A stretch of DNA of 35,606 nt from a virus: the IMG/VR virus record IMGVR_UViG_3300028654_000042, positions 1-35,606 of that record, one strand, 5' to 3'. The position numbers and the translations under genes are program-made. Below are positions 1 to 35,606 of this stretch, piece by piece; positions within the stretch are counted from its first letter, which is position 1; each line of letters opens with the position of its first letter. Below the pieces are notes generated by a model. The model was not told the origin of the DNA. It searched no databases and saw nothing but the letters and a program-made list of their open reading frames with translations.

Positions 1-33
1 CCGGAGCCGTTCACGCTGCGACACGGTGGTCAT
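1..33 (-). CDS. Start of a protein running off the left edge (partial)
   Basis: Only the first 11 codons are in the window (MTTVSQRERLR). The ATG overlaps the stop of the preceding 30-residue gene in an ATGA arrangement, the same translational coupling used throughout this operon, so the start is likely real. Nothing can be said about function. Confidence 0.5.
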   Translation of the reverse strand, partial: MTTVSQRERLR

Positions 34-122
34 CCGACGTGGACCCTGACGCCGATCAGGAACAGGACGGCGAGGATGACCAGCAGGCCAACCAGCCACC
101 AGATCCAGTTGGGCGCGTTCAT
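30..122 (-). CDS. 30-residue single-span membrane peptide
   Basis: This short reading frame starts MNAPNWIWW and then runs through about 17 hydrophobic residues before a short basic end (VRVHVG). Its ATG overlaps the stop of the 60-residue gene before it (ATGA) and its own stop overlaps the next start. It lies downstream of two holin-like genes, so a lysis-accessory role is possible, but that rests on position and topology only. No family recognised. Confidence 0.6.
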   Translation of the reverse strand: MNAPNWIWWLVGLLVILAVLFLIGVRVHVG

Positions 123-301
123 GCCGTCACCGACTCGGCGGTGCCCAGCGTCACCTTCAGCGGTGCCTCGTCCTCATCCGGGGCGACGATCACGGTGATC
201 TTCTTGGGGCTGTCCTGCGTCACGACGCGGACGTACTCCCCGTTGTGGACCTTCACGTCCCAGCCGTCGGGGAGCTCGACGGTGGTTACGGTTGCGCTCA
301 T
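119..301 (-). CDS. 60-residue acidic hypothetical protein
   Basis: A short beta-strand-like protein (MSATVTTVELPDGW...) with an acidic stretch APDEDEAP near residues 40-47 and no membrane span. The ATG shares its A with the TGA of the preceding gene (TGATG), supporting translation by re-initiation. I do not recognise the family. Its position among holin-like and small membrane genes suggests the late lysis/structural module, without telling a role. Confidence 0.65.
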   Translation of the reverse strand: MSATVTTVELPDGWDVKVHNGEYVRVVTQDSPKKITVIVAPDEDEAPLKVTLGTAESVTA

Positions 302-582
302 CAGCCGAGGGTGACGACGAGGGGCGTCGGCACCACGGGAACGCTGATCGTGATGTCGTCGGTGCCCTCGGTCCGGTTCACGTCTTCGCTGCCGGGGGCG
401 ACGGTGATCGTGTCGGTGGAGGCATCGGCGACGCCATCGGCGACGGAGACGAGCACGACGCCGTTCTCATCCGGCGCTGCGACCACGAGGTCGGGACCGA
501 CGGTAATGACCTCATCGGCGAACGGGTTGCGGCCATCCACGAGGATGGGGCGCGGGGTTCCGAAGACGAGCGTGTCTGCCAT
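301..582 (-). CDS. 93-residue beta-rich hypothetical protein
   Basis: Start chosen at the ATG at 582 (MADTLVFGTPRP), preceded by an AAGGGAA ribosome site; longer upstream versions would overlap the holin-like gene in another frame. The protein is rich in Val, Thr, Asp and Ala with short alternating strands (VVLVSVADGV, DTITVAPG), as in Ig-like or other small all-beta phage proteins. It has no Cys and no membrane span. Structural or accessory role is inference only. Confidence 0.6.
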   Translation of the reverse strand: MADTLVFGTPRPILVDGRNPFADEVITVGPDLVVAAPDENGVVLVSVADGVADASTDTITVAPGSEDVNRTEGTDDITISVPVVPTPLVVTLG

Positions 583-596
583 GGCGAGGTTCCCTT

Positions 597-893
597 TCAG
601 GACTTGGGTGCGTTTGGGGTCATCACCGGCGCTGCGTCGGCGGCGGGCGGGGTTGCTACGGTCGTGACGGCCGTCGGCATCCCGGCAGGAGTGGTGACGT
701 TGAGCGTGTCGCCGGGGTTCAGCGTCGGCGGCTGGTACGCGATGAGCGTGATGATCGCGGCGAGCGCGACGTTCACCGCTGCGACGATCTCGGGCGGGAC
801 TTCCGTGCCACTCGCCTTCAGGGCCAGGACGACGACGTTGAACAGCGCCGTGACGGCGCCGAGGATGAGGTTCTGCGGACGGCCGAAGATCAT
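597..893 (-). CDS. Holin-like protein with two membrane spans
   Basis: The 98-residue protein starts MIFGRPQNLIL at an ATG overlapping the previous stop (ATGA). Two hydrophobic segments are visible, about residues 8-25 (ILGAVTALFNVVVLAL) and 36-53 (IVAAVNVALAAIITLIAY), followed by a Pro/Thr/Ala-rich tail with TPPAADAAPV. Small two-span proteins with a polar tail next to another membrane protein are typical of phage holins, which let the endolysin through the membrane. No sequence motif is diagnostic, so holin is inferred from topology and place. Confidence 0.55.
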   Translation of the reverse strand: MIFGRPQNLILGAVTALFNVVVLALKASGTEVPPEIVAAVNVALAAIITLIAYQPPTLNPGDTLNVTTPAGMPTAVTTVATPPAADAAPVMTPNAPKS

Positions 894-1204
894 GCCAGCC
901 CCTGCACCGCCGTGCGGATCTGATCCTCGTCCCACGGGCAGTTGCGGACGACCTGCTGGCTGATGCCACCCATGTAGGACAGGAGGCTGGTGAACTCGAT
1001 CTTACCGGCCACCCAGTCCAGCGCGGCCTGCTTGCGCGTCTGGTCGTCGCGCTCGCCCTGCGCCTTCTCGGACGGATCGATGCCCTCGATGTCGTACCGC
1101 GCCGGGTTGACGTGGATCAGGCCGACGATGACCTTGACGAGGTATTCCTGCGGCGAGTAGCCGTAGCGGGCGGCGAACTCTGCGCAATCGAACGGTGCGG
1201 CCAT
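890..1204 (-). CDS. 104-residue hypothetical protein
   Basis: Start at the ATG at 1204, with a good GGAGGG site 4-9 bases upstream. The protein (MAAPFDCAEFAARYGYSPQEYLVKV...) is mixed alpha/beta with a negatively charged C-terminal part (CPWDEDQIRTAVQGLA) and no membrane span. It sits between a 183-residue unknown and the two-span holin-like protein in the lysis/late module. I do not recognise the family. Confidence 0.65.
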   Translation of the reverse strand: MAAPFDCAEFAARYGYSPQEYLVKVIVGLIHVNPARYDIEGIDPSEKAQGERDDQTRKQAALDWVAGKIEFTSLLSYMGGISQQVVRNCPWDEDQIRTAVQGLA

Positions 1205-1215
1205 GATGCCCTCCC

Positions 1216-1767
1216 TTAGAGGCTCTGCAGTGGCACGAACGAGACCTGAAAGTCCAGGCTCTCGATGAACGCCCACATGGAGGCTTCGGGTATCCATCGC
1301 CCGTAGCCGTTGAGGTTCTTGTCCAGCGGGTCCCAGACGCGCCAGTTGAACGTCGCCTGGCTGATGTGCGAGACGAACATGGAGTGCGTGAAGTGGTCGC
1401 TGCCCTGCTGCATCCGATCCTCCGGGGCAAGGGCATCGTACCAGCCGTCCACAATGAGGCCGCGAGCGTAGCGGAGGTGCGTCTTCACGTTCTTGCGCTG
1501 CCAGCCGTGCGGGACGACGAGCGTCAGGTGCGCGACGGCGAGGGCTTCCTGCGCAGACTGCGCAATGCTGGTGCCGCCGGTCGGCGTCGGGTGCAGCGAG
1601 GCGCGGTACACGCTGCCGTCCTCATCGATGCGGCCGTTCGTGGCAAAGGCGATGTCGCGTCCCAGTGACGTGTCGCGGCAAGTGACGATGCCACCGCCGG
1701 GAACGTGGTCATCGAGTTCGCTGTCGTTGCGCGGGAGTTTGCGGCCCATGACGGTCGGGGCGATCAC
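1216..1767 (-). CDS. 183-residue hypothetical protein of the lysis-side module
   Basis: The GTG at 1767 overlaps the previous stop (GTGA). The chain has many aromatic residues and His (HGWQRKNVKTHLRYARG; SDHFTHSMFVSHISQATFNWRVWD), with strong beta-strand character and no membrane span. I see no catalytic motif of known endolysin classes (lysozyme-like, amidase, CHAP, transglycosylase). It occupies a place where an endolysin could be expected, between an XhlA-like membrane protein and a two-span holin-like protein, so a divergent lysin or late accessory protein cannot be excluded. Confidence 0.6.
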   Translation of the reverse strand: MIAPTVMGRKLPRNDSELDDHVPGGGIVTCRDTSLGRDIAFATNGRIDEDGSVYRASLHPTPTGGTSIAQSAQEALAVAHLTLVVPHGWQRKNVKTHLRYARGLIVDGWYDALAPEDRMQQGSDHFTHSMFVSHISQATFNWRVWDPLDKNLNGYGRWIPEASMWAFIESLDFQVSFVPLQSL

Positions 1768-2138
1768 AGCGGATGCCCCGCCAGCCCCATCGCGAACTGC
1801 ACGACGAGCAGGAGCGACGCTAGGAGCGAGGCGCCCATAGCCCACTTCGCGAGCTTGATCGCGCCGACGGCCTCTCCCTTGAACTCCTTGAGGATGTTGA
1901 TGTCGGTCCGCTGTTCGTTCAGCCGGGTGATAAGGCCGCTCTGGACCTCGAGCATCCTAGACCGGCGCTCGGAGGATGAGTTCGACTCTGCTGCTAGGTG
2001 GGCAGCGACGCGGGCCTGTTCGATCAGAACGCCGCTCACGTCCGAGCCAACCTTGTCCAGCTTTCCGCGCATCTCCAGGATGATGTCCTTTGTGGTCAGC
2101 ACCGGAGAGCGGGCTTCCATGTCATCAGCCATGCTCAT
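1764..2138 (-). CDS. XhlA-like holin or anchor: coiled coil plus C-terminal membrane span
   Basis: A 124-residue protein with a long charged helical region (about residues 20-95, with the motif LITRLNEQRTDINILKEF) followed by one hydrophobic span near the C terminus (AMGASLLASLLLVVQFAMGL). This order, soluble coiled coil then a terminal span, matches XhlA-type haemolysin/holin-associated proteins. It is the first gene behind the promoter near 2.3 kb. A second ATG three codons in could also be used. The role is inferred from architecture. Confidence 0.6.
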   Translation of the reverse strand: MSMADDMEARSPVLTTKDIILEMRGKLDKVGSDVSGVLIEQARVAAHLAAESNSSSERRSRMLEVQSGLITRLNEQRTDINILKEFKGEAVGAIKLAKWAMGASLLASLLLVVQFAMGLAGHPL

Positions 2139-2255
2139 GGATGCCGCTCAACATGGGCGTTCGGCATTGGGGGTTCTCCGAGGAAATACCGGTCGTATCG
2201 GTGGCCGGCAACCGGGCGGGCACATCACATTTCGCGGCTCGCCAGTAGGGGGTTC

Positions 2256-2307
2256 GTGAACCGCCCACCGGACCGGGGCATCGATCTGACACAGGAGGGC
2301 GGTTCAC
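2256..2307 (-). promoter_or_regulatory. 11-bp inverted repeat at the start of the lysis-side transcript
   Basis: GTGAACCGCCC at 2256-2266 is the exact reverse complement of GGGCGGTTCAC at 2297-2307, with 30 bases between. The right arm coincides with the expected transcription start of the promoter at 2312-2340. It can act either as two operator half sites or as a hairpin at the 5' end of the mRNA. Which one is not decided by sequence. Confidence 0.6.
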
Positions 2308-2311
2308 GGCA

Positions 2312-2340
2312 CCATTATGCAAGCGCCGCGCGCTTGTCAA
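2312..2340 (-). promoter_or_regulatory. Sigma70-like promoter with a perfect palindrome between -35 and -10
   Basis: On the minus strand TTGACA (2340-2335) is followed after 16 bases by ATAATG (2318-2313); TAATGG after 17 is the alternative reading. The spacer carries CAAGCGC-CGC-GCGCTTG on the plus strand (2320-2336), a perfect 7-bp inverted repeat with a 3-base centre, as expected for a repressor operator. It reads into the XhlA-like gene about 170 bases away. Confidence 0.7.
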
Positions 2341-2344
2341 GAGG

Positions 2345-2569
2345 CTACTCGACGTGCAGCCAGTCGTGGCCCTCGGCGCGCGCCGCCGCCATCCGGTGGT
2401 CGTGGAAGGCCACCTTCAGCGCCTCGTCGCGGATCAGGCGGCTCTCGTCGTCGGGCGCCGTCATCATGGCGCCGCAGGAACAGCGTACCGTGCGGCCGGC
2501 GAAGTTGATCGAGCGGACGCGATGGCCGGGCAGGTGGTAGGGGTTGTGGTTGCGCTTGGGCTCCGTCAC
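2345..2569 (-). CDS. 74-residue protein with a Cys/His metal-site motif
   Basis: GTG start at 2569 overlaps the stop of the HTH gene (GTGA). The protein contains CSCGA near residue 29 and a later HDHR plus H in HDWLHVE, which is a plausible CxC...H..H metal site; the rest is basic then helical. It is the last gene of the early block before the lysis-side promoter. I do not recognise a named family; a DNA-binding or adaptor role would be guesswork. Confidence 0.6.
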   Translation of the reverse strand: MTEPKRNHNPYHLPGHRVRSINFAGRTVRCSCGAMMTAPDDESRLIRDEALKVAFHDHRMAAARAEGHDWLHVE

Positions 2570-2868
2570 GCCGTCTCCACCCTCCCGAGGATCGAGCGGA
2601 AGCCGCCGTGCTGCCCGCGGTGCCCACGCGGACGGGAGCAGGAGCCGCGCCATCCGCAGGGCGCCGGGCCGTCGCCGGGCAGCGTCACCCAGCCGAGCGC
2701 CGTCGCTGCCTCCATCGCACCGCCCACGCCGATCCGGGCGTACATCTCGGTGAGGTGCCGCTTGACGCTTGCCACGCTCACGCCGAGCACGTGCGCCGCT
2801 TCCTTCAGGCTCCCCGCCTGGACGTAGGCGCGGAAGGCGACGAGCTGGGCCGGCGTGGGGTCGGTCAT
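2566..2868 (-). CDS. LuxR/GerE-type helix-turn-helix with C-terminal C-x5-C-x5-H-x3-H site
   Basis: A 100-residue protein. Residues about 10-50 form a GerE-like four-helix DNA-binding region (LKEAAHVLGVSVASVKRHLTEM), the type used by LuxR-family and sigma-region-4 proteins. The C terminus has CGWRGSCSRPRGHRGQH, exactly C-x5-C-x5-H-x3-H, a likely zinc site. It is a clear paralogue of the protein at 23951-24262, which has the same spacing. Probably a small transcription regulator; its target may be the palindromic promoter next door, which is inference. Confidence 0.75.
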   Translation of the reverse strand: MTDPTPAQLVAFRAYVQAGSLKEAAHVLGVSVASVKRHLTEMYARIGVGGAMEAATALGWVTLPGDGPAPCGWRGSCSRPRGHRGQHGGFRSILGRVETA

Positions 2869-3188
2869 GGCTTGGCGATGATCTCGAGGACGGCGGCGCG
2901 CTGAAGCGAGTAGCAGGTGCGCTCGCCGGCGGCATCGCGCTCACATCCCAGCCCTTCATGGTCGTGGCAGTCGTCAGGCAGCCCCCTCACGGCCTCCGCG
3001 ATCTCGGCGTTACGGGCGGTGACGGCCTTCGTGATCTGGTCCCATGTCGCGGTGTGAACGGTGGGCGTGTAGAACCCGTAGGCATCGGGCTGGCCCCAAT
3101 CGACGGCCTCGACCCCCAACTGCTCGAATAGCACGTCGGAGAGCCAGACCTTGTATTGCGCCGCTCGCTCAACTCGCTCGGTCGTCAT
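2865..3188 (-). CDS. 107-residue hypothetical protein
   Basis: ATG at 3188 overlaps the previous stop (ATGA). The N-terminal half is helical and acidic; the C-terminal part has three Cys and two His (CHDHEGLGC, then TCYSLQRA) followed by AAVLEIIAKP, an ending often seen in short phage early proteins. A small metal site is possible. Family not recognised. Confidence 0.65.
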   Translation of the reverse strand: MTTERVERAAQYKVWLSDVLFEQLGVEAVDWGQPDAYGFYTPTVHTATWDQITKAVTARNAEIAEAVRGLPDDCHDHEGLGCERDAAGERTCYSLQRAAVLEIIAKP

Positions 3189-3631
3189 GCGAGGTCCGCC
3201 AGTTCGTCTGCGGTGTAGCGCGGCTCGCTCGGGGCGAGGGCGGCGCGGGCCGTGTCATGTGACAGGCAGAAGCACGGGTCTACCGACTCAAGGGGATGCC
3301 CCTCCGCGATCTCGGCCAGCGCCGCCCGCAGCCGGGCCTCCTCCGCGTCGGCGCGCTTCGTGCTCCCGGTCCAGTCGGCGGTCGCCACGACGCCTCCGGT
3401 CACGGAGACTTCTTGCCCGACGTAGATGAAGCGCCAGCCGTCGAGTGCGGCGAGGGCAGAGATGGCGATGACCTCGGCTGTCCCGTCCATCCATCGCTCG
3501 CGGCTCTGTTCCGGCCAGACTTTCGTCGCGAGCGCGTGGCGGATCGCTGCCGTCAGCACGGCCTCGGGAGTGTCGTGGGTGGGCTCAGCGAGTCGGAAGG
3601 CTCCGAACTCCCAGCCGTCCTTGGTCACCAT
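3185..3631 (-). CDS. 148-residue hypothetical early protein
   Basis: Starts MVTKDGWEFG at 3631 and overlaps the RlpA-like gene by 7 bases. It has a helical Ala-rich body and a C-terminal CFCLSHDTARAAL segment resembling the short Cys-containing ends of phage early proteins. There is no membrane span and no enzyme motif that I can name. Confidence 0.65.
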   Translation of the reverse strand: MVTKDGWEFGAFRLAEPTHDTPEAVLTAAIRHALATKVWPEQSRERWMDGTAEVIAISALAALDGWRFIYVGQEVSVTGGVVATADWTGSTKRADAEEARLRAALAEIAEGHPLESVDPCFCLSHDTARAALAPSEPRYTADELADLA

Positions 3632-4179
3632 GAAATCGTCACCTCCTGAAGTCCCTGCGAGAGCGGCGCGAGCCGCGCGAAGTCGGAGCGGTCAAGATCG
3701 ATGAGCCGCGAGCCGTAGCACTGGCACCAGTCGCCCAACTGCGTGCGAACTGAGACACCGTTGGCCGTGACAGTCACCACAGTTCCGCGCCAGCCAGAGC
3801 CAAGCGCAGCCCTCAGCGCGGGGCCTGCGGCGGCTTGGCCGGGGAAGTAGGCATACCAACTCGCGAGTCCCGCCACTTGAGCGGTACCCACGTCACCCAC
3901 TTGCCGACCCAACCGCAATCCCAGCATCGGCGTCGGTACCACTTCGGGTCGCTGTCGGGGCGCCACTCTTGCTGTTGGAAGCGGGTCGCGCCGCACTTCG
4001 GGCACGACGGTTGCTGTTGCACTGCGCACCTCCGTAAACGCCCCCTGCGGCAACGCCGAGTCGTGCCAGGCCTCGACGCCGACCGTCTGCGCCGCCATGA
4101 TCAGCCCCGCCGCCACGATGAGCGCGGCCCACAGGATGCCGGCGAAGAGGAGGCCGTAGGACCAGGCGCGGGGAGTCAT
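3625..4179 (-). CDS. Membrane-anchored RlpA-like double-psi beta-barrel protein
   Basis: The 184-residue protein starts MTPRAWSYG at an ATGA overlap. Residues about 8-30 are a membrane or signal segment (LLFAGILWAALIVAAGL). A linker follows to about residue 100, then a C-terminal domain with ASWYAYFPGQ, VVTVTANG, LGDWCQCYGSRLIDLD and FARLAPLSQG, the pattern of RlpA/3D-type double-psi barrels, which act on or bind peptidoglycan outside the cell. The catalytic Asp is plausibly in the GDWCQC or LIDLD strand. In a phage it could help wall passage, lysis or superinfection control. The linker is overprinted by another gene (3813-4022). Confidence 0.7.
   Translation of the reverse strand: MTPRAWSYGLLFAGILWAALIVAAGLIMAAQTVGVEAWHDSALPQGAFTEVRSATATVVPEVRRDPLPTARVAPRQRPEVVPTPMLGLRLGRQVGDVGTAQVAGLASWYAYFPGQAAAGPALRAALGSGWRGTVVTVTANGVSVRTQLGDWCQCYGSRLIDLDRSDFARLAPLSQGLQEVTISW
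3813..4022 (-). CDS. Zinc-ribbon protein overprinted inside the RlpA-like gene
   Basis: In another frame of the same strand a 69-residue protein starts with GTG at 4022, behind a strong GGAGGT site 6 bases upstream. It contains CPKCG at residues 7-11 and CWDCGW at about residues 33-38, a two-knuckle zinc ribbon with 21 residues between the pairs, plus many Trp and Lys. Its extent matches the low-complexity linker of the RlpA-like protein. The motif quality and ribosome site make this a real gene in my judgement, an out-of-frame overlap of 210 bases. Function unknown; zinc ribbons of this kind often bind nucleic acid. Confidence 0.65.
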   Translation of the reverse strand: MQQQPSCPKCGATRFQQQEWRPDSDPKWYRRRCWDCGWVGKWVTWVPLKWRDSRVGMPTSPAKPPQAPR

Positions 4180-4745
4180 GCCCGCATCTCCGGCCGGACA
4201 AACTTCCAACCGGCGGCGCTATAGACGTCCGTCTCCTCCGGCGTCGGGATGACCTCGCAGACGTAGGAGCCACACCCAAGCGAGCCGCGGTGGAGTTGCC
4301 CCCCGGAGACGTGAAGGTCGCGGCGGCGGAGGTCCGTGACGAACCGATGCGAGTAGTCCGCTGGCCCGGTGCGAATGAGGTAGATCAGGCCGAACGTATC
4401 GGCCGTCGCTGAGAACAGGTCAAGCTGGAGTCCGGAGGTCGGCTCGATCAGCTTGGAATACCGATCGCCACGCTTCGGGTCGGTCGGGTGATTGGCGAGG
4501 ATGCCGTCAGCGATCAGAGCGTCAATGCGCGCGCTCAGCAGGTTGGCCTCGCGGCTCTCCCACATGCCCTCGGGCACCGTCTCGATCAGAGGCACCGCCA
4601 CGATCTCGATGTCGCCCACGTCGGCCCGGCCACGCCGAACGCTCCCGGCGATCTCGATGCGCGTGGTGGCAGGCGAAAGCCGCCAGAGGATGCCGAGGGC
4701 GATCGAGCGGGCACCGGCCAACGGAACGCGAGCGCCAGCGCTCAC
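4176..4745 (-). CDS. PolX-type nucleotidyltransferase
   Basis: A 189-residue protein with the DNA polymerase beta superfamily signature: GSVRRG at residues 34-39, then GDIEIV at 44-49 (two metal-binding acidics D45 and E47), and the third acidic strand QLDLF with D109, followed by YLIRTGPADYSHRF, similar to the TGS..HN region of PolX enzymes. The family transfers nucleotides to DNA ends in gap repair or end joining. The protein is far shorter than full PolX enzymes and lacks the HhH-containing N-terminal 8-kDa and fingers regions, so it is a minimal palm. E in place of the second Asp is notable but tolerated in the superfamily. Confidence 0.75.
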   Translation of the reverse strand: MSAGARVPLAGARSIALGILWRLSPATTRIEIAGSVRRGRADVGDIEIVAVPLIETVPEGMWESREANLLSARIDALIADGILANHPTDPKRGDRYSKLIEPTSGLQLDLFSATADTFGLIYLIRTGPADYSHRFVTDLRRRDLHVSGGQLHRGSLGCGSYVCEVIPTPEETDVYSAAGWKFVRPEMRA

Positions 4746-5335
4746 GCCACACCTCGCAGATCGCGGAAGGCCGCGACGGGGAGCTCGAGGACGTAGGCGC
4801 GGCCGACGTGGACGACGGCGCCGTCGGGCGGCGTCCAGCCGTGCTCACCGATAAACTCCAAAAGAAGGACATAAACGCGGCCCGAGGCGACACGCTGGCC
4901 CGTCCCGACCCAGTACAGCGCGCGCAGCGCCGGCCCCGCATCGATGTACTCGATGAGGCCGACGATGGCGTTGACGCTCGGGCGCTGCGCCAGGCGCTTG
5001 CTCTGGATGCGGGCGCCGCAGGCTTCCACGTCCCACGGTTCCTTCAAAGCTTCCACGTTCCGGCCACCGAGGTAGGCGGCGAGGTCGTGGGAGGTGCGGT
5101 TGCCGCGCTGCCTGTTTCCACGATTGCGGCGCTGCACCACGGGGTTGCGGACGGCGCCGCAGGACATGCAGAAGGGCTCGGTCGAGAATGGCGTTCCGTC
5201 CGCCCTGGACCGGGCCACGTTGTCCGAGACCCAGACGTGGCGCCGGCACTTGCGCCGCGTCGTGACGTTGACGGTTGCGGGGGAGTCGGGGTTGTCCCAG
5301 ACGCGTTCGAGCAGTTCGGCGTCGGACATGCTCAT
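4742..5335 (-). CDS. Putative PD-(D/E)xK-like nuclease with N-terminal Cys motif
   Basis: A 197-residue protein. The N-terminal part has CRRHVW and CMSCGA, a possible zinc knuckle at about residues 30-60. A basic segment RNRGNRQRGNR leads into HDLAAYLGGRNVEA and WDVEACGARIQSKR, which looks like the D...(I/V)QxK core of phage Holliday-junction or HNH-unrelated PD-(D/E)xK nucleases. Position next to a PolX-like gene fits DNA repair or recombination. Start may be the first or the second Met (MSMSD). The nuclease call is inference from the core motif. Confidence 0.5.
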   Translation of the reverse strand: MSMSDAELLERVWDNPDSPATVNVTTRRKCRRHVWVSDNVARSRADGTPFSTEPFCMSCGAVRNPVVQRRNRGNRQRGNRTSHDLAAYLGGRNVEALKEPWDVEACGARIQSKRLAQRPSVNAIVGLIEYIDAGPALRALYWVGTGQRVASGRVYVLLLEFIGEHGWTPPDGAVVHVGRAYVLELPVAAFRDLRGVA

Positions 5336-5697
5336 CGGTCGAGGTCCCCGAGATCGTCCCGCAGCATGTTCATCGCCACGAGGAACGGGACGTTGCTCTC
5401 GAAGCTGTTGAAAGCTTCCACGGCCGCCTTCGCCGCCAGCGCCACGCGGACCAGCGCGAGCACCACGTCCGGCGAGGCAGCGGCGATGTAGGCGGCGTCG
5501 GCGTCTTTCAGGAGGCCGGACGGGTCGTCAAAGACGTAGAGCTGTTCGATACGGACGATGATCCGGCTCGTGGTGCGGAAGGTATTTGTCCGCTTTCGCA
5601 GATCGCCGATGGTTCCCGTGTCGTACTGCTTCCAATCCCACGGTCCCGGCGTAGCCTCCGAGGCCAGCTTGGCGAGGGCTGCGAGGTCTACGGTCAC
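5332..5697 (-). CDS. Ead/Ea22-like phage early protein
   Basis: GTG at 5697 overlaps the previous stop. The sequence begins LAALAKLASEATPGPW and contains DADAAYIAAASPDVVLALV, the two hallmark segments of Ead/Ea22-like proteins common in early regions of lambdoid and other phages. Their function is not established. 121 residues here; the family is variable in length. Confidence 0.7.
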   Translation of the reverse strand: MTVDLAALAKLASEATPGPWDWKQYDTGTIGDLRKRTNTFRTTSRIIVRIEQLYVFDDPSGLLKDADAAYIAAASPDVVLALVRVALAAKAAVEAFNSFESNVPFLVAMNMLRDDLGDLDR

Positions 5698-5912
5698 AGG
5701 ATGCAGTCCTTCGAAATCCACTCTGGGTGCAGCGAGTCGGAACTGACGTTCACGAGCCCCCGTTGACGAAAGCGCCGGCGCATCATCTTGATGAGGTGAG
5801 AGCGTCCCGTCATGCGTCGCTCGATCTCTCCGAGTAGGTCCCGGTCGGCGCTGTTGGCCCTCAGCATGTCCACCTCGGCCTGGAATAGCGCGTGCTCGGT
5901 CTCCCACTTCAT
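5694..5912 (-). CDS. 72-residue charged helical hypothetical protein
   Basis: ATGA overlap with the preceding replication-type gene. The protein is helical and highly charged (MKWETEHALFQAEVDMLRAN; GEIERRMTGRSHLIKMMRRR), with a basic middle that could contact nucleic acid. No family recognised. Confidence 0.6.
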   Translation of the reverse strand: MKWETEHALFQAEVDMLRANSADRDLLGEIERRMTGRSHLIKMMRRRFRQRGLVNVSSDSLHPEWISKDCIL

Positions 5913-6727
5913 GGCTTCTTGCCTCCCGGCTTCGGTACGGGGTGAAAGCCCATCGAGGAACGGATACCCTCGAGGATGGCGCCCACCTTCTGCGGGTCCG
6001 GCGTTGCCACCACTTCCGCGAGACCAAGCGGACGGTGCCCCTCGACCACCTTCTCACGTTCCGCCTCGAGCTCGGCCATCTCAGCGTGACGGGCGGCCAT
6101 CTTCAGCGTGCCCTCTGCCCGGCTCATGAGCTTGTCGCGGCCATCGAGGAGTGCCACGCCGATGGCCTTGGCCGCTTCCTCCCGGCCGTATTGCTCCGCG
6201 ATGCGGTCGCCCCATTGAAGGACGGCGGTGGACGGGTTGCCACCGTAGGCCCCGAACAGCGCCTCGCCCACCGGGTCATCCTCGCGCGCGCACGCGACGA
6301 GAGAAGCGACGGAAGAGAGGGGAACAGAGGTGAGGGGAGGGGAGGGCTGGAGGCGGTGGTCCAGCGGTTCCAGCGCGCTGGCAAACGTACCAGCGGGAGT
6401 GCGCTTCGCTGAGGCTGCGCGAGCACGTCCGGCCTCTACTTGCTGCGGCGCCATAGCGGCCCATGCCTTGAACGGTCCGGCCTTGAAGCCTGTCTCACAA
6501 ATGAGTCCAACCGCCAAGAGGTCGGGCACGAAACTGGAGTTGGTTTCGGCGGCCACGTCGAGCTCAGGGATACCGTTCCTTCGGGCTGCCGCCAGCGCCA
6601 CGAAGAACGCTCCAACCGCGCTGTTGAAGTCGTCCTCGCTCGGGAGTCTCCGGTACAGCGCCCGGAACTTGGAGTCCGCCATGAAAGCGGCATCCCCAAG
6701 GAAGAAGGCTACGGGTGTAGTTCTCAT
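5909..6727 (-). CDS. Replication-initiator-like protein
   Basis: Start chosen at ATG 6727 (MRTTPVAFFLG), which has a GAGGG site upstream; a longer frame to 6784 has no such site. The first 90 residues (DSKFRALYRRLPSEDDFNSAVGAFFVALAAA) resemble the winged-helix N-terminal domain of phage replisome-organiser/replication proteins, followed by a low-complexity linker and a C-terminal helical domain (GDRIAEQYGREEAAKAIGVAL). 272 residues in all. Placed in the DNA-metabolism block. The assignment is by general resemblance and gene context. Confidence 0.5.
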   Translation of the reverse strand: MRTTPVAFFLGDAAFMADSKFRALYRRLPSEDDFNSAVGAFFVALAAARRNGIPELDVAAETNSSFVPDLLAVGLICETGFKAGPFKAWAAMAPQQVEAGRARAASAKRTPAGTFASALEPLDHRLQPSPPLTSVPLSSVASLVACAREDDPVGEALFGAYGGNPSTAVLQWGDRIAEQYGREEAAKAIGVALLDGRDKLMSRAEGTLKMAARHAEMAELEAEREKVVEGHRPLGLAEVVATPDPQKVGAILEGIRSSMGFHPVPKPGGKKP

Positions 6728-6811
6728 GCAACCCTCAGGTTTCGGCAGCGGGGCGGAGTGGAGGGTTGCGACCGACACCCTCACCCCGCTGCTTCCCCGT
6801 ATTTTCGCAGA

Positions 6812-7135
6812 TCACGTCGCCACCTGCAATGCCCGACGCAACTGGTTTGCCCGCCTCCAGGTGGCCCGCCGCGCCGCGATGCGCTCCGCTTCCGTGGCGT
6901 AGCCCTGCCAATACTGGCTCGGCGCAAGGTGCTCCGGCTCCTCTCCGGGATAGGTCCCGTCGCAGCGTTTCTCGGCGCGCATGGCCTCCGCGAAGGCGCG
7001 GTTGCAATCGATGCAGGGCGACGTGGGGACCGAGGTGGAGTGCGGGCCGCCGATCCTCGAGGCACGCTCGGCCTGCCACCAGAGCCGATCCGTCTCGGCG
7101 TCCATGCAGGCAGGGTGTTCGGGGCCGAGTCTCAT
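6812..7135 (-). CDS. 107-residue protein with a CxxC pair
   Basis: ATG at 7135 overlaps the helicase-methyltransferase stop (ATGA). The protein has PCIDCNRAF near residue 40 and a further Cys in EKRCDGTYPGEE; the C-terminal half is basic and helical (AERIAARRATWRRANQLRRA). It could be a small zinc-binding DNA-contact protein. Family not recognised. An 84-base gap without a gene separates it from the next gene. Confidence 0.6.
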   Translation of the reverse strand: MRLGPEHPACMDAETDRLWWQAERASRIGGPHSTSVPTSPCIDCNRAFAEAMRAEKRCDGTYPGEEPEHLAPSQYWQGYATEAERIAARRATWRRANQLRRALQVAT

Positions 7136-9327
7136 CCCACCATGTCCAGCCCGAGCGTCAGCACGTTGTCCGCGCGCTCGATGTTCCGGCAAGCCGCCTC
7201 GAAATATGACCGCTTCAGCTCGCAGCCGATCGCCCGGCGACCATGCTGCACCGCGACGTAGCCCGTGGTGCCGATGCCCATGAAGGGGTCGAGCACGAGT
7301 TCGCCGGGGTTAGACCAGAGCCGGACGCATCGCATGACCGTCTCGATCTGCAAGGCCGCGATGTGCCGTTCGTCCCGTTGCTCACGAGCCTCGGCGGCAT
7401 TCAGCGTCGCGGATTCGCGGATGCCGTACCAGATCGGCCGGGCCCACTCGATCCATTCGTCATTGCTGATCTGGTCGCCGAGGATCGGGACGGCGTTCTC
7501 GCCCGGCGCCCGGAAGACGATGATGAAGTCCGCGAACGCCGGCCGGAGCCACGACCGGTCCCGGTCCTTCTGGACGAACAGGAGCCCCTTGGCCTTTGTG
7601 CGGATCGCCTGCGCTTGGGGGTCCTTGTCAATCGTGACCTCGCCGTGGAAGACGAACCCCTGCCCGATGAACGCCCGGATCACGTCGCCTCGGAAGTCAT
7701 TGAGCCCCGTCACTCCGTCGTGAGCTACCGACGTGGCGACCTGCTGGACGTGGACGGCGACGTTGCGGCCCGGCTTCATGACCCGCTTGATCTGCGCGAT
7801 CAGGAAGCCGAAGTGCGTCCAGAACTCATCCGGCCGGTTATTGCCGATGTCCCGCTCGCTCGGCGAGTAGGTGAACAGGCTCATGAACGGCGGCGAGAAG
7901 AGCGTCAGGTCAACGGACTTGTCGGGGACCTCGGCCAGTCGCTCCACGCTGTCCCCGAGCATCATCGTCCAGGCGGGGCGCTTGACGGTCGCCTCGGTGT
8001 ACTCCCATTCATCCGGCTTCCCGTCGAGTTCGCCGCGCTCGAACGCCGCGATATGCTCGATCAACTTCTCCTGCATCCGGGTCGCCTCTTCCTCTTTTCG
8101 CATGACGTTCTCGAATATCTCAGCCTCGGCATCGGACAGGACGATGTGGGCGCGCACGCTCTCCGTCTGCCCGAAACGCCAGCAACGCCGGATGCTCTGG
8201 TAGTACGCCTCCCACGAGTCTGAGAGCCCGACGAATGCCATCTGATGGGCGTTCTGAAGGTTCATGCCGAACCCGGCGATCCGCGGCTTCGTGACAAGCA
8301 CGCGATGCGCGCCGTCTTGGAACGCCTCGATCGCGGTCGCCTTCGCCTCGGGCGTCTGGTTGCCTTCCACGAGGATCGAGCCGGGGATCGCGTCGCGGAG
8401 CGCATAACCCTCGTCATTGAGCCCATGCCAGACGATCCACTGGCCGGGCGTCGCATTGACCAGCGCGGCGGCGTGCTGGACGCGCGGCGTGAGCGTCTTT
8501 CGCCGTACCGCGCTGCGATCCTTGATCCCGCCGAGCCCACCGAAGAAGAGTTGCCCATCGGGCACGTAGTCGGCCGCGATGAACTCCGGCTCAATCACGA
8601 GCTCCGGCAGGATGAACCCGTCATCCTCGTATCCGAGGTCAGACGGGCGGCGGATGCTCATGCCCCAGGACGCGAGCCATCGAAAGAAGGCCTCTTCGGC
8701 GTGGCCCTTCAGCCGCCAGCCGTCCTTGCCGCTGTCGAGTGAGCCGTGGACGAAGAACGCCGACAGCATCTCGTGGTGCGGCATGATCCCGAGGAACTCG
8801 GAATGGTTGCCGATCTCCGCGATGTCATTCGGGGCCGGGGTCGCGGTCGCGCAGAGCCGGTAGGGCGTCTCCGCGAACATCTCCGTGAGCTTCTGGCGTG
8901 TCTTGCCGTCCAGCGACTTGAGGATGCTCGACTCGTCCAGCACGACGCACGGGAATGCGGCGGGATCGAAATGCTCGACCATCTCGTAGTTCGTGATCGA
9001 GAGCGGGCCGTCCACTTCGGACTGGTCGCGGACGTACTTGACCGTGAGACCGATCTTCCGGCCCTCGCGGACCGTCTGCCGTGCCACGGAGAGCGGCGCG
9101 ATGATGAGGGTCGGCTTGCCGATCAGCCGGGCCCATTCGAGCTGCATGAACGTCTTGCCCAACCCCGTGTCCGCGAAGAGCGCGGCGCGGCCCTTGCGAA
9201 CCGCCCACCGCACGAGGTCCCGCTGAAACGGGAACAGGAGCGGGTGTACGTCATCCCGGTGGACTTCCGGGCCGAACGGCGCGACGACGTGTCGCTTCGA
9301 TGCGAGGAACGTGGCGTAGTCGCTCAC
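7132..9327 (-). CDS. Fusion of SNF2/SF2 helicase and DNA methyltransferase
   Basis: 731 residues from a GTG that overlaps the previous stop. The N-terminal half is an SF2 ATPase of SNF2 type: Walker A DTGLGKT (53-59), motif II DESS (131-134, in place of DEAH), motif III TATP (161-164) and motif VI SIRRCWRFGQT (378-388). The C-terminal half is an amino-methyltransferase of the N4-cytosine/N6-adenine kind: catalytic SPPF (478-481) and SAM-binding DPFMGIGTT (680-688), an order typical of beta-class enzymes. One protein could therefore track along phage DNA and methylate it, protecting against host restriction. No nuclease domain is visible. Confidence 0.85.
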   Translation of the reverse strand: MSDYATFLASKRHVVAPFGPEVHRDDVHPLLFPFQRDLVRWAVRKGRAALFADTGLGKTFMQLEWARLIGKPTLIIAPLSVARQTVREGRKIGLTVKYVRDQSEVDGPLSITNYEMVEHFDPAAFPCVVLDESSILKSLDGKTRQKLTEMFAETPYRLCATATPAPNDIAEIGNHSEFLGIMPHHEMLSAFFVHGSLDSGKDGWRLKGHAEEAFFRWLASWGMSIRRPSDLGYEDDGFILPELVIEPEFIAADYVPDGQLFFGGLGGIKDRSAVRRKTLTPRVQHAAALVNATPGQWIVWHGLNDEGYALRDAIPGSILVEGNQTPEAKATAIEAFQDGAHRVLVTKPRIAGFGMNLQNAHQMAFVGLSDSWEAYYQSIRRCWRFGQTESVRAHIVLSDAEAEIFENVMRKEEEATRMQEKLIEHIAAFERGELDGKPDEWEYTEATVKRPAWTMMLGDSVERLAEVPDKSVDLTLFSPPFMSLFTYSPSERDIGNNRPDEFWTHFGFLIAQIKRVMKPGRNVAVHVQQVATSVAHDGVTGLNDFRGDVIRAFIGQGFVFHGEVTIDKDPQAQAIRTKAKGLLFVQKDRDRSWLRPAFADFIIVFRAPGENAVPILGDQISNDEWIEWARPIWYGIRESATLNAAEAREQRDERHIAALQIETVMRCVRLWSNPGELVLDPFMGIGTTGYVAVQHGRRAIGCELKRSYFEAACRNIERADNVLTLGLDMVG

Positions 9328-9542
9328 AGCCCAAGCCCCTGCTGATCGTCGGCCCGGTACGCGATCTCCACCGACCACTTCCGGGAGTTTGACATTGCAT
9401 AGTCGCCCATTTCTTCGGTGGGCCGCACTCTCGTGACGCGCTCCAGCCGTATCCCCGGCTCCGCCGCAGCCCAGTCCCGCGCCATCTGCTCTGCCTCCGT
9501 CGCTGTCTTCGCGGCGAAGGTTAGGGTCAGGAGTTCAGTCAT
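9324..9542 (-). CDS. 72-residue hypothetical protein
   Basis: Coupled by ATGA to the gene before and by GTGA to the helicase-methyltransferase after it. The protein is a short beta-alpha-beta-like chain (MTELLTLTFAAKTATEAEQMARDW ... RKWSVEIAYRAD) with an Ala/Glu-rich helix. A small ferredoxin-like fold is possible. No family recognised. Confidence 0.6.
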   Translation of the reverse strand: MTELLTLTFAAKTATEAEQMARDWAAAEPGIRLERVTRVRPTEEMGDYAMSNSRKWSVEIAYRADDQQGLGL

Positions 9543-9739
9543 AGTCCCAACCACGGCTTGCGAAACGGGTCCAGCAGGGTTCGGAGTTGACCGAGATACA
9601 ACGGCAACTCTGGCCGGTCGTAAACCTCGTTGAGAAGTCGGACGACGGCGGGCGGCAGACGGTTGACGCCGAGATAGCAGCGGGCATAGTCCCATATCTC
9701 GAGCCGAAGACGAGCCTGGACACGGGATCGTCTAGTCAT
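9539..9739 (-). CDS. 66-residue basic hypothetical protein
   Basis: Starts MTRRSRVQARLRLEIWDYARCYLG and overlaps the previous gene by 8 bases. It is helical, rich in Arg and Leu, without Cys pairs or membrane span. Family unknown; its basic start may bind nucleic acid. Confidence 0.6.
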   Translation of the reverse strand: MTRRSRVQARLRLEIWDYARCYLGVNRLPPAVVRLLNEVYDRPELPLYLGQLRTLLDPFRKPWLGL

Positions 9740-10049
9740 CGCCGAGCCTGCGGTCGATTGCGGCGAGGACGGCGGCGCGGCTGACGAGCGCTCCGGCCGG
9801 CCCTAGCCGATCCTCAAACTCGAACGCCATACCCACCACCTCCTCGCGAAGCTCGCGAAGCACGGTGGCGCGGGCCTCCGCAATTTCGCCCTCGACGCCG
9901 ACGCTGGACTCGGCCCATGCCGCGTCAAAGCCCTGCTGGTGTGCCTCGGCTTCGATGGCGTTCAGGGCGTCTCGCTCACCCCATATCTCGCAGTAGCCGA
10001 CGCAATCCACGTGCTCGGTGAACAGCCTCCTCCCGGCCTCGGTGCTCAT
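9732..10049 (-). CDS. 105-residue acidic helical hypothetical protein
   Basis: ATG at 10049 overlaps the previous stop (ATGA). The first 25 residues contain HVDCVGYCEIWGERDAL, a Cys/His cluster; the remainder is a long acidic helix region ending SRAAVLAAIDRRLGDD, the short Ala-Val-Leu-Ala-Ala-Ile ending shared with other early proteins here. No known family. Confidence 0.6.
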   Translation of the reverse strand: MSTEAGRRLFTEHVDCVGYCEIWGERDALNAIEAEAHQQGFDAAWAESSVGVEGEIAEARATVLRELREEVVGMAFEFEDRLGPAGALVSRAAVLAAIDRRLGDD

Positions 10050-10210
10050 CCGTGCCACCGCAGCACCGCTGGCACCACGAACACCGCGACGAACGCCGCG
10101 ATGACCAGGACGGCGAGCATTCGGTCGCGCCGCTCCTGACGCCGGCAGGTGGCGCACCCGCCGCAGTACTGGTAGCGTCGCGCCGGTACGGGATGTGCCT
10201 GGCGGATCAT
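10046..10210 (-). CDS. 54-residue membrane protein with CxxCxxC head
   Basis: ATGA-coupled. N-terminal residues 20-27 are CGGCATCR, then a basic stretch RRQERRDR and one hydrophobic span (MLAVLVIAAFVAVFVVPAVL) running to a short end. A cytoplasmic metal-binding head on a single membrane anchor. Family not recognised; longer upstream starts would run through the preceding gene. Confidence 0.6.
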   Translation of the reverse strand: MIRQAHPVPARRYQYCGGCATCRRQERRDRMLAVLVIAAFVAVFVVPAVLRWHG

Positions 10211-10623
10211 CGCGGCGCCCGCGGCTTCTCGTTGCATCCCCGCTCCGGGCACGCAAGGAAGCTCTCGTAAGGCGCGCCGGTTCGTTTCGAGACGCCCGCC
10301 GGGACCGTCTTCCACGGGACACGGTGAACGGGGCAGAAGGCGGAAGGCCCGGTGAACTGGAACGGCTGCACCGGCGGCAGGGCCACGGTGGAGGACTCCG
10401 CCGGGTTGTACTTTGTCACCAGCGCCGCCTGGGCGGCTAGAAGTTCCGGGGGCGGCGTGGGCAGCGGCGGCTCAGGATAACTTGGCCCGTGGATCAGTTC
10501 ATCCCGCTCCACGAGGATCGCAGAACGCCCCATCCTCCCCAGCGCCATCTGCTCCAGCGCCGTGGCGATGCGCTCCAGCACTTCGATCTGATGCTGGACG
10601 GGATCGTAAGGTGTCGAACTCAC
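10207..10623 (-). CDS. 138-residue protein with coiled-coil start and zinc-like end
   Basis: GTG at 10623 overlaps the nuclease stop (GTGA). Residues about 8-30 form a short amphipathic helix (HQIEVLERIATALEQMALG), then a Pro-rich linker (PPLPTPPPELL), and a C-terminal CPVHRVPWK...CPERGC segment that looks like a four-ligand metal site. Directly downstream of a RecB-like nuclease, so a recombination partner or single-strand-DNA handling role is conceivable but not shown. Confidence 0.6.
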   Translation of the reverse strand: MSSTPYDPVQHQIEVLERIATALEQMALGRMGRSAILVERDELIHGPSYPEPPLPTPPPELLAAQAALVTKYNPAESSTVALPPVQPFQFTGPSAFCPVHRVPWKTVPAGVSKRTGAPYESFLACPERGCNEKPRAPR

Positions 10624-11405
10624 TTGATTGCCCTCCCGAGCGGTGAACCCATGATTGCCTTGGCCTCCGTCTCGCGCCATTCGTAGAGCGCGCGGGCCTG
10701 GAGGAAGGCGTCGAAGGTGCGCGGCCCCACGTTGAACGGGACCACCTCATACCCCTCCGGACGCAGGTGCAGCACGCCGTAGGCCGTGATCTTCGGCACG
10801 GTGTAGCGGGCCGTCTCCCCGGGCTTGCCGATGAACTCCGCGCCAGCGTAGGCGGCGAGCTGCAGCGAGGTCTCGGCATAGACGCCGGTCCCGGTTTTCA
10901 CGTCAAGCATCCAGGTGTCGCCGGCCATCTCCACGATGGCGTCCAGCGTCCCGGCGTAGCGGTGCGTCAGGCTGGCGACCATCTCCTCGGCCGCGAGGTA
11001 GCGCGGCTGCCACTCGTCGAGGAACCGCTGGAACGCCGCGAGGAACGGGCGCTCCTCGTCCGTCGGCGTCACGGGGATGCCCTTGGCGGTGGACTCCGCG
11101 AGCGCGTGGACCCGCGTGCCGATGTCGGCGGCGGTGTCCCGCTGATAGTCGGGGATGGCCTTCAGCCAGTTGACGGCGGCGGCGTCGCCGCCCGCCTGGC
11201 GCATCGCGGCGAGCATGTCGAGGTTGCGGACGGCGCACGCCGCCGTCTCGCGCTTCGCCCAGCCCACGAGGGCGCCGGACTTGTCCACGATGTTGAGGAT
11301 GCTGGTGACGCTCGGGAGCGGCCCGCTATCGAAGGTCTCCGTGCGCCAGGTGTAGATGTGCTTGGGCGTGCGGGTCAGGCCGAGCACGGGCGGGCTAGCG
11401 GTCAT
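10620..11405 (-). CDS. RecB/Cas4-like PD-(D/E)xK nuclease
   Basis: 261 residues from ATG 11405. Motifs in order: GTRVH (96-100), a helix with EEMV (140-143), GTLD with the metal-binding D155, LDVKTG with D168 and K170 as the D-x-K core, and QLAAY (182-186). This is the RecB-nuclease arrangement found in phage exonucleases and AddB/Cas4 relatives. No Cys cluster for an iron-sulfur centre is evident, which argues for a phage recombination or processing exonuclease rather than Cas4. It starts the nucleic-acid block of this operon. Confidence 0.8.
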   Translation of the reverse strand: MTASPPVLGLTRTPKHIYTWRTETFDSGPLPSVTSILNIVDKSGALVGWAKRETAACAVRNLDMLAAMRQAGGDAAAVNWLKAIPDYQRDTAADIGTRVHALAESTAKGIPVTPTDEERPFLAAFQRFLDEWQPRYLAAEEMVASLTHRYAGTLDAIVEMAGDTWMLDVKTGTGVYAETSLQLAAYAGAEFIGKPGETARYTVPKITAYGVLHLRPEGYEVVPFNVGPRTFDAFLQARALYEWRETEAKAIMGSPLGRAIK

Positions 11406-11571
11406 GGCGATACGCCAAGTACATGGGCACGAACACGATGCTTGAGCCGATTGTCGCTCCGGCGTAGGTGGCAAGAGCCCAGAGCGGACCCCATGCCCAG
11501 ATCCCCACGATGGTCAGGACGACGAGGACGATGATCGCGGGCCAGAAGGCTCGCAGAAACTCACCGGTCAT
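11395..11571 (-). CDS. 58-residue protein with two membrane spans
   Basis: Starts MTGEFLRAFW at an ATGA overlap. Two hydrophobic segments are seen (WPAIIVLVVLTIVGIWAWG and ATYAGATIGSSIVFVPMYL) with a short polar end AYRHDR. It overlaps the nuclease start by 11 bases. Small two-span proteins in early operons often affect the host membrane; no family recognised. Confidence 0.65.
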   Translation of the reverse strand: MTGEFLRAFWPAIIVLVVLTIVGIWAWGPLWALATYAGATIGSSIVFVPMYLAYRHDR

Positions 11572-11906
11572 CGGTCGCCCGCCAGTGCCCGCAACTCCAG
11601 CTCGTCAATCTTCGGGGAGTAGCGCGGCAGCTCCTCGGGCCGATGCGGGACGGCGTTGGCGAAGACGCGGGTCAGCCATTCCTCGCTGTGCGTCTCGCAC
11701 CGCGTCCAGCCGGGTTGCGGGTGCCGCTCGCAGCCCTTCTCGGGACAGCGGCGTTGGGTGCTTTCGTGGACGATCTCAGGGAACACTTCAGACCGGGGAT
11801 AGCCTCCGCCGTCGCGGTGGACCATGTGATGCGCGCGATCGTCTGGCGTGTCCCAGCCCGACCACTGGAAGTTGCACCCAACGATGGTGCACGTCATGTC
11901 GTCCAT
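11568..11906 (-). CDS. 112-residue Cys/His-rich zinc-binding hypothetical protein
   Basis: The chain has CTIVGC near the start with HHMVH shortly after, and then CPEKGC, a later H, C and H (RHPQPGWTRCETHSEEW). This is two probable zinc knuckles. The C-terminal 40 residues are helical. Such proteins in phages may bind DNA or host factors; I cannot name the family. Start MDDMTC at 11906; the second Met is an alternative. Confidence 0.65.
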   Translation of the reverse strand: MDDMTCTIVGCNFQWSGWDTPDDRAHHMVHRDGGGYPRSEVFPEIVHESTQRRCPEKGCERHPQPGWTRCETHSEEWLTRVFANAVPHRPEELPRYSPKIDELELRALAGDR

Positions 11907-11945
11907 TGCGCGAACCTTCCTGCGGCGATGCCCCGCCGCGGGGTT

Positions 11946-12074
11946 CTAGCGGCCCCGGATTGCCCGGTAGTACCGCTCGCGGAGCCACATGGCCCCAAGG
12001 TAGTCGCCGATCTCGATGGCGCGGCGAAGTTGTCGGCGCAGCGTGTCGATCTGGCGCTCTGTCATTTCGGCCAT
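11946..12074 (-). CDS. 42-residue basic helical protein
   Basis: Reads MAEMTERQIDTLRRQLRR and continues as one long amphipathic helix with many Arg to a TAG at 11946. It overlaps the previous small membrane-protein gene by 13 bases. There is no strong ribosome site, so translational coupling is assumed; the ATG three codons later is an alternative start. Confidence 0.5.
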   Translation of the reverse strand: MAEMTERQIDTLRRQLRRAIEIGDYLGAMWLRERYYRAIRGR

Positions 12075-12178
12075 CGATGCGTGCTCTTCGGAGTGCGCCA
12101 CGACAACAGGCTGGACAGCCCAGCCGCCGCGAGGAACGCCACGATGACGGCGATGCCCAAGAGAACGGGATCAGTCAC
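12062..12178 (-). CDS. 38-residue single-span membrane peptide
   Basis: GTG start at 12178 overlaps the repressor stop by 8 bases. The peptide (MTDPVLLGIAVIVAFLAAAGL...) has one hydrophobic span at residues 5-25 and a basic end (RTPKSTHRWPK). Being translated together with the repressor it may belong to an exclusion or superinfection function, but that is speculation from position. Confidence 0.5.
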   Translation of the reverse strand: MTDPVLLGIAVIVAFLAAAGLSSLLSWRTPKSTHRWPK

Positions 12179-12374
12179 TGGCGTTCTCCTTCCCGAGATA
12201 GAAGGCCCGGAGGTCCTGAGCCTGCGAGCGCGTCGGCGTCACCCCGCGTTCGATCAGGCTCAGGTGCCCCCGTTTCCAGCCGAGGCGAGCCTCGACCTGG
12301 CGCTGAGAAAGGCCCGTGGTGCCGCGCAGGGCGAGCCACGGGTTGGTAGTCGGCTGCTGCTCTGTTCGGTCCAT
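12171..12374 (-). CDS. Cro/CI-type (XRE) helix-turn-helix repressor
   Basis: 67 residues from ATG 12374. Residues about 20-50 are a clear XRE helix-turn-helix (GLSQRQVEARLGWKRGHLSLIERG). No protease or dimerisation domain follows, so it is a Cro-size protein. The promoter elements end 6 bases before this ATG, so the mRNA is probably leaderless, as for lambda CI from PRM. A palindrome in the promoter spacer may be its own operator, giving autoregulation. A TTG start at 12410 is rejected because it is the -35 element itself. Confidence 0.8.
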   Translation of the reverse strand: MDRTEQQPTTNPWLALRGTTGLSQRQVEARLGWKRGHLSLIERGVTPTRSQAQDLRAFYLGKENASD

Positions 12375-12380
12375 GTGGGC

Positions 12381-12410
12381 ACTGTAGCGCCCGCGTAGCG
12401 GGGTTGTCAA
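12381..12410 (-). promoter_or_regulatory. Promoter of the early block with palindromic operator
   Basis: On the minus strand TTGACA (12410-12405), 18-base spacer, then TACAGT (12386-12381). Six bases later is the repressor ATG. The spacer contains CCCGC-GTA-GCGGG on the plus strand (12390-12402), a 5-bp inverted repeat. The layout, -35 then palindrome then -10, is the same as at the 2.3-kb promoter although the operator sequence differs. Confidence 0.75.
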
Positions 12411-12424
12411 GTAGGACTTCTGGC

Positions 12425-12464
12425 GGACAAAGAGAAGCCGCCCCGCCCCGAAGGGCAGGGCGGC
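12425..12464 (-). terminator. Strong intrinsic terminator ending the tail operon
   Basis: On the minus strand a 12-bp GC-rich stem (one G-T pair) with a UUCG tetraloop (plus-strand arms 12437-12448 and 12453-12464) is followed by TTCTCTTTGT. It lies 12 bases after the stop of the last fibre-cluster gene and just before the early-block promoter, so it separates late from early transcription. Confidence 0.85.
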
Positions 12465-12475
12465 CAGTCAGCGCG

Positions 12476-12763
12476 CTACTTGGCGACCGGCGCCCCGAGG
12501 GTCCAGTCGAAAGGGGCTGCCGTCACCACGATGTCATGGGTGATTGCCACCCCATCGAAGACGATATCGAACGTCGAGGTTCCGGGCGCCACGCCGACGA
12601 CCTCGAGGTTGCCCGCGCCATCGTCCTGCATGATCGCCGCGCCCTTGTCGAACGGCGGCAGATCGCCCGCCCCGCCGGCACCTGTGATTGACGCGGTGAG
12701 GATCTGACCCCCGTTCCCATCGAGCACGGGCGCCTTCTGGCTGGAGTCGAGTGTGTATCCCAT
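12476..12763 (-). CDS. Ig-like (BIG2-type) small virion protein
   Basis: ATG at 12763 has an excellent AGGAGGG site 7 bases upstream. The 95-residue protein contains DDGAGNLEVVGVAPGTSTF and a closing DGVAITHDIVVTAAP, the pattern of a single bacterial Ig-like 2 domain, which decorates many phage tails and capsids. It is the final gene of the late operon, behind the fibre genes. It may be a fibre-tip or decoration protein; start and coding nature are firm. Confidence 0.65.
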   Translation of the reverse strand: MGYTLDSSQKAPVLDGNGGQILTASITGAGGAGDLPPFDKGAAIMQDDGAGNLEVVGVAPGTSTFDIVFDGVAITHDIVVTAAPFDWTLGAPVAK

Positions 12764-12774
12764 CGTGATCCCTC

Positions 12775-13491
12775 CTAGACCTTCGCGACCCCGTAGACCC
12801 GGATCGTACCCGACGCGATGTCGCCGCTGCTGAACAGGAACCGCAGCGCGTTGACTGCCGCCGTTTGGAGGTAGCGCCCGCCAATGAATGCGGTCACCCA
12901 CGCCGATCCGTAATACAGCGACACGTTGCCGAACAGGTATTTGTAGATCGCCGATCCTGGCGCAATCAGGCGGAATGATCCATGCACCCCCCCATTGTTC
13001 GCGTCGTTCTGTACGTGGTCAGTCGTATTTGCTGACACCGTGATCCCACTGGCCGACGTTGAACCACTAGACGAACTCCCCGACGTGTTGGACCGCATCG
13101 CCTCCCACGAGTAGTGTCCGGAAGTTGTGTCCCATGTCGATCCACCATCCGTCGAGACCTCCATGACGAGATCCACCGTATTGGTGACCGGCAGAACATT
13201 CAGAACTTCGATCATGTAATCGTCATATGTGCTTGAGATTGCCGTCGTGAAGTCGAGCGTTGCGGAGGTTGACGCCGTGTGCTGCTCGAGGAGAACAAGC
13301 GCGCCGCCGCCACCACCCCCACCGCCCGCAACGGCGCCCCACGCTGTCCACGTCGAAACGCCGTCCGACTGGTACGTCTGCCCCGTGTCCGTCTCGGCGT
13401 AGAGCGTCCCGCTCGCGACCGCGCTGGCTGCCGGACGAGAAGAATGGACCCCGGAGAGGAGCACGCCGGGGAGGGTGTAGGTACCTGCCAT
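12775..13491 (-). CDS. Tail fibre / receptor-binding candidate with polyglycine hinge
   Basis: 238 residues. Residues about 1-50 (SRPAASAVASGTLYAETDTGQTYQSDG) match the short phage tail-fibre repeat in which a 'virtual chain' strand ends in a Trp-containing turn; then eight consecutive Gly (about 57-64) make a hinge; the remainder is a C-terminal beta-sandwich-like domain of about 170 residues (STSATLDFTTAISSTYDDY ... IRVYGVAKV), plausibly the receptor-binding head. Follows the repeat-containing fibre protein. Confidence 0.65.
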   Translation of the reverse strand: MAGTYTLPGVLLSGVHSSRPAASAVASGTLYAETDTGQTYQSDGVSTWTAWGAVAGGGGGGGGALVLLEQHTASTSATLDFTTAISSTYDDYMIEVLNVLPVTNTVDLVMEVSTDGGSTWDTTSGHYSWEAMRSNTSGSSSSGSTSASGITVSANTTDHVQNDANNGGVHGSFRLIAPGSAIYKYLFGNVSLYYGSAWVTAFIGGRYLQTAAVNALRFLFSSGDIASGTIRVYGVAKV

Positions 13492-13500
13492 CGTCGTCTC

Positions 13501-14031
13501 CTAGCTCGTCATGATTGCGTTGCCGTAGCCATCCACGACGACATCCCAATGGGTTCCGTCGAGGTCGGCGACCATGAGCGGGCGCCACACCGTTCCGGCC
13601 GCCGGCGCCTGCCACGTCGCCGCGCTGGAGCTCGTGGCGGTCGGGACATAGCCAACGGCCGGCGTCCCCGTGACGGCCACACCGTTGATCTTGGCGACGG
13701 TCGGCCCAGGATACGTCCCCGACAGGTCGCCGCTCGCCGATCCTGTCGGCGCGCTGCTCGGCGTCGTGAAGTGCCCCGCGCCGTTGAGGAACGTCGTCGT
13801 GGTGCCAGGTGGCGTATCGACGGCCACGCCGTGGATGGCTACAACGGACGGGCCGGGATAGCTCCCGCCGAGATCACCGCTGGCGGGTCCGCTCGGCGCG
13901 CCCCCGCCCCCACCGCCACCGCCTCCCCCGCTCCCGCTGTTGCCGGTGTCGGCCGCGACGCCGCCGCCCTGAGAGAGCGACGTGTTCCCGAGGTTCCACG
14001 GATAGTTGGCGTCAAAGTGCGTGATCTTCAC
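13501..14031 (-). CDS. Tail fibre protein with two GDLxGxYPGPxV repeats
   Basis: 176 residues, ATGA-coupled to the tail-tip gene. It has a 10-Gly run (about residues 35-44), then two copies of the phage fibre repeat: [20 protein letters not shown] and [20 protein letters not shown], each followed by an FLNGAGHFT or VPTATSS turn. This repeat is characteristic of phage tail fibres that form trimeric beta shafts. A shaft-like connector between tail tip and the next fibre gene is the natural reading. Confidence 0.75.
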
Positions 14032-15776
14032 AGCATCGGCCAGAGCATGAAGCTGACGATGTTGATATCACCGAGGAAGCCGAGTCCGCCCACGAGGGTC
14101 AGCGTCTCGCGGAGCGCCCAGTAGCGGTAGGCCACTGGCGGGCTAATGGGCAGCACGTAGACACCGACGGCGATTGATCCGGCGATGATGTCCGCGTGAC
14201 TCAGGATCTCCACCCACGTCCCGCCCGGACCGCCGTCATTCGAGGCGACGAGACTCAGGCCGTTGCCTGCCACCTGGTGCAGCAGCAGCGTACACACGGC
14301 AACGGGGTCGGGGCCGAGGTCCCACTCGAAGTGGTAGATCCACGTCCCCCCAGTGCCCCAGACAACGCCGATCGAGCCGAAGTAGGACCCGTTGTTGCCC
14401 GTGCCGACCGGACCCGGCGGCAGCCCGCCGATCCATCCCACGGTGTCCGAGACGGTGTACGAGCTGGTCGAGTAGGCCGACGGATTGCCGGTGTAGTTGT
14501 TGACGGAGAACTGGAACGTTGCGCCCCAGTAGTCCGGCGTCGTGTAGTCGCCGGGTGTCGGGCCACCCGAGACGGCGTAGGAGCAGGCCGTCCCGGCGAT
14601 CGGCGAGAGCTCCAGGCGCACGTTGTACTTCTCATTCGTCTGCTCATTCGCCATGACGCTCCGGTTGAGGACGCGACACCACTGGAAGGCCGAGCCCCAC
14701 GTCGAGTTAGAGCCGTTTGGCAGATGGCTGAACTTCGCCATGACGCGCTGGCCCTGCTTGATCCCCGTCACCTTGCTGGCGGGCAGCTTGACGGTGCAGG
14801 TGATCCGATCGTCCTCGTCCCTGTTCTCGAACAGGTAACGCGCCGCCCGCGCGTTGGCTTTCGTGATCGTCTTGACGTTGGACGACGGCGCCGATGAGTC
14901 ACGCCAGCCATAGTCGTATTCCGTGGCGATGCGCGTCTGGTAGGCGGGCGAGTTGGAGCCGTTGAAGGGCAGGTATACCGCTGCTGAGACGCGGGACGGA
15001 TCGCGCACCAGCTCGGCGTCAGGCTCTGGCGCGAAGGTCCACACGTTGTCAACGTCCGAGAGCACGTTGCTGATCTGCAGCATCGAGTCGTCGATCGGAT
15101 CGTCGGGCTTGTGGTAGTGGAGGCTGAACTCGCCCGCCCCCTCGTCAAACCGGATGAAGAAGTTGCGGCCCGACTGCTGCGCGCAGTCATTGAGCACGTC
15201 GGCGGGATGCTGCCCGGTGTAGTCGCAGGCGTCCATATCCACGCCGCCGCTCACGTCGATGTAGCCCGTGTCGTGGACGCTCGTCAGGAAGGGCACGGCG
15301 AGGAGTGCCGTCACCCTGGCAAGGTCCGTCTCGGCCGGCCGGATGAAAGAGTTTGAGGCGTTGTAGGCGTTGGAGTTGGAGCCGTTGACCGGAGCGAAGA
15401 CGCGGAAGCTGAGCATCGTGTTCGCGTCTACGATCGTCGCGTCCAGCTTGCGCGCCACACCCGTGATGAGCGAGTCGGTGCCGCGCCGGTAGCGGCGATC
15501 CCCGAACCATCCCGTGAACAGGCGCTGGTCTCCCGCTGGGCACGCCGTCTCATCGATCCAGATGCGCTTCAGCCCACGGATGCCGTCGGCGTAGTGCGAC
15601 GTGCCCAGCGTGCCGAGCGGGTCATCGAAGAGCAGCGATGAGATGCCGACGGAGCCCAACTCGGCCTCGTCCACGATCCCGGCGATGGTGCCCAGGCGCA
15701 CCGCGTCGGACAGGTCTTCCGTCCAAGGGCCGCTGGTGGCGTCCGCCGGCATGTAGTACGTGACGACGAGGCCCAT
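14028..15776 (-). CDS. Tail tip / baseplate hub protein
   Basis: 582 residues directly abutting the tape-measure stop. N-terminal half is a hub-like protein ([43 protein letters not shown]), in the place of distal-tail/hub genes of siphoviruses, right after the tape measure. The C-terminal 180 residues are Gly/Ser/Thr/Trp-rich beta structure that may bind receptor or carbohydrate. The motif NGSNS occurs three times (VNGSNS, FNGSNS, PNGSNS). Position and domain style carry the call; no enzyme motif seen. Confidence 0.65.
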
Positions 15777-17747
15777 CTACTGCGCCCCGTTGTGGATCGG
15801 CGTGTTCCCGTAGCGGGTCGCCGTGGTGGATGCGGTCGTGACGGAACGCGTATCCACCTTCACGTTGACATGGACCGGCGAGTACTGATCCTGCCCGACG
15901 TTGCCGCCGGTGCCGCCCGCAACGGAGATCCCCTCGACGGCCGAGGTCGTGCGGTTGACGGCGGCCTCGATCGCCCGCGTGGTGGCGTCCTTCGCCAGCG
16001 TCGCGGCAACGCCCGTAATGGTCGGGTGTAGCCCGTTGGCGATGGCCCGTGCCATGACGCCGGCGCTGCCGGTGTCCACGACGGCACGGAGTTCCTTGGG
16101 GTACTGGTCCCCGCCGACGTTGCCGCCGGTGCCGCCGGATGACGAGGTGCGGGCGGCTGCTGCCGCAACCGCCGCGCCTTGCGCCGCTGTGCGCGCCCCG
16201 AACTGCCCGTGGGTGTTTGCGTATGCAATGTCCGCCGGGGTCGTGCCCGTGATCTTGTTCTCGACCGAGATGATGCCGGCCGCTACCGCCGCGCTCCCGA
16301 GCACCGACGCGGCCAGCGCCGCGAGTCCGGCCAACCCGCCAGCTGCCCAACCCGTCTCAGCGACGGCCGCGCCGCCCGCGCCCTCGACGGCACTGGCAGC
16401 CCCACCCGCCGCGCCACCGACCCCCGGCACTCCCCCGGCGACGTTGACGACGCCAGCCTCGACGCTCATGGATGCCGTCGTCGCGTTCTTGAATAGCCCT
16501 TGGATGGCTCCCTTCAGCGCACCACCGGCAAGGCTCGCCACGTCGATCCCGAAGGTCCACTTGACGGCCTTGTTCGCAAGGAAGCCGCCGATCAGCAGTT
16601 CTTTGATCGGGCCGGGGAGCGAGTTCCAGACGCCGCCGATCTCTTGAATGGCGGGGATGACGACGTTCGTGAAAGCGCCGCCGATCTGCTCCGCGAAGCC
16701 CAGCAGGCTCTTGAAGCCGCCTTGGATCTCCGGGCCATTGTTGGCTACGAAGTCGCGGAAGGCTTTGAGCCCGACCGTTAGGTCAGGCATGACGAGCAAG
16801 CCGAGCTGTTCCTCGAGGCCTCCAAGAGCTTCCTGCGCGTCGCGTTGCGCGGCGATGAACGCATGAACGTTCGCCACGTCCTGCGCCGTCTTCAGCGTGA
16901 CGCCGAGCTTGTCCGCCTCCGCTGCCGCCTCTGCGATGCCCTTCGAACCAAGTGCCAGCATCGGGACCATCGCAATATAGCCGCGGCCCAGAAGTTGAGC
17001 GGCGACGGTCGCCTTCTCATTCGCCGGGATGGCTTTGTTGATCCAGAGATCGGCCACTTGGTTGACTTCACTGGCGAAGTCGACCACCTTGCCCTTGGTA
17101 TCCACGAGGTGAAGGCCGTACTGCGCGTCCAGAGCGGTGAGTTTCGTCGTGGCCGCAGCCCCGGCGTCCATCGCGTCCTTGGCCTTCTGCTCAGCGATGG
17201 CCTTGTTGATCGCGGTGGTCTTGCCGCCCTCGGCGGTGATCGTCAGCTTCTGATTCTCTAGGGCTAGAAGGGCGGTGCTCGTGGCCGCCTTCGCTGTCGT
17301 GGCATCGAGTTTCCCGAGCGTCTTTTCAGCGAACGCGGCGATGGTCGTCGCCTTGCCCGTATCGATGCCGTACTTCTCCATGACGGCGACGAGTTGCGAC
17401 GCGGTGTGAACCGAGAGCCCCGTGACGCCGGTCAGCTTCTCCACGGCGAGGCCCATTGCCTCTACCTTCGAGACGCCTTGCTCGAGCCCGCCAAAGACGG
17501 AGAACAGGCCAGCGCCACCCGCCAGTAGACCGAACCCGCCGATGAGCCCGGAGAGTTGGGACTTGGCATGGCCGAGCGCGGTGCCCACTCCGTTCGTCAC
17601 CGTCTGGAGCCGCGTCAGGCTCCCCGTAGCGGTGCGCCCCGCCGTCGTCTCCAGCATCCCCAGCTTGGACTCAGCGGCGGTCAGGCCGCCCGTAAGCTGA
17701 TCTTTCAGCTTCAGGACGACGGCGAGTTCGGCAGTCTCGGCGATCAT
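15777..17747 (-). CDS. Tape measure protein
   Basis: 656 residues beginning MIAETAELAVVLKLKDQLTGGL, the usual start of tape measures, followed by long Ala/Leu/Lys helices and hydrophobic segments about 67-88 (GLIGGFGLLAGGAGLFSVFGG) and near 500 (LAGLAALAASVLGSAAVAAG). It is the largest gene of the tail block, after the chaperone pair. By the usual 1.5 Angstrom per residue the tail would be roughly 100 nm. The C-terminal part carries GTGGNVGGDQYP twice (…TGGNVGQDQYS), a short internal repeat. Confidence 0.85.
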   Translation of the reverse strand: MIAETAELAVVLKLKDQLTGGLTAAESKLGMLETTAGRTATGSLTRLQTVTNGVGTALGHAKSQLSGLIGGFGLLAGGAGLFSVFGGLEQGVSKVEAMGLAVEKLTGVTGLSVHTASQLVAVMEKYGIDTGKATTIAAFAEKTLGKLDATTAKAATSTALLALENQKLTITAEGGKTTAINKAIAEQKAKDAMDAGAAATTKLTALDAQYGLHLVDTKGKVVDFASEVNQVADLWINKAIPANEKATVAAQLLGRGYIAMVPMLALGSKGIAEAAAEADKLGVTLKTAQDVANVHAFIAAQRDAQEALGGLEEQLGLLVMPDLTVGLKAFRDFVANNGPEIQGGFKSLLGFAEQIGGAFTNVVIPAIQEIGGVWNSLPGPIKELLIGGFLANKAVKWTFGIDVASLAGGALKGAIQGLFKNATTASMSVEAGVVNVAGGVPGVGGAAGGAASAVEGAGGAAVAETGWAAGGLAGLAALAASVLGSAAVAAGIISVENKITGTTPADIAYANTHGQFGARTAAQGAAVAAAAARTSSSGGTGGNVGGDQYPKELRAVVDTGSAGVMARAIANGLHPTITGVAATLAKDATTRAIEAAVNRTTSAVEGISVAGGTGGNVGQDQYSPVHVNVKVDTRSVTTASTTATRYGNTPIHNGAQ

Positions 17748-17748
17748 G

Positions 17749-18036
17749 TCAGTCGCGTGCCCCTTCTGCCGCCTTGGCGGCTAGGGCGTCTTCCTGGGCG
17801 CGTGCTTGGCGTCCGGCCTCGCGCATCGGTCCACCGACGCGCTCCTCAGCCTCGTATTGCAGCGCCAGTCGCGCCTCGAGGAACGTCATCGGCCCCGGTC
17901 CCCTGACCGCTTCCCACCCGTACCGTGCCGCGAGGATGGCTTGGAGGGCACCGGGGGCGGCGCCCCAGAGGCCGTCGGCAGAGATGTCAAACCGTCCTTC
18001 GGCCCAGTGGGCGAGGACTTCGCCATCCTCGACACT
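17749..18036 (-). CDS. Frameshifted C-terminal part of the long tail assembly chaperone (gpT-like)
   Basis: This frame is -1 relative to the chaperone gene starting at 18329. It reads SVEDGEVLAHWAEGRFD ... LQAILAARYGWEAV and ends EGARD, a well-formed protein, whereas the unshifted frame turns into a Pro/Ser/Arg-rich tail. The slippery heptamer C CCT TTA lies at 18042-18036, in frame with the upstream gene. The fused product would be 98 + 95 = 193 residues, the lambda G/GT arrangement that helps tail-tube proteins assemble on the tape measure. Confidence 0.8.
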   Translation of the reverse strand, partial: SVEDGEVLAHWAEGRFDISADGLWGAAPGALQAILAARYGWEAVRGPGPMTFLEARLALQYEAEERVGGPMREAGRQARAQEDALAAKAAEGARD

Positions 18037-18329
18037 AAAGGGCGGAACAGGTCCGCCGCGTAGAGTTCGTTGCACTTCTCTGCCACGTCGTGTGCCGTGG
18101 CCCAGTCCAGCCGGTCATTGATCGTGGCGTTCGTGATCGGTTCGGGGAATGACCACTCCACGATCCCGTGGCGAAGGAAGGCCGCCGCGATGGCGGCCTC
18201 CACTTCCGACTCCGTGCTCTCGGCGCCACGGATCGCCGCCATGACGCCCGCGCCCGCCGTGAGGGACAGGCGCGGCGCAAGGCGCACCCAGTCGTGCTCC
18301 CCGATGGGAACCGTGACAAGCTCTGCCAT
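17886..18329 (-). CDS. Tail assembly chaperone (gpG-like), short product
   Basis: 147 residues starting MAELVTVPIGEHDWVRLAPR at a TGATG overlap with the tail tube gene. The first 98 residues are helical (LTAGAGVMAAIRGAESTESEVEAAIAAAFL) as in phage G-type chaperones; after the slip site the sequence is low-complexity. Its place between tail tube and tape measure is the conserved site of this gene. See 17749-18036 for the -1 product. Confidence 0.8.
   Translation of the reverse strand: MAELVTVPIGEHDWVRLAPRLSLTAGAGVMAAIRGAESTESEVEAAIAAAFLRHGIVEWSFPEPITNATINDRLDWATAHDVAEKCNELYAADLFRPLVSRMAKSSPTGPKDGLTSLPTASGAPPPVPSKPSSRHGTGGKRSGDRGR
18036..18042 (-). promoter_or_regulatory. Programmed -1 ribosomal frameshift site CCCTTTA
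   Basis: The heptamer fits X XXY YYZ exactly in the chaperone frame (codons CGC CCT TTA; CCT is codon 97 counted from ATG 18329). Slippage to CCC TTT leads to AGT GTC GAG of the second frame. Many siphoviruses use such a site between tail tube and tape measure. Confidence 0.75.
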
Positions 18330-19354
18330 CAGAGCGCCGTGAGCGTATTGACCACCGACACGCTGAAGGGGTAGGTCAGCGTCTGGTCGAGCCAGCCCTG
18401 GCACACGAGCTGAACGCCCGTGTTCGCCGTCCCGTAGGTGCTCTCCATCCGGGTGAACCAGAAGCCGGAGAACAGGATGTGCTGGCTATAGTTGATCCCG
18501 GCCTGCGCCGCTGCCACGCTGTCGGTGCGGATCGAGGCGAACCGCTCCTGTGGGTTGGCGTTCAGCCACTTGGCGACTTCAGCGATGGCCGCCGTGCTCT
18601 TAGCGAAGTTGTAGGTGACGGTGAACTGGCGAGCGCCGCGACCGTAGCCGGCCGCCTGGAAGCGCGAGTTGCTGCCGTTCTGGAACCGCTTGACATCGAG
18701 GTTGTTGTTCACGACGAGGGTCACGTCGTGGACGCTGTTCGTGAGCTGCGTCGTGTCGATCGCGCCCGCCGTGTCGTTGAAGTAGTACGAGGTGTCGGCG
18801 GCGTAGGCCCACGTCGGAGCCGGGTCCACCTGAAGGCCGCCCGTGCGGGCCACGGGGTAGGCGACGGAGGCGAAGCGGTACGCCGTGCCGTCCACCGTGA
18901 TCGGGCCGAGATCCTGCGGGTAAGTCAGGGTCAGCGAGTCCAGCACGCCGTCCGCGTACTGGAACTGGTCGGTTGTGTCGTCGCCCCACTCGCCGGTGAA
19001 GATCTCAAAGATGTCCTGCGACGTGCTCGCGGGCGCGTAGGCCCACGTCTTCGCGGTGCCGCCGCCGGTCGGCGTGACGCCGCCCTTGGCGAGCGCGGCC
19101 CAAAGGTACGGGGCATCGTTGAAGGCGAGCGGCCCGGTGATCGTGCCGGTCACGTCGGTCGCCATGCGGTACGGCGGCAGCGCGTTGTCCAGTGTGCCGG
19201 TGTCGGACGTTGGGAACGTCCAGTGCGGATCGACGGTCGGCGCGTAGGTCCACCCGAAGCGCCGGGTGGCGGGGACGGCGGTGCCGAATGTCGTCTCCTT
19301 GCCCAGTTGGAACGCCCGGAGCCTTACGTTGCCGGGCAGTGCCGCGACGGTCAT
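18329..19354 (-). CDS. Major tail tube protein
   Basis: 341 residues, with an AGAGGAGA ribosome site. The opening (RAFQLGKETTFGTAVPATRRF) and repeated strand pattern (TGTITGPLAFNDAPYLWAAL; VTLVVNNNLDVKRFQNGSNSRFQAAG) are typical of siphovirus tail tube subunits that add an Ig-like or insertion domain. It lies between the tail terminator and the tail chaperones, as in most siphovirus maps. NGSNS appears once here, as in the tail tip. Confidence 0.85.
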   Translation of the reverse strand: MTVAALPGNVRLRAFQLGKETTFGTAVPATRRFGWTYAPTVDPHWTFPTSDTGTLDNALPPYRMATDVTGTITGPLAFNDAPYLWAALAKGGVTPTGGGTAKTWAYAPASTSQDIFEIFTGEWGDDTTDQFQYADGVLDSLTLTYPQDLGPITVDGTAYRFASVAYPVARTGGLQVDPAPTWAYAADTSYYFNDTAGAIDTTQLTNSVHDVTLVVNNNLDVKRFQNGSNSRFQAAGYGRGARQFTVTYNFAKSTAAIAEVAKWLNANPQERFASIRTDSVAAAQAGINYSQHILFSGFWFTRMESTYGTANTGVQLVCQGWLDQTLTYPFSVSVVNTLTAL

Positions 19355-19367
19355 GCGATTTCTCCTC

Positions 19368-19871
19368 TCACGGGACTACTGCCAGCGACGTATCGCGGCC
19401 TTCAAGGGGATTGAACGTGAACTCCAACCGCACGTCGGTCATCCTCGTGCTGCCTTGGACAAGCTCGGTTGGCCCATCGATCAGGGCCGTCTGTTCGAGG
19501 ATGCCGTAGTACGGGCCGGATGAGGTATTGACGAGGATGTGGTAGTTGGCGGTGAACCACTCACGCATGAAGTCGGCGAAGGTGTTACATCGCGTGTTCG
19601 TCTCTTCGGGGTCCACGATGAAGTCCACGTATCCCAGCGATCCCCGGAAGACCGTGCTGCGCGTGCCGCTGTCGTGGGTGATCGTCTCGTTGATCGGCCC
19701 CTGGTAGACGAACGCCGCCTCGCCGTTGAGAGACGCGGGCAACTCCGACCAGTAGCGCCGCACGACGGTCGGTTGGGCCGCGATGAACGCCGCGATGATC
19801 GCCGAGAGCGCGTCATTGAGCGCCTGGCGGCTCGGGCTCAGGTTGGCGGGAGTGTTGACGGGGAATGTCAT
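19368..19871 (-). CDS. Tail terminator / minor tail protein (gpU-like)
   Basis: 167 residues (SRQALNDALSAIIAAFIAAQPTVV...DVRLEFTFNPLEGRD). Length, the N-terminal helix followed by mixed strands, and place between the gp10-like completion protein and the tail tube fit tail terminators, which close the tube and join tail to head. No decisive motif; called from synteny. Confidence 0.6.
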   Translation of the reverse strand: MTFPVNTPANLSPSRQALNDALSAIIAAFIAAQPTVVRRYWSELPASLNGEAAFVYQGPINETITHDSGTRSTVFRGSLGYVDFIVDPEETNTRCNTFADFMREWFTANYHILVNTSSGPYYGILEQTALIDGPTELVQGSTRMTDVRLEFTFNPLEGRDTSLAVVP

Positions 19872-19872
19872 C

Positions 19873-20367
19873 TCAGCCCGCCTTGTTCCACGCGATGACT
19901 ACGCGGTCGAGCAAGCCCGCCGACGTGATCGCCTTTTCGGCGCCCGGCTTCATGTAGGGATACGGCCGGGTGCCCGGATGGTGGACGCTCTTGGCGAACA
20001 CGACGCCGCCGTTCCCGCCCGCCTGCGCAGCCTTCGTCGGCGTGCCGCTCAGCCGCATACCACCGCCCGTCGCCGCCCAGCGCAGCGCCTTCTTGGCGTT
20101 CGGCGTGATGACGTGGGGACGGGTGCCTTCCTCGAGGAAGCGTGCGTAGTTGGCCGACGCCAAGACTTCGGCGCTCGTCTCGGTGATCGTGCCGGCGTGG
20201 ATCGTGCGGCCGAGGTTGCCCGTCTTCCGGTGCGGCGCCTCGAACACCTTGGCCTCGCGCACGGTCGCCATCGCCAGCGTGGTCATGATGTCCTTGCCGA
20301 GCACCGGACCCTTGATCGCGGCGATGCGGCGCTGGAGGCTGGCGTAGCCCTGGATCATCTCAGCCAT
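19873..20367 (-). CDS. HK97 gp10-like head-tail joining protein
   Basis: 164 residues: an N-terminal helix, HRKTGNLGRTIHAGTI, then a strand/loop NYARFLEEGTRPHVITPN and RPYPYMKPGAEKAI near the end. EEGTRPH, followed by a HPGTRPYPYMKPA-like end, is the fingerprint of the HK97 gp10 / phage neck family. Overlaps the tiny zinc gene by 8 bases. Confidence 0.85.
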   Translation of the reverse strand: MAEMIQGYASLQRRIAAIKGPVLGKDIMTTLAMATVREAKVFEAPHRKTGNLGRTIHAGTITETSAEVLASANYARFLEEGTRPHVITPNAKKALRWAATGGGMRLSGTPTKAAQAGGNGGVVFAKSVHHPGTRPYPYMKPGAEKAITSAGLLDRVVIAWNKAG

Positions 20368-20506
20368 GTGCGATCAGCCTCCCCATGTGCTCGAGGAAGG
20401 CGGGAACGAAGCACGGGAAGCAGAGCGCCCGGAGCTCGCCCGTGAGCGGCATCGGGACGTGGGCGACGTGGGCACGCTGGCGCCCGCAGCGGCTACATCG
20501 AGACAA
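20360..20506 (-). CDS. 48-residue zinc-ribbon peptide between head-tail genes
   Basis: Starts at TTG 20506 with a strong GGAGGGG site about six bases before it. It has CSRCG at residues 4-8 and CFPCF around 31-35, a CxxC...CxxC ribbon, in 48 residues. Starts just after the connector stop and overlaps the gp10-like start. Small zinc proteins at this spot are not something I recognise; it could be a regulator or a virion-joint part. Confidence 0.65.
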   Translation of the reverse strand: MSRCSRCGRQRAHVAHVPMPLTGELRALCFPCFVPAFLEHMGRLIAHG

Positions 20507-21206
20507 CCTGATCCCCTCCGAGCTTCCAGTCGGCCAGGAACTCCACGACCTCGGACGGGAGCCGCGAGTAGTTGAGGATGCCGCCGGCCGGAGTGATCGC
20601 CACGTCCGCGAGGATCGAGCGCGGCCGCAGCGTGTAGAAGCCAGCGAGCACCTTCACGACGTGGAGGAAGATGTCGGGGTAGTCGGTGTCGGGGTAGCCG
20701 GCGTCGCCGACGATCACGAGGTCGTCCGGCATCGAGGTCCAGGCGTAACCGCCGCCCCAGTTGCCGGGGTAGAACGGCGAGTCGAGCGCCTTGTCCCACC
20801 AGTTGGAGTCGGCGAGATACCACGGCCGATCGCTGTCGGCGCGCCACGCGCGGAACTGCAACGCCACGTAGACGCCGGAGTTGAGCTGGTCGGGGACAGC
20901 CCAGCACGACGCCGAAGTGCCCGCCGTGAAACCGACGCTGAGCGCCGAGCCGCCCCACGTCACCGACGTGAAGGTGCGGAAGCCGGGGATTGCGAGCTGC
21001 GCGCGGAGCATCGTCGCGCCGGGGATGACCCACGTCGTCGCCGGGCGATCGTAGAAGAACCGCCCCGTCTTGTGCTCGAGGAAGTAGACCGCCGAGCGGA
21101 TGTTGCTCCCGATCGTGCCGTCGCTGTAGCTCGACTGCGTTCCCGGCGAGTTGAGGTCGAGGTAGTCGCGCACGGCCTGCGCATCGATGACGAGCGGCGT
21201 GGTCAT
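20493..21206 (-). CDS. Head-tail connector protein (gp6-like)
   Basis: 237 residues. An N-terminal helical part (AQAVRDYLDLNSPGTQSSYSDG...IRSAVYFLEHKTGRFF) resembles the helical connector/adaptor proteins of the HK97 gp6 kind, followed by a Trp-rich beta part and a C-terminal helix (PSEVVEFLADWKLGG). It precedes the gp10-like gene, as expected for head-completion order. ATGA overlap with the GT4 gene before it. Confidence 0.6.
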   Translation of the reverse strand: MTTPLVIDAQAVRDYLDLNSPGTQSSYSDGTIGSNIRSAVYFLEHKTGRFFYDRPATTWVIPGATMLRAQLAIPGFRTFTSVTWGGSALSVGFTAGTSASCWAVPDQLNSGVYVALQFRAWRADSDRPWYLADSNWWDKALDSPFYPGNWGGGYAWTSMPDDLVIVGDAGYPDTDYPDIFLHVVKVLAGFYTLRPRSILADVAITPAGGILNYSRLPSEVVEFLADWKLGGDQVVSM

Positions 21207-22453
21207 GCGGCTACCTCCACGGGGACCGCTGCGGCGATCAGGTCACGGAACTGGACGGCCTTGTCGGGCCACGAGAAGTTGGCGCGGACGTGGGCTGGCC
21301 CCTTGGCGCCGAGTACCGTGCGGAGCGTGGCGTCGATCACCAGTCGCTCCACGGCCTGCCCGAACTTGCGCTCGTCGGCCCACGCCCAGAAGTGCGAGTA
21401 GGGGTTGTCCACGCGCGTGAAGAGCGGCACGAGCAGCCCGGCCGGGCCGATCACCTCCGGCACCGCCGAGTAGTCCACGCCCACGGCCGGCAAGCCGCAC
21501 GCCAGCGCCTCGGCGATGCAGAGGCCGAAGCCCTCCGACGAGTTGGACACGTAGATGTCGGCCGCGTTGTAGAGCGCGTTGAGCAGGCGCCGGTCGAGGC
21601 CGCCGTAGGTGTCGTGGAAGCCGGTCGAGAAGAGCTGCCGCGAAAGGCGCCCGTACTTGCTCACCTCGTCGGACAGGTCACCGCCTTGGTCCCGCGTGCC
21701 GCAGTGCCAGATGAAATCCACGTTCGGATGCGCCGCGAGCACCGGCGCGAGCGAACGGAAGAGCGCGCCGTACATCTTGCGCGGCATGTGGCGGTCCGTG
21801 CGCAGGAGCGTGATGCGCGTCGGGTCGAGGCCAAAGAGCGCCTTGCAGTCGGCCTTGTTGTGCAGCTTGCGCTGCCCGTCGCTCGTCGGCACGTAGATCG
21901 GCCGCTCCGGGCTCACCTTCCAGAAGGCGTCGGGGTTGACGCCGTGGTAGATCACGGGCGGGCGGGCGATGCCGATCTTGGCGATCTCGTCGGCACCGAA
22001 CCGCGACATGGCGACGGGGCGGATCTTCTGCCAGAGCGCGGCCCACGCGGGCGGCAGGCCGTCACCCTCGACCGGCACGTAGTGGAAGATCGGGAAGCCG
22101 TCGGGGATGAAGCCGGGCACCGGACTCATCTTCAGGCTCGCCACGTCGCCGAGGATGATGCCCGCCTCCGGCCGCCAGCCGTCATCGAAGAGCGCGCCCG
22201 TGAACATGCCCTCCAACCGGGCGACGGTGCGTGCCACAACTTCGGCGTCGGCGTGGACGCCGAGCCAGCCGTTCGGGTTCTCGAGCACGGCGGTGCGGCC
22301 GAAGAACGGCTCCTCGAGTTCGCCTTCCGGCTGCTCATTCAGCGACATGAACCGCACGTCTTCGCCGAGCGCCAGCAGCGCCGTGCCCAAGTCCTTCGTC
22401 ACGGTTCCGAAGCCGGTGCCCGCGCTGTCCCCCAAGAACAGGATGCGGCTCAC
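21203..22453 (-). CDS. Glycosyltransferase, GT4 / GT-B fold
   Basis: 416 residues from a GTG with GGAGGG six bases upstream. N-terminal Rossmann start SRILFLGDSAGTGFGTVTKD; C-terminal donor-binding motif SEGFGLCIAEALACGLPAVG with the E-x7-E pair, followed by PEVIGPAGLLVPL, the GT4 fingerprint. Such enzymes move a sugar from a nucleotide donor. With three other transferases it likely makes a glycan on phage DNA, capsid or the host surface; which one is unknown. Confidence 0.85.
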   Translation of the reverse strand: MSRILFLGDSAGTGFGTVTKDLGTALLALGEDVRFMSLNEQPEGELEEPFFGRTAVLENPNGWLGVHADAEVVARTVARLEGMFTGALFDDGWRPEAGIILGDVASLKMSPVPGFIPDGFPIFHYVPVEGDGLPPAWAALWQKIRPVAMSRFGADEIAKIGIARPPVIYHGVNPDAFWKVSPERPIYVPTSDGQRKLHNKADCKALFGLDPTRITLLRTDRHMPRKMYGALFRSLAPVLAAHPNVDFIWHCGTRDQGGDLSDEVSKYGRLSRQLFSTGFHDTYGGLDRRLLNALYNAADIYVSNSSEGFGLCIAEALACGLPAVGVDYSAVPEVIGPAGLLVPLFTRVDNPYSHFWAWADERKFGQAVERLVIDATLRTVLGAKGPAHVRANFSWPDKAVQFRDLIAAAVPVEVAA

Positions 22454-23046
22454 TCGCGTCCCTCCACGGATCGCTCTTCCCAGCGGGCACGGTCCTGTTC
22501 GATCAGCGGCGCCAGGCGCATCCAGTCGCGGCCAGCCGAGCCGTTCGGCGTGTGGCGGATCGGCACGCCCACGACGCGGGCCACGGCGTAGCCAGCCTGC
22601 CGGACGCCCAGTTCCCACGCATCGTCGCCGTACCACCAGTGGAACTCTTCATCGAAGGCGGGTAGCGGATCGGCGGCGCGGAACATGAAGCAGAAGCCGG
22701 TCATGCCACCGGCGCCCCAGGTGCCCGTCGTGCGCTCGATGCCCAAAGGACGGAAGCCGGGGCGCTCGTCGGGGTAGACGGCACCCAAGTCCGGGTTCGC
22801 GTCCAGCGCGCCTCTCAGGGCGTCTAGCGCGTGCGTAGGCAGCTCCACGTCGTCATTGAGAACGGCGATGTAGTCGGCGCCCTTCGCCCGCGCCTCTTCC
22901 ACGCCGACGTTCCACATCCGGTAGATGCGGTGCTCGAATGCCTCGGAGCGCAGGACAATCGGCTCCACGCCGTCGGCGATCAGGACGCGCAGGAGTTCGC
23001 TCAACGCGGGCGGGTGGAAACGGGTGGGGATCACGGCGGCGATCAT
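22450..23046 (-). CDS. Glycosyltransferase, GT2-like (GT-A)
   Basis: 198 residues. Starts MIAAVIPTRFHPPALSELL; contains NDDVEL (the GT-A metal-binding DxD-like site) around residue 70, GGMTGFCFMFRA and FHWWYGDDAWELGVRQAGY with a probable catalytic Asp, all GT2 features. Coupled by ATGA to the transferase before and by GTGA to the GT4 gene. Confidence 0.8.
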   Translation of the reverse strand: MIAAVIPTRFHPPALSELLRVLIADGVEPIVLRSEAFEHRIYRMWNVGVEEARAKGADYIAVLNDDVELPTHALDALRGALDANPDLGAVYPDERPGFRPLGIERTTGTWGAGGMTGFCFMFRAADPLPAFDEEFHWWYGDDAWELGVRQAGYAVARVVGVPIRHTPNGSAGRDWMRLAPLIEQDRARWEERSVEGRE

Positions 23047-23954
23047 GGACGTTCGTATCCGTAGCTGGACCCTTGGTGGCGTTCCGAGTAGGCCGATCCG
23101 CTGGGGAGTCCACGCGGTGTCGGCCTGGTGAACTTCCGGCCCTGCGTGGTCGCTCGACTGCCCTGCGTGATCTCGATGAAGCGCCCGAGTTGTTCGCGGA
23201 ACTCGACCATGCGCAAGCGGTGCGCCGCGTGGAATGCAGTTGTGTCGGACGGCAGCTCCTCGAGGCCGTCGCCCCGAACAAGCGTCACGGGACAGCCGCA
23301 AAGCCGAGCGATGTAGATCATGCCGGACTCTTCATCGAAGGAATACATCCGCTCGGCGCGATTGAGCACTGCGGCGAGCTTCTGTGGGTCGCGGCGCATA
23401 GCGAGAGTGATCGGCGGTGCCGGCTCGGGCAGTGGCCCACCGTTCGACTTGCCGATGTAGCACACCGCGCCCTCGCGCGGCTCGCCTCGGTCAGCGTAGA
23501 TCGGGTCGAACCAGGGCAGGCACAACAGGGGCACGCCCGGATAGAAGCGCTCGTGATATGCGAACACGAGTTCGTCCGGCGCGTATGACCTGTCGCCGCC
23601 GAGCCGGCCGGGCAAGTTGAGAACCCAACGCGCCACCTGCGGAGCGCCCCACGGATTGCCGGGCACGATCTCGGGATAGACGGCGGTCCACATGCCGTCG
23701 AGTTCGCCTTCGAAGACTGGCGTGTCCCATTCGGGGTTGGTCGCAAGTTCCAAGCCGCTGACCGATCCGCGCTCAGGCGATGCAGTCCAGATCTCCGGCG
23801 TGGCCGAAACGACGTAGGCATCCTCGCCAGCCGCCCGGAGTTCGTGACAGAGCCGGTGGAGCATCTTCCCACCGCCAGCGGCAACGTCGTAGTCATAGGC
23901 CCAGATGAGGTACGGGCGCCGCGTTGTCCAACCGCCCGGCCGATGGGTCATCAT
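23043..23954 (-). CDS. Glycosyltransferase-like protein, GT-B candidate
   Basis: 303 residues from ATG 23954 (MMTHRPGGW), chosen because it overlaps the previous stop. It has AYDYDVAAGGGKMLHRLCHELRA, typical for the start of GT-B enzymes, and a later CYIGKSNGG and MYSFDEESGMIYIARLCGCPV that corresponds to the donor site, with YSFDE and the small-residue loop. The last 40 residues are low-complexity. Family-level identity is less certain than for the neighbours. Confidence 0.6.
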   Translation of the reverse strand: MMTHRPGGWTTRRPYLIWAYDYDVAAGGGKMLHRLCHELRAAGEDAYVVSATPEIWTASPERGSVSGLELATNPEWDTPVFEGELDGMWTAVYPEIVPGNPWGAPQVARWVLNLPGRLGGDRSYAPDELVFAYHERFYPGVPLLCLPWFDPIYADRGEPREGAVCYIGKSNGGPLPEPAPPITLAMRRDPQKLAAVLNRAERMYSFDEESGMIYIARLCGCPVTLVRGDGLEELPSDTTAFHAAHRLRMVEFREQLGRFIEITQGSRATTQGRKFTRPTPRGLPSGSAYSERHQGSSYGYERP

Positions 23955-24262
23955 GGCTGCCCACTCGATCTGCGAGCCAAGCGATCCTCGCCGCGAGCCG
24001 GAACGCCGTGGACGCCCGTGTGGCCCCGCAGGTACGGGCACCGCGTCTGGTGGTTGCAGCGCGGGAGGTCGGGCGGCAGCGTCGTCCAGCCGAGCGCCAC
24101 GGTCGCCTCGATCGCACTGTGAACGTCCAGCATCGCGTAGAGCTCATGGAGCTCATTGCGCACGGTCTGGACGCCGACGCCGAGATAGAACGCGGCGGCC
24201 TTGATCGAGCCCGTCTTGCAGTAGGCGAGCATCACGTCAAGTTGGCGCTTTGTCGGCGTCAC
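23951..24262 (-). CDS. GerE-type helix-turn-helix with C-x5-C-x5-H-x3-H site
   Basis: 103 residues. LAYCKTGSIKAAAFYLGVGV... is a LuxR/GerE-type HTH; CNHQTRCPYLRGHTGVH is C-x5-C-x5-H-x3-H, the same spacing as in the paralogue at 2566-2868. It is embedded among glycosyltransferase genes and read by ATGA coupling with the GT2 gene upstream and the GT-B candidate downstream. It may regulate this cluster or the phage in general. Confidence 0.75.
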   Translation of the reverse strand: MTPTKRQLDVMLAYCKTGSIKAAAFYLGVGVQTVRNELHELYAMLDVHSAIEATVALGWTTLPPDLPRCNHQTRCPYLRGHTGVHGVPARGEDRLARRSSGQP

Positions 24263-24900
24263 GCCACCGCTCCCGAGTGCCCGCGCTCACCGATGCCGAC
24301 GTACACCTCGTCAATGCGGGCATCATTCATGCGAGAGTGGATCAGGAACGCGCCGAGCGGCGCCTTGGGCAATAGCGGCGTGCCGCGCGTGTGCGCCTCG
24401 GGCATCGCTTCGAGCATCACCTGCTCGTGCACTGGCTTATACCAGAGCCCGGCGCGTCGCTGAAACAGGCGGCAGTGCCAGTGCTCTTCCCACTCCTCGC
24501 CCTGTCGCCCGTCAAAGAAGTTCTTGGTGAAGAACAGGTAGCCGCGCGGCGCCATGTAGCGCGTGCCCTGCCAGTCCACGTCGCTCTGCGTGGCGCTGTC
24601 CACCGTGCGGATGAAGTCGAGCATCGCGGCGGTGGGCATCTCGTCAGGATCGAGATGGAGCACCCAGTCGCCGTGGCAGTGTGGCAGCGCGGCGTTGCGC
24701 GCCGTGGCGAAGTCATCGACCCAGCGGAACGGGACCAGCGTCACGTCCCGCCAGGCCGACATCGTGTCGGCCGCCTCCACCGCCGTCCTGTCATCGACCA
24801 CGATCACGAACTCCGACACGACCGGACGCAGGTACTCCACGAGGAGCGCCATTCGGTCCAATGGCGGCTTCAGGACCAACATCGCCAGCGACACACTCAT
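24259..24900 (-). CDS. Glycosyltransferase, GT2 family
   Basis: 213 residues from ATG 24900; a GTG at 24912 is possible. FVIVVDDRTAV is the nucleotide-binding strand, DDFATARNAALPHCHGDWVLHLDPDE carries the RN-A-L and L-D-x-D-E motifs of SPBc2-type GT2 enzymes, and HWHCRLFQRRAGLWYKPVHEQV is the acceptor side. First gene of the glycosyltransferase operon, starting just beyond the divergent region shared with the RAMP-like gene. Confidence 0.85.
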   Translation of the reverse strand: MSVSLAMLVLKPPLDRMALLVEYLRPVVSEFVIVVDDRTAVEAADTMSAWRDVTLVPFRWVDDFATARNAALPHCHGDWVLHLDPDEMPTAAMLDFIRTVDSATQSDVDWQGTRYMAPRGYLFFTKNFFDGRQGEEWEEHWHCRLFQRRAGLWYKPVHEQVMLEAMPEAHTRGTPLLPKAPLGAFLIHSRMNDARIDEVYVGIGERGHSGAVA

Positions 24901-24934
24901 GCTTGACACCACGTGCTAGAGTCTGACCAACGGT

Positions 24935-24978
24935 GGTTCAGTCGCCGGTTTTTCATGCCCCGGTACGTCGACTGAACC
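24935..24978. repeat. Inverted pair of GGTTCAGTCG in the divergent region
   Basis: GGTTCAGTCG at 24935-24944 and its exact reverse complement CGACTGAACC at 24969-24978. A third, direct, copy of nine bases (GGTTCAGTC) is at 25030-25038, right before the RAMP-like start codon. Three copies of the same 9-mer in about 105 bases suggest operator sites or a folding RNA leader. Confidence 0.75.
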
Positions 24979-24991
24979 GACGTTCGGGGCA
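24956..24991. promoter_or_regulatory. 13-bp hairpin that competes with the GGTTCAGTC pairing
   Basis: Arms TGCCCCG and ACGTCG (24956-24962, 24965-24970) pair with CGACGT and CGGGGCA (24978-24983, 24985-24991), leaving a 7-base loop ACTGAAC and one small internal loop. The loop and the 3' arm of the inner helix are the same bases that pair with GGTTCAGTCG in the alternative fold. No T-run follows, so it is not a standard terminator. Confidence 0.6.
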
Positions 24992-25026
24992 CCTCCCGTT
25001 TTAGGCTAGGCCAACCGGGGCGCCAC

Positions 25027-25040
25027 AGAGGTTCAGTCTC
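25027..25040 (+). promoter_or_regulatory. Ribosome site overlapped by GGTTCAGTC
   Basis: AGAGG (25027-25031) sits nine bases before the ATG at 25041. Bases 25030-25038 are GGTTCAGTC, complementary to the GACTGAACC segment at 24970-24978. Pairing would hide the ribosome site, so translation control by the leader is possible. Confidence 0.5.
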
Positions 25041-25805
25041 ATGGCAACCGCAAAACTGCCGAAGATCACGATCGGACGGTCGTGGCTCAGGCGAGTCGTC
25101 CCAGAGGGCTACGCTCGGGCGACACTCACCCTCACCGGAACGTCGCCGCTCCTGATGAACTCGGCTGAGGCCGATCGGGACGGTCCACTGTTCCGCGCGT
25201 TCACGCTCCTGTCCCAGAAGCAGCGCAAGACCCAGGACGACGACGCCCGGCTGCGCGCGCTCGAATGGGAGCTCCGCATCTACCTCGACGCCGACCTCGG
25301 GCCGTACATCCCCGGCCGGAACGTCAAGGCCGTGCTTCAGGAGGCGGCCGGCAAGTTCAAGAAGGGCGCCACGGTCAACCGTTCCCTCATCACCGTGGAC
25401 TACCGCATCCCGCTCGTCTATGACGGGCCACGGGACCAAGAGGGACTCTGGGAGGCGGGATACCGCTACTCCACGATGGTCAAGAACGCCGGGTTCAACG
25501 GAGGGCGCGTCATGCGCTGCCGCCCGATGTTCCCCGAATGGGCGATCGTCGCTGACATCGCCTTTGACCCCGAAGAGATTGATCCCGACACGCTCGCGCT
25601 CATCGTGGAGCGCGCACAGCGGTACGGGCTGGGCGACTACCGTCCTGAGTTCGGCGCCTTCAGCGCGAAGCTCGACCTGTCCGACACGAAGCGCGCCAGT
25701 CGGCCCGCGATGGGGACGAAGGGGCGCAACGGGCACGAGGAAGCCTCCCACGAGGCGTTCAAGGCCCGCATCATGGACCCTGACGATCTGGTCGCCACGA
25801 AGTAG
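25041..25805 (+). CDS. RAMP/Cas7-like protein, only plus-strand gene
   Basis: 254 residues. No named family is certain. Visible features: an opening strand ATLTLTGTSPLLMNS (27-41) as in RAMP ferredoxin-like folds; YIPGRNVKAVLQEAAG (89-104), like the IPGSSLKG-type loop and helix of Cas7/Csm3; GGRVMRCRPMFPEW (154-167); ID-x-x-x-LALIVERAQ (180-193) and the Gly-rich YGLGDYRPEFGAF (195-207), like the closing strand of Cas7 proteins. Highly charged C-terminal tail. No catalytic cluster is seen, so an RNA-binding, filament-type protein is the likely role. It is divergent from the glycosyltransferases and convergent with the capsid operon and is followed at once by the repeat-bearing RNA. Confidence 0.55.
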   Translation: MATAKLPKITIGRSWLRRVVPEGYARATLTLTGTSPLLMNSAEADRDGPLFRAFTLLSQKQRKTQDDDARLRALEWELRIYLDADLGPYIPGRNVKAVLQEAAGKFKKGATVNRSLITVDYRIPLVYDGPRDQEGLWEAGYRYSTMVKNAGFNGGRVMRCRPMFPEWAIVADIAFDPEEIDPDTLALIVERAQRYGLGDYRPEFGAFSAKLDLSDTKRASRPAMGTKGRNGHEEASHEAFKARIMDPDDLVATK

Positions 25806-25974
25806 AGCGGTTGGTCCTGGCAACGCTCGATTGGGCGGGGCTGGGTAGGGCTCAGCCACGGCAGCGCAAGTCGTGCTTCGGAATGGTTGGGCTCGGCCGG
25901 GTACGTTGAGGCGTCGCATGACGGGGTCAGGCGAGACGCGTTCTGGTCGGGTCAGGTAGGGCTTGGGCGGTCTC
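25805..25974 (+). repeat. Array 1: 34 degenerate 5-base units, G-B-Y-N-N
   Basis: Looking at every fifth base from 25805 to 25970, G is present at 30 of 34 (exceptions 25815, 25830, 25865, 25915). The second base is mostly G, C or T and the third is a pyrimidine in 28 of 34. Bases four and five are free. No unit family repeats exactly, so this is a motif-periodic sequence, not a tandem duplication. Confidence 0.85.
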
Positions 25975-26024
25975 ACGACCGACGAGAGGGCCATCACGAC
26001 CTTCTCGCCGTCCGTGAGGACGGC
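25968..26024 (+). ncRNA. Core of three consecutive hairpins
   Basis: Hairpin I: CGGTC-TCAC-GACCG (25968-25981), 5 bp. Hairpin II: CGAGAGGG/CCTTCTCG (25983-25990 / 26000-26007), 8 bp with one G-U and a 9-base loop. Hairpin III: GCCGTCC-GTGA-GGACGGC (26007-26024), 7 bp perfect with a GNRA-type tetraloop. They are contiguous (G26007 can serve either II or III). Confidence 0.75.
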
Positions 26025-26166
26025 AGTGGCGAGGCTACGCGCGGCATGTTCTGGCGTGGCAAGGCGAGTCCCGTTCCGGTCTGGCGAGGTAGGTCTAGGC
26101 ACGGTTCCCAGTGGCACGTCGCGGAGGTCGAGTCGAGTCTGGGTTCGGCAGTGCAAGGCGTGCGGA
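26023..26166 (+). repeat. Array 2: degenerate 5-base units, G-K-Y-N-N, with a phase slip
   Basis: From 26023 to 26123 every fifth base is G at 19 of 21; the base after is G at 14 and T at 5 of 21, and the next is a pyrimidine at 18 of 21. At about 26123-26127 the frame shifts by one base (unit of four), and from 26127 to 26162 G is again at 7 of 8. The same consensus as array 1 but in another phase relative to it. Confidence 0.85.
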
Positions 26167-26219
26167 GGCCGGATAGCAGCAGCGTGTTGGCTGTCACGTC
26201 CGGCCTCCTTTCACTTTCC
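26164..26219 (+). terminator. Probable intrinsic terminator closing the RAMP-like/RNA unit
   Basis: Ten-base stem GGAGGCCGGA/TCCGGCCTCC (26164-26173 and 26199-26208), with a 25-base loop that can form a small inner stem, followed by TTTCACTTT. It stands between two convergent units, the plus-strand cassette and the capsid operon, but the T-rich tail is on the plus side only. Confidence 0.6.
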
Positions 26220-26221
26220 GG

Positions 26222-26401
26222 CTACTTCTCGGGAGCTTCGGACTGCTTCGGGGTGCCGGTCTCGCTCGCGGGATCGACGCCCTTGACGCCCGTCTGGTCC
26301 GTCTTCGGCGGGTTGGGGTTGGCCGTGCCGGGGAGATCGCTCGTCGGGAACTTGACGCCCGTCGTGGTCTTCACGGTGCCGGTCGGCTGCTTGTCTGCCA
26401 T
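26222..26401 (-). CDS. 59-residue Lys/Pro/Thr-rich hypothetical protein
   Basis: Sixty codons from ATG 26401 to TAG 26222, reading MADKQPTGTVKTTTGVKFPT and then NPNPPKTDQTGVKG to EAPEK. Low-complexity, polar and positively charged, disordered-looking. It follows the major capsid gene and is the last gene of the head operon. A capsid decoration or scaffolding-type peptide is possible; no family recognised. Ribosome site is weak. Confidence 0.6.
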   Translation of the reverse strand: MADKQPTGTVKTTTGVKFPTSDLPGTANPNPPKTDQTGVKGVDPASETGTPKQSEAPEK

Positions 26402-26424
26402 GTCAGTGACCTACTAGCGTGCTT

Positions 26425-26451
26425 GGGGAGGCCCGTAGGCCGAGCCTCCCC
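26425..26451 (-). terminator. 8-bp hairpin after the major capsid gene
   Basis: GGGGAGGC (26425-26432) pairs perfectly with GCCTCCCC (26444-26451) across an 11-base loop, 6 bases after the capsid stop. No T-run follows, so it may be an mRNA-stabilising or partial-termination element that keeps capsid expression high. Confidence 0.5.
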
Positions 26452-26457
26452 GGAAGG

Positions 26458-27951
26458 TCAGGCGATCGCGCCCGTGACGAGCTGCATGGCGCCGACGGCG
26501 ACTGCGGAGCTGGCGTTGAAGCCAATCTCCTCTTCTCCTCTAAATCCGATCAGGTTGTAGTCCCACCGAGTACCGGCGACATCGCTGGTATCGATGCGGA
26601 ACTCCATCCCACGATAGAGCTTCAGGGCGTCCCACTCGCCGCCGATCGCGATCTTCGTGGTCGCGTTCGTGCCGAGGTTGGCGTCGTAATAGATCGGCGC
26701 GCCCCAGAAGCCGAGGCCGCCGCTGTTGGTCCGGGTGAAGCCAGTCGGCCCGCCGGCCGGTGAAACCCAGAAGCCGGCGGTGTCGGTGCCCTGCCCGATC
26801 GCGGTCCAGAACGTCGTGGCGTCCACGACCCACGCCTGGACATCGCGACTGCGCTTGGCGAGATCGCGCTGGCCGCTGACAAGCTGCTCAGCGAACGACC
26901 CAAGCAGGGTGGTCGCGACCGGAGCACCGGTCGTGGTGAACGTCGGCGTTGCCGCGAGGAGCGCCGTGTAGACGCCAGTCGTCGGATCGCCGGTGCCGAT
27001 GCCGCCGGTGGAGGCACCGGCGGTGATGTAGTAGTTCTCGCCGAGGATCACGCCGCGCGTGATCTCGTCCATCACGTCCTGCTCTGCGGCACCGGCCGAG
27101 AAGCGGGCGTACTGCTTGCCGATGTCGTAGATGATCGCGATCGTGCCGAGGACGGCGCTGTACGTGCCGTAGGCCTCGTCCACGTTCGTCTTCAGGGCGC
27201 CCCAGTTCACGAACGTGGCGCGCTGCGCTGCGCTCGTGCGGTACGGCTGATCGACTCCGCGAACCGCCACACCGTTGATCACGGTGATGAGCTGCTGGTA
27301 GACCGCCTTCTGCGTCGCGGGCTTCAGCACCCGATCGACCAGGTTGTTCGGGAGGACGTACCCGCCCGTGGCGCCCGTGGTGCCGAGCGTAGACTTGACG
27401 GGGTCTTCGCCGCGTCCGTTGATCCGCATGACGCCGAGCCCGGCCTTGGAGAGCTCCGGCAGGCCGTCGGCATACGTCGTGAACCCGCCGAGCGTGGCCT
27501 TGCCGCGCATCGTCAGGTTCGGATCGTAGTGGCCGTCGTACCCGAGGCCGCGAGCGTCCATGATGGCCGAGAAGAACTCGCCGCCCTGGTACCCCTTCGT
27601 AAAGGCTTCCTTCATGAACGGGTGCGGCTTCTGGCCCTCGCGGGCCTTCAGGGTCGTCTGCGCGCGAGGCGCCGGCTGCGATCCGCCGATGAGCCCGGCC
27701 TTGCTCGCGCCGCGGTTGTCCCGCATGAGCTTGGTCAGGGCCTCGACCTGCGCCTCGAGGCTGGCCTTCTTCGCGGCCTTGGTCGCGGACAGCTCGCGCT
27801 GCTCGTCGGTGTCGCTGAGGTCCTTGGCGATCTCAGCCTGGGCGTCGGCAGCGGCGGCCTTGCGGCCTCCGTCGTCGCTCGATCCCTCGAGGATCGTGTT
27901 CGCCTTGCGCATCTCGCCGAGAAGTTCGGCGATCCGCTTGTCCAGGTTCAC
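26458..27951 (-). CDS. Major capsid protein, HK97 fold
   Basis: 497 residues from GTG 27951, with AGAAGGAGAA upstream and a GTGA overlap with the protease. N-terminal 80-90 residues are a coiled-coil scaffold (delta) region (MNLDKRIAELLGEMRKANTIL; LEAQVEALTKLM). The body has the HK97 pattern: FFSAIMDARG (about 127), GATGGYVLPNNLVDRVLKPA, VDEAYGTYSAVLGTIAIIYDIGKQYARFSAGAAEQDVMDEITRGVILGENYY, and the late WDYNLIGFRGEEEIGF strand. The delta domain is normally cut off by the preceding protease. Confidence 0.9.
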   Translation of the reverse strand: MNLDKRIAELLGEMRKANTILEGSSDDGGRKAAAADAQAEIAKDLSDTDEQRELSATKAAKKASLEAQVEALTKLMRDNRGASKAGLIGGSQPAPRAQTTLKAREGQKPHPFMKEAFTKGYQGGEFFSAIMDARGLGYDGHYDPNLTMRGKATLGGFTTYADGLPELSKAGLGVMRINGRGEDPVKSTLGTTGATGGYVLPNNLVDRVLKPATQKAVYQQLITVINGVAVRGVDQPYRTSAAQRATFVNWGALKTNVDEAYGTYSAVLGTIAIIYDIGKQYARFSAGAAEQDVMDEITRGVILGENYYITAGASTGGIGTGDPTTGVYTALLAATPTFTTTGAPVATTLLGSFAEQLVSGQRDLAKRSRDVQAWVVDATTFWTAIGQGTDTAGFWVSPAGGPTGFTRTNSGGLGFWGAPIYYDANLGTNATTKIAIGGEWDALKLYRGMEFRIDTSDVAGTRWDYNLIGFRGEEEIGFNASSAVAVGAMQLVTGAIA

Positions 27952-29189
27952 GGTGTGGGTTCTCCTTCTTGCGCGGCCGTGAGCTTGCGAAGCTGGACGA
28001 GCAACCGCTCGGCCCTCTCCGCGATCTCGCTGACCAGCGCCTCATTCTTCTTGGACAGCACGCGCCCGGCTTTGCCGACAGGTTCGCCGCGTCGGGGGAA
28101 GGATGGGCCGCCCCCTCCGAAGGTCGCCCGCAAGGTTGGCTCGAGGTCGCGTAGTCGGACAAGCGCCGCGCGGTACGCGGCGACTCCGATCTCTTCTGGA
28201 AGGTCCATCGCGAAGATCGCCTTCAGCGACGGGATGACAGCGTGGATGTTCTGTGGCGAGGTGGTAACCGTGTCGCGCACGATCGGCCAGAGTTCGATGT
28301 GCCCGTCGTCGGCCTTGCGGACGGCTCCGCGCACCGCCTGCGAGCTGCCGTAGATCGGCACGTTGCGCCGCTCCAGCAGCGCCACGAGCTTCAGGCGATC
28401 CTCGCCGGCACGCGCCCACCAGTCGGCCCACAGGCCGTCCTCGTCGGGCTCCGCGTCCAGCACCTCGCGCCCGAGCACGACGCCCTTCATGGAGCCCTGC
28501 GGACTCGGGTCCATGTCGTGGTGCCAGTCCACTAGGCGCTCGCGGGACTTGCGCAGCGCCGGGAAGGGACCGATCCAGTCCGTATCGGCATCGAAGTACT
28601 CGCCGTCGAGGTCCAGCCCCGCCTTGCCGCCCGGCAGCGGTCCCGTGAACGGCAGCACCAGCTTGCGCCGCGGGATCTCGCCCTTCAGCCAGCGGTCGAG
28701 GCGCCCGGCGTCCATCGGCTCGGCCTTGATCTCCACGAGGGTCTTCATGCCCTTGGCCTTCGATGGCGCGTCGTCGCCGGGCTGGCCGATCTCCGACGCC
28801 TCGTCCGTGAGGAAGCGCATGACGATCGCGGCAGCCTGCTGGAGCATCTGCGCGTGCGCTGGCTCGTCGCTCTCGAGGTCGATCAGCTCGTACAGGTCCT
28901 CGAGCACGTCGGCGGCCTGCGCGGAGTGCTGCGCGGCCATGCTGCCCTTCTGGGCAACCTCCACGCTGAACTTCTTGGCCGCGCGCAGGATCGCGGGCAT
29001 GGCCTTCGGGCCGAACGGCGACTGCGGCGCGCGAGCGAGCGCGTTGCGGACGTGGGCCGCGTCCTGGATCGGGAAGTGGCGCAGCGAGCGCGGCTCCGTC
29101 TTGCCGCCCACGACCTTGCCGCCGGGCTCGACGTAGGCGAAGGCCGAGTCAGGGAGGTCGTTCGTCGCGGCGGTGGTGATCTCGGCCAT
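27948..29189 (-). CDS. Prohead serine protease
   Basis: 413 residues from ATG 29189 behind a GAGAGGG site; a longer frame to 29270 overlaps the tailspike and is not used. The protease core: FTGPLPGGKAG, WIGPFPALRKSRERLVDWHHD with the catalytic His, and VPIYGSSQAVRGAVRKADDG with the catalytic Ser, in the order of phage S78/U35-like proteases. The N-terminal 170 residues are helical and of unclear role. Adjacent to the capsid gene as usual. Confidence 0.75.
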   Translation of the reverse strand: MAEITTAATNDLPDSAFAYVEPGGKVVGGKTEPRSLRHFPIQDAAHVRNALARAPQSPFGPKAMPAILRAAKKFSVEVAQKGSMAAQHSAQAADVLEDLYELIDLESDEPAHAQMLQQAAAIVMRFLTDEASEIGQPGDDAPSKAKGMKTLVEIKAEPMDAGRLDRWLKGEIPRRKLVLPFTGPLPGGKAGLDLDGEYFDADTDWIGPFPALRKSRERLVDWHHDMDPSPQGSMKGVVLGREVLDAEPDEDGLWADWWARAGEDRLKLVALLERRNVPIYGSSQAVRGAVRKADDGHIELWPIVRDTVTTSPQNIHAVIPSLKAIFAMDLPEEIGVAAYRAALVRLRDLEPTLRATFGGGGPSFPRRGEPVGKAGRVLSKKNEALVSEIAERAERLLVQLRKLTAAQEGEPTP

Positions 29190-29211
29190 CAGGCGGCCCT
29201 CTCTTTCATGG

Positions 29212-30219
29212 TCAGTAGTCCAGTCCCGTCGAGGGCGGGCGGATGGCGAAGGCAGCGGCGTAGGCGGCAACCCGCTGGGCGTTCGTAAACACCTGATTGG
29301 CCGACTCTGACAGGTTCACCGCGCCCGTTCGATAGATGTCACCGCTGGCGTTGTTGAGCAGGACCGTGTTCTTGATCCCGCAGTTGACGGCGTTGTCCTG
29401 GTAGACCGCACCGTAGCCGGAGTCTGCGAACAGGCAACCGTTTACGAGCCCGTTCCTCGCCGTGATCCCCGCCGACTCCTGTCCTGCGAAGTAACCCGAA
29501 AGGGTGTTTCCGATGGCGCGAGCACCGACAACCGTCATCCCATCGTTGCCGTTGTCACCGATCCCCCGATAGTTCCCGTTGAAGGTCCCCCGAGTGACCT
29601 TGGCGCCCATCGAGGGATTGCCCGTCTGCTGGTTCTCGAAGAACGCGCCATACCGCATGTTGCCGATTGCCACGCAGTCGATCAACTCGCACGTTTCGTT
29701 CGGAGTCGCACCCGTGCCAATCCCGAACCCGGAGCACCCCGGCGATGACGTGGTGCCGAGTCGTCCACAACCGATGGCGACGCACTCGATGAACTTCGTG
29801 TCGGTCAGGAAGTCGCAACCCAGCCCGGTCGTCGGCGTGTTGTACGCGACGACGCGGTAGAACGTGGCACGGAGCATATGCGTGATGTAGATGGCCTTGG
29901 CGGTCACGGCAGAGGCAGAGCCATCAACTAGGAACCCGGAGAACGTGATATCCGTTCCCGGCGCGTTGGCAGTGAAGCCATACTCGATGGCCGATGTACA
30001 GCTCGGCCCCATGATGAGGACGCTGGCCCCCGCTCCGTAGCCGACGAGGCTCACCTTGTCGGCCCATCCCAACCCGGACGCGATGAAGCATCGCCCTGGG
30101 AGCAGGACGGTTCCGCCACCGGCTCCCGAGGCGGCGTTGATCGCCGCCTGTATGGCGCCGTGGTCGTTGGTCACACCATCGACGACTGCGCCATAAGAGC
30201 GGGGATCATAGACGGTCAT
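29212..30219 (-). CDS. Tailspike or virion glycan-binding protein, pectate-lyase fold
   Basis: 335 residues from ATG 30219, chosen at the ATGA overlap. The start YGAVVDGVTNDHGAIQAAINAA is the Pectate-lyase-3 opening, and the body is built of regular short strands with Asn/Gly/Cys turns (FIECVAIGCGRLG, CELIDCVAIGN, GTFNGNYRGIGDNGNDGMTVVGARAIGN), a right-handed beta-helix. Such proteins bind or cut host polysaccharides. It is unusual here because it lies in the head block, between portal and protease. Confidence 0.75.
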   Translation of the reverse strand: MTVYDPRSYGAVVDGVTNDHGAIQAAINAASGAGGGTVLLPGRCFIASGLGWADKVSLVGYGAGASVLIMGPSCTSAIEYGFTANAPGTDITFSGFLVDGSASAVTAKAIYITHMLRATFYRVVAYNTPTTGLGCDFLTDTKFIECVAIGCGRLGTTSSPGCSGFGIGTGATPNETCELIDCVAIGNMRYGAFFENQQTGNPSMGAKVTRGTFNGNYRGIGDNGNDGMTVVGARAIGNTLSGYFAGQESAGITARNGLVNGCLFADSGYGAVYQDNAVNCGIKNTVLLNNASGDIYRTGAVNLSESANQVFTNAQRVAAYAAAFAIRPPSTGLDY

Positions 30220-30713
30220 GCAGAGAACCAGATCAGGTACAAACGGTCGGGCGCGTTTGTGACAGGCGTGACGTTCAGCGGAAGCGGGAAGCTTGTCAAC
30301 GTTCGGTACATATAGCCGGGGACATTGAAGCCCGGCAGGGAACCGCCCGTCCAGAATGATGAGGCGGTGGTGTCGGGGCAGAAAGCCGCCCAATACACCT
30401 GCCCCGGCATCAACGTACAGGGTGCTGTCAGGGCTATCGTCTGAACGGCCCCAGCCCCTCCGCAAGCCGTTGAGCCTGTCGAGGCCAGTCGCTTCCCGGT
30501 GTTGTCGTAAATGCCGATGTCTACGTTGCCGCTCTGTGTTGCGACCATGACGCTAGCGTGACCGACCGTGACGGCGCTCGGGACAGTGAAGCCGTAGAAC
30601 AGCGCCTTGCTAGCCGTGGCCGGGCCGACGGCGGTCACAGCGTTCTGTGGGGTAAATGGCCCAACCCACAATCCAGGTGCCGGGGCTGCGCTGATCGGTC
30701 CGACGCCGCTCAT
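30216..30713 (-). CDS. 165-residue beta-rich virion protein
   Basis: ATGA-coupled start (MSGVGPISAAPAP). Many beta strands, AVTVGHASVMVATQSGNVDIGIYD and CTLMPGQVYWAAFCPDT, two Cys, ending LYLIWFSA, the style of carbohydrate-binding or decoration domains. Next to the tailspike. Family not known to me. Confidence 0.6.
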   Translation of the reverse strand: MSGVGPISAAPAPGLWVGPFTPQNAVTAVGPATASKALFYGFTVPSAVTVGHASVMVATQSGNVDIGIYDNTGKRLASTGSTACGGAGAVQTIALTAPCTLMPGQVYWAAFCPDTTASSFWTGGSLPGFNVPGYMYRTLTSFPLPLNVTPVTNAPDRLYLIWFSA

Positions 30714-31099
30714 GCCGCCACCTCGCAGGTGCCGACATAGCAGCCAGTTGCCGTCGCGCGGGCATAGAGGACGACTGCCGCCGCGAGAGAGATCGGGACG
30801 GACTGGCCGGCCAGAAGGTAGAAGCCGTCCCCCGCGCCGGGAGCCGCACCGAGCACGCGCGCCGTGATCGCGGCAGAACCGATGAAGATGGGGAGCGCGT
30901 TTCCTTCCCACGCCTGCACGAGCAGCGTGGCGCGCCCGGCGAGCGGCGTGGCGGGGATGGCCGTGGCCGACGCTGCGACGGCGGTCCACGTCGTGAGGAT
31001 GCCGCCACTGAGGCCGGGCTGCGAGACGGGGATGGCCGTACTGCCGGAGACGAGCAGGCCGCCGTCTGCGCCGATGGGCATGTTGCCAGTGGTAGTCAT
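30710..31099 (-). CDS. 129-residue Gly/Ala-rich virion protein
   Basis: ATGA-coupled. MTTTGNMPIGADGGLLVSGS is a low-complexity start; strands TLLVQAWEGNALPIFIGSAAITARVLG follow, with GDGFYLLAGQSVPISLAAAVVLYARATATGC as closing strands. All-beta and Ala-rich, probably structural or decorating. No family known. Confidence 0.6.
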   Translation of the reverse strand: MTTTGNMPIGADGGLLVSGSTAIPVSQPGLSGGILTTWTAVAASATAIPATPLAGRATLLVQAWEGNALPIFIGSAAITARVLGAAPGAGDGFYLLAGQSVPISLAAAVVLYARATATGCYVGTCEVAA

Positions 31100-31482
31100 G
31101 CGGCTCTCCTCACGTAGTCATCGGCCAGCCCTAGCAGCCAGTCGTCCTCTTCGAGTTGGCGTTGATGATCGAGCACGGCGGCCATCGCCACGGTGATGAC
31201 GGCCTGCGCCTCGGCGCGGACCTTCTCGCGGTGCCGCTTGCGATCCCGCTCACGGCGTGCGTAGGCCGCGTCCGCCTCTTCCGGCGATGGGACGAAGACG
31301 AGCATCCGGCCGCCGGTGACTGCGGCGTAGGTAGAAGCCGTGCCCGCGATGGCGACGGAAGGCGTAGCGACGGCGCCAGCCGCCGCGAACGTCTCGGAAG
31401 CCTGGCCCGCGACAGCGACGCCAGAGGCAACGTCACCGCTGCCGATGACCTCTGTCGCAAACCAGAACTCCCAGGAGTACAT
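31096..31482 (-). CDS. 128-residue hypothetical protein with charged C-terminal helix
   Basis: ATG 31482 is three bases after the previous stop. The N-terminal 65 residues are hydrophobic, Ala/Gly/Val-rich (SGVAVAGQASETFAAAGAVATPSVAIAGTA), the rest a strongly charged helix (DAAYARRERDRKRHREKVRAEAQAVIT). Unclear family; possible virion assembly factor. Confidence 0.6.
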   Translation of the reverse strand: MYSWEFWFATEVIGSGDVASGVAVAGQASETFAAAGAVATPSVAIAGTASTYAAVTGGRMLVFVPSPEEADAAYARRERDRKRHREKVRAEAQAVITVAMAAVLDHQRQLEEDDWLLGLADDYVRRAA

Positions 31483-31485
31483 GGG

Positions 31486-32082
31486 TCAGTCCACTCCGGC
31501 CCACAGGCACTGGACGATGGTCGTGAGCGCGCCGGCCGGGTTCGGCGCGGCAGCGGTGAGGCTCGAACTGGAAGTGGCTGCGAGGATCGGCGCGACGCTG
31601 GCGACGCCTCCGAGGTTCGTCGTCACGCCGGAGGTGAGGTTGAGCAGCGTCGGCACGGTGGATGCCGTGACGTTGATACCGAGATAGTAGAGGCCGGTGT
31701 ACGGGATCACGACCGGCGCCGTGAGCGCCTGTCGGAAGGACAGGCTGGCGCCGAACGCCGCCGCCGTGGTGTTATCCGTGGACTGCGCCAGCAGCGCGAG
31801 CGTGTCGGCGCGGTAGATGGCATACCAGAGGTGCGTGCCGGTGGCCTCGGCCGTGGCCCCGCTCATGAACGTGATTGCGTTGACGGTCTGACCCTGCGCC
31901 AGCCAGATGCCGGTCATGGTCAGGGTGCCCGAGGTGGGCGCCCACGCCGCGCTGATCGCCAGCCGACGATCGAAGGTCTGGAAGGCGACGGGCGGGATGC
32001 CCGCCGCCGTGCTGACTAGGGTCTGGGCGCCGCTCGCCGCCATTGCGAGGGCGTTGGCATCTTCGGAAGCGGAAGTGCTCAT
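31486..32082 (-). CDS. 198-residue beta-rich virion protein
   Basis: ATG 32082 overlaps the previous TGA (TGATG); an upstream extension to 32517 reads through the previous gene and is rejected. Beta strands and Thr-rich loops: STSASEDANALAMAASGAQTL, GTHLWYAIYRADTLALLAQS, IPYTGLYYLGINVTAS. This composition fits a decoration or spike-associated virion protein. No family recognised. Confidence 0.6.
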   Translation of the reverse strand: MSTSASEDANALAMAASGAQTLVSTAAGIPPVAFQTFDRRLAISAAWAPTSGTLTMTGIWLAQGQTVNAITFMSGATAEATGTHLWYAIYRADTLALLAQSTDNTTAAAFGASLSFRQALTAPVVIPYTGLYYLGINVTASTVPTLLNLTSGVTTNLGGVASVAPILAATSSSSLTAAAPNPAGALTTIVQCLWAGVD

Positions 32083-32771
32083 CAGAAGTTCACAGCCTCC
32101 ACCCACTCCATCGTGACGGTCATGAACCAGGTGCCGGTCGCGGCCGGGGTGTAGGTGCGGATGGCGAGCGTATCGCCGCTGTTGAGGGTCAACGGATGAT
32201 CGCCGGCGGGCGTCGTCTCGAAGAGGATCATCTGAGGCGACTGTGCGAGGGTGGCGTTCGGGGCGCCGGCGCAGATGCCGATACCGATCGCCTCGAGCGT
32301 CTGCCCGGTGGCAGCCGTCAGAGCGGCGGTGGTAGCGATGCGGATCTCGCCAGAGGTAGCGAAGCCGGTTGCGGCCATGGAAGTGCGCATCCGGTTCGAG
32401 ACGCTGTTCGGCGCCAGCGCCGTCCCGCCCGAGCCGTTCGCCGTCGAGCCATGCCCGACGATGAGCTGGAGCGGACATCCGATCGTCGTGGCAGCGAAGC
32501 CGGTCCCGGTGGAGCACTGGACGAGGATGCGCTGGAGCAGGAAGAGCTTGCTCGGGTCGGCCCAGCGAACCTGGAATACCTGCGCGAGCGAGGCGATGCC
32601 GGCCGCCATCGTGCCGGTCATCGTGCTGATCTTGTAATGGCCGCCGATCGTGCCGCCGGCGCTCGGCGTGTACTCGATCGGACGGAGGCTGACGCGGAGC
32701 GTGCCCGACGTGGGGTCTACCTGGGCCGGTTCATCCGCGTTCGGCCCGAAGCCATAGATCTGCGTGTCCAT
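32082..32771 (-). CDS. 229-residue beta-rich virion protein
   Basis: Starts MDTQIYGFGPNADEPAQVD with GGAAGGTAGG upstream. Thr/Ala-rich, all-beta pattern (GTLRVSLRPIEYTPSAGG, GDTLAIRTYTPAATGTWFMTVTMEW). Its position directly after the 83-residue gene and its style suggest one of a group of head-associated structural proteins. No named family. Confidence 0.6.
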   Translation of the reverse strand: MDTQIYGFGPNADEPAQVDPTSGTLRVSLRPIEYTPSAGGTIGGHYKISTMTGTMAAGIASLAQVFQVRWADPSKLFLLQRILVQCSTGTGFAATTIGCPLQLIVGHGSTANGSGGTALAPNSVSNRMRTSMAATGFATSGEIRIATTAALTAATGQTLEAIGIGICAGAPNATLAQSPQMILFETTPAGDHPLTLNSGDTLAIRTYTPAATGTWFMTVTMEWVEAVNF

Positions 32772-32776
32772 TGGTC

Positions 32777-33028
32777 CTACCTTCCTAGCACTGAGATGAG
32801 AATGTCCAGACGGTCACGGATGTCCTTCAGCAAGGTCACCTCGTCATCATTGGCGACGGCGAGCTTGCCGCGCACGCTCCCCACAAGGCTGCCGTCTGGA
32901 CCCGCGAGCACGACGGCTTGGATGAGCGAAGTCGTGCCATCGGAAAGAGTGACCGGGAAGGCCACCATGAGGTTCTTGTTCGCCGGCGTGACATCCGGCG
33001 GGAGTTGGATCGGGGTGTTCGTGGTCAT
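32777..33028 (-). CDS. 83-residue hypothetical virion protein
   Basis: ATGA-coupled. MTTNTPIQLPPDVTPANKNLM, then a strand-rich middle and a C-terminal amphipathic helix (DEVTLLKDIRDRLDILISVL). It could be a small trimerising structural protein. Family not recognised. Confidence 0.6.
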   Translation of the reverse strand: MTTNTPIQLPPDVTPANKNLMVAFPVTLSDGTTSLIQAVVLAGPDGSLVGSVRGKLAVANDDEVTLLKDIRDRLDILISVLGR

Positions 33029-33429
33029 TCGGTCACCGTGAAGGTGAGCGCCGACACGGAGACGTAGGCGCCCTGCACGATCGTCGTGGCGGCCATGTTG
33101 ATGTTATTGCCGCTCGTCAGGCCCACCGAGCCGTCGAAGAGCGCCGTGATGCCGTCGCTCTCGAAGACGCGGAACCACTGCGCCGTGCCGCCCGCCACCG
33201 CTTGTGCGGACGTGATCGCGGCGGCCGTGATGACGCCAGCGTTCGGCGCACCGAAGGCGGACGCGGCGAGGGTCAGCGTAGCAAGCAGCGTCGAGCCGGA
33301 GGCGTCACCGTTCGCGTTGGCCGGTTGCGTGCCCTGGTAGATCGCCAGCGTCCCGCTGTTCGCCAGCGTCCCGATCGCAACGGCGGAGGCGTTGGCGCTG
33401 GTATCGGAGAGGTGGGGGTTCAGCGCCAT
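33025..33429 (-). CDS. 134-residue putative virion decoration protein
   Basis: Starts MALNPHLSDTSANASAVAI at a TGATG overlap with the portal fusion. Contains LAIYQGTQPANANGD and LLATLTLAASAFGAPNAG, then FRVFESDGITALFDGSVG; this matches a recurrent phage structural-protein pattern (IYxGxxPAxAxxxxGxLLAxL) found near head genes. Role in capsid or head decoration is inferred. Confidence 0.65.
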   Translation of the reverse strand: MALNPHLSDTSANASAVAIGTLANSGTLAIYQGTQPANANGDASGSTLLATLTLAASAFGAPNAGVITAAAITSAQAVAGGTAQWFRVFESDGITALFDGSVGLTSGNNINMAATTIVQGAYVSVSALTFTVTE

Positions 33430-35606
33430 CAGACCTCCTCGTCTCTCACTTCGATGATATTGCCGTCGGCGTCACGCTTGACGACCCTGCGCATCGCCTT
33501 CACTTCGGGCGGCGGCACGTTGACGATCGGCGCGGCCACGTTGACCACGGGCGCCGGGACGTGGATGTCGGGCGGGGTGTAGTTGACGGTGATCGGCTGG
33601 CTGGCCTGCGCCTTAACGGCGTCCGCGAACTTGCCGACCATGCCGACGAGCTCCTGCCGGCTCGCCGTCTCATCCTCCTGGATCGCTCGCAGGAACTCAG
33701 CGGCCTTGTCTGCGCGCACGGACTCCCTCACGATCCCGGCCTTGCCGTAGTCCTCTGCCGAGCCGATCACGGGCAGAAAGTCGCGGGTGCAGTTGGGGTG
33801 GCCCAGCTCGTCCGGCGCGTCATCGATCGGCACGGTCACGTCGGCCCACGGCGCGCAGATGTCATCCTCGTCGCCGTCGAGCACCTGGATCATCTCGATG
33901 CCGTTCTCGCCGTAGGAGCCGAGCGCGGCGGCGTTGTAGGCCGTGCCGAGCTCCGTCCGGGCGATCAACTCGGCGCGGTATTCATCGAAGCCGGACGCCG
34001 CCTCGATGCTGTCGCCCAGCTCGGCCGGGCTCATGCCCTTCTCGATGCCGTCCGCGACGAGCTTCTGGATCATGTCCTTGGTCGTGGCGTTGATCCCCGT
34101 CACCCGCGCGGCGCCCTTCGTGAGCACCGTCTGGACGGCGCCAGCGGAGTACAGGCCGAGCGATCCTGCCGCCTGCGTCGCGGCGATGTCAGCGAGGTCC
34201 GTCAGGACGCCCGTGACGACGCCCGGCTTCGGCTTGACTGGACCGGCCTTGCGGCCGGCGAGCACCGTTGCCTGGATGTGCGCGTCCACCTGCTCGGCGG
34301 CGCCCAAGAGCGACGGGCGCAGCGCGGCGGTCATCGCGTCGTCCCACTTGGACGATGGCGGCCACCAGATCGAGGCGTCCTTCGGGTGGCTGGCGATCGT
34401 ATCGAAGTTGGTCCGCACGCGGCTCACGATGTCCCGCTTCTGCTGATCGAGCACGAGCGAGACGGCGGCACGGAGTTGCGGCGATACGCGGGCCGTCAGG
34501 TTGTCTTTCAGCGTGCGCATGGACGCCTGGTATCCCGCGAGGTGGACCGGCGCGGCCTTGCCGGGTCCGCTGGGCGGCGTCGGGATCGTGTCGTCAACAG
34601 CGATGATGGCCGTCGTCCAGTCGGGGTCGCCCTCGCCCACGTAAGCGGGGATCTTCTTCAGCCCGGCGTTCTCCGCGGCCTTGGCGCCGTGCCAGCCATC
34701 GATCGGCTCATAACCGGGCTTGCCGATGACCTTCGTGTGGATGAGCACGATCGGCGGGATCGGGGCGCCGATGTTCAGCGCCGCCTCCTTGCCGGCCACG
34801 ATGCTTGGGTTGCGTGCGATCGGACGGCGCTCGGCGTTGACCTTCTTCATGGGAAAGCCGGGATCGAACTTCCAGTCGCCCTTGCCCACGAGTGCGAGGT
34901 CGGCGGGCTTCCACTGCTTGCGGAGCTGCCCTAGGACGGCCTCAGTGACATCGGGGCCTTTCGCCTTGACCGCAGCGCCAGTGACCGGCGCGGGCGGCGC
35001 TGAGCCCACCTGTGCGGCGCTGGGGGCCATCTTGACGCTGCCCGACTCCTCGCTCCAGTTGGGCGCCGTGACGGACTGCGCCTGGAACGTCGGCGCGGCC
35101 ATCGGCGGCTTCCCGATCGGCATCATGTTGATGCCCATCCAGATCTCCTGCCCGATCGGCTGGCCCGTCGGCCCGATCACCTTGTCGTCAAGCGGAGGCT
35201 GCCCGATCAGGTCGCGGCGCTCGTCATTCGTGAGCGCGATGAACTGCGCCTTCTGCACCTTGTCATAGCGCGGCGAGTCGTCATCGAACTCGGGCTCTTC
35301 GAGCACCAGCGTCGGCGCCCAGCCCATGTACGGCTCCCAGCGATTGAGCAGCGGCTGGATGCCCTCGGCCAGCTCCTCGAGGCGCGGATGGACGGCGTTC
35401 TGCCAGAGCGCCGCCTCGTCGTACTTGCGCACGTCGCCGCTGTTCAGTCCGGCTGCCGTGCTCCCGCCGACCTGCGAGAGCGGCACGCCCCACAGCGCCA
35501 GCAGGTCGTCGCGGTTCTTGGTCATGAGGTCGATGACCTGCATCTCGGCCATCGTCGCGGCGGTGCGAATGAAGTCCACCGGCGCTCGGGTCACCTGGAG
35601 GCGCCG
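33429..35606 (-). CDS. Portal protein fused to ParB-like and Mu F-like domains (partial, 5' end off window)
   Basis: The reading frame stays open to the right edge; the visible part (721 residues from an internal GTG at 35594) is the portal C terminus at about 1-160 (MTKNRDDLLALWGVPLSQVG, ALTNDERRDLIGQPPLDD), then a linker, then a ParB/Srx-like domain about 240-325 (PPIVLIHTKVIGKPGYEPIDGWHGAKAA), and a Mu F-like head-morphogenesis domain about 360-610 (ARTELGTAYNAAALGSYGENG, DICAPW, HPNCTRDFLPVI). The tail end is Pro/Val-rich. Portal forms the DNA-entry ring; Mu F domains act in head assembly and often carry an extra effector. Confidence 0.75.
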   Translation of the reverse strand, partial: RRLQVTRAPVDFIRTAATMAEMQVIDLMTKNRDDLLALWGVPLSQVGGSTAAGLNSGDVRKYDEAALWQNAVHPRLEELAEGIQPLLNRWEPYMGWAPTLVLEEPEFDDDSPRYDKVQKAQFIALTNDERRDLIGQPPLDDKVIGPTGQPIGQEIWMGINMMPIGKPPMAAPTFQAQSVTAPNWSEESGSVKMAPSAAQVGSAPPAPVTGAAVKAKGPDVTEAVLGQLRKQWKPADLALVGKGDWKFDPGFPMKKVNAERRPIARNPSIVAGKEAALNIGAPIPPIVLIHTKVIGKPGYEPIDGWHGAKAAENAGLKKIPAYVGEGDPDWTTAIIAVDDTIPTPPSGPGKAAPVHLAGYQASMRTLKDNLTARVSPQLRAAVSLVLDQQKRDIVSRVRTNFDTIASHPKDASIWWPPSSKWDDAMTAALRPSLLGAAEQVDAHIQATVLAGRKAGPVKPKPGVVTGVLTDLADIAATQAAGSLGLYSAGAVQTVLTKGAARVTGINATTKDMIQKLVADGIEKGMSPAELGDSIEAASGFDEYRAELIARTELGTAYNAAALGSYGENGIEMIQVLDGDEDDICAPWADVTVPIDDAPDELGHPNCTRDFLPVIGSAEDYGKAGIVRESVRADKAAEFLRAIQEDETASRQELVGMVGKFADAVKAQASQPITVNYTPPDIHVPAPVVNVAAPIVNVPPPEVKAMRRVVKRDADGNIIEVRDEEV

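Follow-up and report, generated by a model that had tools for sequence, protein, structure and literature searches.

What is a solitary plus-strand gene doing in a phage whose late genes lie on the minus strand, and what is the five-base-periodic, non-coding DNA of about 400 bases that directly follows it? We addressed this in a 35.6-kb phage record, analysed over its whole stretch of 35,606 nucleotides and referred to here as the window. We find that the locus is a VIPR system, that is, a member of a recently described class of RNA-guided systems related to CRISPR (PMC13142463, a preprint of April and June 2026). VIPR combines Vipr, a RAMP-like protein of ancestral type, with vrRNAs built of YNNGG units, about 9-16 tandem GGY/NN units to a vrRNA, each tract being followed by a structured 3' tail that does not vary; pairing to dsDNA is through the NN bases, with a skip of one target base in every unit (PMC13142463). 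A sequence-only reading of the window had come close to this in proposing a RAMP-like protein that reads RNA in five-base units, a dsDNA target being the part it did not propose. Its statement that it knew of no described system with such a layout is out of date, since our literature search returned one paper that describes one (PMC13142463). The idea of VIPR was published only months ago, and this locus is a natural example of it from outside the two studied clades and independent of them.

The vipr gene, its arrays and its leader

The features of the cassette and of the genes at its two edges are as follows.

24259-24912, minus strand: the window's own copy of a glycosyltransferase-like (GT) gene, directly upstream of vipr on the opposite strand, with a guide-homologous site at 24856-24885
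24913-25040, plus strand: vipr leader, with a TAGAGT -10-like box and the conserved TTTTTCATGCCCCG at 24949-24962
24935-24943, 24970-24978 and 25030-25038, plus strand: leader segments GGTTCAGTC, GACTGAACC and a second GGTTCAGTC, the last at the ribosome site
25041-25805, plus strand: vipr, encoding the 254-aa RAMP-like protein Vipr, with N- and C-terminal extensions
25809-25858, plus strand: guide tract 1 (vrRNA), about 9-10 imperfect GGYNN units; a 9-unit parse spans 25809-25853
25860-25969, plus strand: guide tract 2 (vrRNA), 22 GGYNN units, the first of which, GGCAGCGCAAGTCGTGC, resemble 26147-26163
25970-26027, plus strand: hairpin core between tracts 2 and 3, from fold prediction
26028-26107, plus strand: guide tract 3 (vrRNA), 16 GGYNN units; the ten-unit matched guide is 26038-26087
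26147-26163, plus strand: tail-like GGCAGTGCAAGGCGTGC, a near copy of 25860-25876
26164-26208, plus strand: long terminator-like stem closing the cassette, with a strong fold and a weak T tract
26222-26401, minus strand: small gene of 59 aa, at the other edge of the insertion

The list of open reading frames of the window gives vipr as the sole gene of the cassette. Its product falls into phrog_4652 (E 1e-41), relatives of which occur in Gordonia, Mycobacterium, Pseudomonas and Felix O1-like phages, and in a phmmer search it matches the solved Vipr of SUSP1 (PDB 36pp) with an E of 7.4e-21 over residues 29-211; against a family profile built from 42 relatives the same SUSP1 protein reaches 3.7e-59. 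An AlphaFold (AF2) model of the 254-residue protein (pLDDT 88) has as its best PDB matches in Foldseek the Cas7-type subunits of Csm, Cmr and type VII CRISPR complexes (probability 1.00), and by this model the protein folds like Cas7/Csm3. The suggestion from sequence alone that the gene encodes a RAMP-type protein is thus borne out by predicted structure and by homology to SUSP1 Vipr. Cas7_IIId matches the window protein at an E of 0.02 only, and a single-protein query against the viral contigs of IMG/VR gave no match; relatives were found with a profile alignment. The closest of these, locus L009, encodes a Vipr 75% identical to that of the window, and among the loci compared only these two share the extensions at both ends. 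The sequence-only reading had also called for a check on whether homologues of the gene always have such an array after them, and a GGYNN array does lie within 1.5 kb on the same strand in 69 of 80 IMG/VR relatives (on the opposite strand in 2 of 80) and is present in all seven named phages examined. It is because Vipr homology, the predicted Cas7-type fold and the arrays beside relatives come together that we assign the locus to VIPR.

That non-coding DNA with a five-base period directly follows the gene is confirmed by the power of G at period 5, which over 25809-25969 is 4.60, a value that none of 5,000 shuffles reaches; the highest among 7,058 other windows of the genome is 2.49. Over 26028-26107 it is 3.51 versus a maximum of 3.46. 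The two arrays perceived earlier therefore do have this period, but not a common phase, as 25809, 25860 and 26028 differ modulo 5; likewise the five-base unit stands, but it is GGY-NN rather than a unit with one marking G, and many units in the window keep only one of the two Gs. Single-G units are tolerated in the arrays of other phages as well. The hairpins that the arrays had been said to flank fold better than shuffles (25968-26045; z -2.8, 1/200), and the stem at the end is strong; its weak T tract makes it a likely terminator, not a certain one. The hairpin core belongs to no Rfam family, and a hammerhead or other known RNA was ruled out, Rfam having given no credible match. As candidates for a tail there are only separate hairpins and the 17-nt near-repeat at 26147-26163, which departs from 25860-25876 at two positions, both of them G positions, and whose role as a tail is uncertain. 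L009 likewise has no evident tail. Its array (L009:4730-5073), with 68 GGYNN units in a near-single run (16 + 52), is the longest among 88 loci; it has no tails and ends in a terminator hairpin.

In an alignment the leader of vipr is conserved between the window and L009. Three of its segments co-vary: where the window (24929-25040) has GGTTCAGTC, GACTGAACC and again GGTTCAGTC, L009 (3865-3970) has GTACTGGC, GCCAGTAC and again GTACTGGC, with TTTTTCATGCCCCG conserved in both. The three segments could pair in mutually exclusive ways at the ribosome site, and the leader looks like a switch over that site, suggesting a regulatory role.

We also note a second kind of element in the relatives, namely tRNA-like minihelices of about 41 nt that consist of an acceptor of about 6 bp, a linker of 10-11 nt and a T arm with a TTCGANT loop. 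Examples are L003:1651-1691, 2984-3024 and 3102-3142, L005:2235-2276, 3691-3732 and 3835-3875, L033:5235-5276, L034:5195-5236, L040:3868-3909 and L044:4631-4671, which share the strand of a VIPR array and mostly lie 2-9 nt from it; of the 26 minihelices in the 88 loci, 20 have an array no more than 60 nt away. Their appearance is that of RNase P/Z sites by which vrRNAs are set apart from one another. The main text of the VIPR preprint makes no mention of tRNA (PMC13142463).

Guide 3 and the glycosyltransferase-like gene of sibling phages

With the published 1-nt-skip code, the NN bases of the arrays were turned into gapped patterns and scanned against IMG/VR. The guide 3 pattern ATNCTNGTNAANGANCCNCCNCTNGA (nine units, 18 bases) has ten exact matches in ten contigs, where about one would be expected by chance for an 18-base pattern, as estimated from the size of the collection; other 18-base patterns from the window gave 0, 1 and 4. 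All ten matches read along the coding strand, the third codon position being the one skipped, and all ten are near the start of one GT gene family (MITLCMLVKDPPLDRL...). The name of this family, glycosyltransferase-like, comes from our own reading of the sequence and from its gene cluster, and no library match backs it. Five distinct sequences, differing at skipped bases, occur among the ten. The skip code, without tuning, predicts a target here, namely a late gene of sibling phages of which one guide reads five variants. Two of the contigs, G004 and G007, match ten units at 20 of 20 bases. Guides made by shuffling the units of guide 3 reach at best 15-18 of 20 (2.7 Mb, both strands), and a skip of 0 or 2 gives at most 15 of 20 in the set of sequences that holds the 20/20 matches. 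The predicted target comprises codons 5-14, approximately, of the GT gene, which follows closely on the capsid gene in related phages. The peptide encoded there, MLVKDPPLDR, is conserved in the family, so many members match as candidates for the natural target of guide 3. Among at least three guides, guide 3 is the only one with a convincing target.

The contigs hit by guide 3 come mostly from relatives of the window phage. A BLAST comparison covered G002, G003, G004, G006, G007, G008, G010 and G011, with hit contigs G005 and G009 left out; it also included G001, the contig of L009, as a VIPR carrier that is not a guide 3 match. With G001 counted, eight of the nine contigs compared share the capsid and other genes with the window. 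A homologue of the window's GT gene is found in all eight hit contigs compared (42-70% identity), and a homologue of its capsid gene, with other head or tail genes, in seven of the eight, the capsid being 67% identical to that of the window in G004 and 38-55% in the others. G003 shares only two glycosyltransferase-like genes with the window. The hit contigs are metagenomic and a joint host with this phage is not implied. None of the ten carries vipr, an absence that is weak since many are fragments, and none has a convincing match for window guides other than guide 3 or for any L009 guide. The capsid, GT and portal genes have no match in the named phages. The portal lies in a 721-aa frame that also holds MuF-like head morphogenesis domains (33429-35594, minus strand), and elsewhere in the window a DNA helicase and a DNA methyltransferase are united in a single gene of 748 aa (7132-9378, minus strand).

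The window carries its own copy of the targeted gene right beside the cassette. At 24856-24885 this copy agrees with guide 3 at 15 of 20 bases and thus has five mismatches; two codons there specify a differing amino acid, and two leucines are written TTG, which makes up 6% of Leu codons in other genes. These mismatches could be drift. In G004 only 18 nt, and no cassette, separate a homologue of the 59-aa gene from the GT gene behind it. The homologous pair that the cassette splits in the window thus adjoins in G004, which makes G004 an empty site. With the cassette missing from this site in a relative and the own copy altered, the locus lends itself to a direct test of self/non-self discrimination by VIPR.

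We favour, at a probability of about 0.85, the explanation that this is a VIPR cassette whose guide 3 is directed against the beginning of the GT gene of sibling phages and which blocks their late operon while the phage's own copy is spared. We infer expression, complex formation, DNA binding and repression from the VIPR preprint (PMC13142463). By homology to SUSP1, Vipr would load RNAs from the downstream GGYNN tracts to form a guided complex, plausibly with one subunit per five-base unit; the complex would find dsDNA through the NN bases, with one target base skipped per unit, and guide 3 would direct it to where the GT gene of a sibling phage begins. Bound there, Vipr would be a roadblock to transcription of the GT gene. 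As capsid, GT and tail genes seem to follow one another in a single late operon, much of the late region would go untranscribed as well, and a co-infecting or superinfecting sibling would be suppressed. With five mismatches in its own copy, the genome that carries the cassette should be spared. That the late operon is blocked in this polar way, and that the own copy is altered because this avoids self-targeting, are our own proposals. The most likely function is to block late-operon transcription in siblings and spare that of the carrier. More tentatively, and with somewhat less than even odds, the cassette may form a linked killer-and-immunity unit among siblings, as it occupies the interval next to the gene that it would attack in rivals and has a recoded, resistant copy of that gene beside it; because of this adjacency, recombinants that take up the cassette would also take up resistance. 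On this reading, wobble-blind guides directed at amino-acid motifs would be broad against siblings and safe for their own phage.

Other guides and other explanations

That the guides serve mainly against integrated prophages or other VIPRs, with the GT match secondary, is less likely than not. Read antisense with the skip code, guide 1 gives D/E-L-H-P-H-D-F/L-R/S-H, as in the tyrosine recombinase box, and its four IMG/VR matches all lie in that box, antisense and in frame. A guide of the L009 array reads A-H-R-L-R-H-T-F-A, and its 52-residue reading matches the integrase family only, and weakly (Pfam E 0.18). The box motif is seen twice versus 0.08 times in shuffled arrays, but it was picked after guide 1 had been seen, and in bacterial genomes the matches of guide 1 are near chance and mostly outside integrases. 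Guide 2 (units 25905-25969) reads D-V-I-G-H-E-A-L-R-Q-S-L-R, like the vap genes of L023 and L013, in which it finds its best match (positions 4639 and 4423, respectively; 20 of 26 bases), and it resembles a conserved vap stretch, DVIPHEALRESLR. This hints at targeting of VIPR by VIPR, yet guide 2 has no exact vap target. Assignments of guide 1 to integrases and of guide 2 to vap genes are accordingly weak. As to an exact target of any kind for guide 2, we rejected the candidates, as searches gave 0, 22 chance-like and 1 chance-like matches. Two further observations were also set aside, namely an excess of the 1-nt skip over all VIPR arrays (4 versus 0-1 at 18 of 20), which is weak and due in part to a codon effect, and a match of the L078 array to the window gene at 21899 (18 of 20), which is within chance.

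A VIPR remnant, in which the family is right and the decaying arrays leave the system inactive, is less probable still. One G is missing from several units, slips occur among the 22 units of tract 2, no vap gene adjoins, and phrog_5926 has no match in the record in a search run without a positive control; we note too that units less regular than those of SUSP1-type arrays may make for guides that are weaker or partly decayed. Against decay, vipr is intact and conserved with L009, the leader co-varies, guide 3 matches present-day sequences at every one of its 20 bases, and other phages' arrays also have single-G units. We give very little credence to the notion that DNA binding is not guided by the RNA and that the latter instead acts on RNA or has a structural or packaging role. 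Nothing specific speaks for it beyond a structured hairpin core and leader, whereas the match to the target obeys a 1-nt skip on the wobble base, with other skips faring worse, and the VIPR of SUSP1 binds dsDNA (PMC13142463). Least credible of all is chance, that is, G-rich non-coding DNA beside an unrelated gene. This GC-rich genome does yield GGYNN scores of up to 25/30 by chance, 25 being the ceiling in 60 runs of a Markov model fitted to the whole window; the best 10-unit score is 27/30, though, found twice and next to a Vipr homologue, and the arrays in 69 of 80 relatives and the codon-phased target refute chance.

Relation to VIPR and CRISPR-Cas

The window protein is included in phrog_4652, and phrog_5926 is a neighbour gene in relatives; both are without a function in PHROGs v4. 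Unlike the phrog_5926-bearing relatives, neither the window nor L009 has a plus-strand gene adjoining vipr. The class 1 CRISPR-Cas RAMPs (Cas7/Csm3) share with the window protein a predicted RAMP fold and a proposed oligomer on guide RNA, but the window has no CRISPR array, Cas1/Cas2 or Cas10, and no CRISPR-like repeats are among the tandem repeats found in it. The units also differ, class 1 systems having six-base spacing on a contiguous spacer and the window five-base units.

The closest known system is VIPR itself (PMC13142463, SUSP1 36pp), with which the locus has in common a Vipr-family protein, adjoining GGY/NN arrays on the same strand, a phage as carrier, a target that appears to be read by skipping 1 nt, the wobble base, and, apparently, other phages as the aim. 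It differs in that its Vipr is extended at both termini, its units are less regular than those of SUSP1-type arrays, it has a hairpin core and not a clear repeated tail, and the cassette is inserted beside the phage's own altered copy of the target gene. No vap gene adjoins it; a vap accessory gene is typical of VIPR, not strictly defining, and as six vaps are named for seven types (PMC13142463), a vap-less type may already be known. The VIPR kind is thus already known, and what is added here is a further member without an adjacent vap gene and with a probable target in sibling phages.
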